A stretch of DNA of 64,000 nucleotides from Flammeovirga kamogawensis (GTDB lineage Bacteria; Bacteroidota; Bacteroidia; Cytophagales; Flammeovirgaceae): contig NZ_CP076128.1 of assembly GCF_018736065.1 (NCBI RefSeq), positions 4,279,001 through 4,343,000 on the forward strand. Direction: 5' to 3'. Under the pieces are notes generated by a model, which saw only the letters and a program-made list of their open reading frames with translations, was not told the origin of the DNA and did not search any database. The position numbers and the translations under genes are program-made. Below are positions 1 through 64,000 of this stretch, piece after piece (positions within the stretch are counted from its first letter, which is position 1; each line of letters begins with the position of its first letter).

Positions 1-506
1 TTACTAATCATAAGTGTTTTATTATTGTATACAGTTTGCTTGTAAAGCGATTTTAGGATATTCTTTTTTTGCGAGTAAAAGTTGAAGTAAGTACTCTCTA
101 TATAAAGTTAAAAGAAGTAACCGATTACACTACTATTCTTTTAATAATTCTTGCTAATTCCAACTGCCAATTTTTTTGATCTGAAATTTTTCTAATGATT
201 TACTAGTAATATGTATCCATTAATGATAATAAAGATGGAGAACATTGTTAGAGTTTTATGTTTATATCTTTAGGTATAGAGAATAACAGGAATGTGAATA
301 AGTTTAAGATCGACTACTTAACGGGTAAATAGTAGGAGTATTAGTTCTAATTTTTGCTAAATAATAATAGAGAGACCATAAAAATAGTGGGCATTTTTTA
401 TGGTTTACTATTTAAAACGCCCTCTAGAGTACTAAAAAATGGGTGTTGATAACTTTTAAATTGACAAACCCACAAATAAATATATTACCAACTTACTGTT
501 TATAAC
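1..506. other. AT-rich stretch without a recognisable gene
   Basis: Both strands lack a convincing coding region, RNA gene or terminator here. The only structure noticed is a weak 7-base inverted repeat (AAATAGT ... ACTATTT) near 383-416. The stretch lies downstream of the broken cystatin-like gene and may be decayed sequence; that is inference. Confidence 0.5.
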
Positions 507-836
507 TTATTTCTGTTTTGATTTATCTAGAAGAGAGTAGTTGCCAGAAAGGTCTTTATAAACTTTTATAGTCCAAATTTCTTTATTCTCTAACTCAAAT
601 TCTACTTCATAATTTATCCCGCTAACAATTTGTTGTTTTGCTTTAATAATTTTTTTTAGATGAGAAGTAGTTCTAATCTCGGTTAAACCAAAATTAACAG
701 CATTCTTAACTTCCTGATTAATTTCTGTTGTACTCCAACCTCCAACAAGTTATTCTTTTTGTGCCTCTTTTTTAGATGAGCAAGATAAAAAGGGAGTTGA
801 TAAAACGAATAGAATTGTAATAAAACGAGTAATCAT
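507..836 (-). pseudogene. Cystatin-like lipoprotein gene with an in-frame stop
   Basis: Read from the ATG at 834-836, the frame gives a lipoprotein signal (MITRFITILFVL..., lipobox FLSC, Cys19). It is stopped by TAA at codon 29 (750-752). The same frame then runs open for 80 codons to TAA at 507-509. The part after the stop reads like a cystatin domain: LVGGWS (GG at 32-33), then QIVSG at 69-73, which matches the QVVAG protease-binding loop, then a Trp-containing strand near the end. No frameshift is needed; one base change would restore the gene, so I call it a recent nonsense pseudogene. Cystatins inhibit papain-like cysteine proteases. A real readthrough site or a sequencing error cannot be excluded. 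Confidence 0.7.
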
Positions 837-926
837 TAAGTGTGTGTTTATTAGAAGTGATTTTTTTTAAAAAGTAATATATTCTAAAGTAATGACTTTT
901 ACTTCAAAATATATTACCTCTAATAA

Positions 927-1316
927 CTAATCTGTAATTTCAATACGGTTACCTTCAGGATCAGCCACTACACTTTCATAATAACCATCGCCTGTAATTC
1001 TAGGTTCGCCTAAAATTTTAAATCCGTCAGCACGAAATCTTTCCGTTAGATTGTCAACGATGTCACGATTGCTTACTGATATTGAAAAATGAGTTAAGCC
1101 AAAAGCTGTTCCATGACTTCCTTCTAGAGCAATAATATCAGGTCTTGTCATAAGTTCAATTCTAGTTGGAGAATCATCAAAAGATAAGAAATAAGAAGTG
1201 AATTGTTTTTTTTGATTGACATACAAATCATTACTTTTCATACCAAAGTACTTAATATAAAAGTCTTTCATTTTTTCAATGTCACGTACCCAAATTGCTA
1301 AATGTTCTATTTTCAT
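927..1316 (-). CDS. VOC (glyoxalase/bleomycin resistance) family protein
   Basis: This 129-residue protein has the length and the two beta-alpha-beta-beta-beta modules of a single-chain vicinal-oxygen-chelate protein. It opens with MKIEHLAIWV and closes with DPEGNRIEI, the standard family ends. The expected metal ligands are present: His5, Glu54 (RIELM), His76 (LTHFS) and Glu126. It is therefore probably a metal-dependent enzyme of the glyoxalase I or lactoylglutathione-lyase-like type, but the substrate cannot be read from sequence. It lies 72 bases downstream of the AraC regulator on the same strand and may be co-transcribed with it. Confidence 0.8.
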   Translation of the reverse strand: MKIEHLAIWVRDIEKMKDFYIKYFGMKSNDLYVNQKKQFTSYFLSFDDSPTRIELMTRPDIIALEGSHGTAFGLTHFSISVSNRDIVDNLTERFRADGFKILGEPRITGDGYYESVVADPEGNRIEITD

Positions 1317-1388
1317 AATTTTATTTCATTTGATTATGTAACAAAATTAATAGATCATTGCTGCTAGAAATTGTATATTTTAAACACT

Positions 1389-2183
1389 TTAAAAAAGTCT
1401 AAAATTATAATTAATAATATTGGTTTCTTTATCTGCAGTTTTTATCAAATTTTGATAAGCAGAAGGAGTTCTATTTAAAAAATATTTAAACTCTCTTATA
1501 AAATGTGCCTGATCAAAATACCCTGAATCTGTAGCAATATTGGTTAAGCTTTCTTCACTATCAATTAAATCACATAGAGACCTTCTGAATTTTATTAAGC
1601 GTTCAAATCGTTTAGGTGATAAACCTATAATTTTAGAAAATAATCTGTTTAAAGAAGTATAGTTGGTACTGTGCTCTTTGCAATACTCATCGATAGAAAT
1701 CATCGACTCTGTTTTTCTGAAATATTGATAATATTCACGTACTAGATTAGCTTCATTATAATTTTTTTGAATGAACATCTTTTTTAATTGATCATAGATA
1801 TTGTTCAATCTTTCTACATCAGTACTGCTCTTATTAAATATAGAAACATCTAAAGTTGGGTAGAAGTCTATACTTTTATTCATGATTTCTTGTCCTTGAA
1901 TATCTAAGAAAGAATGTAATCCATGAGGGTATAAGCGAACTCCTATAAATCGACTTCCTTTTGGATAATGAATACAAGAAGATTGTAAACTTAATCCTTC
2001 AATTTGAGGAGTTTGTTTTACTTCTCCATTGTATGTATAAGTTGAATGATTTAAAGGAATAATTATATTGACATACTGACTAGGAGGTGTGATAATATCG
2101 GTATCCTCTTCTTTGTTATCAATAATCCAAAGACGTTCTATTAGGTCGGGGTAATGATTTACATTATGAGAGGTAATTTCCAT
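1389..2183 (-). CDS. AraC family transcriptional regulator
   Basis: The 264-residue protein has an N-terminal ligand or partner domain resembling DUF6597 (residues 1-120, with PPSQYVNIIIPL and a GVRLYPHGLHSFL segment). A C-terminal AraC-type double helix-turn-helix follows at about 155-250. The second helix-turn-helix carries the typical SLTNIATDSGYFDQAHFIRE stretch and then FKYFLNRTPSAY. It should bind DNA as a local activator. The neighbouring VOC gene on the same strand is a plausible target, by context only. Confidence 0.85.
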   Translation of the reverse strand: MEITSHNVNHYPDLIERLWIIDNKEEDTDIITPPSQYVNIIIPLNHSTYTYNGEVKQTPQIEGLSLQSSCIHYPKGSRFIGVRLYPHGLHSFLDIQGQEIMNKSIDFYPTLDVSIFNKSSTDVERLNNIYDQLKKMFIQKNYNEANLVREYYQYFRKTESMISIDEYCKEHSTNYTSLNRLFSKIIGLSPKRFERLIKFRRSLCDLIDSEESLTNIATDSGYFDQAHFIREFKYFLNRTPSAYQNLIKTADKETNIINYNFRLF

Positions 2184-2235
2184 ACTTTAATTAAGCCTTA
2201 TGTTTTAGAGATGTAAAGTTTAATAGTCTTTATTG

Positions 2236-2820
2236 TTATTTGATTTTATCTCCTAGATATTTTTTAATCTCATCGTCTGTCATATAATGGATGTCTTCTG
2301 CAGGAGCAGCTTTTAAAGTATACCAATAGAATGATGTATCAATTTCTACAGATTTATATAAGTCTAAAAAAATCTTGTGTTCATTATGGTCTTTAGGATA
2401 TTCTATTGCAGCTTTTTCAGAACCAGCCCAAGAATGTACACCAATTTTAGCACCTTCTGCAATAATTATTTTTTTACCTGAAACAAAAAGGTCAGCTCCT
2501 CCAGATTCAACAACAGAATTTTCTAATAGTTCTGTAGTAATCCCCTTTTTATAAATTAGATAACAAGATTTTAAATTCCATTCATCATCCATTGAGCCAG
2601 GTATTTCTTGTAAAATTAATGTGTTTATCTGAGGGTTTTTCTTTAATGTTTTTGTTAGACGATGGTAAAATGTTTTTCCTAGGATACCATTTACAAATGC
2701 TTTTTCACCTTTAACATCAATTGTAGCAGGAGAGTATTGACTATCTTTTAATATAGCTTTTTCAGAGTTACAACCCATAACTTCGAATGCTAATAGGATG
2801 ATGAATAAATAGTTTTTCAT
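2236..2820 (-). CDS. Lipoprotein with a ClpP/crotonase-like domain (COG3904-like)
   Basis: The 194-residue protein starts with a lipoprotein signal whose lipobox is VMGC (Cys17). The rest resembles the periplasmic COG3904-type proteins with a ClpP/crotonase fold. The landmarks are LILQEIPGSMDDE, then VVESGGADLF with Ser106 in the place of the ClpP nucleophile. AKIGVHSWAG with His129 follows, then FYWYTLKAAPAEDIHYMT. This fits a serine hydrolase or protease anchored to the envelope, though activity is unproven. It is monocistronic: the AraC gene starts 52 bases downstream, and a 420-base gap lies upstream. Confidence 0.7.
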   Translation of the reverse strand: MKNYLFIILLAFEVMGCNSEKAILKDSQYSPATIDVKGEKAFVNGILGKTFYHRLTKTLKKNPQINTLILQEIPGSMDDEWNLKSCYLIYKKGITTELLENSVVESGGADLFVSGKKIIIAEGAKIGVHSWAGSEKAAIEYPKDHNEHKIFLDLYKSVEIDTSFYWYTLKAAPAEDIHYMTDDEIKKYLGDKIK

Positions 2821-3002
2821 TTGATAATTTTTTGAGTCAATTAATTAATAGTGATTGTAAAGTTATCTTATTAAGGAGATAAGAAAGTTATTTTTTTTCT
2901 TAATATTTCTTTTGTCTTAGAACAATCAAATTATTTTTAGATCAAGTACTAATTTAAATGTGAGTTGTTTAAAATATACAATTTTGAGAGGTTACAGTAC
3001 TT

Positions 3003-3190
3003 TACTTTTGTAGTATCATTAAATAGAAAGTAAATGAAAACTCAAAATATTATAATTGGTTTGGATAGTTAATTATTGATTAGAATCCATTATAGATTCT
3101 TTTAAAAGATAAGAGTAATAATTTGTATTGATGAATAGAGTAGAAGGGAGTCATATTTAAATAGTAAGATATTTAATGTGGTCTCCCTTT
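3003..3190 (+). ncRNA. Candidate small RNA: orphan promoter-to-hairpin unit
   Basis: A Bacteroidota-type -7 box TACTTTTG sits at 3003-3010, with a TTG 16 bases upstream at 2984-2986 (slightly short spacing). About 130 bases further on, a stem AAGGGAG (3144-3150) pairs with CTCCCTT (3183-3189). The inner part also pairs, and a U-rich tail follows. Between them the only reading frame is a 12-codon ATG at 3034 (MKTQNIIIGLDS). This could be a small RNA, a tiny peptide transcript, or the stub of a deleted gene that kept its promoter. The rest of the 2821-3240 gap shows nothing. Confidence 0.35.
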
Positions 3191-3240
3191 GTTGTTAATA
3201 GATCATTAGTGAAAACTAATCAAATAAATAAATGTTTTTG

Positions 3241-3456
3241 TTACTTATTAAATAACTTATTTATCAATTGAATAAATGATATCACTACAAAGCAACCAAT
3301 AAAAGGATAGATAAACAGAAGGTCAATTCGTATAAGTGGCCCTTCGGTGTTATTCTTCCAATGAGTTAAGAAAATAAATTCCCAACACAAATAACAAATG
3401 ATTATTAAGAGGCTAAACCATTGTGTTTTTGTCAACTTTTTAAGTAATTTCTTCAT
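3241..3456 (-). CDS. Small two-span membrane protein
   Basis: A 71-residue hypothetical protein. It has a basic N-terminus (MKKLLKKLTK), a first membrane helix at about 13-31 (WFSLLIIICYLCWEFIFL), a short polar loop (HWKNNTEGP), and a second helix at about 45-66 before a basic end. The layout fits a small inner-membrane protein with both ends in the cytoplasm. I recognise no family. The hydrophobic pattern and proper start make it likely real, but no neighbour suggests a role. Confidence 0.5.
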   Translation of the reverse strand: MKKLLKKLTKTQWFSLLIIICYLCWEFIFLTHWKNNTEGPLIRIDLLFIYPFIGCFVVISFIQLINKLFNK

Positions 3457-3634
3457 GACTTCAATTCAGTTTTCTTCTTTTATCTATCTCTATAAATGAC
3501 AATTGATTAAGAGGTTAAAACAAGTTGTATGGGTTAATTAAAGTTATAGAATGTTGCAATCATTCATTTTTTAGTAATCCTTTTGAAGAATTATTTACGT
3601 ATATATGTTACTAGATAAAGTAAATGCTAGAATT

Positions 3635-4183
3635 ATGGAAACAGAATTAATATCGGTTTGGAATGAGATGAATGATCGTTTAATTAATTTCGTCAAAGGC
3701 AAAACCCAAGATGAAGAGCTGTCTAAAGATATAGTACAAGAAGTTTTTTTAAAGGTTTTCTCTAAAATTGATACACTAAAAGATAAGAATAAATTGGTCT
3801 CTTGGATTTATCAGATAACTAGAAATGAAATAGTATCTCATTTTCGACAGTATAAATTTGATATGCCATCTGATGATTTTTTTCAAGAAAAAGAATTCGA
3901 AAAAGAAGATTTAAATTCAGAAGTAATAGAATATATGCATCCTATGATAGATACCTTACCACCGAAATATAGAGATGCTTTAATTCTATCTGATATTGAA
4001 AAAGTACCTCAGAAAGAATTGGCAGAGAGGTTACAAATATCATATTCAGGTGCTAAATCACGTGTTCAAAGAGGTAGGCAAATGTTACGAGCAACCTATG
4101 ATAAATGCTGCAATATTACTACGGATATTTATGGTGATGTCTTAGAATGTAAACCAAAAAAGTGTGATGATACTTGTGACTAA
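3635..4183 (+). CDS. sigZ: SigZ-type RNA polymerase sigma factor
   Basis: A sigma-70 family ECF-size factor. Region 2 contains ELSKDIVQEVFLKVFSKI followed by SWIYQITRNEIVSHFRQ. Region 4 contains PPKYRDALILSDIEKVPQKE followed by LQISYSGAKSRVQRGRQ. The ATG at 3635 gives METELISVWNEM, which matches the start of SigZ proteins, so I prefer it to the ATG at 3605; it yields 182 residues. The C-terminus is a cysteine-rich tail with the pattern CC-X12-C-X4-C-X3-C, a feature I associate with SigZ and a possible redox or metal switch (inference). No anti-sigma gene lies next to it. The PatB-like gene follows 127 bases downstream on the same strand. Confidence 0.85.
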   Translation: METELISVWNEMNDRLINFVKGKTQDEELSKDIVQEVFLKVFSKIDTLKDKNKLVSWIYQITRNEIVSHFRQYKFDMPSDDFFQEKEFEKEDLNSEVIEYMHPMIDTLPPKYRDALILSDIEKVPQKELAERLQISYSGAKSRVQRGRQMLRATYDKCCNITTDIYGDVLECKPKKCDDTCD

Positions 4184-4263
4184 TAAATTTTTGCGTCTTT
4201 TTTTTTGTTTATCGTCTATAGGCTGATTGAAAATAAAACAACAAGTTTGTTTCATAACCGTAG

Positions 4264-4275
4264 GTGTATATACAC
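4264..4275. promoter_or_regulatory. 12-base perfect palindrome, possible operator
   Basis: GTGTATATACAC is a perfect palindrome 35 bases before the patB start. The position and symmetry fit a dimeric repressor or activator site. An 8-codon ATG frame (4277-4303) lies between it and patB and is probably chance. No protein binding this site can be named. Confidence 0.4.
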
Positions 4276-4310
4276 TATGAAAAATAAGGTGATTATAACA
4301 TAAAAAAGAT

Positions 4311-5534
4311 ATGAGTTTATTAGATATTAAGCACGAAGTAAAAAATAAGTTTGCTAAAAGTAATCCGCGTTTTTTAGAATCTATGTTTGGAAGCACAGAG
4401 GTAACCCCTTTGTGGATTGCTGATATGGATTTTAAAGTAGCTGAACCAATAACAAAAGAATTAGCTCGCCTTGTTGAAAGAGGCATTTATAGTTATGAAT
4501 TTATAGAAAAAGATGTTTTTAAAGCCATCAAAGACTGGAACTTTAGAAGAAATCAACTTGATTTAAATACAAAAGCATTTTTACAAGTACCCGGTGTGCT
4601 TACGGGAATTTCATTGTTAGTTAGAGAATTATCTAAAGAAGGTGAAGGTGTAGTTGTTCAAACTCCTGTTTATCATCAATTTTTTAAAGTAATAAAGTCG
4701 GCTAAAAGAGAAGTAGTAGAAAATCCTTTAAAAATAATTGAAGGAAAATACACTATTGATTTTGAAGATCTAGAATTAAAGTTTAAAAATGAGAATGTAA
4801 AGTTGATGATTCTTTGTAATCCGCACAATCCTGTTGGACGTGTTTGGACGAAAGAAGAAATGACAAAATTAATAGAATTGGCTAATCAATATGATGTTAC
4901 AATTATTAGCGATGAAATACATTCTGATATAATTTTTTCGCCATCAAAATTTACGAGTATAGTATCTTTAGATACGTTAAATAAACATGTTGCAGTAATC
5001 GGATCGCCAGCAAAGACTTTTGGTATGCACAGTATTTCTAATGGGTATTTATACATCTCGAATGAGGAAATACACAAGCAATTGAAAGATGTTATTACAG
5101 GTATGTACCTTGATCATGGAAATGCATTATCTGCTTATGCTACAATTGCTGCTTATACTCAAGGGGAGGATTGGCTGAACGAATTATTAGCTTATTTACA
5201 AAAGACAAATAATTGGATTGAGGATTTTGTTGAAAAGGAATTGCCAGAAGTAAAGTTATTTAAACCTGAAGGAACGTACCAGATTTGGTTAGATTTTAGT
5301 AGTTTAAATCTTTCTGAAGATGCTTTAAATCATTTAGTTGTAGATAAAGCAAATCTAGCATTAACTCCCGGAAATTGGTTTGGAGATAATCATTCTTCAT
5401 TCATGAGATTGAATACCGCATCTACATTATCTACAATACAAGAAGCTTTTACCAAATTAAAAGAAGCAATAAAATGTGGTGTAGATGTTAAAGGTTTAGA
5501 TAATAAGTCTCAAGGTTCTTGTTGTTCTTGCTAA
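4311..5534 (+). CDS. patB: PatB/MalY-type PLP-dependent C-S lyase
   Basis: The 407-residue protein belongs to the aminotransferase-fold class I/II family, PatB/MalY branch (cystathionine beta-lyase or cysteine-S-conjugate lyase). The branch markers are PLWIADMDF near residue 33 and CNPHNPVGRVW at 169-179. SDEIHSDI follows at 200-207, and SPAKTFGMHS carries the PLP Schiff-base lysine at Lys235. It should cleave C-S bonds of cystathionine or cysteine conjugates, releasing a thiol, pyruvate and ammonia. The last residues are GSCCSC, an added cysteine cluster beyond the catalytic domain. With the upstream SigZ, which also has a Cys tail, it may form a thiol or metal-linked unit (inference). Confidence 0.85.
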   Translation: MSLLDIKHEVKNKFAKSNPRFLESMFGSTEVTPLWIADMDFKVAEPITKELARLVERGIYSYEFIEKDVFKAIKDWNFRRNQLDLNTKAFLQVPGVLTGISLLVRELSKEGEGVVVQTPVYHQFFKVIKSAKREVVENPLKIIEGKYTIDFEDLELKFKNENVKLMILCNPHNPVGRVWTKEEMTKLIELANQYDVTIISDEIHSDIIFSPSKFTSIVSLDTLNKHVAVIGSPAKTFGMHSISNGYLYISNEEIHKQLKDVITGMYLDHGNALSAYATIAAYTQGEDWLNELLAYLQKTNNWIEDFVEKELPEVKLFKPEGTYQIWLDFSSLNLSEDALNHLVVDKANLALTPGNWFGDNHSSFMRLNTASTLSTIQEAFTKLKEAIKCGVDVKGLDNKSQGSCCSC

Positions 5535-5601
5535 CTGTAGCAGTTAAAATGTGATTAGAATTAATTTTTGATGTTCATAATCATTCTTCTTTAAATAAAG
5601 T

Positions 5602-5645
5602 AAAAGGTCTAAAACGTAGTAATTAAAACACGTTTTAGACCTTTT
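5602..5645. terminator. Bidirectional intrinsic terminator, patB / nfeD
   Basis: A perfect 15-base stem (5602-5616 with 5631-5645, core GGTCTAAAACG) has a T-run on the right and an A-run on the left. It can therefore end both the plus-strand patB transcript and the convergent minus-strand NfeD transcript. Confidence 0.9.
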
Positions 5646-5667
5646 TTATTATTTTAATAGATGACTT

Positions 5668-7002
5668 TTAGCTTATTGTTCTCACTTTTAGTGTAGAACC
5701 ACTTTGCTCAACTACTTCTATAGGAGTTCCTTTAGAAATAAAGTCACCTTCTGTAGTGGCATCATATACCTGATCATCAATTTTTACTTTTCCTGCTGGT
5801 CTTAAAACTGTATAGGCAAGTCCTGTAAGACCTACATAAGAGGTAACCAAGAAATCCGCAGAACTATCTAATGTATCTTCTAAAGCAATTTTATTAAACA
5901 TTGGGCTATCCAATAATTTATGACCGAACAAGAAGATTCCTCCTCCGCCAATAAAAATAGCAGATGTAACGCTAATTAAAGAGGTGGCAATACTGTCAGT
6001 AGAAACAAAAGTGAAATCGAAATAGTCGTTATCTAGCATTACCAATGTAAGTCCTAAAATTAAACTAACAATTCCGGAAATTCCTGTAATGCCAAAGCCA
6101 GGAACAACAAAAATTTCTAGCATTATTAATACGAGACCTGCGGCAATTATTATTAGCTCCCAATTTGCGGCCATACCATTTAGGTAATAGGGTACTAAAT
6201 ATAAAATAGCAGCAAGTATAGCTGCTGCAATAGGAAATCCTATTCCTGGAGATTGAAGCTCAAAATAGATTCCTCCCAAAATTATTAATATCAGAATACT
6301 ACTTATGGCAGGGTTTAAAAACAATGAAATAATAGATTCTGTTGTTGGAGGAGTATATTTTTTAAGTTCATAAGAACTAATGTTGTTTCTTTCTAAAATC
6401 TCTTTAACTCCAGTCACCTCTGCTTCACAGAATCCATGCTTTATAGCTTCAGTAGTAGTAAATGTAATAACTGCACCTTCTTCAGAAACACCTTCAACTA
6501 CTAGGTCTTGATCTACCATTGCTTCAGCGATTTGTGGATTTCTTCCATTTGCTTCAGCAGTAGAGCGCATCATTGAACGCATATATGATTGGTATTTATC
6601 AGGAGCTTTTTCTCCAGATCCACCCATAACTACAGTTGCTGCTCCAATATTAGAACCAGATTCCATGTAGATAGAATCACAGGCAATAGATATTAATGCT
6701 CCAGCACTTGCAGCATTTTTATTGATAAATGCAAAAATTGGTTTTGGATAATCTAAAATTAACTGACGAATTTTATCAGCATCATTTACAGCACCGCCGT
6801 AAGTATCAAGATCAATAATTACATAATCTGCATTTAATTCAGTGGCCTCGTTGAGTGCATTTTCTACTAATCTAGAAGTTCTTGGGTCAATTTCAGCACG
6901 TAATGCAAATTCGAAAACGATGGGGTCTTTATCTTCTGCAAATGTGTTTAGGCTACTAAATAGTAATAAACCTAATAATATATAATGAACGAATTGTTTC
7001 AT
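5668..7002 (-). CDS. NfeD family membrane serine protease
   Basis: The 444-residue protein is a full-length NfeD1b type. It has a signal peptide (residues 1-22), an extracytoplasmic ClpP-like domain (about 28-215), four to five membrane helices (about 225-345), and a C-terminal OB-fold NfeD domain (about 375-444). The likely catalytic serine is Ser99 in NAASAGALIS, and Lys136 lies where the partner lysine is expected. Such proteins cleave hydrophobic segments of stomatin-like partners in membrane quality control. No stomatin/slipin gene is adjacent here. It is convergent with patB and divergent from the DUF4905 operon. Confidence 0.9.
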   Translation of the reverse strand: MKQFVHYILLGLLLFSSLNTFAEDKDPIVFEFALRAEIDPRTSRLVENALNEATELNADYVIIDLDTYGGAVNDADKIRQLILDYPKPIFAFINKNAASAGALISIACDSIYMESGSNIGAATVVMGGSGEKAPDKYQSYMRSMMRSTAEANGRNPQIAEAMVDQDLVVEGVSEEGAVITFTTTEAIKHGFCEAEVTGVKEILERNNISSYELKKYTPPTTESIISLFLNPAISSILILIILGGIYFELQSPGIGFPIAAAILAAILYLVPYYLNGMAANWELIIIAAGLVLIMLEIFVVPGFGITGISGIVSLILGLTLVMLDNDYFDFTFVSTDSIATSLISVTSAIFIGGGGIFLFGHKLLDSPMFNKIALEDTLDSSADFLVTSYVGLTGLAYTVLRPAGKVKIDDQVYDATTEGDFISKGTPIEVVEQSGSTLKVRTIS

Positions 7003-7301
7003 GCTATTCGAGTAAGTTTTGCTGTTTATTATAAAACTATATTTGGCTTAATCGGTTTTGTTTTTTCTCGATTATCTTATAAAGATACGTATTTCTTCAT
7101 TAAATGATGAGATTCTTCTGCTTTTACATTAATGCTCTATTGGAATAAAATTTAGAAAATGGAAGTGTAAAAAGAGAATTGAAATTTTAATTTATTGTAC
7201 TTCTTGATAAGCTCTAAAATTGGTTTCATTTTCTTAAATATTTTTGGGTAGTCTGTGATAAATAGTGATCTTTGAGCCTATCAAAATACAGAAAATAAGA
7301 T

Positions 7302-7979
7302 ATGGATAAACTTCAATTAAACTATTCTTTTAAAGCACACGGTCTTATCTGGCGCGTAATGTATTCAGCGTCTTTAAAGGTAATATTATTAGAGATGCGT
7401 GATGGAGAAAGAAAAGAAGTAAGTTTTGCAGCTTTGAATGTAGTATCAGGAAAAGTATTGTGGGAAGGTCTACAATTAGATGATTCTTGGTGGGTATCTA
7501 TGGCAGGTGTGAAAGATGGCTTTTTGTATTTTTCTCGATTTGATGCAGAAAGTAGTATTCCTAAAGTCAGTAACCTGATAAAATTAGATATTTTAGAAGC
7601 TGCAATTATTGAAGATAATCAAGAAGATCCAATAGACTTAGTAAGTGCCGAGAACTTTACTTTACCTATAGTTTATTCAAAAGAGGTTTCTCATAATTCA
7701 ACATTAACGGAGTTTTTAGGTTCAAAAAATTACATAGTTGAAGAGGGAGATATTCATTATTTAGAGAGCAATGATAAAATTATTTTTGTGTTCTTAGAAA
7801 ATAGTAGTGGTGAACTTCGTAGAAAACTATTAATTTGTAATTTATCCGGAGATGTAATCTACGAGGATACTATGGATGTAGCTGTAAAAGCACAGATTAT
7901 GGATAGTTTCTTTGTAGTAGAAAATATGCTTCTCTATATTAAGGATAAAGAAATTTGGAATGCAGTTCCCCTAGCATAA
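7302..7979 (+). CDS. DUF4905 family protein
   Basis: A 225-residue protein without signal peptide or membrane span. Its beginning (YSFKAHGLIWRVMY, then WWVSMAGVKDG and FLYFSRFDAESS) matches what I recall of DUF4905, a Bacteroidota family of unknown function. The beta-strand-rich repeats look like part of a propeller. It is the first gene of a tight run with the LysM protein (22 bases apart) and a glycosyltransferase (21 bases), which suggests a cell-envelope role. The 299 bases upstream are shared with divergent nfeD and show only a poor -7 match (GATCTTTG at about 7268). Confidence 0.65.
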   Translation: MDKLQLNYSFKAHGLIWRVMYSASLKVILLEMRDGERKEVSFAALNVVSGKVLWEGLQLDDSWWVSMAGVKDGFLYFSRFDAESSIPKVSNLIKLDILEAAIIEDNQEDPIDLVSAENFTLPIVYSKEVSHNSTLTEFLGSKNYIVEEGDIHYLESNDKIIFVFLENSSGELRRKLLICNLSGDVIYEDTMDVAVKAQIMDSFFVVENMLLYIKDKEIWNAVPLA

Positions 7980-8001
7980 ATATCAATAGGAAACATACAA
8001 C

Positions 8002-8814
8002 ATGAGAGTATTACTTTTTTTTCTCTATTTTTTCATTCTTCCAATTGTAGCTACATACGCACAAACTACAGTATCACACGAGGTACAAGATCAAGAAACT
8101 TTATTTTCAATATCTAGAAAGTATAATGTGTCTGTAAAAGAAATTGTCGACGCTAATAATATTCAGAATAATGTTATTAAAATTGGACAAGTGCTTACAA
8201 TTCCTCAAAAAGGTGCAGAAGAAGATCCTTACAATGTTCCAGCAACAGAAGTAATACCTGCAATAAAAATTACTCCAGCTCAAGATGTAGTAATTAAAGA
8301 AGCTATTTATTATTCAGCTCAAGATGGCGAAACACTTCGTCAAGTTGCGTACATATATCAAGTACCTGTTGATAGCTTGGCTGTTTGGAATGGATTTTTA
8401 CCAGATCAAATGTTAGTAGAGAATCAGCAAATTGTAGTTAGCTTAACAGGTGAAGTAAATAAGGTAGATGAAACTGCAAAGAAAGTACAATCAAAATCCT
8501 ATGCAGATTTAACGGTTCAAGAAGCAGAAGATTATGATATTCCAATGCAAAAAGTAGAGAGAGGTAATGGTATTATTGTCGATTTACCTAACAATACAAG
8601 TAAGCTAATGGCACTGCATAGAAAAGAAACAATTGGCTCTTATATAAAAGTTATTAATCCAAATAATGATAAAGAAGCAATTGTAAGAGTGGTAGCCGCT
8701 TTGCCAGATCAAAGTATTGCAGATGGAGTGATTATTAAGATTTCTGAGCAGGTAGCAAAGAAAATTGGAGTTGTAAACGAAGAATTTAGAGTAAGAGTTG
8801 AGTACAATCAATAA
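8002..8814 (+). CDS. Exported LysM protein with RlpA-like barrel
   Basis: The 270-residue protein has a signal peptide ending at TYAQ (about residue 21). It has one clear LysM at 25-69 (HEVQDQETLFSISRKYNVSV, then VIKIGQVLTIP) and a second weaker LysM at about 95-140. The C-terminal part (about 175-268) resembles a double-psi beta-barrel as in RlpA: ALHRKETIGSYIKVINP, then VRVVAALPD and VIIKISEQVAKKIG. LysM binds peptidoglycan glycan; RlpA-type barrels include lytic transglycosylases, but the catalytic Asp is not evident, so activity is uncertain. It sits in the DUF4905-LysM-GT operon. Confidence 0.8.
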   Translation: MRVLLFFLYFFILPIVATYAQTTVSHEVQDQETLFSISRKYNVSVKEIVDANNIQNNVIKIGQVLTIPQKGAEEDPYNVPATEVIPAIKITPAQDVVIKEAIYYSAQDGETLRQVAYIYQVPVDSLAVWNGFLPDQMLVENQQIVVSLTGEVNKVDETAKKVQSKSYADLTVQEAEDYDIPMQKVERGNGIIVDLPNNTSKLMALHRKETIGSYIKVINPNNDKEAIVRVVAALPDQSIADGVIIKISEQVAKKIGVVNEEFRVRVEYNQ

Positions 8815-8835
8815 TTGCTTTAATTAAATTAGATT

Positions 8836-9963
8836 ATGAAGATTGCTATTCTTTCTACCTTTTATCCGTTAAGAGGTGGAATTGCCACTTATGGGGCAGC
8901 ACTTTTATCAGCTTTAGAAAAAGAAGGACATGTTGTAAAAGCATTTACTTTTTCTAGACAATATCCTGATTTTTTATTTCCAGGAAAGTCACAATACATT
9001 ACAGAAGAAGATAATGTAGAAAAAATAGCATCTGAAGAAGTTTTGGACTCCATTAATCCAATCACTTATTATACTACAGCCAAAAAAATAAAAGCATTTA
9101 AACCTGATGTTTTAATTACTCAATTTTGGATGTCGTTCTTTGGCCCATCTGTAGGTACAGTAGCTAAATTATTAAAAAAAGATTGTATTACATTAAGTAT
9201 TTTGCATAATGTAATTCCTCACGAAGGTCGTTTTTTTGATAAACCTTTTACAAAATACTACTTAAATCAACATCATTGTTTTGTTACAATGAGCGATGTT
9301 GTTGAAAAAGATTTAAGAAGTTATGAGTCTGAAAAACCGAGTTTGGTAAGAGCTCATCCATTATATAATCATTTTGGCGATCCACAGAACCAAGAAGAAG
9401 CTCAACTAAAATTAGGTGTGGAATCAGATAAAAAGACATTATTGTTTTTTGGCTTTATAAGAGAGTACAAAGGTTTAGATATTCTTATTAAAACATTTGA
9501 TCAACTCGACGATTCATATCAATTACTAATTGCAGGAGAGGTTTATGGTTCTTTTGATAGTTACATGCAACTTATACAAGAGAATAGAAATAAGGAGCGA
9601 ATTCATATCTTCAATCAGTACATTTCAGATCAAGAAGTTGGTGATTATTTTTCTGTTGCAGATGTTTGTGTGTTACCTTATAAATCTGCTACTCAAAGTG
9701 GAATCACATCAATTGCATTACATTTTGAAGTTCCATTAATTGCAACAGATATGGGTGGTTTAAAAGAACTTATAATTAATGGAGAGACAGGAGAAATTGT
9801 TCCTTCTGCTACTGTAGAAGACTTAAAAAGAGGTATTGATACTTTTTTTATTAATGATCCTCAGCAGTATAAATCAAAGATTGTTGAGTTAAAAAAAGAA
9901 ATGTCTTGGGAAAATTTTGCAGCACACTTAGAAGACTTCATTTTTAAATTAAAAAGAAAATAA
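8836..9963 (+). CDS. Glycosyltransferase family 4 (GT-B fold)
   Basis: The 375-residue cytosolic protein has the two Rossmann halves of a GT4 enzyme. The acceptor half starts MKIAILSTFYPLRGGIATYG. The donor half contains LLFFGFIREYKGLDILIKTF and the nucleotide-sugar motif around SATQSGITSIALHFEVPLIA, with GGLKELI after it. In GT4 the usual EX7E motif is partly altered here (Q-S-G-I-T-S in place of E-G-F/G). The donor and acceptor are unknown; the operon with a LysM protein suggests an envelope glycan. It ends 21 bases from the convergent SGNH gene, and I see no terminator between them. Confidence 0.85.
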   Translation: MKIAILSTFYPLRGGIATYGAALLSALEKEGHVVKAFTFSRQYPDFLFPGKSQYITEEDNVEKIASEEVLDSINPITYYTTAKKIKAFKPDVLITQFWMSFFGPSVGTVAKLLKKDCITLSILHNVIPHEGRFFDKPFTKYYLNQHHCFVTMSDVVEKDLRSYESEKPSLVRAHPLYNHFGDPQNQEEAQLKLGVESDKKTLLFFGFIREYKGLDILIKTFDQLDDSYQLLIAGEVYGSFDSYMQLIQENRNKERIHIFNQYISDQEVGDYFSVADVCVLPYKSATQSGITSIALHFEVPLIATDMGGLKELIINGETGEIVPSATVEDLKRGIDTFFINDPQQYKSKIVELKKEMSWENFAAHLEDFIFKLKRK

Positions 9964-9984
9964 CGTAGCAAGATATTCTATTTT

Positions 9985-10719
9985 CTAAGGTTCAAGTAAC
10001 TGATTAAAAACATCATCTATAATATCATTTACCCAATACCTGTACATTTTTGCCGAAGGATGAAGACCATCTGAAGCAATTAACGTACGATCTTGTTTTG
10101 CCATTTTAGAGATACTTGTAATATTAAAAAAACGAACTCCTTCAGCATAAGTCAAATTTGCTTTTGAAGAATTGTATTTATCTATTTCTGTAGAAATACT
10201 TGGTGATGGTGCTGAATAAGTTGCTCCGTAATCTGGTATACTAAGAACAACAACATTATCAGGGTTATTGTTACCATATTTAATTGCTGTAGTTAAAAGT
10301 TGTGGATATTCGTTTAGGAATGTATCAAAATTAATTCTTTGATACTGGTTATTAACCCCAATCAATAAAGTAACAAGGTCGTAATTAGTTAAAAGTGTGT
10401 TTTTTTGTGCTTCAATTGCGTTTATAAGGTTTTTTGTTGTCCAACCTGTTTGAGCAATATAGGTTACTTCTCCAATAGAATATCCTTTTGATTCTAATTG
10501 TGCTTTTAACTGTTCATTCCAACGGTCTTTTTTCTGAACACTAGCCCCAATTGTGTAGGAGTCTCCTAAAGCTAAAATGTTTAAAGATCGAGTGGGGATG
10601 TTTTCATTAAGTACTGTAGCAGTAGTAGTAGAATTATATGAAGGAGAGGGATATTCTTCAGTTTGATTAGTACAACCGAAGATTAAAATACTTAATAGTC
10701 CAATCAGATAGCTTTTCAT
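9985..10719 (-). CDS. SGNH/GDSL hydrolase lipoprotein
   Basis: The 244-residue protein has a lipobox ending at Cys16 (LIFGC) and a Ser/Thr-rich linker. The SGNH domain starts with ILALGDSYTIGAS, with nucleophile Ser54. The Gly/Asn block is LLIGVNNQYQ, and the C-terminal catalytic pair is in SDGLHPSAKMY (Asp217, His220). It is likely an envelope-anchored esterase or lipase acting on acyl or acetyl groups. The gene is divergent from the caspase gene, with 156 bases between their starts. Confidence 0.85.
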   Translation of the reverse strand: MKSYLIGLLSILIFGCTNQTEEYPSPSYNSTTTATVLNENIPTRSLNILALGDSYTIGASVQKKDRWNEQLKAQLESKGYSIGEVTYIAQTGWTTKNLINAIEAQKNTLLTNYDLVTLLIGVNNQYQRINFDTFLNEYPQLLTTAIKYGNNNPDNVVVLSIPDYGATYSAPSPSISTEIDKYNSSKANLTYAEGVRFFNITSISKMAKQDRTLIASDGLHPSAKMYRYWVNDIIDDVFNQLLEP

Positions 10720-10845
10720 GAGTAATTATTTATTAAAGGCACAAAGCCTATTTCGTTTGTCTTACTATATGAGTTAAAACATCAAAAAATAGTTTTTGTT
10801 TTGAATCAAAATAAAGTACATCATGTAATTATACTAGAAGATAGT

Positions 10846-10853
10846 TATTTTTG
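10846..10853 (+). promoter_or_regulatory. -7 box of the caspase gene promoter
   Basis: TATTTTTG fits TAnnTTTG and predicts a start about 23 bases before the ATG at 10876. No TTG is found at the ideal -33 distance. Its position inside the upstream TTG-initiated extension argues that translation begins at 10876. Confidence 0.5.
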
Positions 10854-10875
10854 CTTTTCAACTTATAGAACACTT

Positions 10876-12324
10876 ATGAGAACAACAATATTTTTAGTAT
10901 TAAGTCTACTTTTTTCAATTTCTACTTTTGCACAAAAAAAAATAGTGGTAATGCCTAAGGTTGCTAAAGGAGGGACTATTTGCAATGCGTATCAGGTATA
11001 TGATAATAAGATAAGTATTAGTGCAGTAGAAAATGTATACAAAAGAAATAGATATAATGTTGTAAGTTCATCTGCAATTATAGAACAATTATATTCTTCT
11101 GGAGGATGCTACAAAGCAAATGATGAAGTTCAGAATGAAATAATTTCTCAAAATGGATTGAAATTATATACTCAGATTGCTGCTAAAACAAAGACATCTT
11201 ATAACGGTTCTTTTGTAGAAATTACTGTAAATGTTTTTGATGTTTCTGAAAGAAGATTGTTGGCCACTCAATTATCTAAATCTACTCCCAATTATTCTAA
11301 AGATAAGAAGAAGCAAATAGAACAAGCATTTGAAAAAATAATTAAGCCTCTGATGCAAACAGCTACGGCTAATCTTGCTGCAGGCAAATATCTTGATGCC
11401 CCTAAGGCAGTAATTATACCTGTTGTAAAACAAGCACCTCAAAAAGAAACACCAAAAGAAGAGGTTATCTTGATAAAGAAAGAAGAACCTAAAGAAGCAG
11501 AAGTAATTGAAGTGTTTTCTAGCGATGTTGATATTAATATACCTACAACATCAGTTGTAAATGAAGATGCTGTTGCTGTTATTATTGGTAATAAAGCTTA
11601 TAGAAATCCAGATGTACCAGAAGTAAAGTATGCAATTCATGATGCTAAAATTATGAAAGAATACCTAATAAAAACATTTGGGTTTAGAGAGGGAAATATT
11701 ATTTATAAAGAGAACGCTACTCAAGCCGACTTTAATGCAATATTTGGTATTAATGGTAATGCCAAGGGGAAATTATACAATTATGTAAAACCAAATAAGT
11801 CAGATGTATTTGTGTTTTATAGTGGTCATGGGGCACCAAACCCAGAATCTAAAGAAGGCTTCTTTGTTCCGGTAGATACTGATCCGTCTTTAATTCAATT
11901 TAATGGTTACTCTTTAACTACATTTTATGAAAATTTAGGAGAGGTACCTTACAAATCATTAAATGTAGTGATAGACGCTTGTTTTAGTGGTTCTTCTGAT
12001 GGAGGAATGTTATTAAAAAGTATTTCACCTGTTTTTATTAAGACAGAAAATAAGGTGATGAATGATGAGTTAGCTGTAATTATGTCGGCTTCTCAATCTG
12101 AACAAGTTGCTTCATGGTACAATGAGCAAAACCACGGTTTATTTACATACTTCTATTTAAAAGGTTTACAAGGAGCTGCAGATGAAAACCACGACAAGAA
12201 GATATCTGTAAAAGAGATGTCAGATTATATAACATCAAATGTGGAGTATATGGCTAGACGCTTAAATAATAGAGAACAGAAACCTCAAGTAGTTGGCGAT
12301 GCAACTATCTTGATAAGGGAATAG
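10876..12324 (+). CDS. Exported caspase-like (C14) peptidase
   Basis: Starting at ATG 10876 gives 482 residues with a clean signal peptide (MRTTIFLVLSLLFSISTFAQ). The upstream TTG at 10801 would bury this signal and overlap the promoter, so I reject it. An N-terminal module of about 155 residues and a charged linker precede the caspase domain (about 230-430). His318 lies in YSGHGAPN and Cys369 in VVIDACFSGSS, the clan CD dyad. Directly after it, residues 436-447 (DENHDKKISVKE) match an EF-hand calcium loop. Bacterial caspase homologues cleave after basic or acidic residues, often calcium-dependent; substrate and role here are unknown. Confidence 0.85.
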   Translation: MRTTIFLVLSLLFSISTFAQKKIVVMPKVAKGGTICNAYQVYDNKISISAVENVYKRNRYNVVSSSAIIEQLYSSGGCYKANDEVQNEIISQNGLKLYTQIAAKTKTSYNGSFVEITVNVFDVSERRLLATQLSKSTPNYSKDKKKQIEQAFEKIIKPLMQTATANLAAGKYLDAPKAVIIPVVKQAPQKETPKEEVILIKKEEPKEAEVIEVFSSDVDINIPTTSVVNEDAVAVIIGNKAYRNPDVPEVKYAIHDAKIMKEYLIKTFGFREGNIIYKENATQADFNAIFGINGNAKGKLYNYVKPNKSDVFVFYSGHGAPNPESKEGFFVPVDTDPSLIQFNGYSLTTFYENLGEVPYKSLNVVIDACFSGSSDGGMLLKSISPVFIKTENKVMNDELAVIMSASQSEQVASWYNEQNHGLFTYFYLKGLQGAADENHDKKISVKEMSDYITSNVEYMARRLNNREQKPQVVGDATILIRE

Positions 12325-12344
12325 TTTTTACTGTTTGAAGTTGA

Positions 12345-12375
12345 GCCAAAAACAATAGTAAATTATTGCTTTGGC
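12345..12375 (+). terminator. Possible weak terminator hairpin after the caspase gene
   Basis: GCCAAA (12345-12350) pairs with TTTGGC (12370-12375), and CAATA pairs with TATTG inside it. There is no clear T-run after it, so it may be only an mRNA 3' stabiliser. Confidence 0.35.
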
Positions 12376-12448
12376 ACTTAGTTATTTACTCTCATAATTT
12401 TTTAAAGTTATAATTGTGTTTTTTTTAGTGAAAAAACACCACCCTACA

Positions 12449-12480
12449 TTGTGATTATTTCTAAATGATTCTTATTTTTG
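12449..12480 (+). promoter_or_regulatory. Consensus Bacteroidota promoter
   Basis: TTG at 12449-12451, 21 bases, then TATTTTTG at 12473-12480. This is a near-ideal match to TTG-N(19-21)-TAnnTTTG, with transcription predicted to start close to 12487, a few bases before the ATG at 12499. Confidence 0.75.
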
Positions 12481-12498
12481 CTTTAATAGTAAGAATCT

Positions 12499-12894
12499 AT
12501 GCAAGAAAATAAGTACATATCATTCAAATTATTCCCATTTATGATGGCAATAGTTATCCTTTCAGCATTATTTGCTGAGACGGTGTATGCTGTGACTATT
12601 GATGCAACTGTAACCACTACAGTAGCAACTGCAACAGAGGACGACGCAGATCAAGGAAGTACTCAGAAAGCAACTTTTGATGTTTTAAAAGAACAATCAA
12701 ATGCATTGCCACAAAGTACAGAAGGTATTCAATGGTGTAATGTTTTTGTAAAAACGTTGCCACCAACAGAAAACTTTAGATTGATCTTAAAGCCTAACGA
12801 TAACATCAAACCTAATGGACATCAGCAAGATGCTCCAATTTCTGCACACAAATCTTGTGTGTTTGGCTTATACGCCGCCCCAAATGCACCTTAA
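12499..12894 (+). CDS. Small exported protein of unknown function
   Basis: A 131-residue protein with an N-terminal hydrophobic segment (about 10-31, FKLFPFMMAIVILSALFAET) that looks like a signal peptide. A Thr/Ala-rich acidic stretch follows (TVTTTVATATEDDAD), then a compact part with two cysteines, in IQWCNVFVK and HKSCVFGLY, that could form a disulfide. No family is recognised. It has a strong promoter and a very short leader. It lies 143 bases upstream of secDF; any link is unproven. Confidence 0.65.
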   Translation: MQENKYISFKLFPFMMAIVILSALFAETVYAVTIDATVTTTVATATEDDADQGSTQKATFDVLKEQSNALPQSTEGIQWCNVFVKTLPPTENFRLILKPNDNIKPNGHQQDAPISAHKSCVFGLYAAPNAP

Positions 12895-13037
12895 TTAAAT
12901 CTAGTTAAGGGTTTTCCTATCATTTAATAGACACTTTTTACAGAATTTGTAGACAGGTTTCAACTTGGCTATAGTAATTCTTGTGTATATATATTTAATT
13001 AATCATTTCAGCTATTATATAGTATTTTTTTACAATT

Positions 13038-16004
13038 ATGAGAAACAGAGGTTTTGTACTGTTTATTGCGATCACAGTGACGCTATTCAGTTTATTCGAC
13101 CTATCATTCACAGTTGTATCTCGTTCAGTTCAGAACAGTGCAGATGAGTATGCAATGGATTCGAAAGGTCATGTAGACTATTTTAAAAAACAAGCTTACA
13201 TTGATTCGGTATGGAAATTACCAGTTTATGATTTAGGCTTCACTTCTTACACTTACGAAGAGGTTAAAAACAAAGAACTAGCTTTAGGTCTTGACCTTCA
13301 AGGTGGTATGTCAGTAACATTGGAGGTTTCTCCAATTGAGGTGATTAAAGCAATGGCAGGTTCTAATGTAGATGCTGCTTTTGAAAAATCAATTGCTGCT
13401 GCATCTGCTGCAGAGAAAGAAAATAGAGAGTCTTTTACAGATAATTTCTTTAGTGCATTAGAAGAGAACGCTCCAAACGTTCCTTTTGCAACTTACTTTG
13501 CTACTTCGTCTAACAAAGGAAGAATTTCTTTTAATTCTCCAAATGATAAAGTTAAAAAATTAGTAGAGTCTGAAGTGGATGGTGCTGTAGATAGAGCATT
13601 TGAAATTATCCGTACTCGTATTGATAAATTTGGTGTTACTCAACCAAATATCCAACGTCTTCAAGGTACTAACCGTATCTCTATCGAGCTTCCTGGTGTT
13701 GATAACCCAGAGCGTGTTCGTAATTTAGTACAAGGTGTTGCAAAATTAGAGTTCTTAGAAGTTTGGACAAACCAAGAGGCACAGCCTTATATTTTCCAAA
13801 TGAACCAAGCTTGGGTAAAACAAGAAGAAGCTCGTAAAAAATTATCAGGAGATGTAGCTAAAGCTGAAGCTCCTAAAAAAGAAGCATCTGAAAATTCTTT
13901 ATTCGAAGGTGATTCTACAACAGCTGCTGCAGATTCTGCAAAAGTTGATGAAACTTCAGTTTCTCCTCTTTTAGCTAAAATGCAAGGTGGTTTAGTTTAT
14001 GCTGATGATGATACTGCAGCAGTAAACAAAATGCTACGTGATACAGAAGTTATGGATGTTATCCCTTCTGATATGAAATTTATCTGGGCACACAAACCTC
14101 TTGCTGAACAAAATGGTAAGAGTTTCTACGAATTATTCCCAGTAAAGAAAGACCGTGAAGCAAAACTTGGTGGTGATGTTATTACAGATGCTATCCAAAC
14201 TTTTGATCAAAGAGCTCAGCCTGCAGTTTCAATGTCAATGAATGTTGAAGGTGCTAAGAAATGGAAGAAAATGACTGGCCAAAACTTAGGTCGTCGTATT
14301 GCTATTGCTTTAGATAATGAAGTATATACTGCTCCAACTGTAAATTCTGAAATTGATGGTGGTCGTTCTGAAATCACTGGATCTTTTGATATCAACGAAG
14401 CAAAAGATTTAGCAAACGTACTTAAAGCTGGTAAATTACCTGCTCCAACTCGTATTATCGAGGAAGTAGTAGTTGGTCCATCATTAGGTAAAGTTGCACA
14501 AAGCGAAGGTCTTAATTCTGTATTATTAGGTTTAAGTTTAGTAATCGTATTTATGATCGTTTACTATGCTAAAGGTGGTATTATTGCAAACGTTGCTTTA
14601 TTATCTAACATCTTCTTTATTGTAGGTATTTTAGCAGAACTTGGTGCAGCATTAACGTTACCAGGTATTGCAGGTATTGTACTTACAATTGGTATGTCGA
14701 TTGATGCAAACGTACTTATCTTCGAACGTATCCGTGAGGAGCAAAGAGCTGGAAAGTCGTTATTACAAGCAATTAATAATGGTTATGACCGTGCATTCTG
14801 GACAATTTTTGATGCTAACGTTACTACTTTATTAACAGGTGCATTCTTATATGTATTTGGTATGGGACCAATTAAAGGTTTTGCAGTAACATTAATGATT
14901 GGTATTGTTTGTTCATTCTTCTCAGCAGTATTTATTTCTCGTTTAATTGTTTCTTACTTCACTAACAAGTATGGTGAGAAAACTAAATTAAGCTTCGAAA
15001 CTGGTTTATCTAAGAAATTAGCTGGACAATCTAACTACGACTTTATGGGTAAGCGTAAGATTGCTTATGCTGCGTCTGTAGTTGTTATTATTGCTGGTCT
15101 TGCTTCTTTATCAATTAATGGTTTAAACTTAGGTGTAGATTTTACTGGTGGACGTAGCTATATTGTTAACTTCGATAAAGTAGTTGTACCTTCTAAATTA
15201 CAAGCTTCTTTAGTGAAAGATTTTGATGGTAAATCTGTTGAAGTTAAAACGTATGGTAACGAGCAAACTTTAAAAATTACTACTGCATATCTTGTAGATG
15301 ACGAATCTACTGAAGCAGATACTAAAGTGCAACAAATTATTGTAACAGGTATTGAGAAGTTTACTGGAGATAAATACTCTGATAAGCAAAAAGTTGATGC
15401 TGGTACTTTTGTTATCCCTTCTACATCTAAAGTAGGTGCTACTATTGCAGATGATATTACAGATGGTGCAGAAGAGGCAGTATTGTTCTCTTTATTAGGA
15501 ATCTTTGCTTATATCTGGGTGCGTTTCCGTAGAGCAAACTTTGGTATTGGTGCAATTGCAGCATTAGTTCACGATACATTAATTGTATTTGGTGCTTTTG
15601 GTATTGCAAACTTATTAGGTGCTGGTTTTGAATTAGACCAAGTATTTATTGCAGCAATCTTAACTGTAATTGGTTACTCTATTAACGATACAGTGGTTGT
15701 ATTTGACCGTGTTCGTGAAGAAGAAGAAGGTTCAAAAGATGGAGATCAATTAATTAACGTTATCAACAAGGCAATTAATGGTACATTAAACCGTACAATT
15801 ATTACTTCGTTCACTACATTATTAGTAATCTTTGTACTATTAGTATTTGGTGGTGAAGCATTAAGAGGATTCTCATTCTCATTATTTGTTGGTATCATGG
15901 TGGGTACTTACTCATCTATCTTTATCGCTGCTCCAGTGGTATTTGATACTTCTAAAAAAGAAATCAGAAAGAAAGCTACTGAAACTGCTGCTGTAAAAGC
16001 ATAG
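13038..16004 (+). CDS. secDF: SecDF fusion protein translocase subunit
   Basis: At 988 residues this is a SecD-SecF fusion, the usual Bacteroidota arrangement. The SecD half has a first helix, the LALGLDLQGGMSVTLEV motif, a long periplasmic P1 domain with an acidic/Ala-rich insert (about 270-320), and five helices around IGMSIDANVLIFERIREE. The SecF half begins near residue 670 with LNLGVDFTGGRSYIV and has its own helices with IGYSINDTVVVFDRVREE. SecDF uses the proton gradient to pull exported proteins through SecYEG on the periplasmic side. Codon use is strongly biased (CGT, GGT, GCT), as in highly expressed genes. A strong terminator follows. Confidence 0.97.
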   Translation: MRNRGFVLFIAITVTLFSLFDLSFTVVSRSVQNSADEYAMDSKGHVDYFKKQAYIDSVWKLPVYDLGFTSYTYEEVKNKELALGLDLQGGMSVTLEVSPIEVIKAMAGSNVDAAFEKSIAAASAAEKENRESFTDNFFSALEENAPNVPFATYFATSSNKGRISFNSPNDKVKKLVESEVDGAVDRAFEIIRTRIDKFGVTQPNIQRLQGTNRISIELPGVDNPERVRNLVQGVAKLEFLEVWTNQEAQPYIFQMNQAWVKQEEARKKLSGDVAKAEAPKKEASENSLFEGDSTTAAADSAKVDETSVSPLLAKMQGGLVYADDDTAAVNKMLRDTEVMDVIPSDMKFIWAHKPLAEQNGKSFYELFPVKKDREAKLGGDVITDAIQTFDQRAQPAVSMSMNVEGAKKWKKMTGQNLGRRIAIALDNEVYTAPTVNSEIDGGRSEITGSFDINEAKDLANVLKAGKLPAPTRIIEEVVVGPSLGKVAQSEGLNSVLLGLSLVIVFMIVYYAKGGIIANVALLSNIFFIVGILAELGAALTLPGIAGIVLTIGMSIDANVLIFERIREEQRAGKSLLQAINNGYDRAFWTIFDANVTTLLTGAFLYVFGMGPIKGFAVTLMIGIVCSFFSAVFISRLIVSYFTNKYGEKTKLSFETGLSKKLAGQSNYDFMGKRKIAYAASVVVIIAGLASLSINGLNLGVDFTGGRSYIVNFDKVVVPSKLQASLVKDFDGKSVEVKTYGNEQTLKITTAYLVDDESTEADTKVQQIIVTGIEKFTGDKYSDKQKVDAGTFVIPSTSKVGATIADDITDGAEEAVLFSLLGIFAYIWVRFRRANFGIGAIAALVHDTLIVFGAFGIANLLGAGFELDQVFIAAILTVIGYSINDTVVVFDRVREEEEGSKDGDQLINVINKAINGTLNRTIITSFTTLLVIFVLLVFGGEALRGFSFSLFVGIMVGTYSSIFIAAPVVFDTSKKEIRKKATETAAVKA

Positions 16005-16026
16005 TTTTATTTCTTTTAAGATATAT

Positions 16027-16060
16027 AAAAGCCCTTCTGAGGATTCTCAGAAGGGCTTTT
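16027..16060 (+). terminator. Intrinsic terminator after secDF
   Basis: A perfect 15-base stem (16027-16041 with 16046-16060, core GCCCTTCTGAG) with a 4-base loop GATT, ending in a T-run. Confidence 0.93.
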
Positions 16061-16160
16061 TGCGTTAAAAAATCCCATTTCAATTAAATGAATGTTTACG
16101 TAGGTGTCTTTTATTACTTGCTGTACGTCAATAGTATATGTAATTAAAAAGACTCAAACT

Positions 16161-16565
16161 ATGACAAATAAATTAAAACTTGTATTTCTATTATTATTAT
16201 CATTCTGTTTAGGAAATCAAATCATTGCGGCAGATGATATTATAATTGAAAAAGATGCTAAGGTTTATATTCATAAATCTGGTAGAGGAACAACAGCTTA
16301 TGCTTTTAATCCCAATGGTACTATGCAATACATTGTAGAGTATTCTGATGGATCTTTTTATGAGTTCTCAGGAACTTATAGGTTGGATAATGCCGTTGTA
16401 ATGGTACATTTAGAGGAAGGGAAAGGTAAAAATAATTCCGGAATTGAGATGAATAATTTAAAGCCGAAAAGAGCAGATATCGAATTTCTTGTTAAAGATG
16501 ATAGTATTATAGAGAGCGGAGCATCAAATATTTATCAATTATTACAAGATAAAAAAGAGGAGTAA
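16161..16565 (+). CDS. Small exported protein of unknown function
   Basis: From the ATG at 16161 the protein has 134 residues, with a signal peptide (MTNKLKLVFLLLLSFCLGNQ, cleaved near IIAA-D). The longer frame beginning with GTG at 16104 would hide this signal, so it is not used. The mature part (about 110 residues) is beta-rich, with FNPNGTMQYIVEYSDGSFYE and a lysine-rich middle. No family is recognised. It stands alone between the secDF terminator and the next exported protein. Confidence 0.7.
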   Translation: MTNKLKLVFLLLLSFCLGNQIIAADDIIIEKDAKVYIHKSGRGTTAYAFNPNGTMQYIVEYSDGSFYEFSGTYRLDNAVVMVHLEEGKGKNNSGIEMNNLKPKRADIEFLVKDDSIIESGASNIYQLLQDKKEE

Positions 16566-16655
16566 TCAATTCGTATGCTTATTTTTAAGTTTGAATAGAT
16601 TAATGTCAAATAATCGATTTTTTTATTTTAGAATTCAACTTTCAAATTAAATAAG

Positions 16656-17306
16656 ATGAAATTAATTCAGATCCTATCCATTCTACTAATTACAGCTTGT
16701 TCAGCTTTTGCACAAGGTTCGTATCCATTTGAGAAACAAATTGTATTTCAGCAATCTCAAAACGGGAATGTGCAAGAATATCCTAAGGCTACTTTATTGG
16801 TAGGCCCTGCAGAATATTTAGGAGCAAGAGTTGTATCAGAAGAAGATGCCGGTTCTCAGTATATGTTATGTGATTTTGAAAATAACAAGTACTTAATTTT
16901 AATGCGTCAGTTTGGACAGAAGATAGCTATAGAATCTCCTGTAGACCCTAAAACATTAGATGTATTAGGTATTAAAGATGTTCCTGTAAAAGAGAATAAA
17001 AAATCTAAAGAAGAAATCCTTGGAGCTAAATGTAGAGCTTTTGTAGGAGAAAAAGATGGACAGAAAGTAGAAGTTTTTATTGGTAAAGTAGATTTCCCAG
17101 CAAAAGGGTTAGAGAACTTAACTAAACTTTTAACAGAGAAAATTGGTATTGACTTGAATGATGGTGAGGTATTATTAGGAGTACGTTTTACTGATCCTAA
17201 AAACAACTCAAACATGATGATAAAAGCAGTAGAAGTTGTAAATAAAAAATATAACTTATCAACTGTAGGTTACAATAAAATGAGTACTAGTGGCTTCGGT
17301 TTCTAA
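16656..17306 (+). CDS. Exported protein, possibly DUF4412-like
   Basis: A 216-residue protein with a signal peptide ending at AFAQ (residue 20). The body follows the pattern of exported Bacteroidota proteins that begin with a FEKQIVF strand and carry a CDFENNKYLILMR segment. A long loop with LGAKCRAFVGEKDGQKVEVF resembles the DUF4412 group, but this match is from memory and weak. Two cysteines (in MLCDF and AKCRAF) could pair. No enzyme motifs are visible. A strong bidirectional terminator follows. Confidence 0.6.
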   Translation: MKLIQILSILLITACSAFAQGSYPFEKQIVFQQSQNGNVQEYPKATLLVGPAEYLGARVVSEEDAGSQYMLCDFENNKYLILMRQFGQKIAIESPVDPKTLDVLGIKDVPVKENKKSKEEILGAKCRAFVGEKDGQKVEVFIGKVDFPAKGLENLTKLLTEKIGIDLNDGEVLLGVRFTDPKNNSNMMIKAVEVVNKKYNLSTVGYNKMSTSGFGF

Positions 17307-17322
17307 GAAAATAATTTAACGT

Positions 17323-17366
17323 AAAAAAGCGAGTCATTCTCAATAAAAAGAATGACTCGCTTTTTT
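17323..17366. terminator. Bidirectional intrinsic terminator
   Basis: A perfect 18-base stem (17323-17340 with 17349-17366, core GCGAGTCATTCT) flanked by A-run and T-run. It serves the exported protein gene on the plus strand and the convergent DEAD-box helicase gene. Confidence 0.93.
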
Positions 17367-17386
17367 ATATCTAAATATTCTGATGA

Positions 17387-18499
17387 TTAATCAAAAACTT
17401 GTTCCATAGTGATTCCTAATGAATCTTCTATTTCATCAAGTTTGCTCATCTCTCTTTTAGTTACAATACATAAAGAAGTACCTGATTTACCTGCTCTTGC
17501 TGTTCTACCACTTCTATGAGTAAAGTACTCCATTTTATCAGGAAGTTGATAGTGGACAACGTAAGCAAGGTCTGCAATGTCAATACCTCTAGCTGCTAAA
17601 TCTGTTGCTACCAAAATTTGCAATTTATTACCTTTAAAAGCACGCATCACTTTATCTCTTTCTTTTTGAGATAAATCACCGTGAATAGCTTCAGCTTTAA
17701 ATTGCTTACCATGTAATTGTTTAGACACTTGTTGAGCTTCTGCTTTTGTTCTTGTAAAAACAACTCCTCTAGCATCTCCCTGTGTTCTAATGAACCAGTT
17801 TAATGTTTCAATTTTTTGTTTTTGCTCAGCAAGAATATATTCAAACTTTATCTTTTTGTTGATAACGTTAAATGGATTCACCTCGATACGGAACGCATCT
17901 TTATCCATATGCTTATTTACAATCTCATTGATGCCTGCAGGGAAAGTAGCAGAGAACAACCATGTTGCTTTTTTATTTGTAGTAAGACGAAGAATTTTAG
18001 ACAGGTCTTCTTTAAATCCCATGCTTAGCATCTCATCAGCCTCATCCATTACTACTGTTTTAACACCAGATAGATCGATAGCATTACGGTCTACTAAATC
18101 TAATAAACGCCCAGGAGTTGCAACAACTATATGTGTTGGTCTCTTTAGGTTATTGATTTGTTGATCTATTGAAGCACCACCATATACAGCCTCACAGAAT
18201 ACTTTATGATAGTATTTTGTAAAACGAAACAATTGCTTCTGAATTTGTTGTCCTAATTCACGAGTGGGTGAGAGGACTAATGCTTGAGGTTGAGAATTTT
18301 TAGGATTTACAGCTTGAAGAAGAGGAAGGCCAAAAGCGGCTGTTTTTCCTGTACCCGTTTGTGCTTGTCCGATAAAATCAGTTCCTTTTGTGATTAGAAA
18401 TGGGATTGATTTTTCCTGAATAGCCGTCGGTTCTTCAATACCATTTTCTTTTAATGCTTTAATTAAAGCATCTTGAATTCCTAATTCCTTGAATGTCAT
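17387..18499 (-). CDS. DEAD-box RNA helicase (RhlE/CsdA type core)
   Basis: The 370-residue protein carries all helicase motifs in order: an N-terminal Q-motif region (EPTAIQEKSIPF), motif I AQTGTGKT, Ia PTRELG, Ib TPGR, II DEAD, III SAT, V ATDLAARGID, and VI HRSGRTARAG. It ends just after the second RecA domain and lacks the basic or RNA-binding tails found on longer RhlE and CsdA proteins, so it is a minimal core. It should unwind short RNA duplexes in ribosome assembly or mRNA decay. Confidence 0.93.
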   Translation of the reverse strand: MTFKELGIQDALIKALKENGIEEPTAIQEKSIPFLITKGTDFIGQAQTGTGKTAAFGLPLLQAVNPKNSQPQALVLSPTRELGQQIQKQLFRFTKYYHKVFCEAVYGGASIDQQINNLKRPTHIVVATPGRLLDLVDRNAIDLSGVKTVVMDEADEMLSMGFKEDLSKILRLTTNKKATWLFSATFPAGINEIVNKHMDKDAFRIEVNPFNVINKKIKFEYILAEQKQKIETLNWFIRTQGDARGVVFTRTKAEAQQVSKQLHGKQFKAEAIHGDLSQKERDKVMRAFKGNKLQILVATDLAARGIDIADLAYVVHYQLPDKMEYFTHRSGRTARAGKSGTSLCIVTKREMSKLDEIEDSLGITMEQVFD

Positions 18500-18598
18500 C
18501 TTTTTCTTTTTATTTCTTGACGAACCACAAAGGTAGGTTTATTTATTGGGAAAATAGAAAAAAGACCATTTCATATAGAATCTTTAAGAAAGAGCATA

Positions 18599-18630
18599 AA
18601 AAAAGGACTGTGGGGAAGCAGTCCTTTTTT
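18599..18630 (-). terminator. Intrinsic terminator of the 18632-19102 gene
   Basis: A 12-base stem (18599-18610 with 18619-18630, core AAGGACTG) gives a T-run on the minus strand directly after the lipoprotein stop codon. It also lies just upstream of the helicase gene. Confidence 0.85.
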
Positions 18631-18631
18631 A

Positions 18632-19102
18632 TTAAATGCGATATACATTTACCCATTCAACATAAATTAACTTAGGATTGTCTAAAAACATCTCCTTTGG
18701 TAATTGAATGTCTATGTAGGGGAGGTCTTTTACAGACGTTTTTAATTCAGAGCCTTTGAATGTTGAAACATACTGAGGCTGTCTTGGATTTGAGGAATAA
18801 AATTGCTCAAATAAATTTTTCTTGTCGGTATTAGAATAAGCTTTAAAACCTTCTAGCCTATCAAAAGGCATTCTTAGTGTTATTTCTTCGGGCCAAACAT
18901 GCCCTTCTGGACGAGTAATTGTACCCTTTCCTATGTCTGAAATTTCAGTAAAAACTATGAGTTTCTCATGGTCTAATGTATCACTAGTTTCAACTTTATG
19001 AAACCCTTTTACAGCCTCGTAGCGCACATCAGTATTTACTTCATCAGAACTACTACAGCCTAAGCAGAAGAGTGTAATAGCAATCAATAAAATACTTTTC
19101 AT
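18632..19102 (-). CDS. Hypothetical lipoprotein
   Basis: A 156-residue lipoprotein: signal MKSILLIAITLFCLGC, with the lipid-bearing Cys16 followed by SSSDE, the acidic spacer common for surface-exposed lipoproteins in this phylum. The remainder is beta-rich (RYEAVKGFHKVETSD, then KLIVFTEISDIGKGTI) with no recognised motif. It has its own terminator directly at the stop codon. Confidence 0.7.
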   Translation of the reverse strand: MKSILLIAITLFCLGCSSSDEVNTDVRYEAVKGFHKVETSDTLDHEKLIVFTEISDIGKGTITRPEGHVWPEEITLRMPFDRLEGFKAYSNTDKKNLFEQFYSSNPRQPQYVSTFKGSELKTSVKDLPYIDIQLPKEMFLDNPKLIYVEWVNVYRI

Positions 19103-19195
19103 TCTGTTAATAAATCGTGAAGTTTAAATTCCGTGTTTTAATTTATAAAATACCGAAGAAAAAATTATATATTTTTAATATTATAACATAAAAAA

Positions 19196-19249
19196 ACGCT
19201 TTACAGTATAATTTTTCTTCATAAAGTTTGAAAAATTACTGTAAAGCGT
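19196..19249 (-). terminator. Intrinsic terminator of the beta-propeller gene
   Basis: The stem ACGCTTTACAGTA (19196-19208) pairs with TACTGTAAAGCGT (19237-19249). The inner bases also partly pair, and a run of seven T follows on the minus strand. Confidence 0.85.
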
Positions 19250-19283
19250 AAATTTTTATTTGTAAACTACGTTTGTAGCTAAA

Positions 19284-20147
19284 TTAGTAACCTAGTTTGA
19301 TAATATTCAGATTGTTAGAATATTCACTTGCAATAGCCAATTCGTTTGTTCTTTTAATGTAAAGTAAACCACTTGGTCCATCTGTAGAAGATTGTATTAC
19401 TCTAGCTTCTCTTTTTAAGCTACTATTAATTTTTATAATCACGTTTTCTTTATGGTCTGCTCCCCATGCTGTGATATAATAGCTCATTGATTCGTTAAAA
19501 GTGATATCTTCTAAGTAAGGAAATTCGTTAATGGTTAAACGCAATTCAATTTCTTTACTTCTTAAGCTGTAAGTGTAAACTCCTCCACCAGTTTCTTGAG
19601 AACTTAGAATCAAGATTTCTCTTAATTTTTTATCGTAATATAATCCAGTTGGATTAATGATATCAGAACTGATAACTTCATATTTCTTAGATTTTATGGT
19701 CATTTTAAAAACCTTAGAAATAGATTTATCCGAGATGTATAAATGTGAACCATCACAAGCTATACTATGTAATGCAGTAGCACCATCAATATTTGCTTCA
19801 AACACTTGTTTAGAGGTCTTTAGTTGGTAACCAACTACTCTATTAGAATCAGCTACATATAAAATACCACCATAGGTTGTTAACCCTCTTGGGTGTAATA
19901 AGTCTTTAGCAGCAAAAACAGCACCTCCTCGGCGACCTCTTTTAATAATGCCATGATTACCAGGAGAACTAATATAAAATAGTCCTGACTTTTCATCAAA
20001 AGCTACATCAGTAGGCGTTATAAGTTTTGCATCAGGATCGGCAGTAATTGTCTTTTTGTTTTTTTTCTTTTTGCCTTCATCTTTTTGGGCAAAAACAGTA
20101 CTCGTTAAAGTTAAACAGAAAAAGAAACTAAAAATTATCTTATACAT
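19284..20147 (-). CDS. Exported six-bladed beta-propeller (SMP-30/NHL-like)
   Basis: From the ATG at 20147 the protein has 287 residues with a signal peptide (MYKIIFSFFFCLTLTSTVFAQ). The upstream ATG at 20183 falls inside the promoter box and would mask the signal. After a lysine-rich spacer come repeated blades of the NHL or gluconolactonase kind: LITPTDVAFDEKSGLFYIS, LLHPRGLTTYGGILYVADSN, ALHSIACDGSHLYISDKS, and DGPSGLLYIKRTNELAIAS. Such proteins are periplasmic binding or lactonase-type scaffolds. The exact ligand is unknown and metal ligands could not be assigned. Confidence 0.75.
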   Translation of the reverse strand: MYKIIFSFFFCLTLTSTVFAQKDEGKKKKNKKTITADPDAKLITPTDVAFDEKSGLFYISSPGNHGIIKRGRRGGAVFAAKDLLHPRGLTTYGGILYVADSNRVVGYQLKTSKQVFEANIDGATALHSIACDGSHLYISDKSISKVFKMTIKSKKYEVISSDIINPTGLYYDKKLREILILSSQETGGGVYTYSLRSKEIELRLTINEFPYLEDITFNESMSYYITAWGADHKENVIIKINSSLKREARVIQSSTDGPSGLLYIKRTNELAIASEYSNNLNIIKLGY

Positions 20148-20180
20148 ACTAAAAATTTTGTCTGCAGTTTTATTCACATG

Positions 20181-20188
20181 CAAATATA
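20181..20188 (-). promoter_or_regulatory. -7 box of the beta-propeller gene
   Basis: The minus strand reads TATATTTG, matching TAnnTTTG, about 34 bases before the ATG at 20147. Possible -33 TTG elements lie 14 or 25 bases away, neither ideal. It helps decide the start codon. Confidence 0.45.
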
Positions 20189-20263
20189 GTATTTACTTTA
20201 TACAACTATGTTTCAACAAGTAATAAAGTGTTAAAATATTATTTTATTCAATGTTGTTATGCA

Positions 20264-21076
20264 TTAAAGAAGTCCCTTTTTTATGGCTTTAGTAGCTAAT
20301 TGAATCAAGTTATTCACACTGTTTTTCTTGATCATGTTTTTTTTGTGCTTATTAACTGTTTCTGTAGAAATACTTAGTTCCTTAGCAATTTCTTTGGCAT
20401 TTAGTCCATTCGAAATTTGAATGAGGATTTCTAATTCTCTTTCAGATAAATTAATTTCTGGAGTTTGGTCTGTAGGGGAGTAAGTAAACTTTTTAATATC
20501 TATATGATGTATGTCTTTATTGATGATATTAAAAAAAGAGAGTTTATATTCCTGAATAGTAGAAATATGAGATATATCAGTAATACTAGAATAGAATTTT
20601 GTAATCTGACCATTTTTAATTTCTAAAGGAATATTCTGTTGCATAAATTGATTAATCATCCCTTTAGAATTGTTGATTCTAAAAGTAAAACTTGATCTAT
20701 AATTACATTCAAGATCTTTATAGAATAGGTAGATGAAATAATTAAAAAGCTTGTTGATAGAGTAGAGATACACTCCTATATCTTGTTTTAAGGTTATTAA
20801 ATCAAGGTTCTTGATTAATACGGATAAATCAGATTCTACCGTAGGGAACTCTAAATTGACACCTCTATTTTTTAAGACTAAAAAAGTGAATTTTTCAACA
20901 TCAATAATAAAATCTACAGTGGGCCCAAGGTAGTTAAAAGAACTACTCTGTTTAAGAATAGTATTACTTTGGTTATAAGATATATCTGTATTAGAAATTA
21001 TTTTTTTTCCTAAACCTTTATTTTTATAAATGTAAGTAAGGTCTGTAATAAAATCTGTAGTAGCTAAGTCTATCAT
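20264..21076 (-). CDS. LuxR-type HTH regulator (second of a pair)
   Basis: The 270-residue protein has a long N-terminal sensor region of unknown fold (1-200). A C-terminal LuxR/NarL helix-turn-helix follows at about 207-268: LSERELEILIQISNGLNAKE, then LSISTETVNKHKKNMIKK. No receiver or PAS motif is obvious, so the input is unknown. It lies 27 bases downstream of the second LuxR-type gene on the same strand, and their DNA-binding domains are similar, so the pair probably arose by tandem duplication and is co-transcribed. Confidence 0.8.
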   Translation of the reverse strand: MIDLATTDFITDLTYIYKNKGLGKKIISNTDISYNQSNTILKQSSSFNYLGPTVDFIIDVEKFTFLVLKNRGVNLEFPTVESDLSVLIKNLDLITLKQDIGVYLYSINKLFNYFIYLFYKDLECNYRSSFTFRINNSKGMINQFMQQNIPLEIKNGQITKFYSSITDISHISTIQEYKLSFFNIINKDIHHIDIKKFTYSPTDQTPEINLSERELEILIQISNGLNAKEIAKELSISTETVNKHKKNMIKKNSVNNLIQLATKAIKKGLL

Positions 21077-21103
21077 AAGAGTAGTATGGAGTGAATATGT
21101 TAG

Positions 21104-21793
21104 TTAAATCAATTTTAGCATTACAGCTTTTTTTATTGTATTCATAATATTAGAAGTGCCAGTTTTTGCAGTAATATTTTTCTTATGCGTACCAACAGTA
21201 TGTACACTAACATTAATTTTATCAGCTATTTGTTGGTTAGACAAACCATTACTCACTAAAAATAGAATCTCAATTTCACGATCAGATAATTGAGTAGTTC
21301 TAATATTTTGCTCCAACTCTTCTTGAGAACAAATAGAATGAAAAGAAAATTTATGTATTGACGTGATAATACTAATTCCTTCTTTACCAATATTCTGAAA
21401 ATGATCTTTAATAATAGAGACAGAAGCAGAACAAATTGCAATCTTATTATCTGTGGTTAGTTGATCTATTGAAACTTCACAAACACATTCTGAAATGGAA
21501 GTATCTTTTCTGACTAGAGGGAAATGAAAAAACACATTGTAATCATTATATGTAGTGATATGTTGATGTATAAATGTGTTGTAAATATTTATATAATTTT
21601 CAATATTTTGATCAAAGAAACTACTATCTGTAAAATGAAAATCTGAATTATTTAGAATTTCATTTTTAATATAACCTGTTTCATTTTCAAAGTTATCTGA
21701 TATACTTGAAATTGTAAGGTTTATGCAGTCGTAAGTAAAGTGAAAAGTATTACCAAGACTCAGGTATGTATCAAACCTAGTATTCTTGTTCAT
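21104..21793 (-). CDS. LuxR-type HTH regulator (first of a pair)
   Basis: The 229-residue protein has an N-terminal sensor of about 150 residues that looks PAS-like (FHFTYDCINLTISSISDNFE, then TGYIKNEILNN). A C-terminal LuxR helix-turn-helix follows at about 167-228: LSDREIEILFLVSNGLSNQQ, then INVSVHTVGTHKKNITAK. It is the upstream gene of the pair at 20264-21793. The binding helices share T-V-X-X-H-K-K-N with the neighbour, suggesting related operators. Confidence 0.8.
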   Translation of the reverse strand: MNKNTRFDTYLSLGNTFHFTYDCINLTISSISDNFENETGYIKNEILNNSDFHFTDSSFFDQNIENYINIYNTFIHQHITTYNDYNVFFHFPLVRKDTSISECVCEVSIDQLTTDNKIAICSASVSIIKDHFQNIGKEGISIITSIHKFSFHSICSQEELEQNIRTTQLSDREIEILFLVSNGLSNQQIADKINVSVHTVGTHKKNITAKTGTSNIMNTIKKAVMLKLI

Positions 21794-21873
21794 TAAAGTG
21801 AGTAGTAAAAAAGTATTTTTAAATCTGCAGTATTTAGTAGAAGCAATTTAATGGATTATTCTAATAATTAAAT

Positions 21874-21913
21874 AAAAAAGCAGTAAAGAATCGAAATCCT
21901 TTACTGCTTTTTT
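21874..21913. terminator. Intrinsic terminator after the purine permease
   Basis: A perfect 15-base stem (21874-21888 with 21899-21913, core GCAGTAAAG) with A-run and T-run at its ends. On the minus strand it ends the Tsx-permease transcript. Confidence 0.92.
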
Positions 21914-21934
21914 ATAGTTGATGTGTGTTATGTG

Positions 21935-23260
21935 TTACGCTAACGCAGCAATGTATAAGTTAATTGCAGATAATAAACCAATAACCCACATTACTTTTGA
22001 TACTCTTTTAATTTGACCACTACATAATGCAATGATTAAATAAGACAGAAAACCAAATGTTAAACCATTACTGATACTGTAAGTTAAAGGCATTAAAATA
22101 ATAGTTAAGAAAGCAGGCGCTCCCTCTACTAAATCACCAAACTCAATATCTTTTATATTTTTAAACATATAAATACCTACCATTACTAATGCAGGAGCAG
22201 TAGCAAATGCAGGAACAATAGTTACAATTGGAGCAAATAATAATGCTATTGCAAATAAAGCAGCTGTAACTACAGAAGCTAAGCCAGTTCTAGCACCCTG
22301 AGCAATTCCTGAAGCAGATTCAATATATGTTGTTGTTGTAGATGTTCCCAAAACAGAACCAATTACTGTAGCCAGTGAATCAGCTTCTAATATTCTTCCA
22401 ATTTTAGGAATATTGCCCTTTTCATCCACCATTTTAGCTTCATAAGAACAAGCAACAATAGTACCTACAGAATCAAATAAATCAACAAACATGAATGAGA
22501 AAATTGGCGCAATAAAAGCTAAATCCAATGCACTCATAATGTCTAGTTTAAAAGCAATAGGTGACATAGATGGAGGTAATGAAACAATTTCTGATGGTAA
22601 AGCTACTTCACCCATGCCCATACCTACAATTGTCATTACTATAATTCCAATTAGAATTCCTCCTCTAACTTTCATTACTTCTAAAACAACTATAAAGATT
22701 AATCCTAATAGAGCAATAATAGTTGGTGTACCTAAGTGCCCTAAACCAACTAATGTAGCAGGGTTAGAAACCACTAGACCCATATTTTTAAAACCTATAA
22801 AAGTAATAAAAAGACCGATCCCAGCCGATGTAGCCAAACGCAATGATAAAGGAATTGCATTTACAATTTTTTCCCTAACACCTAAAACAGTAAGTAGTAT
22901 AAAAGTAATTCCTGATATAAATACAATACCTAAAGCTGTTTCCCATGGTAAACCTCTACCAAGAACTAAAGCATACGTAAAAAATGCATTTAATCCCATA
23001 CCAGGAGCCATTGCAAAAGGAACTCTCGCCCATAAAGCAGCTAATAAAGTACCAATTAAAGCTGCCACACATGTAACAGTAAATAATGCACCTTTGTCCA
23101 TGCCTGCTTCTCCTAGAATACTAGGATTTACAAATATGATATAGGCCATTGTAAGGAAAGTAGTTACCCCTCCAATTACTTCTTGACGTTTGGTAGAACC
23201 GTGTTTTTTAATATTAAAAAAACGTTCTACAAATCCATTTTCTGCCTGTGAATTATTCAT
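21935..23260 (-). CDS. NCS2 purine permease (AzgA/PbuG type)
   Basis: The 441-residue, about 12-helix transporter begins FFNIKKHGSTKRQEVIGGVT. It contains TMAYIIFVNPSILGEAGMDK and the family signature MAPGMGLNAFF, then STTTTYIESASGIAQGARTG with the substrate-site Glu. These mark the AzgA/PbuG branch, proton-driven uptake of adenine, guanine or hypoxanthine. It lies 51 bases downstream of the Tsx-like outer-membrane gene, so the pair supplies nucleoside or base uptake across both membranes. Confidence 0.92.
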   Translation of the reverse strand: MNNSQAENGFVERFFNIKKHGSTKRQEVIGGVTTFLTMAYIIFVNPSILGEAGMDKGALFTVTCVAALIGTLLAALWARVPFAMAPGMGLNAFFTYALVLGRGLPWETALGIVFISGITFILLTVLGVREKIVNAIPLSLRLATSAGIGLFITFIGFKNMGLVVSNPATLVGLGHLGTPTIIALLGLIFIVVLEVMKVRGGILIGIIVMTIVGMGMGEVALPSEIVSLPPSMSPIAFKLDIMSALDLAFIAPIFSFMFVDLFDSVGTIVACSYEAKMVDEKGNIPKIGRILEADSLATVIGSVLGTSTTTTYIESASGIAQGARTGLASVVTAALFAIALLFAPIVTIVPAFATAPALVMVGIYMFKNIKDIEFGDLVEGAPAFLTIILMPLTYSISNGLTFGFLSYLIIALCSGQIKRVSKVMWVIGLLSAINLYIAALA

Positions 23261-23311
23261 TTCAGGTTTTGTTGTAGTATTAGTAAATTAATTGAATTGG
23301 TTGCAGTAAAA

Positions 23312-24157
23312 TTACCATGTTAAACGAACTGCTGCTTGTGGTGCAGTTACAGATAATTCACTGTTGTAGTGCATATATAAATCTAAACCTACTTCAAGTT
23401 TAGTAAACTCGTCAGGCATAAAATATTGACCTAAATTGTAAAGAATTCTTGGTTGAGCAAGAAAATCTGTTCCCCACATATAGTTGTTATTTTCTGTATC
23501 AACTCCATTTGGAATAAAATCGAAGAAACCTTGTAAACGGATTCCTAATTTTCTGGATAATGGGATATCATAAACACCTGTAATTTGTGCTAAGTTAGAT
23601 TGCTGACCAGCAAAAATTGCAGACTTATAGTATACCATCAACTTTAAGAAAGTATCATAGTTTGCCGTTTTAAAAGTGACACCTAAACCACCTAAAAGTG
23701 CATAATAACCAGAGTAAGATACGTTTAATTGACCTTCTGCAGAGAAATCTTTGAAAATCCAGAAACCACAATCTTTACCTGTAATTTTATTTAATGATAA
23801 CCACGGAGACCATTCTGTATATAAACGAATAGGACCTTCTGTACCTTCAACTGGTGCACCTGTTGTAGGATCAAAAATTGGAACTCCATTTTGATCAAAT
23901 TGAAGATCAGGAATCATATTGTCTGCAGCCATAAAGTTAATGAACGCATAATTACCACCGTAACTCCATTCAGAAACGTGGTCTAAAGTTAATAGCCACA
24001 TATTTCCATTGTCAGTATTGTTACCAAACTGAAAATCTTTATTGCCACTTCCATAAGCAATTTGACCAAAAGTAGAATTGTAGTTCTGAGCAACTGACTT
24101 TGTTGTTGTCAGAAAGAGTACAGAAACGAATAACGTAAGAAGTGATAAGTTTTTCAT
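23312..24157 (-). CDS. Tsx-like nucleoside-channel outer-membrane protein (DUF5020-like)
   Basis: The 281-residue protein has a signal peptide ending at SVAQ (about residue 24). Alternating beta-strands follow and it ends with an aromatic residue (AAVRLTW), as expected for an outer-membrane barrel. Segments such as WLLTLDHVSEWSYGGNYAFI and LYTEWSPWLSLNKITG, plus a C-terminal LEVGLDLYMHYN, fit the Tsx/DUF5020 nucleoside-channel group. Together with the adjacent NCS2 permease this predicts purine nucleoside or base import. The leader upstream is long and partly structured. Confidence 0.8.
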   Translation of the reverse strand: MKNLSLLTLFVSVLFLTTTKSVAQNYNSTFGQIAYGSGNKDFQFGNNTDNGNMWLLTLDHVSEWSYGGNYAFINFMAADNMIPDLQFDQNGVPIFDPTTGAPVEGTEGPIRLYTEWSPWLSLNKITGKDCGFWIFKDFSAEGQLNVSYSGYYALLGGLGVTFKTANYDTFLKLMVYYKSAIFAGQQSNLAQITGVYDIPLSRKLGIRLQGFFDFIPNGVDTENNNYMWGTDFLAQPRILYNLGQYFMPDEFTKLEVGLDLYMHYNSELSVTAPQAAVRLTW

Positions 24158-24767
24158 GATCTTGTTAAACCAGAGTTGAATAAATAAAAGAATTAGAAAA
24201 GAGAAAAGGAATATTTCCTGCTCTTGTATGAACAGATAATATTCCTTTTTCTAGAATAAAAAATGTATAGATATGCTTTCGTAAAGTTGTAATTGAATAC
24301 GACCTATTACTATCGCCTTTATCTCGAGATGCGTCTATTAAACTACCTAAAAAACTAGCAAACATTAATGCTATTATACTTGCACCATTATTTTGGTAAG
24401 GTAAACTCTTAGAAGTGTTTAAAACGTTTTTATTACGTTTAAAATGAGAGGTTTTATAAAAAGGTAATGAAAATAAAGAGAATAAATTAGTAACTCTTTT
24501 TTTACATGACTTTAACCTACGTGAGGCTGTAGTGTTAAGCTTTATGTCCTTTTTATGAAGCAAGTTTGTATTGTAGTTTCGATAGAAGTTGTGCAAATGT
24601 ATTATTTAGTTTTTTAATTTTATAACATTTTGTTAATTAATGTAATATTTAAGGGTAAAGTAGGATTTTTTTACTTCTGTTTATTTATTAATTTTTACTA
24701 AATTGAACTCACAGATGAAAATGCTTATCTTATACATATCTTAAAATTTCGTTATTTAAATAATCAG
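24158..24767. other. Intergenic region with two leader hairpins
   Basis: This 610-base gap separates the divergent Tsx-like and WG-repeat genes. Two structures could fold in the RNA of the Tsx gene: a 12-base stem AAAAGGAATATT (24204-24215) with 24238-24249, and a stem at 24512-24520 with 24529-24538 containing one bulged base. A 143-codon minus-strand reading frame (24165-24596) runs through the first hairpin and has no family features, so I treat it as non-coding. I do not recognise a known riboswitch. No clear TAnnTTTG promoter was found. Confidence 0.4.
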
Positions 24768-26660
24768 ATGAAGTCTACTATCACAATTGTACTGTTAACC
24801 CTATTTTTATGCGTAAATAATAGTTTTGCTACCAAAGAAAAAGATAAATTAATACCCGTAAGTAAAGACAATAAATGGGGATATTGTAACACTTCTAAGG
24901 ATTTGGTAATCAATTATTTATTTGATGGTGTTGAGCCCTTTAATGACAGTGGACTTGCCATAGTTACTGTTAAACAGAAAAAAGGTGTAATTGATTTAAA
25001 TGGTGAATGGGTAATTAAACCTAAATATTCAGAAATAAGACAAACTCTGAAAGACCAAGAATATATTGTCTATAACACTAAGAACAAAGCAGGGATTATT
25101 AGTGGTAGAGAAGAAAAATTATTACCAATAAAATATGATAGTATCCGAGTTTTTGATCAATTCGATACTTATTTGGTATATCAAAATAATAGCTGTGGAT
25201 TGTATAGTGTTAAAGAAAGGAAGTGGAAGATAGATCCAGTTTACAAGTCTTTAGTTTTTGATATAAATAACTTTCTTTTGATAGAGAATGAGCAAGGTGT
25301 GGGTATTTTAGATCCAATATCATATAGTATGATAACGGAGCCAAAAGTCTCTCATTCTAAAAGTAGAGGAATTGCAACAACAGAATTAATCACTTTTGAT
25401 AAATGGGATGATATAGCGGCTATAAAAACTGTAAATGGTTATAACCTTATCAATAAAAAAGGAGAATTACTTACTCAACCATCTGAAAGTCAAATTAGAG
25501 AGATTGATACTGAGTATTACCAATCGCAAGGTTTTGATATTGCAGATAATGCCCTTTATATATCTAAAAATATAATTTATTCACTAGAAGAAGATGGTAC
25601 TATTGTAACAACTGAGTTAGAAGATCATAAAATAAATCCTCATCCAAGTTTTGAAATAAAAAAGGTAACAGCTGGAAGTTATGTTCTTTTTAATGACGAT
25701 GAAGAAATCCCTCTTAAATACGATAGTTTAGTTTATTTTAATCATAGAGTTTTACAAGGTATATCTTTTGATTCAGAAACTGGAGAAACAAAACATACAT
25801 TGATATCTTTAGATGAAGAGAGCTTAGGTGAAATTCTAGTAAATGATTATGAATCTTTGAGGAGTTATTCTCCAGTGTTAGAAGGAGACAAACCTGTAGA
25901 ATGGATTATTGTAATGGATGATCAAAATAAGCAAGGGGTTTATGATATAGACTTACATGAGTTTGTTGTGGATATTAAATACGATCAACTTTATACACCT
26001 TATGTAGAAGAATATGGATTATTGATTGTTGGTAATAGAGGTGAAAAATATGCTTTTTATGATATAAATAAACAAAGCCTAGTTACTGATATGAGGTATG
26101 AATCTACTGTAGGACTTGAAATTGAACTTACACATAAAATACTTTTATTGGAACGAAAAGTGAAAGATGGGCCAGCACGTCAAGTAACTGATCTTTATTC
26201 ACTAAAGGATAAAAAGTTAACTGGTACTTCTATCAATGGGCATGCAATATCTATGAGACACCAAAAAGGGACTGTGCATTACAGTAATAACCGTAAAGGC
26301 TGGGAGCAAAATATAGATTATCAATTTTCTGAGTTTGCCCCAGAACATTACGCTTTTATGTTCTTACAAGATAAAGGTGAAGGGAAAATTGGAATTGGCT
26401 TTTTGGATAAGGATTTTAATACCGTTTTTCCATCTAAATATGCAACAGTAGAATTTGTAGAAGAAGGTAACCCTTATTTAAAAGTAACAGATTTTGAATT
26501 TAACGAAGGCATTGTGAAAACAGACGGAAGTGTTGTAGTTCCGTTAGGTAAATATGTAAGTGTAGGGGCCATGAAAGATGGTATGGCACCTGTTGTAGAT
26601 CAAAACGGAAGGTCGTTTTATATTAATGAAAAAGGAGAAGAGTATTCTGTAAATGATTGA
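24768..26660 (+). CDS. Exported WG-repeat protein
   Basis: The 630-residue protein has a signal peptide (MKSTITIVLLTLFLCVNNSFA). It then has repeated WG-type units of the form KWGYCNTSKDLVINYLFDGV, KKGVIDLNGEWVIKPKYSEI, and NKAGIISGREEKLLPIKYDS, continuing to the end (GIVKTDGSVVVPLGKYVSV). WG repeats form beta-propeller-like solenoids in envelope or secreted proteins, usually of unknown binding function. Several repeats in the middle are degenerate. It stands alone, between divergent tsx and the PrkA trio. Confidence 0.85.
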   Translation: MKSTITIVLLTLFLCVNNSFATKEKDKLIPVSKDNKWGYCNTSKDLVINYLFDGVEPFNDSGLAIVTVKQKKGVIDLNGEWVIKPKYSEIRQTLKDQEYIVYNTKNKAGIISGREEKLLPIKYDSIRVFDQFDTYLVYQNNSCGLYSVKERKWKIDPVYKSLVFDINNFLLIENEQGVGILDPISYSMITEPKVSHSKSRGIATTELITFDKWDDIAAIKTVNGYNLINKKGELLTQPSESQIREIDTEYYQSQGFDIADNALYISKNIIYSLEEDGTIVTTELEDHKINPHPSFEIKKVTAGSYVLFNDDEEIPLKYDSLVYFNHRVLQGISFDSETGETKHTLISLDEESLGEILVNDYESLRSYSPVLEGDKPVEWIIVMDDQNKQGVYDIDLHEFVVDIKYDQLYTPYVEEYGLLIVGNRGEKYAFYDINKQSLVTDMRYESTVGLEIELTHKILLLERKVKDGPARQVTDLYSLKDKKLTGTSINGHAISMRHQKGTVHYSNNRKGWEQNIDYQFSEFAPEHYAFMFLQDKGEGKIGIGFLDKDFNTVFPSKYATVEFVEEGNPYLKVTDFEFNEGIVKTDGSVVVPLGKYVSVGAMKDGMAPVVDQNGRSFYINEKGEEYSVND

Positions 26661-26788
26661 TATGTAGTTCTTTATAATTGATTTTGATTGGTTAATATCG
26701 TATATTAAGAATAATAGTTAATTCTAATAACTAATTTGTTGAGTAAAACTTGACAGATTTTTTATCTCTACAAATTTATCCAAGCTAA

Positions 26789-26820
26789 AGTTTTTCAAGT
26801 CAATCAATTGATGAAAAACT
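26789..26820 (+). promoter_or_regulatory. Inverted repeat in the prkA leader
   Basis: AGTTTTTCA (26789-26797) and TGAAAAACT (26812-26820) form a perfect 9-base inverted repeat with a 14-base spacer, 25 bases before the prkA ATG. It could be an mRNA hairpin or an operator for the stress operon. Confidence 0.45.
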
Positions 26821-26845
26821 ATTATTAACCAAATCAAAAACAACT

Positions 26846-28786
26846 ATGAATGCTGCAAATGACCAAAATGAGTTCAAAAAACTCTTTGATTCCTACCGTA
26901 AATCAAAAAGTAAAGAAGTAAAAAGTATCTCATTTTTGGATTACTTAGAAGAGGTTCAAAAATCTTCAGAATTATCAGATTTAGCCCATAAACGGATGTA
27001 TAAATCAATTACATCAAATGGCTTTTCTAATCTTGATACTGAGAAAGATGTACGTTTAAGAAGGATTTTTGGACCTCATACAAAACTTAAAAGTTATAAT
27101 TTTTTTAAAGATGAATTTTTCGGAATTGAAAAGGTATTACAAAAGTTAGTACGTTATTTTCATTCTGCTGCTTTAAAAGGTGAAGAAAGTAGACAAGTTC
27201 TGTTTTTAGTAGGGCCTGTTGGTGCTGGTAAATCATCATTAATAGAAAAATTAAAAAGTGGTTTAGAAGAGTCTACCCCATTTTATTTTTTAGAAGGTTC
27301 TCCAATGAATACAAACCCTTTATTGGCTATTCCAAAAGAATTACGCCCAGAAATGGAAAGTAGGTTAGGAGTAGAAATAGAAGGAGAATTAGATCCCGTT
27401 ACCCAATATATTCTTGATAACGAATACAATGGTGATTTTACAAAGTTTAAAGTTATCAAAAGAGAATTTAGTATTCGAAAAAGACATGGAATTGGGATGG
27501 TCCCTCCAGTAGACCCAAATAACCAAGATACCTCTGTTTTAATTGGGTCTGAAGATATATCGAAATTAGATAGATATAGTGAAGATGATCCACGAGTGTT
27601 AACACTTAACGGTGCTTTTAATGTAGGAAATAGAGGATTAGTAGAGTTTATAGAGGTATTTAAAAATGAAATTGAATACTTACACGTAATGTTAACGGCT
27701 ACTCAGGAGAAACGAATACCTGCTCCAGGTAAACATGGTATGATTTACTTTGATGGCGTAATATTAGCTCACTCTAACGAGGCAGAGTGGAACAGGTTTA
27801 AAGCAGACCATACAAATGAAGCAATCTTAGACCGTATTGTAAAAGTAGAAGTACCTTATGTATTAGAAATATCAGAAGAGATAAAAATTTACAAAAAAAT
27901 AATTAATAAGTCTGATTTTAATGCACACATAGCACCGCATTCTTTAGAAATAGCCTCTATGTTTGCCATACTTACGCGATTAAAACCAACCAATAAATGT
28001 GATTTACTTACAAAACTTAAGCTGTATAATGGTGACGAAGTAACTGAAAATGGGCAATCGAAACGTATAAATGTTCTGGAGTTAAAAGAAGAACATGAAG
28101 ATGAAGGAATGAGTGGTATTTCAACACGATTTATCATGAAATCATTAGATAACGCATTATCAGATACTGAAACAAATACAATACATCCAATTGCAGTTTT
28201 AGATGCACTACAAACCAAGTTAAAAGAAGAACCAATGGCAGGGGATGTAAAAGATGGTTATATGCACATCTTAAAGGATATTTTATATAAAGAATATCTT
28301 AAAATGCTAGAGGGAGATATTACTAAGGCATTTGTACATGCTTATGATGAACAAGCTGAATCATTATTTCAAAATTACTTAGACCACGTAGAAGCTTATG
28401 TGTTAAAACGTAAAGTAACTGGCCAGAATAATGAAGAACTTGATCCTGATGTGAAGTTTTTAGAATCTATTGAACAACAGATAGGAATTTCTGGGACGGC
28501 TGCAGATGGCTTTAGACAAGATGTAATGAGCTACGTGACGCATATTCTACGTCGTAATGGAGAGTTGCATTATTCTAGTTACGAACCATTGAAAGAAGCG
28601 ATAGAGAAAAAATTAATGGCTTCGGTAAAAGATATTACTAGAATAATTTTAAAAGCTAAAACAAGAGATGATAGCCAAAAATCGAAATATAATGAAATGG
28701 TAAATCAAATGATAAGTATGGGCTACAATGAAGAAAGTGTAGAAGCTGTGTTATCGTTTGCATCAAATAATTTGTGGAAAGACTAA
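26846..28786 (+). CDS. prkA: PrkA family serine protein kinase
   Basis: The 646-residue protein has the PrkA layout: an AAA+ type domain with Walker A GPVGAGKS (residues 123-130), the family block SPMNTNPLLAIPKELRPEME, and the PrkA C-terminal kinase-like domain (about 390-646). The homologue in E. coli is YeaG, made under nitrogen starvation and stationary phase. It is the first gene of the conserved set prkA-yhbH-spoVR. A hairpin lies between it and the next gene, which may set relative amounts. Confidence 0.95.
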   Translation: MNAANDQNEFKKLFDSYRKSKSKEVKSISFLDYLEEVQKSSELSDLAHKRMYKSITSNGFSNLDTEKDVRLRRIFGPHTKLKSYNFFKDEFFGIEKVLQKLVRYFHSAALKGEESRQVLFLVGPVGAGKSSLIEKLKSGLEESTPFYFLEGSPMNTNPLLAIPKELRPEMESRLGVEIEGELDPVTQYILDNEYNGDFTKFKVIKREFSIRKRHGIGMVPPVDPNNQDTSVLIGSEDISKLDRYSEDDPRVLTLNGAFNVGNRGLVEFIEVFKNEIEYLHVMLTATQEKRIPAPGKHGMIYFDGVILAHSNEAEWNRFKADHTNEAILDRIVKVEVPYVLEISEEIKIYKKIINKSDFNAHIAPHSLEIASMFAILTRLKPTNKCDLLTKLKLYNGDEVTENGQSKRINVLELKEEHEDEGMSGISTRFIMKSLDNALSDTETNTIHPIAVLDALQTKLKEEPMAGDVKDGYMHILKDILYKEYLKMLEGDITKAFVHAYDEQAESLFQNYLDHVEAYVLKRKVTGQNNEELDPDVKFLESIEQQIGISGTAADGFRQDVMSYVTHILRRNGELHYSSYEPLKEAIEKKLMASVKDITRIILKAKTRDDSQKSKYNEMVNQMISMGYNEESVEAVLSFASNNLWKD

Positions 28787-28793
28787 TGTTTTC

Positions 28794-28824
28794 ACCTCTG
28801 CTATTTATATAGAGTAGCAGAGGT
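28794..28824 (+). promoter_or_regulatory. Intercistronic hairpin prkA / yhbH
   Basis: A perfect 10-base stem ACCTCTGCTA (28794-28803) with TAGCAGAGGT (28815-28824). There is no T-run, so it is more likely a processing or stability element than a terminator inside the operon. Confidence 0.55.
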
Positions 28825-28858
28825 ATTTCACATCATTATTTTAATTAAAAACCTCATT

Positions 28859-30040
28859 ATGGCTATTTTTAAAGAATTTAGTAAACAGAAAAGAGATCGT
28901 TCTGTAGCAGATAGGCAGCGTCATAAAGATTTAGTGAAAGATAAAATAAAGAAAGGTATTGCTGATGTAATTGCGAACGAATCTATTATTGGACAGAACA
29001 AAGACAAAAAAATAAAAGTACCAATTCAAGGTATTAAGGAGTACCGATTTGTGTATGGTTCGAATAAAAGTAAAGGAGCTGCTCAAGGAACGGGACAAGA
29101 ACAAAAAGGACAAGTTATTCAAGATCAAAATGCACCAGCTCAAAAAGGACAAGGTAAGGGAGAAGCAGGACAAGACCCTGGTGAAGATATATATGAAACA
29201 GAAATAACTTTAGAAGAGGCTATTGGGTTAATGTTCGAAGACTTGGAACTTCCTGATATGGATAAAAAGAAATATTTTCAGACAGACACTGAGGTATTTC
29301 GAAAATTGGTGGGATATCAGAAAAAAGGCATTCGTGCTCGTTTATCAAAAAGAAAAACCATGATGAACAGGATTAAACGAATGAAAGCTAAAGGGATTGA
29401 TAGTACCACAATGCCAGAAGACGAAGAAGTGTTTCCTTTTCATAACGATGATTTAGTTTATAGAAGACTTCAGGTAGATACAGAAGAACATTCGAATGCA
29501 GTTGTAATGTGTTTAATGGATACGTCTGGCTCAATGGATCAAACAAAGAAATATCTTGCTCGGAGTTTCTATTTTATGTTATATACCTTTTTACAAACAA
29601 GGTATGAAAACACTGAAATTGTTTTTATAGCCCATCATACAACAGCAAAAGAAGTTACCGAAGATGAGTTCTTTCATAAAGGAGAATCAGGTGGTACAAT
29701 AATATCTTCAGCCTATCAAAAAGCATTAGAGATTATTGAAGAAAGGTATAACCCTGTTCTTTGGAATATTTACGCATTTCACTGTTCAGATGGAGATAAT
29801 TTTTCATCTGATAATAAAAAAGCGATTGAGTGTGCTACAAAACTTACTGAGGTCTGTAATCTATTTGGGTATGGTGAGATAAAACCTGATATGGGGTATT
29901 CTTGGTCTACAATGTTAGATGAATACAAGAAAATTGAAGAAGATAATTTTGTTTGTTTAAGAATGAGATCGAAAGATGCTGTATGGCCTGCTTTAAAGAA
30001 ATTTTTAAATAAGGACAAGACTAACTCTTTAATGGATTAA
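28859..30040 (+). CDS. yhbH: YhbH/YeaH family protein (DUF444)
   Basis: The 393-residue protein matches the DUF444 family. It has a basic N-terminal part (FSKQKRDRSVADRQRHKDLV) and a Gln/Gly-rich low-complexity linker at about 75-105. A von Willebrand A-like domain follows, with the metal-site motif DTSGS at residues 221-225, then IVFIAHHTTAKEVTEDEFF and FHCSDGDN. It is the standard partner of PrkA and SpoVR; in E. coli YeaH works with YeaG in starvation responses. The biochemical role is not known. Confidence 0.93.
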   Translation: MAIFKEFSKQKRDRSVADRQRHKDLVKDKIKKGIADVIANESIIGQNKDKKIKVPIQGIKEYRFVYGSNKSKGAAQGTGQEQKGQVIQDQNAPAQKGQGKGEAGQDPGEDIYETEITLEEAIGLMFEDLELPDMDKKKYFQTDTEVFRKLVGYQKKGIRARLSKRKTMMNRIKRMKAKGIDSTTMPEDEEVFPFHNDDLVYRRLQVDTEEHSNAVVMCLMDTSGSMDQTKKYLARSFYFMLYTFLQTRYENTEIVFIAHHTTAKEVTEDEFFHKGESGGTIISSAYQKALEIIEERYNPVLWNIYAFHCSDGDNFSSDNKKAIECATKLTEVCNLFGYGEIKPDMGYSWSTMLDEYKKIEEDNFVCLRMRSKDAVWPALKKFLNKDKTNSLMD

Positions 30041-30071
30041 AGAACTTGAAGAACCAAAAAACAATACAATT

Positions 30072-31469
30072 ATGGACTGGACATTAGATGATTTAGCCCG
30101 TTGGAACGATAAAATAGAAAGAATTGCTCAAGATTGTGGTTTAGATTATTACCCACAGGAATTTGAAGTTTGTGATTATCATGACATGATTGGTTACCAA
30201 TCATATGTTGGTATGCCCTCAAGGTATCCTCATTGGAGTTTTGGGAAATCTTTTGAAAAACAAAACACCATGTATAAGTTAGGTATGTCTGGTTTGGCCT
30301 ATGAAATGGTTATTAACTCCAATCCATGCTTGGCGTATCTTATGATCGATAATCCATTATCTATGCAAGTATTGGTAATGGCACATGTATATGGACACAA
30401 TGATTTTTTTAAGAATAATATTAATTTTTCGCATACAAGAGCTGAGTTAGCATTAGAATCATTTAAGTTAAATGCAGATAGAATTAGATCTTATATAGAG
30501 ACACCCGGAATTGGTTATGAAGGTGTAGAGAGAATTCTTGACGCAGCACATGCTATCAGTTTTCATGTAGATAGAAACCAACGTATTGTAAGGTTGTCTG
30601 AAGACGAACAAAAGCTGAGACACTTTGGACAATTAAACAGAGAAAGAGCAGCATGGGACGATTTAAAAATTGATGTTGATAAAGAAGAAGAGTTTATTCC
30701 AACCTTATCAGAAGATTTAATATTATTTCTAATTGAACATAGCCGTTTTTTAGAAGATTGGGAAAAAGATATATTGAGAATAGTACGTGATGAAACATTG
30801 TATTTTCTCCCCCAAATGGAAACAAAAATTATGAACGAAGGATGGGCCAGTTTTTGGCATTATACAATTCTGCATAAACTTAATTTACCACCGGCAATGC
30901 ATGTAGATTTTATTCGTTCACATAATCAAGTAATCCGTCCTCATTTAGGAGGATTAAACCCATATCATATAGGCTTTACGCTAATGACACATTTGGCAGG
31001 GAAAAAAGATATGTTTGAATACGAAATCAATCAACAAATATTTGACGTGAGAACTATAGATAGAGATGCTTCTTTTTTAAGACGTTTCTTGACTCAAGAA
31101 TTAATGGAGGAAATGGGTCTTTTTGAATACAATCAAAATAATGGTCAAGTAAAGGTTTCTAATGTATCAAATGATTTTAAAGGTTGGAAAGAAGTAAGAG
31201 ATACATTAATTGCACAAACAGGAACTGGGAGTATTCCTATTATAAAAGTGAAGGGAATTGCTCCATTATCAAATACATTGCAGTTACAACACGAGTTTGA
31301 TGGTAGAGAATTAGAGTTAGGATATGTAAATAAGACATTGGCCTACATTTCAACTTTATGGTCAGATTTTCCTGTTGTTTTGAATACAAATGTAGATGGA
31401 AAAGAAGTGAGTTGTGAATATAAAAATGGAGAGTTTTCGGTTTCTCAAAATGAAATAGATGACGAGTAG
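30072..31469 (+). CDS. spoVR: SpoVR family protein
   Basis: The 465-residue protein shows SpoVR/YcgB landmarks. These are YPQEFEVCDYHDMIGYQSYV near the N-terminus, then VMAHVYGHNDFFKNN. ETKIMNEGWASFWHYTILHK follows in the middle, and RSHNQVIRPHLGGLNPYHIG later. The many conserved His and Glu residues suggest a metal site, but function is unknown. It closes the prkA-yhbH-spoVR operon, 31 bases after yhbH. No strong terminator is seen in the 303 bases to nrfH. Confidence 0.93.
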   Translation: MDWTLDDLARWNDKIERIAQDCGLDYYPQEFEVCDYHDMIGYQSYVGMPSRYPHWSFGKSFEKQNTMYKLGMSGLAYEMVINSNPCLAYLMIDNPLSMQVLVMAHVYGHNDFFKNNINFSHTRAELALESFKLNADRIRSYIETPGIGYEGVERILDAAHAISFHVDRNQRIVRLSEDEQKLRHFGQLNRERAAWDDLKIDVDKEEEFIPTLSEDLILFLIEHSRFLEDWEKDILRIVRDETLYFLPQMETKIMNEGWASFWHYTILHKLNLPPAMHVDFIRSHNQVIRPHLGGLNPYHIGFTLMTHLAGKKDMFEYEINQQIFDVRTIDRDASFLRRFLTQELMEEMGLFEYNQNNGQVKVSNVSNDFKGWKEVRDTLIAQTGTGSIPIIKVKGIAPLSNTLQLQHEFDGRELELGYVNKTLAYISTLWSDFPVVLNTNVDGKEVSCEYKNGEFSVSQNEIDDE

Positions 31470-31678
31470 CATTTATTTGTGTAAACAAGTATCGTAAAAT
31501 GAACACCTTTTTTATAAAAGTTATGATTTTTTACATCTTATTTGTCCAAAGATTGTGATCTACAAAGTCTTGTATACTGTATTATTAAATAAAATATAAC
31601 CTTGTAAGTAGCTGTTTTATAGTTGTTTATGAGGTTTTTTTAACATTATTTTTTTGGTTGGATATCAATCAATATCAA

Positions 31679-31696
31679 AAGTGATTCTTGTCACTT
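31679..31696 (+). promoter_or_regulatory. CRP/FNR-family operator upstream of nrfH
   Basis: AAGTGATTCTTGTCACTT has perfect 6-base arms and the GTGA-N6-TCAC core of CRP/FNR family regulators. Its centre is about 66 bases before the predicted nrfH transcription start, the usual place for an activator. In Bacteroides and other anaerobes the CRP/FNR-type regulator HcpR binds such sites in front of hcp and nrfHA. A second palindrome GATAT-N6-ATATC lies just upstream at 31661-31676. Confidence 0.65.
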
Positions 31697-31719
31697 AAAA
31701 GGTGTGATTATGCTTACTG

Positions 31720-31747
31720 TTGAAGTATTTAGACATTAATAGTTTTG
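31720..31747 (+). promoter_or_regulatory. nrfH promoter
   Basis: TTG at 31720-31722, 17 bases, then TAGTTTTG at 31740-31747, fitting TTG-N-TAnnTTTG with short spacing. The start is predicted near 31754, leaving a leader of about 20 bases before the ATG at 31773. Confidence 0.6.
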
Positions 31748-31772
31748 TCTTATAATCAACTAATATTTTAAT

Positions 31773-32357
31773 ATGGGAAAATCGATACTACGTTACATAA
31801 TTCCACCACCTGAGTGGAGATTTGCGGCTATCATTTCCATAGGTATGTTAGCTGGAGTAGCTACTTACACACTTTATGTGTCGAATGCTTTTTCGTATTT
31901 ATCAGATGATCCGAAAGCGTGTGTAAACTGTCACTTAATGGCTCCAGAATATGCAACATGGCAACATAGTTCGCATAGAGAAAATGCTTCTTGTAATGAT
32001 TGTCATGTTCCGCAGGACAATATTTTTAACAAGTATTTCTTTAAAGCGAAAGATGGATTATACCATGCGAGTATGTTCACATTAAGGTTGGAACCACAAG
32101 TAATTCAGATTAAAGAAGCAAGTAGCGACGTAGTACAAGCCAATTGTGAAAGATGTCACAATAATTTGAATGAAAATATTGGATTATTGGACAGCAACAC
32201 AAAAATGGCGATACACGGAGAAGGTAGATTATGTTGGGATTGTCATAGGGAGGTACCTCATGGCAGAGTCAAAAGTCAATCTTCAACTCCAAATGCTCGG
32301 GTACCTGTGAAAGGAAGTCCAACACCTGCATGGTTAAAATCCATTATGGATAAATAA
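31773..32357 (+). CDS. nrfH: Cytochrome c nitrite reductase, membrane subunit NrfH
   Basis: The 194-residue tetraheme protein of the NapC/NirT family has one N-terminal membrane helix (about 15-36). Its four CXXCH sites have their haem cysteines at 50/53, 74/77, 125/128 and 154/157. Met56 just after the first site is placed like the unusual Met ligand of NrfH. It anchors NrfA to the periplasmic face and passes electrons from menaquinol to it. It starts the nrfHA unit, 56 bases before nrfA, behind a CRP/FNR-type site. Confidence 0.95.
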   Translation: MGKSILRYIIPPPEWRFAAIISIGMLAGVATYTLYVSNAFSYLSDDPKACVNCHLMAPEYATWQHSSHRENASCNDCHVPQDNIFNKYFFKAKDGLYHASMFTLRLEPQVIQIKEASSDVVQANCERCHNNLNENIGLLDSNTKMAIHGEGRLCWDCHREVPHGRVKSQSSTPNARVPVKGSPTPAWLKSIMDK

Positions 32358-32413
32358 TCAGCGGGAATTTATAACAATAGATAATATAAGGTAACAAACA
32401 ACCCTATTTACAA

Positions 32414-33937
32414 ATGTCACTTAAAAAAATTATAAATGATAAACCTGCAGTAGGTTGGCTAATATTTGCTCTAAGTATGGGAGTAGTATTTGGCTTAGGT
32501 TTATTAGCTTCTTCAATTACAGAAAGAAGATTAGAAGGGGAGTATTTAAATGCTCAAAAAAGACCTATCGCAAAGTTAGAACCAAGAAATGAAGTTTGGG
32601 GAGAAAACTACCCAAGAGAATTTGAATCATATTACGAAACTAAAGACACTACTTTTAGAAGTAAGCACGGCGGTGGAGCTATGATTGATATGTTAGAAGA
32701 AGATCCAAGATTGGTGATTCTTTGGGCAGGTTATGGTTTCTCTAAGGATTACAACCAAGGTAGAGGTCATGCTTATGCAGTAGAAGATATTCATAATACT
32801 TTAAGAACAGGTGGTCCTTTAAACGAAAATGAAGGTCCTATGCCAGCTACTTGTTGGACTTGTAAATCTCCAGACGTTCCAAGATTAATGAACGAGTTAG
32901 GAGTAGAGGAATTCTATAAAGGAAAATGGGCACGTCATGGTGCTGAAATTGTAAACCCAATTGGGTGTGCAGATTGTCACGATGAAAAATCTATGGACTT
33001 GAAAATTACTCGTCCTGCATTAATTGAAGCTTTTGAAGCACAAGGAAAAGATATTTCTAAAGCATCTCACCAAGAAATGAGATCATTAGTTTGTGCACAA
33101 TGTCACGTAGAATATTACTTTGATAAGAAGTTACCTGGTAAAGAAGGAACTCCTTACTTAAAATTCCCTTGGAAAGACGGTATGACTGTTGACGACATGG
33201 AGAAATACTACGATAACATAAACTTTAGCGATTGGACGCACAAATTATCACGTGCTCCAATGTTGAAAACTCAGCACCCAGATTACGAATTATTTACAGA
33301 AGGTATTCACGGTCAAAGAGGTGTTTCTTGTGCAGATTGTCATATGCCTTACAAATCTGAAGGAGGACAAAAATTCACAGATCATAAATTACAATCTCCT
33401 CTTAACAACGTTGCAAATTCTTGCCAAGTATGTCATAGAGAATCTGAAGGTAGCTTAATCAAGAGCGTTTACGAACGTCAAGATAAGATTATTGAAACGA
33501 GAAATGAGCTTGAAAAAATGTTAGTAAGAGCACACATCGAAGCAAAAACTGCTTGGGATAATGGTGCTACTGAAAAGCAAATGGAGCCAATCTTAAAAGC
33601 TATACGTCACGCACAATGGAGATGGGACTTTACTGCGGCATCTCATGGTGGTTCTTTCCACGCTCCTGTAGAAATGGGTAGAATTGTAGCTACTGGTATG
33701 GATAGAGTATTAGATGCTCGTGTAAAATTAGCACGTCTTCTTTCTAAATTAGGTGTTGGAGATGTTCCTTATCCTAATATCCAAACTAAAGCACTTGCTC
33801 AAAAGTACATTGGAATGGACTTGAAAAAGTTAGAAGCTGAGAAAGAGAAATTCAAGGAAGAGTTACTTCCAAAATGGATTGAAGAAGCTCAAAAACGTGA
33901 GGCAACTTACGATGAGAAATTCTATCAATCTAAATAA
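32414..33937 (+). CDS. nrfA: Ammonia-forming cytochrome c nitrite reductase NrfA
   Basis: The 507-residue protein has an N-terminal hydrophobic signal or anchor (about 14-36) and the diagnostic five haem sites. The catalytic CWTCK is at 147-151 (Lys instead of His). The four CXXCH sites have their haem cysteines at 185/188, 227/230, 306/309 and 337/340. It reduces nitrite to ammonium by six electrons in the periplasm, supporting anaerobic respiration or nitrite detoxification. Codon use is biased as in highly expressed genes. A terminator follows, and cytochrome c assembly genes lie downstream. Confidence 0.97.
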   Translation: MSLKKIINDKPAVGWLIFALSMGVVFGLGLLASSITERRLEGEYLNAQKRPIAKLEPRNEVWGENYPREFESYYETKDTTFRSKHGGGAMIDMLEEDPRLVILWAGYGFSKDYNQGRGHAYAVEDIHNTLRTGGPLNENEGPMPATCWTCKSPDVPRLMNELGVEEFYKGKWARHGAEIVNPIGCADCHDEKSMDLKITRPALIEAFEAQGKDISKASHQEMRSLVCAQCHVEYYFDKKLPGKEGTPYLKFPWKDGMTVDDMEKYYDNINFSDWTHKLSRAPMLKTQHPDYELFTEGIHGQRGVSCADCHMPYKSEGGQKFTDHKLQSPLNNVANSCQVCHRESEGSLIKSVYERQDKIIETRNELEKMLVRAHIEAKTAWDNGATEKQMEPILKAIRHAQWRWDFTAASHGGSFHAPVEMGRIVATGMDRVLDARVKLARLLSKLGVGDVPYPNIQTKALAQKYIGMDLKKLEAEKEKFKEELLPKWIEEAQKREATYDEKFYQSK

Positions 33938-33966
33938 TAAGGTAGTTTAAAACACTCATCTTATAC

Positions 33967-34003
33967 ACAAAGACCGTTGATTTTAATAATCAACGGTCTT
34001 TGT
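33967..34003 (+). terminator. Intrinsic terminator after nrfA
   Basis: A 16-base stem (33967-33982 with 33988-34003, core AGACCGTTGATT) with a 5-base loop. The T-run is short, so some readthrough into the cytochrome assembly genes is possible. Confidence 0.85.
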
Positions 34004-34118
34004 AATTTATAAACATTGCATTTGCATTTATTTGATACAAACGCATTTCGTATTGCTACAATAAAGAATTTTCCATCAGTCTGTAAAAAGATTGAAAACA
34101 TTATAATTTACTAGAAAA

Positions 34119-35357
34119 ATGACAAGACCAACACACGAACAACGCACTCCTCTATGGCAATTTCCATGGGGTTATGCCGAATCTTTTATTTTTGGTATTG
34201 GATTGTTTTTAACCGGCTGTATTCTTCAATATACTATTGGTAGTGTTAAAGCTGTACACTATCCGTTAAACATGTATTTTATGCTAACCTTTTGGTTTGG
34301 GTTAGGCTTTGTTCATTATTTTGCAAAAAAGACTTCTATAGTAAAGTGGTTACGTTCTGTGCCATTAGCTGTTGCATCTTCAGTTCTCGTATTAGTTTTG
34401 GTTGTGGTGATGGGAACAATTCCTCAAGCATCTTACGATCCAACTATAGCATTAGATCCTTTAGGTTTTTCTAATATGACAGAAAGCTGGCCTTTCGCAT
34501 TTGTCATGTTTTTAATGTTAACAAACTTAGGTTTAGCAACATGGAACAGGATTCTTCCATTTAAAGTAAAGAACTTAGGTTTCATTTTTAATCACTTAGG
34601 CTTGTGGGTAACAGTTGTTGCAGCTGGGTTAGGTAGTGGAGACCTTCAACGTTTATCAATGGATTTATATGAGGGGAAAACAGAATGGAAAGCTTACGAT
34701 AAAGATTTAAATGATGTTGAATTACCGCTTGCCATCAAACTTAATAAATTTTCAATTACAGAATTTCCACCTAAAATAGCTTTTGCCAACCGAGAAACAG
34801 GTAAAGTGATGAGCAAAGGAGAGAATGCTTTTGTAATGATTGACCCTGATTTAAAGGCATATTTATATAAAGATTGGAAAGTTGAAATTGTAAAATACCT
34901 TTATGAGTCTGCCCCTGTAAATGGTATATACCAACAATTTAATGATGATGGAGCGGCACCTGCAGCTTTGATTAAATTGACAAATCAGAAAACAGGAAAA
35001 ATAGTAGAAGGGTGGATTTGTGCAGGTTCGTTCCGTTTTGATGGAGCTACTTTACAAGTAGACGATGAATATGAAATTGGTATTTTACCTCCAGAAGCTA
35101 AAAAATTTAGTTCTAATGTTACTTTATACACAAAAGACGGAGAGCAAAAGACAACTGATTTAGAAGTAAATTACCCTATTGAAGTAGGAGGTTGGAAAGT
35201 ATACCAATTAAGTTATGATGAACGCTTTGGACGTTGGTCTAAATTAAGCGTAGTAGAATTGGTGAGAGACCCATGGTTACCAGTGGTTTATATTGGTATC
35301 TTTATGATGATGATAGGTGCAGCTTACATCATTTGGACTGGCCAAAAACAAGCATAG
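34119..35357 (+). CDS. ResB/CcsB-like cytochrome c biogenesis protein
   Basis: The 412-residue membrane protein has four N-terminal helices (about 20-160), a large periplasmic domain (about 175-385), and one last helix near 388-408. The pattern fits the ResB half of the System II cytochrome c synthetase: FIFNHLGLWVTVVAAGLGSG before the soluble domain, and YPIEVGGWKVYQLSYDERFG near its end. Together with CcsA it carries haem to apocytochromes such as NrfH and NrfA. In some ammonifiers (Wolinella NrfI) the two halves are fused; here they are separate genes 34 bases apart. Confidence 0.85.
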   Translation: MTRPTHEQRTPLWQFPWGYAESFIFGIGLFLTGCILQYTIGSVKAVHYPLNMYFMLTFWFGLGFVHYFAKKTSIVKWLRSVPLAVASSVLVLVLVVVMGTIPQASYDPTIALDPLGFSNMTESWPFAFVMFLMLTNLGLATWNRILPFKVKNLGFIFNHLGLWVTVVAAGLGSGDLQRLSMDLYEGKTEWKAYDKDLNDVELPLAIKLNKFSITEFPPKIAFANRETGKVMSKGENAFVMIDPDLKAYLYKDWKVEIVKYLYESAPVNGIYQQFNDDGAAPAALIKLTNQKTGKIVEGWICAGSFRFDGATLQVDDEYEIGILPPEAKKFSSNVTLYTKDGEQKTTDLEVNYPIEVGGWKVYQLSYDERFGRWSKLSVVELVRDPWLPVVYIGIFMMMIGAAYIIWTGQKQA

Positions 35358-35391
35358 TTTAAGTAGTTACTTTCAGAAAAAATATAGTGTT

Positions 35392-36204
35392 ATGACACAT
35401 TTTGATACTTGGGTTACATTCCCATATTTTTCAGTTGGAGCAATTATCTTATGGTGTATTGCTGGTTTCTTGTTGTTTAAAAGTGAAAAAAAATCATCCA
35501 AAGAAAAAATAGCATTACTTGTTGCTCTTGGAGGAGTAATAATGATAGGTGCATTTATAACAATATTGTGGATATCTTTAGAACGCCCTCCTTTAAGAAC
35601 TTTAGGTGAGACAAGATTATGGTATGGCTTCTTTTTATCTGCAGTTGGACTTATTGCCTATTTACGATGGAGATATAAATGGTTTGTAGGGTATAGTTTA
35701 GCTATGGCCTCGTTGTTTTTATTAATTACTTTATCTAATCCTGATACGTACAACAAAGCATTAATGCCTGCATTACAGAGCCCTTGGTTTGTTCCTCATG
35801 TGGTGGTTTATATTTTTGCTTATGCTTTGTTAGCAGCGTCTTCTTTAGTGGCATTCCATGGATTGTATCAACATAGTAAAAATCAGCTAGTACAAGAAAC
35901 ATTAGATATGGCTAATAACTTGGCATATATAGGTTTAGGATTCTTGACTTTCGGTTTATTATTTGGTGCTTTATGGGCAAAAGAAGCTTGGGGACATTAT
36001 TGGACTTGGGATCCAAAAGAAACATGGGCATTTTTAACTTGGTTAAGCTATTTAACGTATGTTCATTTAAGATACAGACACCCTGATGCTATTAAAAAAC
36101 CATTATGGGCATTGGCTTTATCTTTTGGAATTTTGTTGATATGTTGGTTTGGTGTAAATTATTTGCCTTCAGCACAACAAAGTGTTCATACTTATACTCA
36201 ATAG
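35392..36204 (+). CDS. ccsA: CcsA-like cytochrome c assembly protein
   Basis: From ATG 35392 the protein has 270 residues and about eight membrane helices. An upstream ATG at 35317 would overlap the ResB-like gene and add an unlikely polar tail, so it is not used. The WWD haem-handling motif is present as WGHYWTWDPKETWAFLTW, and conserved His residues flank it (HVVVYIF; FHGLYQH). It is the partner of the ResB-like protein in haem delivery and thioether ligation to c-type cytochromes. A terminator follows. Confidence 0.9.
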   Translation: MTHFDTWVTFPYFSVGAIILWCIAGFLLFKSEKKSSKEKIALLVALGGVIMIGAFITILWISLERPPLRTLGETRLWYGFFLSAVGLIAYLRWRYKWFVGYSLAMASLFLLITLSNPDTYNKALMPALQSPWFVPHVVVYIFAYALLAASSLVAFHGLYQHSKNQLVQETLDMANNLAYIGLGFLTFGLLFGALWAKEAWGHYWTWDPKETWAFLTWLSYLTYVHLRYRHPDAIKKPLWALALSFGILLICWFGVNYLPSAQQSVHTYTQ

Positions 36205-36240
36205 AAAAATATTTAAGTTAAACAATGATGTTTGACCTCA

Positions 36241-36272
36241 AAAAGCCATGGAAATCGATTTTCATGGCTTTT
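36241..36272 (+). terminator. Intrinsic terminator after ccsA
   Basis: A 14-base stem (36241-36254 with 36259-36272, core GCCATGG) with one G-U pair and a T-run. It closes the nrf/ccs region. Confidence 0.9.
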
Positions 36273-36393
36273 TTGTGATTAAATACCGAGAAATTTGCAT
36301 TTTATCTTCAATTTAAGGCGCTTAAAAGAATAAAAATATGTTCTTTTGCAGTTGGATTTTTGTTATTAATACGTTTTGGGAATATTTAGAAAT

Positions 36394-38175
36394 ATGGCGC
36401 GAAAAGATTCCGGTGAGAAGAAGCCGCGTTTAGATAAAGGGAGCATGCAAAAACTGAAAGGTATCTTTCGTTTCATGGCTCCATACAAGGGAAGTTTTAC
36501 ACTGGGTTTAATCAGTTTATTCTTTTCTAGTACAGTGTTGTTAGCTTTTCCTTATTTAACAGGTAGCTTAATAGATACAGCACAAGGACAAAGTAAAATT
36601 CCATGGTTATCAGACTTAACGCATGTTGGGTTGGCATTAATGGGAGTATTATTAGTTCAAAGTATTTTTTCTTTTGCAAGGGTTTATTTCTTTGCAGTAG
36701 TGAATGAAAATGCAATGGCAGATTTACGTCGTGAACTTTATAGAAAGTTTATGTCGTTACCTATGTCATTTTATGATAAAAATAGATCTGGTGAATTATT
36801 TAGTAGAATTACTGCAGATGTTGCCGTACTTCAAGATACATTCTCTACAACGTTAGCAGAATTAATTCGTCAGGTAGCCACATTGGTTTTGGGTGTTGCT
36901 ATTTTATTTGCAACAAACCCTAAGTTAACATTATTCATGATTTTAACTTTTCCATTATTAATTGTAGTTGCAATTGTATTTGGAAAGTTTATCAGAAAAT
37001 TATCAAAAGGTACTCAAGATGCTTTAGCTAAAGCAAATATTGTTGTAGAAGAAACGCTACAATCTATTGGTACTGTTAAGACCTTTGCTAACGAAGACTA
37101 TGAAGTAAAACGTTACTCTTCAACTTTAGATAAAGTAGTAGGTATTGCATTAAAGTCTGCAACATTTAAAGGTGCGTTTATTTCATTTATCATCTTTGTT
37201 TTATTTGGTGGTATTGTAGGCGTATTATGGTACGGTAGTTATTTAGTATCACAAGGTTCTATTACTGTAGGAGACCTCACTTCTTTTGTACTTTATACTA
37301 TGTTTATTGGTGGTTCTATAGGTGGTCTAGGTGATATTTATGGAGCTATCCAGAAAGCAGTAGGAGCTACAGAAAGGGTACAAGAAATTTTAGAAGCTGA
37401 ATCGGAACACGAAATTAATAAAGAAGAAATTCCTCGTTTAGAAGGAAATATAACTTTAAAAGATGTGCGTTTTGCTTACCCAACTCGTAGCGAACTTGAA
37501 GTATTAAAAGGTGTAAACCTTGAAATAAACAAAGGAGAGAAAGTTGCTCTAGTAGGTAAGTCAGGTGGAGGTAAATCTACAATTGCACACTTACTACAAC
37601 GTTTCTATGAAATCAATAGTGGAGACCTTATAATTGATGGTAAGTCTGCTAAAGATTTCAACCTAATAGGCTATAGAAAGCACGTAGGTGTTGTTCCTCA
37701 AGAAGTATTACTATTTGGTGGTACTATTGCAGAAAATATTGCTTATGGTAACCCAGAAGCTTCTCAACAAGAAATTGTAGAAGCTGCTAAGAAAGCAAAT
37801 GCTTTAGAGTTTATCGAGAGTTTCCCAGAGGGTTTTGAAACTCTTGTAGGAGAAAGAGGAGTGAAATTATCAGGGGGGCAACGTCAGAGAATTGCTATTG
37901 CAAGAGCTATCTTAAAAGATCCTGCAATATTAATTTTAGACGAAGCAACTTCTGCTTTAGATATAGAATCAGAAAAACAAGTTCAAGAAGCATTAGAAAC
38001 GCTAATGGAAGGAAGAACAAGTTTAATTATTGCACATAGATTATCTACAATTCGTAATGCCGATAAAATTGCTGTTCTCGAAGAAGGTACAGTAAAAGAA
38101 ATTGGTAAACATGATGAGTTAATTGCAGATTCTGATGGCTCTTATGCTAAACTTATTCAGTTGCAAGAGTTTTAA
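36394..38175 (+). CDS. ABC exporter, fused permease-ATPase (ABCB/MsbA type)
   Basis: The ATG at 36394 gives 593 residues; the TTG 18 bases upstream is not needed. A six-helix transmembrane domain (about 30-320) is followed by an ATPase domain with Walker A GKSGGGKST, Q-loop VVPQEVLLFGG, signature LSGGQRQR, Walker B AILILDEATSALD and H-loop IIAHRLST. It works as a homodimer to export lipid or hydrophobic compounds. The family is too broad to name the substrate. No partner gene is adjacent. Confidence 0.93.
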   Translation: MARKDSGEKKPRLDKGSMQKLKGIFRFMAPYKGSFTLGLISLFFSSTVLLAFPYLTGSLIDTAQGQSKIPWLSDLTHVGLALMGVLLVQSIFSFARVYFFAVVNENAMADLRRELYRKFMSLPMSFYDKNRSGELFSRITADVAVLQDTFSTTLAELIRQVATLVLGVAILFATNPKLTLFMILTFPLLIVVAIVFGKFIRKLSKGTQDALAKANIVVEETLQSIGTVKTFANEDYEVKRYSSTLDKVVGIALKSATFKGAFISFIIFVLFGGIVGVLWYGSYLVSQGSITVGDLTSFVLYTMFIGGSIGGLGDIYGAIQKAVGATERVQEILEAESEHEINKEEIPRLEGNITLKDVRFAYPTRSELEVLKGVNLEINKGEKVALVGKSGGGKSTIAHLLQRFYEINSGDLIIDGKSAKDFNLIGYRKHVGVVPQEVLLFGGTIAENIAYGNPEASQQEIVEAAKKANALEFIESFPEGFETLVGERGVKLSGGQRQRIAIARAILKDPAILILDEATSALDIESEKQVQEALETLMEGRTSLIIAHRLSTIRNADKIAVLEEGTVKEIGKHDELIADSDGSYAKLIQLQEF

Positions 38176-38214
38176 AAATACACTAAAATCCTTTTAAAAA
38201 GGACTAAAAATATT

Positions 38215-38255
38215 AAAGGTTAGATATAGGACTTTCAGTTTTATATCTAACCTTT
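38215..38255 (+). terminator. Intrinsic terminator after the ABC exporter
   Basis: A perfect 14-base stem (38215-38228 with 38242-38255, core AGGTTAGATATA), followed by a C/T-rich tail with several T. Confidence 0.85.
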
Positions 38256-38317
38256 CTTTTTTCTTGATATATACCCTTAATTACTATATGTTTGTTATAC
38301 CAAACGAACAGAGATAG

Positions 38318-38340
38318 TGTAACACAATAATTGTGTTGCA
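38318..38340 (+). promoter_or_regulatory. Palindrome in the ndk leader
   Basis: TGTAACACAA (38318-38327), spacer TAA, TTGTGTTGCA (38331-38340). The 10-base arms have one mismatch that would be a U-G pair in RNA. It lies 53 bases before the ndk ATG and may be an operator or leader hairpin. Confidence 0.45.
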
Positions 38341-38393
38341 AAAAATATTACTGTCAACAGCCAAAAAAATAATAACACTAAACACAAAACACA

Positions 38394-38873
38394 ATGTTCC
38401 AAGATAATTTTGCACCCCCAAAAGGCTCATTTACTTTTACAATGATAAAGCCTGGTGAAGAAAACCAAGATAATATTGGTGAGATTTTGACGATGATTCA
38501 TGAAGCAGGTTTTCGTATTCAAGCTATGAAAATGATACGATTACGCACAAAGCAAGCTGAAATGTTCTACCGTCATTTAGCAGAGCAACCTTTCTACCGC
38601 GATGTTGTAAATTACATGACTTCAGGGCCTGTTATTGCAGCAGTTTTAGAAAAAGACAATGCTGTAAAAGATTACCGTAAATTGATTGGTGCTACAGATC
38701 CTACTAAAGCAGAAGAAGGTACAATCCGTAAGCGTTTTGCTAAATCTACAGATAGAAATGTAGTTCACGGTTCTGATTCTGATGAAAATGCAGCAGAAGA
38801 AGCTTCTTTCTTTTTCTCATTTAGCGAGAGATATAACCAAGATGGTCACTGTTTCTTCGGATGGGGGAAATAA
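38394..38873 (+). CDS. ndk: Nucleoside-diphosphate kinase
   Basis: The 159-residue protein carries the NDK core. The N-terminal TFTMIKPGEE strand-loop is present, the active-site histidine His125 is in NVVHGSDSDENA, and FFSFSERY follows. Length is slightly above the classic 140-150 residues because of a C-terminal extension (NQDGHCFFGWGK). It transfers the terminal phosphate between NTPs and NDPs through phospho-His. It is monocistronic, flanked by two terminators. Confidence 0.93.
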   Translation: MFQDNFAPPKGSFTFTMIKPGEENQDNIGEILTMIHEAGFRIQAMKMIRLRTKQAEMFYRHLAEQPFYRDVVNYMTSGPVIAAVLEKDNAVKDYRKLIGATDPTKAEEGTIRKRFAKSTDRNVVHGSDSDENAAEEASFFFSFSERYNQDGHCFFGWGK

Positions 38874-38892
38874 ATCAACTATTAAATTGAAA

Positions 38893-38929
38893 AAAGAAGT
38901 CTTGTATTGTAAAAATGCAAGACTTCTTT
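38893..38929 (+). terminator. Intrinsic terminator after ndk
   Basis: A 12-base stem AAAGAAGTCTTG (38893-38904) with CAAGACTTCTTT (38918-38929), then a T-rich tail. Confidence 0.85.
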
Positions 38930-38970
38930 CTTCTTACAAGAAGAATATATAACCACTTTACTTTTTTGAT

Positions 38971-39921
38971 ATGCCGCAACCTAAATTAAAGGAAACTCTA
39001 TCTTATTGGTCAGAAATATTTAATGGATCAATAGAAAATAATTGTGTATCATTTAATAATGAAATTGCAAAGGGTAGTATTAAAGGTGTTTTTTTTTCAG
39101 ATGATTTATATCTTTTACAGTTTGATATTTTTCTAAATCAACAACTCTCTGATTTAGGTGAAAACCTAGTTGATGATAGTGATTATGTAAATTTTTTATT
39201 TGGTCAAACGGAAGTGAATACGTCTAAGCATATAACTTTTGAAGTGGAGGAAAGAATAGATCTTCGTGGCGTTGTAGTATCGAATAATAAGAAAAGCCTT
39301 AATTGGTTCCAACCTGCTAATATTCCTTTGAAACTATTGTTACTAAAAGTAAGTAAGCAGAATTTTACAAGGTTGGTAAATCAATCAGTAAGTTTAAAAA
39401 ATAGTATAAAAAAAGAGGAATCATTTACAAAATTTGATAACCTAGACCCCGTGATGTTAGGTACTTTATTGAGGATTTTTGAAATAGATGATCCTGTATA
39501 TGGTCAAGAATTAATGGAACATTGTTCTAATTATCTCATTACATTAACGATGTCTAAATTATCTAAGAATTCCTTAGATAATGACGATTCATCATTAAAT
39601 ATGACTGCTTTATTTCACGCAAGACAATTGATAATTGATAAAAAAGGAGCAGATATACCTATAGATTTTTTAGCTAAAGAGGCGGGTATGAGTGTGAGTA
39701 GATTGAGATTATTATTTAAAACATTTTTTGAAGTACCCATTTATCAATTTCAGCAACAAATACGTTTAGAAGAGTCGAAGAAATTACTTTTAGAGGGTGA
39801 GAAAACACAAGCTATGATTGCTATGGATCTAGGTTTTTCCACTTCAAGTCATTTTACAGCTGTTTTTAAAAAATATTATGGATATACTCCTAAAGAGTTT
39901 AAGAAAAATAATACAGCTTAA
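38971..39921 (+). CDS. AraC family transcriptional regulator
   Basis: The 316-residue protein has a long N-terminal effector domain (1-205) without recognisable motif and a C-terminal AraC helix-turn-helix pair (about 215-312). The latter includes IPIDFLAKEAGMSVSRLRLL and MIAMDLGFSTSSHFTAVFKK, then YGYTPKEFKKN. The target is unknown. It is separate from ndk by a terminator and convergent with the acetyltransferase. Confidence 0.88.
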   Translation: MPQPKLKETLSYWSEIFNGSIENNCVSFNNEIAKGSIKGVFFSDDLYLLQFDIFLNQQLSDLGENLVDDSDYVNFLFGQTEVNTSKHITFEVEERIDLRGVVVSNNKKSLNWFQPANIPLKLLLLKVSKQNFTRLVNQSVSLKNSIKKEESFTKFDNLDPVMLGTLLRIFEIDDPVYGQELMEHCSNYLITLTMSKLSKNSLDNDDSSLNMTALFHARQLIIDKKGADIPIDFLAKEAGMSVSRLRLLFKTFFEVPIYQFQQQIRLEESKKLLLEGEKTQAMIAMDLGFSTSSHFTAVFKKYYGYTPKEFKKNNTA

Positions 39922-39942
39922 GTATATTCAGTAGACAAAAAA

Positions 39943-39973
39943 ATAGTCTTCTTATTTAATATAAAAAGACTAT
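39943..39973. terminator. Terminator of the acetyltransferase gene
   Basis: ATAGTCTT (39943-39950) pairs with AAGACTAT (39966-39973), with a T-run on the minus strand. It may also serve the convergent AraC gene. Confidence 0.7.
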
Positions 39974-39994
39974 CCTTAGCTATAAAAAGTGGTG

Positions 39995-40441
39995 TTAAAT
40001 TGTCATATCCATTAATACATGTGGAATACCATCTTCCATAAATTCATCACCTTTTACTTCAAAACCCTCTTCAGCATAAAACTTTGTAATGTAGGCTTGA
40101 GCATGTAGATAAACACGTGTTCCTTCTGGTGCAATTTCTTCAATTTCAGATAAACTAGCTTGTAATAAAGCATTACCAATTCCTTCCCCTCTAAAATCTT
40201 GAGATACAGCAAAACGACCTAGTTTATATCCTTCTTCTGTAGTATAAAAACGACAAACACCAGCAGGTCTTCCATCATCTAATACTAAAAGGTGATATGC
40301 TTTAGGTTCTAGATCATCAAACTCTAAAGAGAGATCAATTTCTTGCTCATCAACAAAAACTTCTTTTCGTATTTGCATTACAGCAGGCCACCAATCAGAT
40401 TCGATGCCTTTAAAAATAACAATTGATAATGTATCTGACAT
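39995..40441 (-). CDS. GNAT family N-acetyltransferase
   Basis: The ATG at 40441 gives 148 residues starting MSDTLSIVIFKGIES. A longer frame from 40489 would run into an inverted repeat and adds a non-conserved His-rich tail, so it is rejected. The acetyl-CoA binding motif A is KLGRFAVSQDFRGEGIGNAL (Q/RxxGxG/A at RGEGIG), and the later part, YLHAQAYITKFYAEEGF, fits the ElaA-like subgroup. Substrate unknown. It is downstream of the rhodanese gene on the same strand. Confidence 0.85.
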   Translation of the reverse strand: MSDTLSIVIFKGIESDWWPAVMQIRKEVFVDEQEIDLSLEFDDLEPKAYHLLVLDDGRPAGVCRFYTTEEGYKLGRFAVSQDFRGEGIGNALLQASLSEIEEIAPEGTRVYLHAQAYITKFYAEEGFEVKGDEFMEDGIPHVLMDMTI

Positions 40442-40466
40442 TCTTAATTTATTAAGGTTAATACAA

Positions 40467-40522
40467 TGAAAATGATGAAACCGACCCATAATTGAAATTA
40501 CAGATCGGTTTCATCATTTTCA
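40467..40522 (-). terminator. Long inverted repeat between rhodanese and acetyltransferase genes
   Basis: A perfect 18-base stem (40467-40484 with 40505-40522, core GATGAAACCGA) with a 20-base loop. Only a weak T-run follows on the minus strand, so it may attenuate rather than fully stop transcription from the rhodanese gene. Confidence 0.65.
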
Positions 40523-40562
40523 ACAATACAAATATCGTTAAAAAAGTGATGTTTTCATATGA

Positions 40563-40874
40563 TTAGTCATCAAGACCAAAAGCATCAATATATGCAAGAA
40601 TACCACCTTCAAGGTTTTCTAGGTTTGTATAACCTTTCATTCCTTCTAAAGCAGCAATTGCATTAGCTGAACGCTTGCCACTACGACAGTGGATAATTAC
40701 ACGCTTGTCTTTACTGATTTTTTCTTCTGCTTCATCAATAACGGTAGCTAAAGGAATCAATACTCCGCCAAGGTTAGCCTCGTCGAATTCGTAGTCCTCA
40801 CGCACGTCAATTAATTGGAAGTCTGCGCCACTATCTTGTAAATCTTTTAATTCTTCTACAGTAATACTTTTCAT
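40563..40874 (-). CDS. Single-domain rhodanese-like protein
   Basis: The 103-residue protein is one rhodanese domain: QLIDVREDYEFDEANLGGVL, then the active-site loop HCRSGKRSA with Cys63. It is the size of GlpE. It probably carries or transfers sulfane sulfur. The neighbours in sulfur metabolism (an OsmC-like protein and MetZ on the other strand) support a sulfur role, by context. Confidence 0.9.
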   Translation of the reverse strand: MKSITVEELKDLQDSGADFQLIDVREDYEFDEANLGGVLIPLATVIDEAEEKISKDKRVIIHCRSGKRSANAIAALEGMKGYTNLENLEGGILAYIDAFGLDD

Positions 40875-40961
40875 AGTACGTTGAATTTAGTTTGTATTTT
40901 GTAATTTTATCAAACCTTTGGGTATAGAACAAATTATTGGCAATAAAAAACATTCAAACGT

Positions 40962-41384
40962 ATGAAAATCGAATTAAATAGAGTAAATGAAGGGGTTCGT
41001 TTTGAAGCAACTTCAGAAGAAGGAAATACATTACACATTGATGCTGGTAAAGGTAAAATGGATGGAATGGGACAAGGTTCAGCTTTTAGCCCAATGCAAT
41101 TAGTATTAACTGGAGTAGCAGGATGTGCTGTTTTTGATTTGATTCATATTTTAAAGAAACAACGTCAAGAAATTCAAGATGTAAAAATTACTATTGACGG
41201 AGAAAGAAAAGATGCAGTACCAGCACCATTTGAAACGGTAAATGTTCACTTTAAATTATTTGGTGACATTAATGAAGGCAAAGCAGAAAGAGCTGTTGCT
41301 TTAGCAGTTGAAAAATATTGTTCTGTTGCTGAGATGGTAAAATCTACAGCGACAATCACACATTCTTTCGAAATTATAAAATAA
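40962..41384 (+). CDS. OsmC/Ohr family protein
   Basis: The 140-residue protein has the OsmC fold markers: SPMQLVLTGVAGC with Cys55, and VEKYCSVAEMV with Cys120. These are the two reactive cysteines that reduce organic peroxides or hydroperoxides in OsmC and Ohr. The first half starts with EATSEEGNTLHIDAGKG. Whether it is a true peroxidase or a YhfA-like relative is not clear. It is divergent from the rhodanese gene and 164 bases before metZ. Confidence 0.87.
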   Translation: MKIELNRVNEGVRFEATSEEGNTLHIDAGKGKMDGMGQGSAFSPMQLVLTGVAGCAVFDLIHILKKQRQEIQDVKITIDGERKDAVPAPFETVNVHFKLFGDINEGKAERAVALAVEKYCSVAEMVKSTATITHSFEIIK

Positions 41385-41443
41385 ATATCTTTATCAACAT
41401 TTTATAAAGTTGCTGTAAAGACGTTAAAGTTTTGAACTTTATT

Positions 41444-41519
41444 AATCTCGATATTAATTAATTGACTGATATTGATTAATATTGAGATTGATTGTGTTTA
41501 ATCAAATTCGTTTGATTAA
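41444..41519 (+). promoter_or_regulatory. Structured leader upstream of metZ
   Basis: Two stem-loops lie between osmC and metZ. Stem 1 pairs 41444-41458 with 41475-41489; 15 bases match, with the single non-Watson-Crick pair being G-U on the plus-strand RNA. Stem 2 is TTAATCAAA (41498-41506), loop TTCG, TTTGATTAA (41511-41519), ending 29 bases before the ATG. A smaller AAAGTT-AACTTT repeat lies just upstream. No T-run follows, so they are not plain terminators. I do not recognise a known SAM riboswitch. Confidence 0.5.
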
Positions 41520-41548
41520 TAATAAGAGGATTAAACTAACAGAGCTGT

Positions 41549-42724
41549 ATGAGCCAAGAGGATAAAAAATTTGAAACCATTGCGGTAAGAGCACAAACAG
41601 AGCGTTCACATAACAGAGAACATTCTGTGCCAATTTATGCAACTTCAAGTTTCACATTTGAAGACGCAGACCATGCAAATGCATTATTTTCTGATGAAGT
41701 AGAAGGTAATATCTATTCAAGATATTCAAATCCTAATAATGATGAGTTTATTGATAAACTTGTTCAATTAGAGGGGGCTGAAGCAGGAATTGCAACATCA
41801 TCAGGTATGTCTGCAATGTTTTTAAGTATTGCATCTTTTGTAAAGAGTGGTGATCATGTAGTTGCATCTAGATCTTTATTTGGTTCAACTCATCAGATCT
41901 TAACACAATTGCTACCTCGTTGGGGAGTTTCTCATACGTATGTAGATTTTGATGATTTAGAAGGCTTTGATAAAGCTGTTCAGCCAAATACTAAAATGAT
42001 ATTTATTGAAACGCCATCTAATCCGGCTATCGATTTAATAGATATTGAAGCATTGGCTAAAATAGCAAACAAGCATAACGTTATTCTTAATGTGGATAAC
42101 TGCTTTGCTACTCCATATATCCAAAACCCAATTGCTTTGGGTGCTCATATTGTAACGCACTCTGCAACTAAGTTTATAGACGGGCAAGGTAGAGTGTTAG
42201 CAGGAGCAATTCTTGGTACAAAAGAACATATGGATGAGGTAAAATTCTTATCTAGACATACAGGACCAGCTTTATCTCCTTTCCATGGTTGGATCTTATC
42301 AAAATCATTAGAGACACTTGCTGTTCGTATGGAGAAGCACTGTGATAATGCTTTAAAAGTAGCACAGGCTTTAGAGGGTTTTCCACAAGTGCAAATGGTG
42401 AAATATCCATTCTTAAAGTCTCACCCACAATATGATTTAGCAAAAAAACAAATGCGCTTAGGTGGTGCAATAGTTTCTTTTGAAATTAAAGGTGGAGTAG
42501 AAGCAGGTAAGAAATTCTGGGATAGTTTAAAAATGGTATCAAGATCTTCAAACCTTGGAGATACTCGAACAATTGCTACGCACCCAGCATCTACAACTCA
42601 CTCTAAATTAAGTGAAGAAGAAAGATTATCAGTTGGTATTACACCAGGTTTAATCCGTATTTCTGTAGGTTTAGAACACCTAGACGATATTATTGGAGAT
42701 ATTAAACAAGCGTTAGAAGCGTAG
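41549..42724 (+). CDS. metZ: O-succinylhomoserine sulfhydrylase MetZ
   Basis: The 391-residue protein is a Cys/Met-metabolism PLP enzyme. The PLP lysine is Lys208 in HSATKFIDGQGRVLAG, and the GQGR after it is typical of MetZ-type sulfhydrylases rather than cystathionine gamma-synthase. Other landmarks are YSRYSNPNNDEF and ATSSGMSAMF, and SSNLGDTRTIATHPASTTHS near the end. It makes homocysteine from O-succinylhomoserine and sulfide. The O-acetyl versus O-succinyl choice is not fully certain. A structured leader precedes it and a very strong terminator follows. Confidence 0.9.
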   Translation: MSQEDKKFETIAVRAQTERSHNREHSVPIYATSSFTFEDADHANALFSDEVEGNIYSRYSNPNNDEFIDKLVQLEGAEAGIATSSGMSAMFLSIASFVKSGDHVVASRSLFGSTHQILTQLLPRWGVSHTYVDFDDLEGFDKAVQPNTKMIFIETPSNPAIDLIDIEALAKIANKHNVILNVDNCFATPYIQNPIALGAHIVTHSATKFIDGQGRVLAGAILGTKEHMDEVKFLSRHTGPALSPFHGWILSKSLETLAVRMEKHCDNALKVAQALEGFPQVQMVKYPFLKSHPQYDLAKKQMRLGGAIVSFEIKGGVEAGKKFWDSLKMVSRSSNLGDTRTIATHPASTTHSKLSEEERLSVGITPGLIRISVGLEHLDDIIGDIKQALEA

Positions 42725-42737
42725 AATATCAAGTTAT

Positions 42738-42790
42738 TTATAAAATAAAATGCTCCTCAAATTAAATTTGAGGAGCATTTTATTTTATAA
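42738..42790. terminator. 25-base perfect terminator stem, metZ / phosphatase
   Basis: The stem 42738-42762 pairs perfectly with 42766-42790 with a 3-base loop TAA; the core is ATGCTCCTCAAAT. The outer A/T parts of the arms give both strands a T-rich tail, so it serves metZ and the convergent GAF-PP2C gene. Confidence 0.93.
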
Positions 42791-42807
42791 ATAGAATTTA
42801 TTGTTTT

Positions 42808-45800
42808 TTATGCATTTGGAGAAAAACCAAGTACAAGAACATCATCTGTCTGAACTAGCTCATTTTCCATCCAATCATTAAATGCTCTACGTATAGATGT
42901 TCTTTGTGCAGATTTATCAGTTTTGTAATTATCGTTCAATAGTTTTAAGAACTGATCATTACTAAATTCTTTTTTATCTTCTCCACCAATTTGTTGAGCA
43001 TAACCATCTGTGTACATATAATAAGTAGCATTATCGTTAAGATCAAAAGTATGCTTCTTAAATTTAGTAGAGTTGTCAGAGTTAGAACTAATTGAAACTG
43101 GAGTACCTTTAATAAAATAGAATTTATCGTTTGCTATTCTAACCAAAGAAGTATTAGCACCCGCAAACTCCATTACATTGGCATCTTTATCAATAACACA
43201 TAAAGAAATATCAATTGCATTTTCTTTTTCTTGTGTTTTTGGACTTAAATGGATTGAAAGACGTTGATTCATCAATGCAATAATCTCATCTGGTGATGTT
43301 ACTCCTTGAATTTCCACAATTTCTCTGAATAAAGAAGTTCCAATAATACTCATCATTGCACCAGGAACACCATTATTATTACAATCTACAGTTGCAATAA
43401 ATGTACGGTTACCTTCTTGATGGAACCAGAAGAAATCTCCAGAAACAATATCTTTCGGTTTATGGAAAATGAACGAATCTGGAAGTAAATTTCTTATTAC
43501 AGTACGGTTAGGCAGAATTGCACTTTGAATTTGCTTGGCATACTTAATACTTGACGTAATTTTTTGTGAAGTTGATTGAAGCTCTTCTTTTTGGCGCTCA
43601 ATCTTTTCGTAAGAAACCGCATTATCAATTGCAATTGCAGAAAGTACAGCGATGTTTTTCAGAAGATTTACCTGTAACTCAGAGTAAGAATTTTTCTTAA
43701 AGCTTTGAACAGTAATAACACCAATAAGCTTTTCTTTTGTTCTTAACGGAAGATAAATAATAGAAAACGGCATATCGCCGATGGTCTTAATTTCTTCATC
43801 TGCATCAATATAATCATAGATTTCTGTAGTAATATCAGAAATTACAATGTCTTTATTTTCAATTAGAGCAATTGATGATAATTTCGTTTTATCACTCATT
43901 TCGTGAATAAAGAAAGGTAATTTTTCACCTTTTTCCATTGCACCTCTAAATTCAATTTGTTGTTTTCTGTGTTTATAAATACCAATACCAAAAGTAGTAG
44001 CATCCATTAAGCTATGAACGTTTTTATAAACAGTTTCAATAACACCGTCTACACTTAAACTCGAAGAAAGTGTTACACCAATGTCAGATAACAACTGTAC
44101 ATTTTTATAAGACTGCTCAATTTCATCTCTATTTGCTTCTACTTCTTGTTTTTGTTGTTGAAGTTCAGCAGTTCTATCTGTTACAATTTCTTCAAGACCT
44201 TCATACGTTAATGCGTTATCAAGGGCAATACCAATATAAATTGCAATGTTTCTTAAAACGTTCAAATCACTTTCTAAGAATGCATGAGATTTATAACTCT
44301 GAACTGTAATAAATCCTAAGGTTCCTTCTTTACCAATTAGTGGTAGGTAAATTAATGACTGCGGCATTTTAGCCACATCATCATAAGGTAACTTAGTATT
44401 TGGTAGAAATGTAGCGTACTCACTTACAATATCATTAATAATAATTTCTTTCAATGTTTTAAAACACTGAACAGACAATTTACTATTATCAGTAAGTAAT
44501 ATTGTTTTAGGAGGGAGTTTTTCTCCGTGCTCTATGTTGGTTGAAACTTCAAGAACTCCACGGTCTTTATTATAAATACCGATAGAGAAAAGAGGAGCAT
44601 CAATTAAACTATTTAAACTTTCGTAGGCTGTATCCGAGATTCTTTCAATAGAAAGGTTAGAAGTAATGTCCTGACCAATTTCACCTAAACTTTTTAATGT
44701 AGTGTAGGCTTTAGTCAGTTTTTCTTCATTCATTTTAGTTTCTAGTATATGCGTTTCTTCTTGCTCTTTCGAAGATTTTGATAAGTTGATATTATCAATT
44801 GCAATAGCGATATACGAACTAATATTTCTTATTAAGTAGATATCATCTGGGTTATAAGCATTCTCAAAACCACTCTGAACAGTGATTACGCCAATTACTT
44901 CATTTTTGTCAATAATTGGAACGTAAATAATAGATTTCACTTTTTTACCTACTCTCGGAGCTGTTACCTCATATGCAGGGATAACATCTCTAATTTCATC
45001 ATCAAAATTATTGATGTGAATTATTCTATTCTCATTAAAACAGATTGTTGCTAGTCTGTTTCCTTCTTTAATATCACAGGTGTTATAAGGTAACTTTTCT
45101 CCATCTTCATAAGACGAAGGGAATTCTAGAAGACCTTTTTCTTCGTTATAAACACCTATATCTAAAGTCTGTGCATCAATTAATTTATTTATCTTCTGAT
45201 AAACAGTCTGAATCATTGATTCAATAGTGTGTGAAGTAGCAATAATTTGCCCGATATCACCTAAAACTTTTAAATCAGATTTTTTAATTGATGAATCATC
45301 CTGTTCTGTATCTTTTTGTATTTTTTCTTCTTTTGGTTCAACAGCAGTAGATAACTTTTTATAGCTCTCTAAAGCAACAGCATTTTGAAGTAAAATAGCT
45401 ATTTGAGGAGCTAATAGTTGTAAGAATTTAATACTCTCAGGCGTTGAGTTTAAATTTTGAAACTGTTCTAACATTAAAAAGCCTACAATAACATCTTCAT
45501 TCCAAAGTGGGATAAAATTAATGTAAGTAGGAGAATTTAATTTGACGTATAAATCAGAAGATACCGTTTGATTTCCTTTTGTAACATCAACAAAAACAGT
45601 TGATTTACTTTCTTTTATCTGACTTAAAATGCCTAAAGGCAAATCGTCATCAAAAGCGATACGGTTTGATTCTGAAAAAACAGGTTCATTATCAGTTCTT
45701 GCTTGATATGCTTTTAAAACAAAATCATCGCCTGACTTAATAATAATTGATGCTTTCTCAACAATTGATGTAGAAGTAACCGTTGATAAAATCTTTGTAC

Positions 45801-45876
45801 AAAGACCTTTAAAAGTTAACTCTCTAGTTAAATTCTGATATATTGAAAGTGCCTGATCTAAATATCCTGTTTTCAT
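42808..45876 (-). CDS. Multi-GAF SpoIIE-type PP2C phosphatase
   Basis: From ATG 45876 the protein has 1022 residues. The frame opens 38 codons earlier, but that extension is low-complexity and unlikely. The order is GAF1 (about 10-170), GAF2 (about 205-380), GAF3 (about 400-565), a coiled coil (about 570-610, rich in E/Q/K), GAF4 (about 612-765), a second coiled coil, then a SpoIIE/RsbU phosphatase domain to the end. The phosphatase keeps its metal aspartates (SGDFFWF, ATVDC, YMYTDG, TDDVLVLGF), but the usual DCTGHGVPGA is DCNNNGVPGA. It should dephosphorylate an anti-sigma antagonist or STAS protein in response to ligands or redox. No partner is adjacent. Confidence 0.9.
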   Translation of the reverse strand: MKTGYLDQALSIYQNLTRELTFKGLCTKILSTVTSTSIVEKASIIIKSGDDFVLKAYQARTDNEPVFSESNRIAFDDDLPLGILSQIKESKSTVFVDVTKGNQTVSSDLYVKLNSPTYINFIPLWNEDVIVGFLMLEQFQNLNSTPESIKFLQLLAPQIAILLQNAVALESYKKLSTAVEPKEEKIQKDTEQDDSSIKKSDLKVLGDIGQIIATSHTIESMIQTVYQKINKLIDAQTLDIGVYNEEKGLLEFPSSYEDGEKLPYNTCDIKEGNRLATICFNENRIIHINNFDDEIRDVIPAYEVTAPRVGKKVKSIIYVPIIDKNEVIGVITVQSGFENAYNPDDIYLIRNISSYIAIAIDNINLSKSSKEQEETHILETKMNEEKLTKAYTTLKSLGEIGQDITSNLSIERISDTAYESLNSLIDAPLFSIGIYNKDRGVLEVSTNIEHGEKLPPKTILLTDNSKLSVQCFKTLKEIIINDIVSEYATFLPNTKLPYDDVAKMPQSLIYLPLIGKEGTLGFITVQSYKSHAFLESDLNVLRNIAIYIGIALDNALTYEGLEEIVTDRTAELQQQKQEVEANRDEIEQSYKNVQLLSDIGVTLSSSLSVDGVIETVYKNVHSLMDATTFGIGIYKHRKQQIEFRGAMEKGEKLPFFIHEMSDKTKLSSIALIENKDIVISDITTEIYDYIDADEEIKTIGDMPFSIIYLPLRTKEKLIGVITVQSFKKNSYSELQVNLLKNIAVLSAIAIDNAVSYEKIERQKEELQSTSQKITSSIKYAKQIQSAILPNRTVIRNLLPDSFIFHKPKDIVSGDFFWFHQEGNRTFIATVDCNNNGVPGAMMSIIGTSLFREIVEIQGVTSPDEIIALMNQRLSIHLSPKTQEKENAIDISLCVIDKDANVMEFAGANTSLVRIANDKFYFIKGTPVSISSNSDNSTKFKKHTFDLNDNATYYMYTDGYAQQIGGEDKKEFSNDQFLKLLNDNYKTDKSAQRTSIRRAFNDWMENELVQTDDVLVLGFSPNA

Positions 45877-46059
45877 GCTGTATGAAAAATATGAGTAAGA
45901 AGAAGTAGTTTTACCATTAAAAAAATAAGAAAGTGTAAAATTGATAATGTCCAATTTTCGAAAAAATACACTTCTTACGCGTTTCCTCAATTTAATAAAT
46001 ATATTGCCAATGTGCTAATTTTTATTAAATGAGTACAGTTTGTTGGTAGTTCATAAAAA

Positions 46060-46088
46060 AAGCTACACCATTTATAACGATGTAGCTT
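46060..46088 (-). terminator. Intrinsic terminator of rel
   Basis: AAGCTACA (46060-46067) with TGTAGCTT (46081-46088), followed by seven T on the minus strand. Confidence 0.85.
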
Positions 46089-46110
46089 CATTTTTATTTC
46101 TTTAATAGTC

Positions 46111-48324
46111 TTAATTATCAGTTCTTGTAATTTTTAGGATGCCATTAATTTCACCAATCTCAGTAATTACTTTTTCAAACTCCTTTAAATTTTTGACTGA
46201 AATTTCAATATTTCCTTTAAAAATACCATCTAGAGACTCGATTGAGATAGACCTGATGTTTACTTTCATTCTACTAGTTATTATTCTAGTAACATCGTTC
46301 ACAAGTCCGATTCTGTCTGTTCCCTCAATAGCAATTTTTGATATAAACGAAGATTCTTTTTCTGATGCCCATCGAGCTTTAATAATACGATAACCGTAAT
46401 TGGCCATCATAGCAATTGAGTTAGGACAATTTGTTCTATGAATTTTAATACCATTATTGATAGTAATAAAACCAAAAATGTCATCTCCTTGAATTGGATG
46501 ACAGCAATTTGCAATAGAGTAATGAACATTGTCCATATCTTCTCCAATTACTAATTCGTCGTCATCTTTACGTATTTTTTTAATTTTGGTCTTGAATTCT
46601 TTAGCAGAATCAGGAACAATTTTTTTCTTTTTAACGGTGTCAGTCGTGTCAAGGTGGTCTTTAAACTTCTTGATTTGCGTATGCTCAATTATACCTTCAC
46701 CTACTTGATAATATAAATCACTTTCACTATTTAGATTAAAGAAATCTCTAAGTTGTTGTGCTACCTTATCGTCATATTTAATTTTTAATTGCTTTAATTT
46801 TCGGTCAATTATTTCACGACCAATCATTGCAACTCTTTTTCTATCGTCTTTTAGATGAGATTTTATCTTTGCTCTTGCACGAGAGGTGCGTACAATTTTT
46901 AACCAACCTTCATTTGCTTTCGGCTGGTTAGCTGTAAGAATCTCAATTTGATCTCCGTTTTGTAATTGGTAGCTTAAAGGTACAAGTTTACCATTAATTT
47001 TAGCACCTAAACATTTAGCTCCAACTTCTGTATGAATATCAAAAGCAAAATCTAAAACAGTAGCTCCGTGTGGAAATACTTTTAAATCTCCATTAGGTGT
47101 AAAGACAAATACTTCTTTATTGAAAAGGTTCGTTCTAAAGTCATCAAGGAATTCTACAGCGTTAACTTTGTCGTTTTCCATTAAGGTTCTGACTTCATTT
47201 AACCACTGTTCTATACCTTTTTCAGAGCTATCATCTCCTTGTTCTTTGTATTTCCAATGGGCAGCATATCCTTTCTCAGCAATCTCATCCATTCTTTTAG
47301 AACGAATTTGTACTTCAACCCAAATACCGTTATGTCCCATTACAGTTGTATGTAGAGATTCGTAACCATTAGATTTTGGCATACTAATCCAATCTCTCAA
47401 CCTACTGACATTTGGAGTATAATAATCTGTTACAATAGAGTAAACGTGCCAACAAGTAGATTTTTCTACTTCTCTTGGACTTTCAAAAATAATACGAACG
47501 GCAAATAAATCATATACTTCTTCAAAACCCACCTGTTGCTTTTTCATTTTATTAGCAATAGATGTGATAGATTTAGTACGAGATTTAATTGTGTATTTGT
47601 ATCCTTGTTTATCTAAAGTTTCTGTAAGAGGAGTTTTAAATTCATACGTAAAATGTTCACGAGCCTCTTCAGATTCTTTTAATTTTTTAGTAATCTCATC
47701 GTAAAGTGATTGGTCAGAATATTTAAGGCATAAATCTTCTAATTCAGACTTAATATTATAAAGACCTAAACGGTGAGCAAGTGGAGCGTAAATGTACTCA
47801 GTTTCAGCTTTTACTTTAAGCTGCTTGTCTTTGGGCATCGACATGAGTGTACGCATGTTGTGCAGTCTATCGGAAATTTTGATTAGAACTACACGTACAT
47901 CTTCAGAAATTGTAAGTAACATTTTTCTGAAGTTCTCAGCTTGTAAAGAACCACCTTTTTGTGCTGCTCCTGATATTTTTGTAAGACCATTAACGATCAG
48001 TGCTACCTTTGGTCCAAAACGTTCTTCAATATCTTCTAATGTATATTCTGTATCTTCTACAACATCATGTAAAAGAGCAGAAATAATAGATGTAGTACCC
48101 AAACCGATTTCTTCTGCAGCAATAGTAGCAACTGCAACAGGATGGTAAATAAAAGGTTCGCCAGATTTACGGCGCATATCCTTATGAGCTTCAGTAGCAA
48201 ACAAGAAAGCTTCCTTTATTAATTTTATATCTTTTGGGTCATTTAGAAAGGGTCTAGCTTTTCGTAACAAATTAGCATACATGCGAATAAGTTCCCTTCT
48301 TTCCTTTTCTATGTTGATCTCCAT
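46111..48324 (-). CDS. rel: Bifunctional (p)ppGpp synthetase/hydrolase (RelA/SpoT)
   Basis: The 737-residue protein has all long-Rel domains. The HD hydrolase comes first (His86-Asp87 in LLHDVVEDTEY, and ISDRLHNMRTL). The synthetase follows (MPKSNGYESLHTTVMGH and AHWKYKEQG), then TGS (FVFTPNGDLKVFPHGATVLD), the helical/CC region, and a C-terminal ACT domain. An intact HD site suggests both synthesis and hydrolysis of the alarmone. It is the sole long Rel in this window. It is transcribed divergently from trigger factor. Confidence 0.96.
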   Translation of the reverse strand: MEINIEKERRELIRMYANLLRKARPFLNDPKDIKLIKEAFLFATEAHKDMRRKSGEPFIYHPVAVATIAAEEIGLGTTSIISALLHDVVEDTEYTLEDIEERFGPKVALIVNGLTKISGAAQKGGSLQAENFRKMLLTISEDVRVVLIKISDRLHNMRTLMSMPKDKQLKVKAETEYIYAPLAHRLGLYNIKSELEDLCLKYSDQSLYDEITKKLKESEEAREHFTYEFKTPLTETLDKQGYKYTIKSRTKSITSIANKMKKQQVGFEEVYDLFAVRIIFESPREVEKSTCWHVYSIVTDYYTPNVSRLRDWISMPKSNGYESLHTTVMGHNGIWVEVQIRSKRMDEIAEKGYAAHWKYKEQGDDSSEKGIEQWLNEVRTLMENDKVNAVEFLDDFRTNLFNKEVFVFTPNGDLKVFPHGATVLDFAFDIHTEVGAKCLGAKINGKLVPLSYQLQNGDQIEILTANQPKANEGWLKIVRTSRARAKIKSHLKDDRKRVAMIGREIIDRKLKQLKIKYDDKVAQQLRDFFNLNSESDLYYQVGEGIIEHTQIKKFKDHLDTTDTVKKKKIVPDSAKEFKTKIKKIRKDDDELVIGEDMDNVHYSIANCCHPIQGDDIFGFITINNGIKIHRTNCPNSIAMMANYGYRIIKARWASEKESSFISKIAIEGTDRIGLVNDVTRIITSRMKVNIRSISIESLDGIFKGNIEISVKNLKEFEKVITEIGEINGILKITRTDN

Positions 48325-48916
48325 ATTATAACCTCAAAAACTTTAATTAGATTCATATCAATGCTTGATTAAATTTGCATAAAAAAAATCAAACATCAAC
48401 TAGTAAGACCAAAATAACTCAGTTTATTTATAAATAATTGATCATTTAATGATAACTACTTTTGTTTTGTATATATATAGGTCGATTTATAGCCTGTTTT
48501 TATACTCAAAAAGTTGAACTAATACTATTTACCCATCATTTTCTCTCACACAATTTAGTATAGTTAAACAGAGTACAAATCATTATAAATTACATACATA
48601 TATATTAAATTGTTTACATTTTTTTGAAGTAGAATTGATGATTTTACTTATGAGTTGATTACCTTTGCATCGCTTAAATCAAAGTAGTTATTTTATAATG
48701 GTTTGATTTAAGGGATTTCATATCAAAGTATTTGATGTTAGTCATTGTTTTTCAGTGTGTTATCATCTTTGTTTTGAGCTGAAATATTTTGAGTGGTAAA
48801 TAAGAAGTAGCAATTGATTTACTTTTAAATATCACTTTAAAATTAGGAGACTTTACAAGTTTTTGTATGGTTTTCTCTTAAATGTAGAGTTTTGTCACAA
48901 CAAAAATCATAGAACT
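48325..48916. other. Long rel / tig intergenic region
   Basis: About 590 bases between the divergent rel and trigger factor genes. Apart from the promoter at 48635-48667, I see no RNA gene or reading frame of note; a second weak box (CATCTTTG, near 48766) may be an alternative start site. The trigger factor leader would be about 240 bases long. Confidence 0.5.
48635..48667 (+). promoter_or_regulatory. Trigger factor promoter
   Basis: TTG at 48635-48637, 22 bases, then TACCTTTG at 48660-48667, matching TTG-N-TAnnTTTG. A transcript from here reads into tig with a long leader. Confidence 0.55.
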
Positions 48917-50251
48917 TTGGAATTCAAATTAGATAAACAAGAGAGCTCATACGGGTTACTTTCAGTAATTCTTACTGAAGCGGATTACATGCCAGAATAT
49001 AAGTCAAAATTGAAGCAATATGCTCAAAATGCTAATATGAAAGGTTTCCGTAAGGGTAAAGTGCCAATGTCGATGGTACAAAAAATGTACGGTAAGCAAT
49101 TAAAAATGGATACTTTCAACGAAACTGTTGGAAAAGCTGTTGATACTTACTTAAAAGACAACGACATTAAGCCTTTATTCCAACCAATCTACAAAGGTGA
49201 ATTTATTACACCTGAGCAAGTTGGTGGTGATCAAACTGTTGAATTTGAATTATTACTTCCTGAGTTTGACTTAAACTTAGAAGGTGTTAATGCTGATACT
49301 TTCAACTTAACAGTAACTGATACTGATGTTGAAAATACAATCACTAAATTAAAAGAATCTTATCCTACTAAAAAGGATGCTGACGAAGCTGCTAAAGGTG
49401 ATTTATTCACTGCAACTTTCAAAGCTGTTGATGGTGACTTCGAAAAAGAAGGTGCTGCTTTTGATTTAGATGAGAAATTAGCTGAAGGAATTGCTGATCA
49501 ATTCGTAGGTAAAAAAGTAGGTGATGTTGTTACTTTAGACATTACTACAATGTACGAAGACAATAATCGTTTAGGTTTATTCTTAGGTACTGAAGATGCT
49601 GACAAATTTGTTGGTCAATTCTCAGTAGAAATTACTAAGATTACTCGTTCTCACGAACCAGAAATGAACAAAGAATTCTTTGATATGGTAATCGGACCAG
49701 ATAAAGTATCAACTGAAGAAGAGTTCAGAGCTGAATTGAAAAAGACAATTGCTGAAGTAAATGCTCAAGCTATCGACGGTGTTACTAACGATAACGTTCG
49801 TAACGGTGTTGTTGAAGCAACTACAATTGCTCTTCCTGCTGAATTGTTGAAGAAAGTTTACGTTCAAAACAATCCTAAAGCAACAGAAGAAGACGCAACT
49901 GAAAACTTACCTAAATTTGAAGAAGCTGTAAAATGGAGAGCAATCTCTGACAAAGTTTTTGCAGATAACGAAATCAAAGTTGAGAAAGAAGAAGTTGAAG
50001 CTGCTGCTTTAGTTGCTATCAAAGCTCAATTTGGTAACTTCATGGGTGACGAGGATGAGCGTATGGGTGAGTTCGTACAAAATTACTTACAAGCTGAAAA
50101 CGGTAAGTATTTCGAACAAACTTATGAGCAAGTTTACAACGAGAAAGTATTTAATGCAATGAAAGAAAAAGTTGCTTTAAACGCTCAAGAAGTTGATTTA
50201 GCTCAATTCGAAGAGATCTTAACTAAAAGAAACGAGCAAGCTGCTAACTAA
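48917..50251 (+). CDS. tig: Trigger factor chaperone
   Basis: I place the start at TTG 48917, giving 444 residues beginning (M)EFKLDKQESSYGLL, the usual trigger factor opening. An upstream TTG at 48863 would add 18 residues that fit no family member. The ribosome-binding signature is NMKGFRKGKVPMSMVQKMYG. A degenerate PPIase-like domain (about 140-240, acidic) and the C-terminal chaperone arms (about 250-440) follow. It binds at the ribosome exit tunnel. Codon use is strongly biased (GCT, GGT, CGT), as in abundant proteins. Confidence 0.92.
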   Translation: MEFKLDKQESSYGLLSVILTEADYMPEYKSKLKQYAQNANMKGFRKGKVPMSMVQKMYGKQLKMDTFNETVGKAVDTYLKDNDIKPLFQPIYKGEFITPEQVGGDQTVEFELLLPEFDLNLEGVNADTFNLTVTDTDVENTITKLKESYPTKKDADEAAKGDLFTATFKAVDGDFEKEGAAFDLDEKLAEGIADQFVGKKVGDVVTLDITTMYEDNNRLGLFLGTEDADKFVGQFSVEITKITRSHEPEMNKEFFDMVIGPDKVSTEEEFRAELKKTIAEVNAQAIDGVTNDNVRNGVVEATTIALPAELLKKVYVQNNPKATEEDATENLPKFEEAVKWRAISDKVFADNEIKVEKEEVEAAALVAIKAQFGNFMGDEDERMGEFVQNYLQAENGKYFEQTYEQVYNEKVFNAMKEKVALNAQEVDLAQFEEILTKRNEQAAN

Positions 50252-50272
50252 GCAGTAAGTTCCTAGTTATAT

Positions 50273-50306
50273 AAAAAGCCCTTGCATGAAAATGCAAGGG
50301 CTTTTT
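50273..50306. terminator. Intrinsic terminator after tig
   Basis: A perfect 15-base stem (50273-50287 with 50292-50306, core GCCCTTGCAT), 4-base loop, T-run on the right. The left A-run could also stop the convergent WecA-like transcript. Confidence 0.92.
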
Positions 50307-50387
50307 TGTTTGACTACTTTTTAAGAAACCTGATTCTTAAACTATTTCTAAATAATGTACTTAGAAGTCTATATCTCAACAAAAGTA

Positions 50388-51632
50388 TTATTGTACTTTC
50401 TTATATTCCTTTTCTAAATTAGATGTAATTGGAATTGTTTTTTCATCTGCAACTACATTGTTCTTTCCTTTAGGCATGTATTCTTTATCATGTAATTTAG
50501 TAAGTACAAAACCTAATAGTAAGAAAGTAGACAGGATAATAGTGCACGCAGTTACGGCGTATCCTAAGTCTAATGTATTAATGTAATAAGTGATAAATGC
50601 AGTAAGAAGCGATAAACCATAAATAGCTAAGACAGCATATTTAGGAGAAAAGCCATATTTTACTAATAAATGAGACGAATGATCTTTACCACCTAAATAG
50701 ATTGGTCTACCTGAACGAATTCTATTGATGGTAACAAAAGTAACATCAAATATCGGGTAGGCAAGTAATAATATTGGAGTTAAAACACTAATATTGATTG
50801 TTTCAACTTGCCAAGATTGTAAAACACCTATCATAGATAGCATATAGCCTAAAAACATACTTCCTGAGTCTCCCATAAATATTTTTGCATTAGGAAAATT
50901 ATTAGGAAGAAACCCAAATAAAACAGCCGCTAAGCCTAAGCTAATAATTGCGATTTCGTGATTACCAAAATAAATTATTGATAAAATACCGAATGCAAGA
51001 GAAACTAAAGCTGCAGTTCCTGGAGAAAGTCCATTCATATTATCAATTAAATTGAGTGCGTTTATTACGCCTACAATCCAAAAGAAAGTAAATAACTGAC
51101 TTAATATAGGAGGTAGGAAAGATGCAGAACCTACGATAAAAATAGCAATTGAAGCAGCAAGTAATTGGAAGAAAAGTTTAATTTTCGGTTCCATTGCTTT
51201 CGATTTGTCATCATAAGTACCAGTAAAGAAGATAATTTCTGCACCAGAGAATAGCCAGATCATTTTTTGATCAAATGGATTTTCTGGGAACATAAGAAAT
51301 ATACCGCCAATTCCAGCGATTACTGTAATACAACTTGCTGCATAAGATTTCTTTATCTGATTGTTAAATAGTAAATACATTGATGCACTTATTCCTAATG
51401 TTGAAGGAATACTCCACCATAATGGCAGAATTTCTAAAAATGTAGAAACTATAATAAAAGAAATCATAATACCGATTCCACCCATTAAAGCCGTAGTCTT
51501 TGAATGAAAACGATCTGCACGAGGTTTATCAACAATATTATATTTAACCGCTTGAGTAATTAATACTCGAGTAATGATAAAGGAGACTATTGCACCTAAA
51601 ACTAAACTAAGCAGTAATGTAAATAGATTCAT
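50388..51632 (-). CDS. WecA/MraY-like polyprenyl-phosphate sugar-1-phosphate transferase
   Basis: The 414-residue protein has about ten membrane helices and the family's catalytic loops: ADRFHSKTTALMGGIGIM, FTGTYDDKSKAMEPKIKLF (the DD pair), ALNLIDNMNGLSPGTAAL, AKIFMGDSGSMFLGYMLS and GGKDHSSHLLVKYGFS (the H-rich loop). This pattern fits WecA-type enzymes that load HexNAc-1-phosphate on undecaprenyl phosphate rather than MraY. It overlaps the upstream GT4 gene by 26 bases, so the two are co-transcribed and likely start a surface polysaccharide. Confidence 0.9.
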   Translation of the reverse strand: MNLFTLLLSLVLGAIVSFIITRVLITQAVKYNIVDKPRADRFHSKTTALMGGIGIMISFIIVSTFLEILPLWWSIPSTLGISASMYLLFNNQIKKSYAASCITVIAGIGGIFLMFPENPFDQKMIWLFSGAEIIFFTGTYDDKSKAMEPKIKLFFQLLAASIAIFIVGSASFLPPILSQLFTFFWIVGVINALNLIDNMNGLSPGTAALVSLAFGILSIIYFGNHEIAIISLGLAAVLFGFLPNNFPNAKIFMGDSGSMFLGYMLSMIGVLQSWQVETINISVLTPILLLAYPIFDVTFVTINRIRSGRPIYLGGKDHSSHLLVKYGFSPKYAVLAIYGLSLLTAFITYYINTLDLGYAVTACTIILSTFLLLGFVLTKLHDKEYMPKGKNNVVADEKTIPITSNLEKEYKKVQ

Positions 51633-52806
51633 GTGTTAATTCATTATAAGTATTCATAAGGTCATCAACAAGCCTATTGAAATTGTATTTAGAATAGGTC
51701 GCACTTTGATGCTCTTCAATAAATAGCTGATTATTATGAGGTAATAAAATTTGAGATGCTGCATTTGCCATAGCAACATCATCATTTGGATTAACTAAAT
51801 AATTTTTTCCATAATTGGTAAATAAGTCAGGAACACCTCCAACAGATGTAGAAACAACAGAAGTGCCACTTGTCATAGCTTCAATAATAGAAACCGGCGA
51901 CCCTTCATTATTAGAAGTAAGCAAAACTAAATCCAAACTAGAATAAATGTCAGGTAAATTCTTTAAAAAGCCTGTAAATGTGATATACAAACTAGCCTTA
52001 GTCTCATTTGTATACGCTTCAAGCATTTCTCTGTCTTCACCATCACCTATCATAAAAAAGTGTAGGTTCTGATCTTTCTGATACATAATATTTGCAACAC
52101 GGATAAACATTTTTAAGTTCTTTATCTGTGTAAATCTTGCCACTATCCCAATTAGTTTCTTTTCTGGAGGGATAGAATATTGTGTATGTAGGAAAGAGGT
52201 ATTATTATTAATATAAAAACGTTCTAGATCTAAACCCAAAGGAATCATTCGGTGTTGTTTTTTTTGTCCAATACCTAATTTTAGAATTTCCTCTTGTTGT
52301 CTATCAGTAATTGTAATTATTGTATCAGTGTATTTAGCTAAAGTTCTCTCTATATTTAAAAATAGTTTTGTTTTAAGTGGAGAAAAATAGCCATGAAAAA
52401 CATGTCCATGGAAAGTGTGAATAGTCTTTATTTTATTCTTTCTAAAAGAATTATATAAAATAGCCGCACCTCTTCCTATAAACCCTGCTTTAGCAGTATG
52501 AGTATGAATAATATCAGGTTGGAATTTTTTAATGATTGAAAGCAGTTCAGAAAGTGCTTTAAGATCATCTTTAGGAGATAACTCTCTTTGTAAATTATTT
52601 AAATAAGAAACCGTAACATCTTTTTCATCAGCTAAATAACTCATATCTCCTTCATTGCTAGGTACCGGCCCGGCAACTAGTTTAGTGGAATATTTATCGT
52701 TATTTATTTTTTCTGATAATAGGATGGTATGAATCGCTGGCCCTCCAACATTAAGGCGAGCAATAATACGGAGTATCTTAATTTTTTTAGTATATGATTT
52801 CGTCAT
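51607..52806 (-). CDS. Glycosyltransferase family 4
   Basis: The 399-residue protein is a GT-B fold enzyme: IARLNVGGPAIHTILLSEKI at the N-terminus, IHTHTAKAGFIGRGAAI, and the C-half IGIVARFTQIKNLKMFIRVA. The donor-site EGSPVSIIEAMTSGTSVV contains the EX7E motif. It probably adds a sugar to a lipid-linked or surface glycan. The stop overlaps the start of the WecA-like gene. Confidence 0.88.
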   Translation of the reverse strand: MTKSYTKKIKILRIIARLNVGGPAIHTILLSEKINNDKYSTKLVAGPVPSNEGDMSYLADEKDVTVSYLNNLQRELSPKDDLKALSELLSIIKKFQPDIIHTHTAKAGFIGRGAAILYNSFRKNKIKTIHTFHGHVFHGYFSPLKTKLFLNIERTLAKYTDTIITITDRQQEEILKLGIGQKKQHRMIPLGLDLERFYINNNTSFLHTQYSIPPEKKLIGIVARFTQIKNLKMFIRVANIMYQKDQNLHFFMIGDGEDREMLEAYTNETKASLYITFTGFLKNLPDIYSSLDLVLLTSNNEGSPVSIIEAMTSGTSVVSTSVGGVPDLFTNYGKNYLVNPNDDVAMANAASQILLPHNNQLFIEEHQSATYSKYNFNRLVDDLMNTYNELTHESIYITA

Positions 52807-53066
52807 ATATTATTGAAAACAGTTAACTCTTTATTACGGACAATGACGTTTAAAATTATTATGAGTAACGAATTAGCTTGTTCAAATTTATTTATTGCAA
52901 ATATATATATTAAAAATGCAAAAAATGTGAATATTATGTTTTTTATGGTATGTTTTTCGTAATTATCAATATTAGAATGTAGACAGTTTTTGATTGTATA
53001 TTAAAACCGTTTACTTTTACAAGGTCTAAAGATTTAAAACAACTGATCCGAGATATGTATATTACG

Positions 53067-53828
53067 ATGAAAAAACTTTCTTCATTTTTTATTACAACTG
53101 CAATGAGCACACTACTGCTTACATCTTGTGGAATGAAGGAGGAGAACGAACAATTAAAACAAACGAACGAAAAACTTCAAGAAGATTTAGCAAGAGCGGA
53201 AGCTGCTGCACAAACTTTAGATGAAGTTGGGGCACTAATAGATTCAATCGATGTATCAAGAAATTTATTATACATTGATATGGAAAAAGGTATTTCGGGC
53301 AAAACATATGAGGAAAAGATTAGAGCAATTGATGCTTATATGAAAGAATCTGAAAATCGTATGGAGCAAATGGAAGCTAGTTTGGCAAAATCAAATGCTA
53401 AAAATAGTGCTTATGCTAATACAATTAGAAAGTTAAGACAGCAATTAGATCAGAAAACGCAAGAAATTGATGATCTAAAAGGACAGGTAGAGAAGTTTAG
53501 ATCAGAAAATAAAGCTTTGATAAAAACGGTCGACTTACAAGCTAAAGAACTTTCTGATAAAGAAATTCAAATTCAAAAAAAGAAAGAAGAATTAGCACTG
53601 TTGGATAATAGAATTCAAGAGTTAATGGTTCAAGCTAAAAAGACAGAAGCAGATGCCTTTTTTGCACAAGCAGAAGCTTTAGAAGAAGCAGCTAATAGAA
53701 CTAAATTAGCACCAAAGAAAAAGAAAGCAACATTAGGTGAAGCACTTGAGTTGTATAAAAAATCTTTTGAGGCAGGTAGAAAAGATGCCTACGATAAAGT
53801 ACAAGAATTATCAGAAAAGTTAGATTAA
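53067..53828 (+). CDS. Coiled-coil lipoprotein
   Basis: From ATG 53067 the protein has 253 residues: signal MKKLSSFFITTAMSTLLLTSC with the lipid Cys21. A long Glu/Lys/Gln-rich heptad region follows from about 25 to 215 (for instance LKQTNEKLQEDLARAEAAAQ), and a short C-terminal segment (GEALELYKKSFEAGRKDAYD) resembles one TPR-like helix pair. The ATG at 53055, four codons upstream, is also possible. It is probably an envelope scaffold. No family assignment. Terminator follows. Confidence 0.75.
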   Translation: MKKLSSFFITTAMSTLLLTSCGMKEENEQLKQTNEKLQEDLARAEAAAQTLDEVGALIDSIDVSRNLLYIDMEKGISGKTYEEKIRAIDAYMKESENRMEQMEASLAKSNAKNSAYANTIRKLRQQLDQKTQEIDDLKGQVEKFRSENKALIKTVDLQAKELSDKEIQIQKKKEELALLDNRIQELMVQAKKTEADAFFAQAEALEEAANRTKLAPKKKKATLGEALELYKKSFEAGRKDAYDKVQELSEKLD

Positions 53829-53851
53829 TTTTAGCTTTACTTATTAAAATG

Positions 53852-53881
53852 AAAGCAGATAACTTAAATGTTGTCTGCTTT
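53852..53881 (+). terminator. Intrinsic terminator after the coiled-coil lipoprotein gene
   Basis: A 12-base stem (53852-53863 with 53870-53881, core AAAGCAGA) with one U-G pair, then a long T-run. Confidence 0.88.
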
Positions 53882-53927
53882 TTTTGTTAATGATATTTTG
53901 TGTGTTACTTCGTATCAGCTCTTTAAT

Positions 53928-53935
53928 TAATTTTG
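53928..53935 (+). promoter_or_regulatory. -7 box before the FAD dehydrogenase gene
   Basis: TAATTTTG matches TAnnTTTG, 38 bases before the ATG at 53974. The nearest upstream TTG is 27 bases away, beyond the ideal spacing, so the call rests on the -7 box alone. Confidence 0.4.
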
Positions 53936-53973
53936 TAGCATATAGTTTTTATAAATCTTAAAAATCACCTTTC

Positions 53974-55575
53974 ATGAAGAAAGTTTCACAATATGTCGTC
54001 TCTCCAAACGTAGCTTTTGACGAAGATAACTTTAGATCTTTTATAATAAAGAAAGAGCATCTTGAAGATGCAGAGAATGTTACTGTGAGAATGACAAGAC
54101 GTTCTATTGACGCTCGAAAAAAGAAAGTCAAAGTAAACGTAGAAGCTGAAATATTTGTTGATGAGAAACCAACTTTATCTATAAGTTACAAAAAAGATTA
54201 CCCAAATGTAGCAAATGCAAAAAGGGTAGTAATTGTTGGGGCTGGTCCTGGTGGTTTGTTTGCTGCACTCCGATTAATTGAATTGGGTATTAAGCCAATT
54301 GTTATTGAAAGAGGTAATGATGTACAAAAGAGAAGAAGAGATTTAGCAAACATAAATAAAAATAATATAGTTAACGAAGATTCTAATTATTGCTTTGGAG
54401 AAGGTGGTGCAGGTACCTACTCTGATGGGAAACTATATACGCGTTCTAAGAAAAGAGGTGATTTTAGAAGGATTTGTGAAATTTTTGTGGCTCATTCAGC
54501 ATCAGAAGAAATTTTAGTGGATGCTCACCCGCATATAGGTACAAATAAACTACCTAAAGTAATTGCAGAAATGCGTGAAAGTATTCTAAATGCTGGTGGT
54601 GAGGTGCATTTCGAAACTAGAGTAGAAGACCTTATTATAAAGAGTAATGAAATAAAAGGTGTAATTACTCAAAAAGGCGATGAGATAGAAGGTGAAGCAG
54701 TTTTATTGGCAACAGGTCATTCAGCAAGAGATATTTTTAGATTACTTGATAAAAAGAAAGTCCTGATAGAGAGAAAGCCATTCGCATTAGGTGTTCGTGT
54801 TGAGCATCCTCAAGGTTTAATTGATAGTATTCAATATCATATGAGTTCTAGAGATAGAGGAGAGTATTTACCTGCAGCGGCTTATTCTTTGGTTTCGCAA
54901 GTAGGCTATCAAGGTGATAAAAAAGGAGTGTTCTCTTTTTGTATGTGTCCTGGTGGTTTTATTGTGCCTTCTGCAACAGCTCCAGGAGAAGTAGTTGTAA
55001 ATGGTATGTCTCCATCAAGAAGAGATTCTCGTTTTTCAAATTCAGGTATTGTAGTGAGTGTAGACGATGAAGATTTTAAAGACTACATTGAAAAGTATGG
55101 AGCACTCGCAGCTATGGAGTTTCAAGCAGATGTTGAAAAACAAGCGTGTAAAGTAGCGGGTGGTACTCAAGTAGCACCAGCTCAGCGGTTAGTTGATTTT
55201 ACTCAGAATAGAGTGTCTTCAAAATTAAATGAAACATCTTACCAACCTGGGTTGTTATCAGTAGATATGAGAGATGTTCTTCCAGAAGCAATAGCACATA
55301 GGTTGCGTTTTGGATTCAAAGATTTTGGAAAAAAAATGAAAGGCTATTTATCTAACGAAGCTCAAATAGTTGGTGTAGAAAGTAGAACATCATCTCCTGT
55401 AAGAATACCAAGAGATAAAGAAACATGTGAGCACTTAGAGCTGAAGCGTTTGTTCCCATGTGGAGAAGGTGCTGGGTATGCAGGAGGAATTGCATCAGCT
55501 GCTATGGATGGAGAATTATGTGCAAACAGAATCGCCTCATTATATTGTGGCGTTTCAGATACAACTATAAAATAA
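53974..55575 (+). CDS. FAD-dependent dehydrogenase (COG2509 family)
   Basis: The 533-residue protein has an N-terminal extension of about 75 residues, then the dinucleotide-binding motif [20 protein letters not shown]. The family block [20 protein letters not shown] follows. Later segments are [19 protein letters not shown] and [20 protein letters not shown], and a C-terminal [20 protein letters not shown] that contacts FAD. It matches the uncharacterised COG2509 dehydrogenases. The partner gene pdxH lies 7 bases downstream. Confidence 0.88.
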
Positions 55576-55582
55576 TCGGAGT

Positions 55583-56224
55583 ATGAAATCTAAGATAGCG
55601 GATATCCGTGAAGACTATTCTAAAAAAAGTTTAAGTGAGACAGATGTTTTAGAAAACCCTATTCAACAATTCGAAATATGGTTAGAAGAAGCAATTAATG
55701 CAGATGCATTAGAACCTACTGCTGTAAATGTGGCAACTGTATCAAAAGAAGGGAGTATCTCTTCTAGAACAGTTTTACTAAAAGGGGTTGAAAAAGAAGC
55801 TTTTGTATTTTACACTAATTACAATAGTAGAAAAGGGAAAGCTTTACAGGAAACTCAGAAGGCAGCATTAAATTTCTTTTGGCCCGAATTAGAAAGGCAA
55901 GTATGTATTGAAGGTACTGTAGAAAAGGTATCAGAAGAAACATCAGATACTTATTTTGAAAGCAGACCTTATAAGAGTAAAGTAGGTGCATGGGCATCAG
56001 AGCAAAGTACAGAGATTTTATCAAAGAGTGTAATTGTTGCTCGTTTTGCTAAATATGCAGCAAAATATATCACTCATGTTCCTCGTCCACCACATTGGGG
56101 TGGTTTTGCAATTTCTCCTACTAGAATAGAGTTTTGGCAAGGAAGACCTTCAAGGCTGCATGATAGGATACAATATTTAAAAGATGAAGATGGAAATTGG
56201 GGTAAATCAAGGTTAGCCCCTTAA
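55583..56224 (+). CDS. pdxH: Pyridoxamine/pyridoxine 5'-phosphate oxidase
   Basis: The 213-residue protein is a full-length PdxH. It has [20 protein letters not shown], then [20 protein letters not shown] with the FMN-contacting [29 protein letters not shown] and [20 protein letters not shown] follow, and the conserved end is KSRLAP. It oxidises pyridoxine or pyridoxamine 5'-phosphate to PLP. It forms an operon with the FAD dehydrogenase. Another vitamin B6 gene, pdxJ, lies at the end of the window. Confidence 0.95.
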
Positions 56225-56243
56225 TAAATATGTAGTTATTATT

Positions 56244-56279
56244 AAAAGCGACTGATTTTTATAGAAATCAGTCGCTTTT
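56244..56279 (+). terminator. Intrinsic terminator after pdxH
   Basis: A 15-base stem (56244-56258 with 56265-56279, core GCGACTGATTT) with a T-run. The remaining bases to 56543 hold only the amt promoter. Confidence 0.92.
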
Positions 56280-56467
56280 TTTATGTAAAAACCCTGATTC
56301 GATGTTTTTAAGTTAAAAAAGGTCTTCTTTTAAGTGTTTTTGGTTGATTTTTATGTTTTTATTTGATTTTAGGTTTTAAAATAACCCAGTTTTCACTTAA
56401 AAATATGTTATTATGATTTATTTAGTGTGCAATTTAAGTGTGTTGTGAATAAAAAATTGATAATAAT

Positions 56468-56499
56468 TTGTTTATATGGTTGCGAATTATTTAAATTTG
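56468..56499 (+). promoter_or_regulatory. amt promoter
   Basis: TTG at 56468-56470, 21 bases, then TAAATTTG at 56492-56499, an ideal TTG-N21-TAnnTTTG promoter. The start is predicted near 56506, 38 bases before the ATG. No palindromic nitrogen-regulator site was noticed. Confidence 0.75.
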
Positions 56500-56543
56500 A
56501 GGCATCAGATTGATAAAAATACTCACATTCACCTATATTAATT

Positions 56544-57857
56544 ATGATTTCTATTAAAAAAGGATACTTCAAAAGTATCATCTTACTACTTTCTGTATTG
56601 TTACTCCCTTCGTTGGGTTTTTCACAAGAAACAGCTACAATCAATTCAGGTGATACTGCTTGGATGTTAGTTGCTACTGCAATGGTTATGTTAATGACGC
56701 CAGCAGGTTTAACTTTATTCTATGGTGGTTTAGCACAACGCAAAACTGTACTGAACACTATTGGTATGAGTTATACAGCTTTCTGTACTGGTACTCTTGT
56801 TTGGGTAATCATTGGTTATAGTTTAGCTTTCGGAAAAGGAAATGCTTATATCGGAGACTTTAGTTCTTTCTTATTAGCAGATGTAAAAATTACAGATGTA
56901 GCAGGTACTATTCCAAGAATTTTATTTATCATGTTCCAAGGTACTTTTGCAGCAATTGCAGTTGCACTTGTAAGTGGATCTATTATAGAAAGAGTAAAAT
57001 ACTCTACATGGATTATCTTCTCTACGTTATGGGTTGCTTTAGTTTACTCTCCAATTGCTCACTGGGTTTGGGGCGGTGGCTTCTTAAGTACTGATGGCGA
57101 ATTAGATTTTGCAGGTGGTACTGTTATTCATATTAACGCAGGTGTTTCTGGACTTGTTTTAGCATTAATGTTAGGAACAAGATTAGGTCATAAGCAAGAG
57201 CACTCTAACAAACCTTCTTCTATCAAATTAATGGTATTAGGTAGTGCTTTATTATGGTTTGGATGGTTTGGTTTTAATGGTGGTAGCCAATTAGCAGCTG
57301 ATTTTATTGCAGCAAACGCAATGTTAGTTACAAATGTTGCAGCAGCAGCTGGTGGAATGGCTTGGTTATTAATTGAGTGGGTTACTGAAGAAAAGAAGCC
57401 TACGTTATTAGGTTCAGCATCAGGTGTGATTTCTGGATTAGTAGGAATTACCCCAGCATCAGGATTTGTTGATGTATCAGGAGCTTTAGCAATTGGTGCA
57501 ATATCAGGTGTTGTAGGTTTTTACGGTGTTGTTAAGTTGAAAAAAGCACTTGGATATGATGATACACTTGATGTATTTGGTATTCACGGTCTAGTTGGTA
57601 TTGTTGGAGCTGTTTTAACTGGTGTTTTTGCAAACCCAGAAGTGAATGGAGCTGCAGGTTTACTTTACGGTAACCCAGGTCAGGTTCTAGTGCAATTAAA
57701 AGCAGTTGTTGTAACTATCATTTATTCTGGTATTGCTTCAGCAATCATCTTTAAATTGAGTACACTTCTTACTGCAGGTGGTCGTGTAGACGCTAAAATT
57801 GAATCAGACGGTATGGATGAGTCAATTCACGGAGAAAAATCATTTGAATCTATGTAA
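56544..57857 (+). CDS. amt: Ammonium transporter Amt
   Basis: The 437-residue protein has an N-terminal signal-like segment (about 10-28, ending GFSQ) and eleven membrane helices. The Amt signature FAGGTVIHINAGVSGLVLAL contains the first pore histidine, and DVFGIHGLVGIVGAVLTG the second. The tail is short and charged. It conducts ammonia/ammonium inward. No PII (GlnK) gene lies next to it, although this pairing is common elsewhere. Confidence 0.95.
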   Translation: MISIKKGYFKSIILLLSVLLLPSLGFSQETATINSGDTAWMLVATAMVMLMTPAGLTLFYGGLAQRKTVLNTIGMSYTAFCTGTLVWVIIGYSLAFGKGNAYIGDFSSFLLADVKITDVAGTIPRILFIMFQGTFAAIAVALVSGSIIERVKYSTWIIFSTLWVALVYSPIAHWVWGGGFLSTDGELDFAGGTVIHINAGVSGLVLALMLGTRLGHKQEHSNKPSSIKLMVLGSALLWFGWFGFNGGSQLAADFIAANAMLVTNVAAAAGGMAWLLIEWVTEEKKPTLLGSASGVISGLVGITPASGFVDVSGALAIGAISGVVGFYGVVKLKKALGYDDTLDVFGIHGLVGIVGAVLTGVFANPEVNGAAGLLYGNPGQVLVQLKAVVVTIIYSGIASAIIFKLSTLLTAGGRVDAKIESDGMDESIHGEKSFESM

Positions 57858-57882
57858 TCATAGTTCGAATAAAAATATTATT

Positions 57883-57914
57883 AAAAGAGATACTACTAAG
57901 GTGGTATCTCTTTT
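57883..57914 (+). terminator. Intrinsic terminator after amt
   Basis: A 14-base stem (57883-57896 with 57901-57914, core AGAGATAC) with one U-G pair and a run of T. Confidence 0.9.
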
Positions 57915-57996
57915 TTTTGTTTCTATTGATTCGTATCTCATATTTTGTAAATTGAAAATGAAATAATTAAGATAACCACTAATAAATAACTACATT

Positions 57997-58902
57997 TTGA
58001 GATTAGCATCTATTGATATTGGTTCTAATGCCATACGTTTTCAGGTAGTCACAACTCACCCAGGTAAAGCTGATGAGGTTGTTTTTAAAAAGCTAGATTA
58101 TATGCGTTTTCCTTTAAGGTTGGGTAAAGACGTGTTTAGTGCAGGAAAGATTTTAAGACCCACTGAAGAAAAATTAGTGAAATTAATGAAGGTCTTTTCT
58201 ACTTTGTTAGATTTATATGAAGTAGATGATTATATAGCTTGTGCTACGTCTGCTATGCGTGAAGCAAGTAATGGAAAAGAAGTAGTAGAAAGGATATATT
58301 ATAAAGAAGGACTCAAAATTGATATCATTGAGGGGAAAACTGAAGCCGAAATGATAGCATTAACTTTAGATCCATTCATACCTATGGGTAATGTTCTACA
58401 TATTGATGTAGGGGGCGGAAGTACGGAACTAAATATCTATAAACATAAAACAAAAGTTGCTTCCAGATCTTTCCAAATGGGTAGTGTGAGAGAATTATCC
58501 AAAGAGGAACAAGAAAATATGTTTTCAATAATAGAAGAGTGGTACCATGAGCAATCATCGCCCTATTTTAGTAAAGAAGATGAAGTGATCGCTTTAGGAA
58601 CAGGTGGTAACATTAATAAATTATTCAACCTTTCTAAACAAAAAAAGAGCGATGATAAGACAACATATCTTCCTGAATTAATAAAAATTAGGGAGTGGCT
58701 TAAAGAGTTTACATTTAAAGAAAGGGTTAAAAAACTTAGATTAAATGAAGATAGAGCAGATGTTATAATTCCAGCTTCAGAAATATACACAAAGGTAATG
58801 GAGCTTTCAACAGCAAAAAATATTGTTGTACCTGGTGTAGGACTTAAAGATGGTATTTTACATTACTTAGTAAAGAAAAGAGGATACACTTCAAATTTAT
58901 AA
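57997..58902 (+). CDS. Ppx/GppA family phosphatase
   Basis: The 301-residue protein starts with TTG: (M)RLASIDIGSNAIRFQVV. This is the family's opening motif, and no upstream ATG is in frame. Other marks are ATSAMREASNG, IIEGKTEAEMIAL, VLHIDVGGGSTELNIY and IALGTGGNINKLF, all of the actin-like ATPase core. It is a short form, lacking the C-terminal HD domain of E. coli Ppx. It hydrolyses polyphosphate or pppGpp; which one is not clear. Confidence 0.9.
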   Translation: MRLASIDIGSNAIRFQVVTTHPGKADEVVFKKLDYMRFPLRLGKDVFSAGKILRPTEEKLVKLMKVFSTLLDLYEVDDYIACATSAMREASNGKEVVERIYYKEGLKIDIIEGKTEAEMIALTLDPFIPMGNVLHIDVGGGSTELNIYKHKTKVASRSFQMGSVRELSKEEQENMFSIIEEWYHEQSSPYFSKEDEVIALGTGGNINKLFNLSKQKKSDDKTTYLPELIKIREWLKEFTFKERVKKLRLNEDRADVIIPASEIYTKVMELSTAKNIVVPGVGLKDGILHYLVKKRGYTSNL

Positions 58903-58947
58903 ATCAAAATAGGCTATCTCAATCTGTTGGGATAGCCTATTTTGATT
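58902..58947. terminator. Bidirectional terminator, Ppx/GppA and M23 genes
   Basis: A 17-base stem (58902-58918 with 58931-58947, core AATAGGCTATC) beginning at the last base of the Ppx/GppA stop codon. It serves both convergent genes. Confidence 0.85.
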
Positions 58948-58973
58948 ATAAATGAACTTGATTTTTCTGTGTT

Positions 58974-60026
58974 TTATCTTACCCTAATAGTTCTACCAAC
59001 TCTTAAAGTAGTTCGTTTAGAAATACCATTTAAACGACATATTTTTGTCATTGATGTACCATATCTCCTACTAATCTTCCATAGAGAATCACCGCTTCGT
59101 ATTCTATGATAGACACTTTTCTTAGATTCAATAAGAAGCTCATAACTTTTAGCAGTAAGATCAAAATTTGCAGGCACATCAAATGAATGATTTTCAAAAT
59201 CTATCAGATCTTCAGGATTGAAACCATAACCTTGGTAGCGAATCTCAAAATGAAGGTGAGGTCCTGTACTTCGGCCAGTATTACCACCTAAACCAATTAC
59301 TTCTCCGGCTTTAACTTCTTGTCCAGCTTTAACAATGTAACGGCTCATGTGTCCATATAATGTCTCTAAGCCATTTTTATGACGAATCATTACATAATAA
59401 CCATATCCTCTTCTATTGTATTTTGCAATCCTCACAACACCATCAAACATTGAGTGAATAGAATCACCGATTGACAATCGAGTATCTATACCATGATGAA
59501 ACCTCCAACGTCTAAAGCCATATTTAGAAGTTACTTTCTCTTTGCTTGCGAGAGGGTAAGCCCATGCAGTAGAATCTCCTTCTCTATATAATTGTAATGC
59601 TACACTATCTTTTAAAACATTAGATGAAATATTATAAGGGTTAACATTCCAGTTGTCCCACGTTTTATAATAATCAAATCCATCTAAATATGTGGCATCA
59701 CAAAATTTACCAGGTTGTAATTCTACAAGGTTTTCACATTGTTCTTTAGTATTAAGATTAATGCGTTTATATTTTTCTGGGATCTGTGAGATCGCCTCAT
59801 CTTGTTGACAAACTTCTTCTCCATTTTCTAGAGTGAAAGTAACTTTCGGAAGTACAACAGTTGATGAAATTTCTTTATTTTCAATTGTTTCAGTCTTGTT
59901 TTTGCCTTTAAATATTTTTTTGAAAAAACCTTGAGCAAGAACTTCTGAAGGAGAAAAACTGAGCAGTATAAAAAATAATGTCAGGTAGACGAATGTAGGT
60001 TTAAATACTTGATTTTTTGAACACAT
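58974..60026 (-). CDS. Exported M23 peptidase with C-terminal LysM
   Basis: The 350-residue protein has a signal peptide (about 1-32, ending VLAQ) and a 130-residue linker with four cysteines. A LytM/M23 domain follows at about 160-275, with metal ligands His177 and Asp181 in HHGID and the HLH motif at 257-259 (PHLHFEI). The LysM is at about 306-350 (YHRIRSGDSLWKISRRYGTS). It should cut peptide crosslinks of peptidoglycan in the periplasm, guided by the LysM. Confidence 0.92.
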   Translation of the reverse strand: MCSKNQVFKPTFVYLTLFFILLSFSPSEVLAQGFFKKIFKGKNKTETIENKEISSTVVLPKVTFTLENGEEVCQQDEAISQIPEKYKRINLNTKEQCENLVELQPGKFCDATYLDGFDYYKTWDNWNVNPYNISSNVLKDSVALQLYREGDSTAWAYPLASKEKVTSKYGFRRWRFHHGIDTRLSIGDSIHSMFDGVVRIAKYNRRGYGYYVMIRHKNGLETLYGHMSRYIVKAGQEVKAGEVIGLGGNTGRSTGPHLHFEIRYQGYGFNPEDLIDFENHSFDVPANFDLTAKSYELLIESKKSVYHRIRSGDSLWKISRRYGTSMTKICRLNGISKRTTLRVGRTIRVR

Positions 60027-60196
60027 AATTTAAGTTTCAGTCACGTAGTAACTATGAAAAAGTAGGACTTGTTTTGTTTGTCTTATTTATAATCTACAAG
60101 AATACTAAAGTATGACTAGAAAGGCAATCATTTTTCTGATATATTCTAATGTTTAACGTCTGATTAATTAATAATTCTGATATGTTGGGTAAAAAG

Positions 60197-60233
60197 AAAG
60201 AGGTGATTATAAATCATTTATAATCACCTCTTT
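60197..60233 (-). terminator. Intrinsic terminator after trxB
   Basis: A perfect 17-base stem (60197-60213 with 60217-60233, core AGAGGTGATTAT) with a 3-base loop, then a T-rich tail on the minus strand. It ends the pdxJ-trxB operon. Confidence 0.88.
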
Positions 60234-60255
60234 TAAATATGTTATATAAAGAAGA

Positions 60256-61194
60256 TTAATCTTCTAATTCTACTAAGTAGCGTTCAGCTTCTAAAGCAGC
60301 CATACATCCAGTACCGGCAGCAGTAACAGCTTGTCTATATACCGTATCTTGAACATCTCCTGCAGCAAAAACACCTTTGATATTTGTTTTTGTGCTATCA
60401 GGTTGAGTGATAAGGTAACCAGCATTATCCATATCTAACTGACCTTTGAAAATGTCTGTATTTGGTTTATGACCAATAGCAACAAAGAATCCAGTTACGT
60501 TAATTACGCTTTCTTCTTTTGTTTTATTATTGAAAACCTTAACACCTTCAACTTCATTATCACCAAGAACTTCTAGAGTTTCTGTGTTCCAATGGATTTC
60601 GATATTGTCTTTTTTGATTACTCTTTCTTGCATAATCTTAGAAGCTCTCATTTCATCTCTACGTACTAAAAGATGTACTTTAGAACATAAATTAGAAAGG
60701 TAATGAGCTTCTTCGGCTGCAGAATCTCCAGCTCCAACAACAACAACTTCTTGTCCTCTGTAGAAGAAACCATCACAAACAGCACAAGCAGAAACACCTG
60801 AACCATTTAAACGAGTTTCAGATTCTAAACCTAACCATTTTGCAGATGCACCTGTTGAAATGATAACTGAATCAGCTTCAATTTCAATTTCATCATTTAC
60901 TGTAGCAATGTGAGGACCGTTTTCGTTTAATTGAACACCAGTAACAAAGCCAGTACGGATATCAGTTCCGAAACGTTTTGCTTGTTCTTGTAATTCCATC
61001 ATCATCTGAGGCCCCATAACTCCTTTAGGGTAACCAGGGAAGTTTTCAACATCATTAGTAATGGTTAACTGTCCACCAGGTTGAGGTCCTTGGTATAAAA
61101 CTGGACTTAAATTAGCTCTTGATGCATATATTGCTGCAGTGTAACCTGCAGGTCCAGACCCAATGATTAGGGTTTTAACGTGTTCTCTTGCCAT
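60256..61194 (-). CDS. trxB: Thioredoxin reductase
   Basis: The 312-residue protein is standard TrxB: FAD motif IIGSGPAGYTAAIYASRANL, then GGQLTITNDVENFPGYPKGV. The redox pair is C137-A-V-C140-D in SACAVCDGFFYRG, the NADPH motif is VVVGAGDSAAEEA, and the C-terminal FAD contact is GVFAAGDVQDTVYRQAVTAA. It keeps thioredoxin reduced with NADPH. It is the last gene of the minus-strand operon, 28 bases after htrA. Confidence 0.96.
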   Translation of the reverse strand: MAREHVKTLIIGSGPAGYTAAIYASRANLSPVLYQGPQPGGQLTITNDVENFPGYPKGVMGPQMMMELQEQAKRFGTDIRTGFVTGVQLNENGPHIATVNDEIEIEADSVIISTGASAKWLGLESETRLNGSGVSACAVCDGFFYRGQEVVVVGAGDSAAEEAHYLSNLCSKVHLLVRRDEMRASKIMQERVIKKDNIEIHWNTETLEVLGDNEVEGVKVFNNKTKEESVINVTGFFVAIGHKPNTDIFKGQLDMDNAGYLITQPDSTKTNIKGVFAAGDVQDTVYRQAVTAAGTGCMAALEAERYLVELED

Positions 61195-61222
61195 GTTTTC
61201 TATATTTGTGTGTCTTTAAATT

Positions 61223-62686
61223 CTAAAAATAATAACTGAAATATCTATGAGAGCCATCTTCTTTTACAATTTCTAAGATTACTCGCCCTCTTATTCTTGA
61301 GAGAATTTTGTTAAAGTCTTTTGGGTTTTCTAAAGGGTATCGATTAAGAGAAACGAGTATCATTCCTTTTCTTAAGCGCATTTCTTGAATTAAACCACCT
61401 TTAACAACTTCTTCAATTCTAATTCCTGTTTTTAAACCAAGTTTCGATTTTTCAAGTTTTGAAAGTGCCGTAAATTTAGCACCGATTTCTTTAGCATCGT
61501 AAACTTTTTTATTTAATACGTTAGTTGTTCCATCAATGTTTGTTAAAACAACTGTTTTGTTTAAATATTTTTGATTTCTTAAAATTTTAATATCAATCTT
61601 ATCTCCTGGAACATAATAACTAAGCTGTTCATCAAAAGCTGCTTCAGAGTCAATAGAGAAATTATCGATAGCTAGAATAACATCTCCTACTTGAAGTTTA
61701 TTTTTTTCTGCTGCACCTCCCTCAATCTTTGTGATAGCAACTCCTTGAATTTCTTTCATTTTTAATTCCTCAGCAATATCTTCATCAACAGCTTTAATAG
61801 CTGCACCAAGAAATGCTTTCTGTACTTCACCATATTTTTTGAGGTCGTTAACTATTTTGGCAACAATATCAGAAGGAACAGCAAATCCATAACCTGCATA
61901 ACTACCTGTTTTAGAAAGGATAGCAGTATTAATACCTACTAAATCACCGTGTAAATTAACCAATGCACCACCACTATTACCTGGATTAATAGCTGCATCT
62001 GTCTGAATAAAAGATTCAATAGGAAAGACATCATTCATAATGCCAATTTTACGCCCTTTAGCACTTACAATACCTGCTGTAACTGTACTAGTAAGATTAA
62101 ATGGATTACCAACAGCTAGAACCCAATCTCCAACTCTTACAGCTTTTGAAGATGCTATTTGAATTGGTGGTAAACCCTCTTTTTGAATTTTTAGTAAAGC
62201 AATGTCTGTAGATTTATCAACGCCAATTAATTTAGCATTATATGATCTTTTATTATAGATGACTTCAATTTTATCGGCCCCTTTTATAACATGATTGTTG
62301 GTTACAATGTATCCATCCTCGGTAAAAATAACTCCCGAACCTGACCCAACAGCTACACCAGATGAATTACTTTGCGAGGGGCGTCCAAAAAATAGGTCAC
62401 TCCATGTTTTTCTGTTACTATATCTATTATTCATATAAGTGACTATATAGACTACAGATTTGGTACTTACTTCGGCAGCATCAGCAAAAGCAGAGAGTTT
62501 TAAATCTTCAGAAGATGGTAATTTCTCAAAATTAGAATTACCATAAATAGGAGTAGTGTTTGTTGTTGTATTAGAAGCAAAATTAAATGTTTCTGTATTA
62601 GTTGGTGATAGGAATTTGCCATACAGATAAGCTCCACATAAACCACTTATTACTCCAATAATTATTGTAAGTAGAGTACGTTTCAT
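61223..62686 (-). CDS. HtrA/DegP-like serine protease with PDZ
   Basis: The 487-residue protein has an N-terminal signal or anchor (about 4-22) and a trypsin-like domain (about 65-280) with triad His132, Asp161 and Ser238 (PGNSGGAL). A PDZ domain follows (about 295-385: FLGAAIKAVDEDIAEELKMK, then VGDVILAIDNFSID). A second PDZ-like part is at the C-terminus, partly degenerate. It degrades or refolds damaged envelope proteins. It is 48 bases downstream of the DeoC-like gene. Confidence 0.92.
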   Translation of the reverse strand: MKRTLLTIIIGVISGLCGAYLYGKFLSPTNTETFNFASNTTTNTTPIYGNSNFEKLPSSEDLKLSAFADAAEVSTKSVVYIVTYMNNRYSNRKTWSDLFFGRPSQSNSSGVAVGSGSGVIFTEDGYIVTNNHVIKGADKIEVIYNKRSYNAKLIGVDKSTDIALLKIQKEGLPPIQIASSKAVRVGDWVLAVGNPFNLTSTVTAGIVSAKGRKIGIMNDVFPIESFIQTDAAINPGNSGGALVNLHGDLVGINTAILSKTGSYAGYGFAVPSDIVAKIVNDLKKYGEVQKAFLGAAIKAVDEDIAEELKMKEIQGVAITKIEGGAAEKNKLQVGDVILAIDNFSIDSEAAFDEQLSYYVPGDKIDIKILRNQKYLNKTVVLTNIDGTTNVLNKKVYDAKEIGAKFTALSKLEKSKLGLKTGIRIEEVVKGGLIQEMRLRKGMILVSLNRYPLENPKDFNKILSRIRGRVILEIVKEDGSHRYFSYYF

Positions 62687-62734
62687 TTTTATTTTTTTTG
62701 AGTTAATTAATCAAGAAAAGTGCCTTAGTATTAA

Positions 62735-63361
62735 TTATGACACATTGACATCTGGATTGATCTGATCGTAGGTTATGTTGACAGTTTGGAAATTTTCAAA
62801 CAGCGTTTCAGTTAATAAGTTAGTGTCATAAATGTGTATTTGTTTTTCAATATCAGAAGATAAATTTTGGTTTATATTATCCATATAGATTAAATGCTCT
62901 TGGTGGATAAACAGTGTATCTACACCAGCTTTATTAGCAAGGGAGCAAATTTCAATTATTTCTGAATTTGTGAAATCAATTGGAGGAAGTTTTAATGTAA
63001 AAAGTACTTCGTCTTTATGTGCAGTTTGAGCTAGTTGCAAGCATTCTATTTTGCACCAAGTAGGATTGGTTCTAAAAGCCCCAACATTAAGAACGGAAGC
63101 TACTTCATTTACTCCTAGTTTTATGAGTTGTTGTAACTCAAAGAGTTTAACTTGAGTGAGTTGATTTCCATTTCCTTCTCCAATACAAGATTGAATTATT
63201 AAGTCTGAACCATGGAGATCTCTGCAAACTTTTTTTACCCAATAGCCTGGTATAGACACTCCTTTCAGAGGAAGGTGTAATCCTAGATCAATTAATTTGA
63301 TTACATCTTCTTCTGAAGAGTATGGGTTTGAAATTTCCGCGATTAAGTGCGTAAATTGCAT
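62735..63361 (-). CDS. DeoC-like TIM-barrel protein lacking catalytic lysines
   Basis: The 208-residue protein resembles deoxyribose-phosphate aldolase along much of its length: VSIPGYWVKKVCRDLHGSDL, VKLFELQQLIKLGVNEVASV, then LNVGAFRTNP and IIEICSLANKAGVDTLFI. The residues needed for catalysis are missing. The Asp of the E-V-D motif is Ala88, and the Schiff-base lysine of the KTSTG loop falls on about Phe151 with no TSTG. The GFKPAGG lysine region is absent because the protein ends early. It is therefore likely a non-aldolase relative. It overlaps pdxJ by one base (TAATG), which implies translational coupling. Function unknown. Confidence 0.7.
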   Translation of the reverse strand: MQFTHLIAEISNPYSSEEDVIKLIDLGLHLPLKGVSIPGYWVKKVCRDLHGSDLIIQSCIGEGNGNQLTQVKLFELQQLIKLGVNEVASVLNVGAFRTNPTWCKIECLQLAQTAHKDEVLFTLKLPPIDFTNSEIIEICSLANKAGVDTLFIHQEHLIYMDNINQNLSSDIEKQIHIYDTNLLTETLFENFQTVNITYDQINPDVNVS

Positions 63362-64000
63362 TATGAGAGTTGTTTAAGGTACATTTGGATTGTATTTTCT
63401 AATCCAAAATAGAGTGCGTCACATACTAAAGCATGTCCAATTGATACTTCATCTAAACCTTTAATATTTTGATGAAAATACGCTAAATTCTCTAAATCTA
63501 AATCGTGACCAGCGTTTAAACCTAAACCTAATTCTTTTGCTTTTGCAGCAGCAGTAATATAAGGAGCAATAGCTTTCTCTCTATCAATAGAATAGTTTGC
63601 TGCATAAGGCTCAGTATATAATTCAACTCGGTCAGCACCAACAGCAGCAGCACCCTCTACCATTTTAGGATCAGGATCAACAAAAATTGAAACGCGTATA
63701 CCGTCGGCTTTTAATTCTTTGATTACCTTAGTTAAAAAATCTTTATGTTTAATAGTATCCCAACCTGCATTAGAGGTAATAGCATCATCAGCATCTGGTA
63801 CAAGTGTAGCTTGTTCTGGAGTAACACTTTTAACTAATTCAATAAATCTAGGAGCTGGATTTCCTTCAATATTGTATTCTGTTGTTACCACAGGTTTTAG
63901 GTCTAAAGTATCTTGGTTTGTAATATGACGCTCGTCTGGACGAGGGTGAATAGTAATGCCTTGTGCACCAAAACGCTCACAATCCTTTGCAACTTGGACT
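63361..64000 (-). CDS. pdxJ: Pyridoxine 5'-phosphate synthase, 5' end outside the window
   Basis: The reading frame runs from the window end to the stop at 63361, about 213 residues of the usual 240, so only the start is missing. It reads VQVAKDCERFGAQGITIHPR and PDERHITNQDTLDL, then TTEYNIEGNPAPRFIELV, ATLVPDADDAITSNAGWD, and LGLNAGHDLDLENLAYF. These match PdxJ, including the conserved catalytic Glu and the His pair in HPRPDERH. It makes pyridoxine 5'-phosphate from 1-deoxyxylulose 5-phosphate. The downstream DeoC-like gene overlaps by one base. Confidence 0.95.
   Translation of the reverse strand, partial: VQVAKDCERFGAQGITIHPRPDERHITNQDTLDLKPVVTTEYNIEGNPAPRFIELVKSVTPEQATLVPDADDAITSNAGWDTIKHKDFLTKVIKELKADGIRVSIFVDPDPKMVEGAAAVGADRVELYTEPYAANYSIDREKAIAPYITAAAKAKELGLGLNAGHDLDLENLAYFHQNIKGLDEVSIGHALVCDALYFGLENTIQMYLKQLS

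Follow-up and report, generated by a model that had tools for sequence, protein, structure and literature searches.

In the other vitamin B6 pathway, the plant PLP synthase pseudoenzyme PDX1.2 is paralogous to the catalytic subunit and forms a heteromer with PDX1. Deoxyribose-phosphate aldolase (DeoC or DERA; TIGR00126, PF01791, EC 4.1.2.4) is described as using Lys167 as the Schiff-base lysine and Asp102 and Lys201 as a proton relay, with phosphate bound by Gly171, Lys172, Gly205, Gly236, Ser238 and Ser239 (PMC8403123). For the E. coli enzyme, K58, D82 and A95 have been placed at the dimer interface and helices 5-7 opposite to it (PMC4725968). The protein considered here, encoded in a window of 64,000 nucleotides from Flammeovirga kamogawensis, resembles DeoC in its whole-chain fold and by sequence homology over residues 14-148, but is devoid of the Schiff-base lysine and the catalytic aspartate (in all nine Flammeovirga orthologs), of the Lys201 equivalent (in seven of them) and of the phosphate-site residues. 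It resembles PDX1.2 (PMC6829848) in being a barrel relative without catalysis that is associated with vitamin B6 synthesis; the Flammeovirga protein is however related to DeoC rather than to PdxJ, and its B6 role is putative. Also close in kind are five DeoC homologs of other Bacteroidota (G010, G012, G015, G027 and G021), where the Schiff-base lysine has likewise been replaced in a DeoC-type chain, although four of them show less erosion than the Flammeovirga protein and their gene neighbours differ except in G010.

The gene occupies positions 62735..63361 on the minus strand and encodes 208 amino acids from an ATG start; its description as a DeoC-fold pseudoenzyme draws on the open reading frame, a weak deoC HMM match, an AlphaFold2 model, the match of this model to DeoC structures and the missing catalytic residues. 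The minus strand reads TAATG at 63359..63363, and the ATG of the DeoC-like gene and the stop of pdxJ thus have one base in common, as the preliminary description had proposed. Only the 3' part of pdxJ lies within the window (63361..64000, minus strand), as the gene continues past its end; the complete form, seen in locus L002, has 237 amino acids. PdxJ itself is ordinary, with the part in the window matching Pfam PF03740 at an E-value of 4.9e-79 and NCBIfam NF003626 at 303.6 bits (equivalog cut-off 222). Among the 37 same-strand neighbour pairs of the window (ATG open reading frames of at least 100 amino acids), this is the sole 1-base overlap, one other pair overlapping by 26 bases. The pdxJ and DeoC-like pair is present in all nine Flammeovirga genomes analysed, in each case with the 1-base overlap kept and the reading frame of the DeoC-like gene intact; an alignment-based scan of genome contigs yielded five named Flammeovirga records (F. 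aprica, F. pacifica and strains SJP92, EKP202 and OC4).

Homology to DeoC is evident over the front part of the chain. TIGR00126 matches residues 14-148 with an E-value of 2.4e-11 and 43.5 bits, under the curated cut-off of 117.3, and in sequence searches solved DeoC chains match residues 15-149 at about 1e-9. The Pfam search on the other hand returned no family at E<=1, and no curated family of Pfam or NCBIfam scores above its cut-off. An AlphaFold2 model, computed from six Flammeovirga sequences, has a pLDDT of 91.7, a pTM of 0.89 and eight strands in order; the solved structures closest to it are those of DeoC enzymes and of designed DeoC variants (Foldseek E-value of 4e-11), and VIA superposition on DeoC gave a Z-score of 25.7 with an rmsd of 2.0 A over 202 residues. 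Since the model matches DeoC over the whole chain, the back half, missed by the sequence searches, is still a predicted barrel, and the protein as a whole is predicted to be a complete DeoC-type (beta/alpha)8 barrel. The fold landmarks of DeoC claimed in the preliminary description are hence borne out by the family match, by the solved chains and by the predicted model alike.

The active site has fared differently. Aligned with E. coli DeoC (a sequence agreeing with PDB 1jcl), Asp102 corresponds to Ala88 (codon at 63098..63100, minus strand), Lys137 to Thr122, Lys167 to Phe151 (codon at 62909..62911, minus strand) and Lys201 to Gln174, while Gly205 is without an aligned partner and Ser238 falls on Asp204. 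The replacements vary across the nine Flammeovirga orthologs: the position of Lys167 is occupied by F, F, M, T, I, I, L, T and T, that of Asp102 by A, A, I, V, I, I, S, G and G, and Lys137 is likewise replaced in every ortholog with differences between species. Cys47, kept in one of the nine, is similarly inconstant, and a lysine at the position of Lys201 is retained in two and replaced in seven. As Lys167, Asp102 and Lys137 are replaced throughout and Lys201 in seven of nine, the protein is very unlikely to work as an aldolase through the DeoC mechanism. Thus, the assignments of the lost aspartate to Ala88 and of the Schiff-base lysine to about Phe151 hold, and the idea of a dead aldolase gains support from orthologs in which these positions are both emptied and unconserved; alignment places no reactive lysine in the active site. 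The proposed loss of the final lysine region stands for seven orthologs, this protein included, but not for the two that keep the lysine. A suggested ability to bind a phosphosugar finds no backing: in every one of the nine, Gly171, Lys172, Gly204/205, Gly236 and Ser238/239 have been either deleted or exchanged for other residues, making such binding at the old site unlikely and eliminating a phosphosugar-binding relic as an explanation.

The same genome encodes a canonical DeoC with all of these residues (TIGR00126 at 279.6 bits against the cut-off of 117.3), within a deo cluster located elsewhere and not near the DeoC-like gene. Its neighbours match models of pyrimidine-nucleoside phosphorylase, deoB (phosphopentomutase) and deoD, the deoD piece being cut off by the locus end. 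The aldolase reaction is therefore already covered. Canonical deoC and pdxA (G000:C1:938946-939563 and 943877-944749) are about 4.3 kb apart, with the pdxJ pair far away, an arrangement that may be a coincidence.

Despite its eroded site the gene is kept in use, as judged from dN/dS values of 0.05-0.30 in nine pairs, compared with 0.02-0.08 for pdxJ; a decaying gene is rejected on these values. Both halves of the gene remain below 0.33 in six pairs, the front half being the slower one in four of the six and not slower in two. Divergence is nonetheless fast, since in the three distant pairs compared the identity is 38-46% for the DeoC-like protein and 84-86% for PdxJ. Conservation is unevenly distributed along the chain: 33 of the 40 residues invariant in the nine Flammeovirga proteins reside in residues 1-118 and seven in residues 119-208, with the most conserved stretch at codons 31-118 (63008..63271, minus strand; 28 of the 40). 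The reverse pattern is displayed by 43 intact homologs, with a mean identity of 0.46 in the front half and 0.55 in the back half. Invariant positions include W41, K43, K44, K72, W102, K104, E106 and H115, and an acid (E or D) occupies the place of E. coli Thr18 in all nine. This distribution hints at the front half of the barrel as a protein-binding face.

The E. coli dimer contacts K58, D82 and A95 (PMC4725968) align with R47, L68 and K81, all invariant in the nine Flammeovirga proteins. E. coli Y96 aligns with a variable residue; PDB 5eky is by its title a K58E-Y96W mutant, and we infer that Y96 also falls within the DeoC dimer interface. With A95 at the two-fold axis and an invariant Lys81 in its place, an E. 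coli-type self-dimer is disfavoured, as the lysine would repel itself, which leaves room for another partner.

We then turn to relatives lacking the Schiff-base lysine, bearing in mind that the counts concern best-scoring or chosen DeoC matches rather than a random sample. The first set comprised 60 locus rows, three of which (L082, L085 and L096) repeat the genes of L028, L026 and L031, leaving 57 genes; the lysine is absent in 12, namely in the nine Flammeovirga orthologs and in G010, G012 and G015 of the same family. A second set of 20 hand-chosen regions, reduced to 19 by dropping L116 (a 67-amino-acid broken frame), added G027 and G021, from other families of the order. The substituting residue is serine in G010 and G012, leucine in G015, glutamine in G027 and cysteine in G021, and both G010 and G012 keep Asp102, Lys137 and Lys201. 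G045, G073, G060 and G034 retain the lysine in a site that is otherwise eroded in part. Together with the losses in the two further families, these make loss of the DeoC site look recurrent in the order, with Flammeovirga the most eroded among the cases read.

Flammeovirga is placed next to G015 in the tree of 58 rows, and G010 and G012 form a pair adjoining the intact G011 and G016. Free trees need two changes of lysine state; neither a single clade of all rows without the lysine (p-AU 0.108) nor, in a 35-row tree, one of the pdxJ-linked rows (p-AU 0.145) is rejected, and the history of the loss is unsure because long branches meet. Two further observations concern these relatives. Six partly eroded loci from other families of the order, L110 (G027), L115 (G021), L108, L109, L111 and L112, have Lys137 replaced by threonine in all six and an altered phosphate site, with Lys167 changed to glutamine or cysteine in two and Asp102 to glutamate or glutamine in five, and these residues suggest a probable wider set of non-aldolases. 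A DeoC match at G051:C101:5189-5629 contains two internal TGA codons and is probably a broken gene.

How far the attachment to pdxJ reaches was assessed from surveys covering 291, 291 and 395 genomes, with adjacency taken from loci among the matches listed. Outside Flammeovirga, a DeoC-like gene follows pdxJ in G010, another genus of the same family, at a distance of 124 bases. Eight of the nine other family genomes on the other hand have no DeoC relative less than about 1.5 kb from pdxJ, and none is found beside it in any of the 25 pdxJ loci taken from further families of the order, the pdxJ survey loci being those with the 30 highest scores among 265 genomes that have a pdxJ match. Viewed from the DeoC side, with about 1-1.5 kb inspected to each side and less at contig ends, pdxJ is matched in one (L029) of 51 DeoC loci and in none of a second set of 21 (L108 is in both sets). 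The link implied by the preliminary description consequently extends beyond one strain, to nine Flammeovirga genomes and G010, yet is confined to two genera among the genomes read; as a general rule for the family it is rejected by the eight genomes in which it is missing. The DeoC relatives of the sister genera G012 and G015 that have lost the lysine instead follow nth, which scores above its cut-off in both. Among intact homologs an nth link is rejected, as nth was matched in only two of the 51 DeoC loci (L023 and L030) and in none of the 21. At position 2172 of L134 (G015), the DeoC-like gene without the lysine begins with GTG and overlaps the nth stop by one base, which makes its product the second protein of this kind seen attached to a housekeeping gene unrelated to it. 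In E. coli K-12 MG1655 (L139, position 3499), pdxJ overlaps acpS by a single base, arranged just as in the Flammeovirga pair, and such coupling to pdxJ therefore need not mean a common pathway.

The reading we favour, and hold to be reasonably probable, is that of a DeoC-fold pseudoenzyme which purifying selection maintains for a role other than catalysis, most likely the binding of another protein. A Bacteroidota DeoC duplicate would have lost the aldolase chemistry, with the canonical DeoC of the deo cluster performing that reaction; that the protein has no aldolase activity is very likely judging from the residues lost. The full eight-stranded barrel would have been kept for the new task, and the protein is probably a binding protein, with strands and helices 2-4 in the front half as its presumed working face. 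Ribosomes ending pdxJ may reinitiate at the overlapping ATG, in which case the DeoC-like protein would be made in step with PdxJ, as is probably the case. Such coupled translation could also suit a protein dedicated to PdxJ as its partner or regulator, with both barrels joined in a fixed-ratio complex whose dead subunit adjusts or stabilises the synthesis of pyridoxine phosphate. The singular overlap in the window and its conservation in all nine genomes fit this proposal, as do the neighbouring pdxJ of G010, the single pdxJ-linked clade that the tree does not reject, and the precedent of PDX1.2, which is related to the other PLP synthase and has no catalytic function (PMC6829848). Weighing against it are the family and order genomes in which pdxJ has no DeoC relative alongside, the nth-linked relatives, the tree, where G010 pairs with nth-linked G012 and Flammeovirga with nth-linked G015 (long branches meet), the like overlap with acpS in E. 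coli, and the far slower evolution of PdxJ. A PdxJ role is thus not favoured, and PdxJ as the partner is rated as rather unlikely because the link was found in two genera only. The most far-reaching version we consider doubtful: that in Flammeovirga a dead aldolase was turned into a stoichiometric PdxJ subunit or regulator, a B6 control element derived from an unrelated metabolic barrel, and that more widely a Cytophagales DeoC branch repeatedly lost catalysis and gave rise to binding proteins attached to pdxJ and nth.

Other partners or tasks can be conceived for the same features. The protein may pair with the canonical DeoC, or with another DeoC relative, as its subunit or inhibitor in a mixed dimer formed through the ancestral dimer face, which would agree with a canonical DeoC encoded in the same genome and with invariant residues at the three positions aligned with E. 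coli contacts (PMC4725968). The DeoC-like gene is however not near the deo cluster, and two of the three invariant residues, L68 and K81, are of another type than their E. coli counterparts, leaving this an unlikely arrangement. Alternatively, the aldolase might be repurposed rather than dead, a new enzyme exploiting other barrel residues: the acid at the Thr18 place and the eight invariant tryptophan, lysine, glutamate and histidine residues listed above could contribute to such chemistry, but the residues at the former pocket positions (Asp102, Lys137, Lys167 and Cys47) vary from one species to the next and the phosphate site has been lost, and we regard this option as improbable too. That the gene is a decaying, functionless relic behind pdxJ would account for the rapid divergence and the lost catalytic residues; the low dN/dS, the reading frame and start overlap kept in all nine genomes, and the confident model of a complete barrel are at odds with this, rendering it very improbable.

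Among the papers listed in our search of 5.39 million open-access papers, with 12 of 27 matches listed in one case, none describes such a protein. Should PdxJ prove to be the partner, it would to our knowledge be the first PdxJ regulator of this kind. More generally, bacterial pseudoenzymes are easily overlooked because annotation provides either an enzyme name or no name. Relatives are at hand at several stages, comprising intact homologs, forms with the lysine lost and the aspartate kept, and Flammeovirga with the whole site lost, so that a single family allows the loss of catalysis to be followed while selection persists.

The next gene downstream encodes an HtrA/Do-type serine protease (61223..62686, minus strand; TIGR02037 at 393.4 bits, just under the cut-off of 416.2) and provides context for the pair; judged by first residues, an HtrA-like gene is the next long open reading frame in all nine Flammeovirga loci. 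Between the stop of the DeoC-like gene and this gene lies a GGCAC-N5-TTG element (62712..62724, minus strand) resembling the sigma54 consensus, and RpoN is encoded in the genome. The pattern as such occurs at chance level in the window, and what counts is its conserved place: one GGCA(C/T)-N5-TTG element is located at the same position in all nine Flammeovirga loci. This suggests that the htrA-type gene has its own promoter, with the putative sigma54-like element as the candidate.
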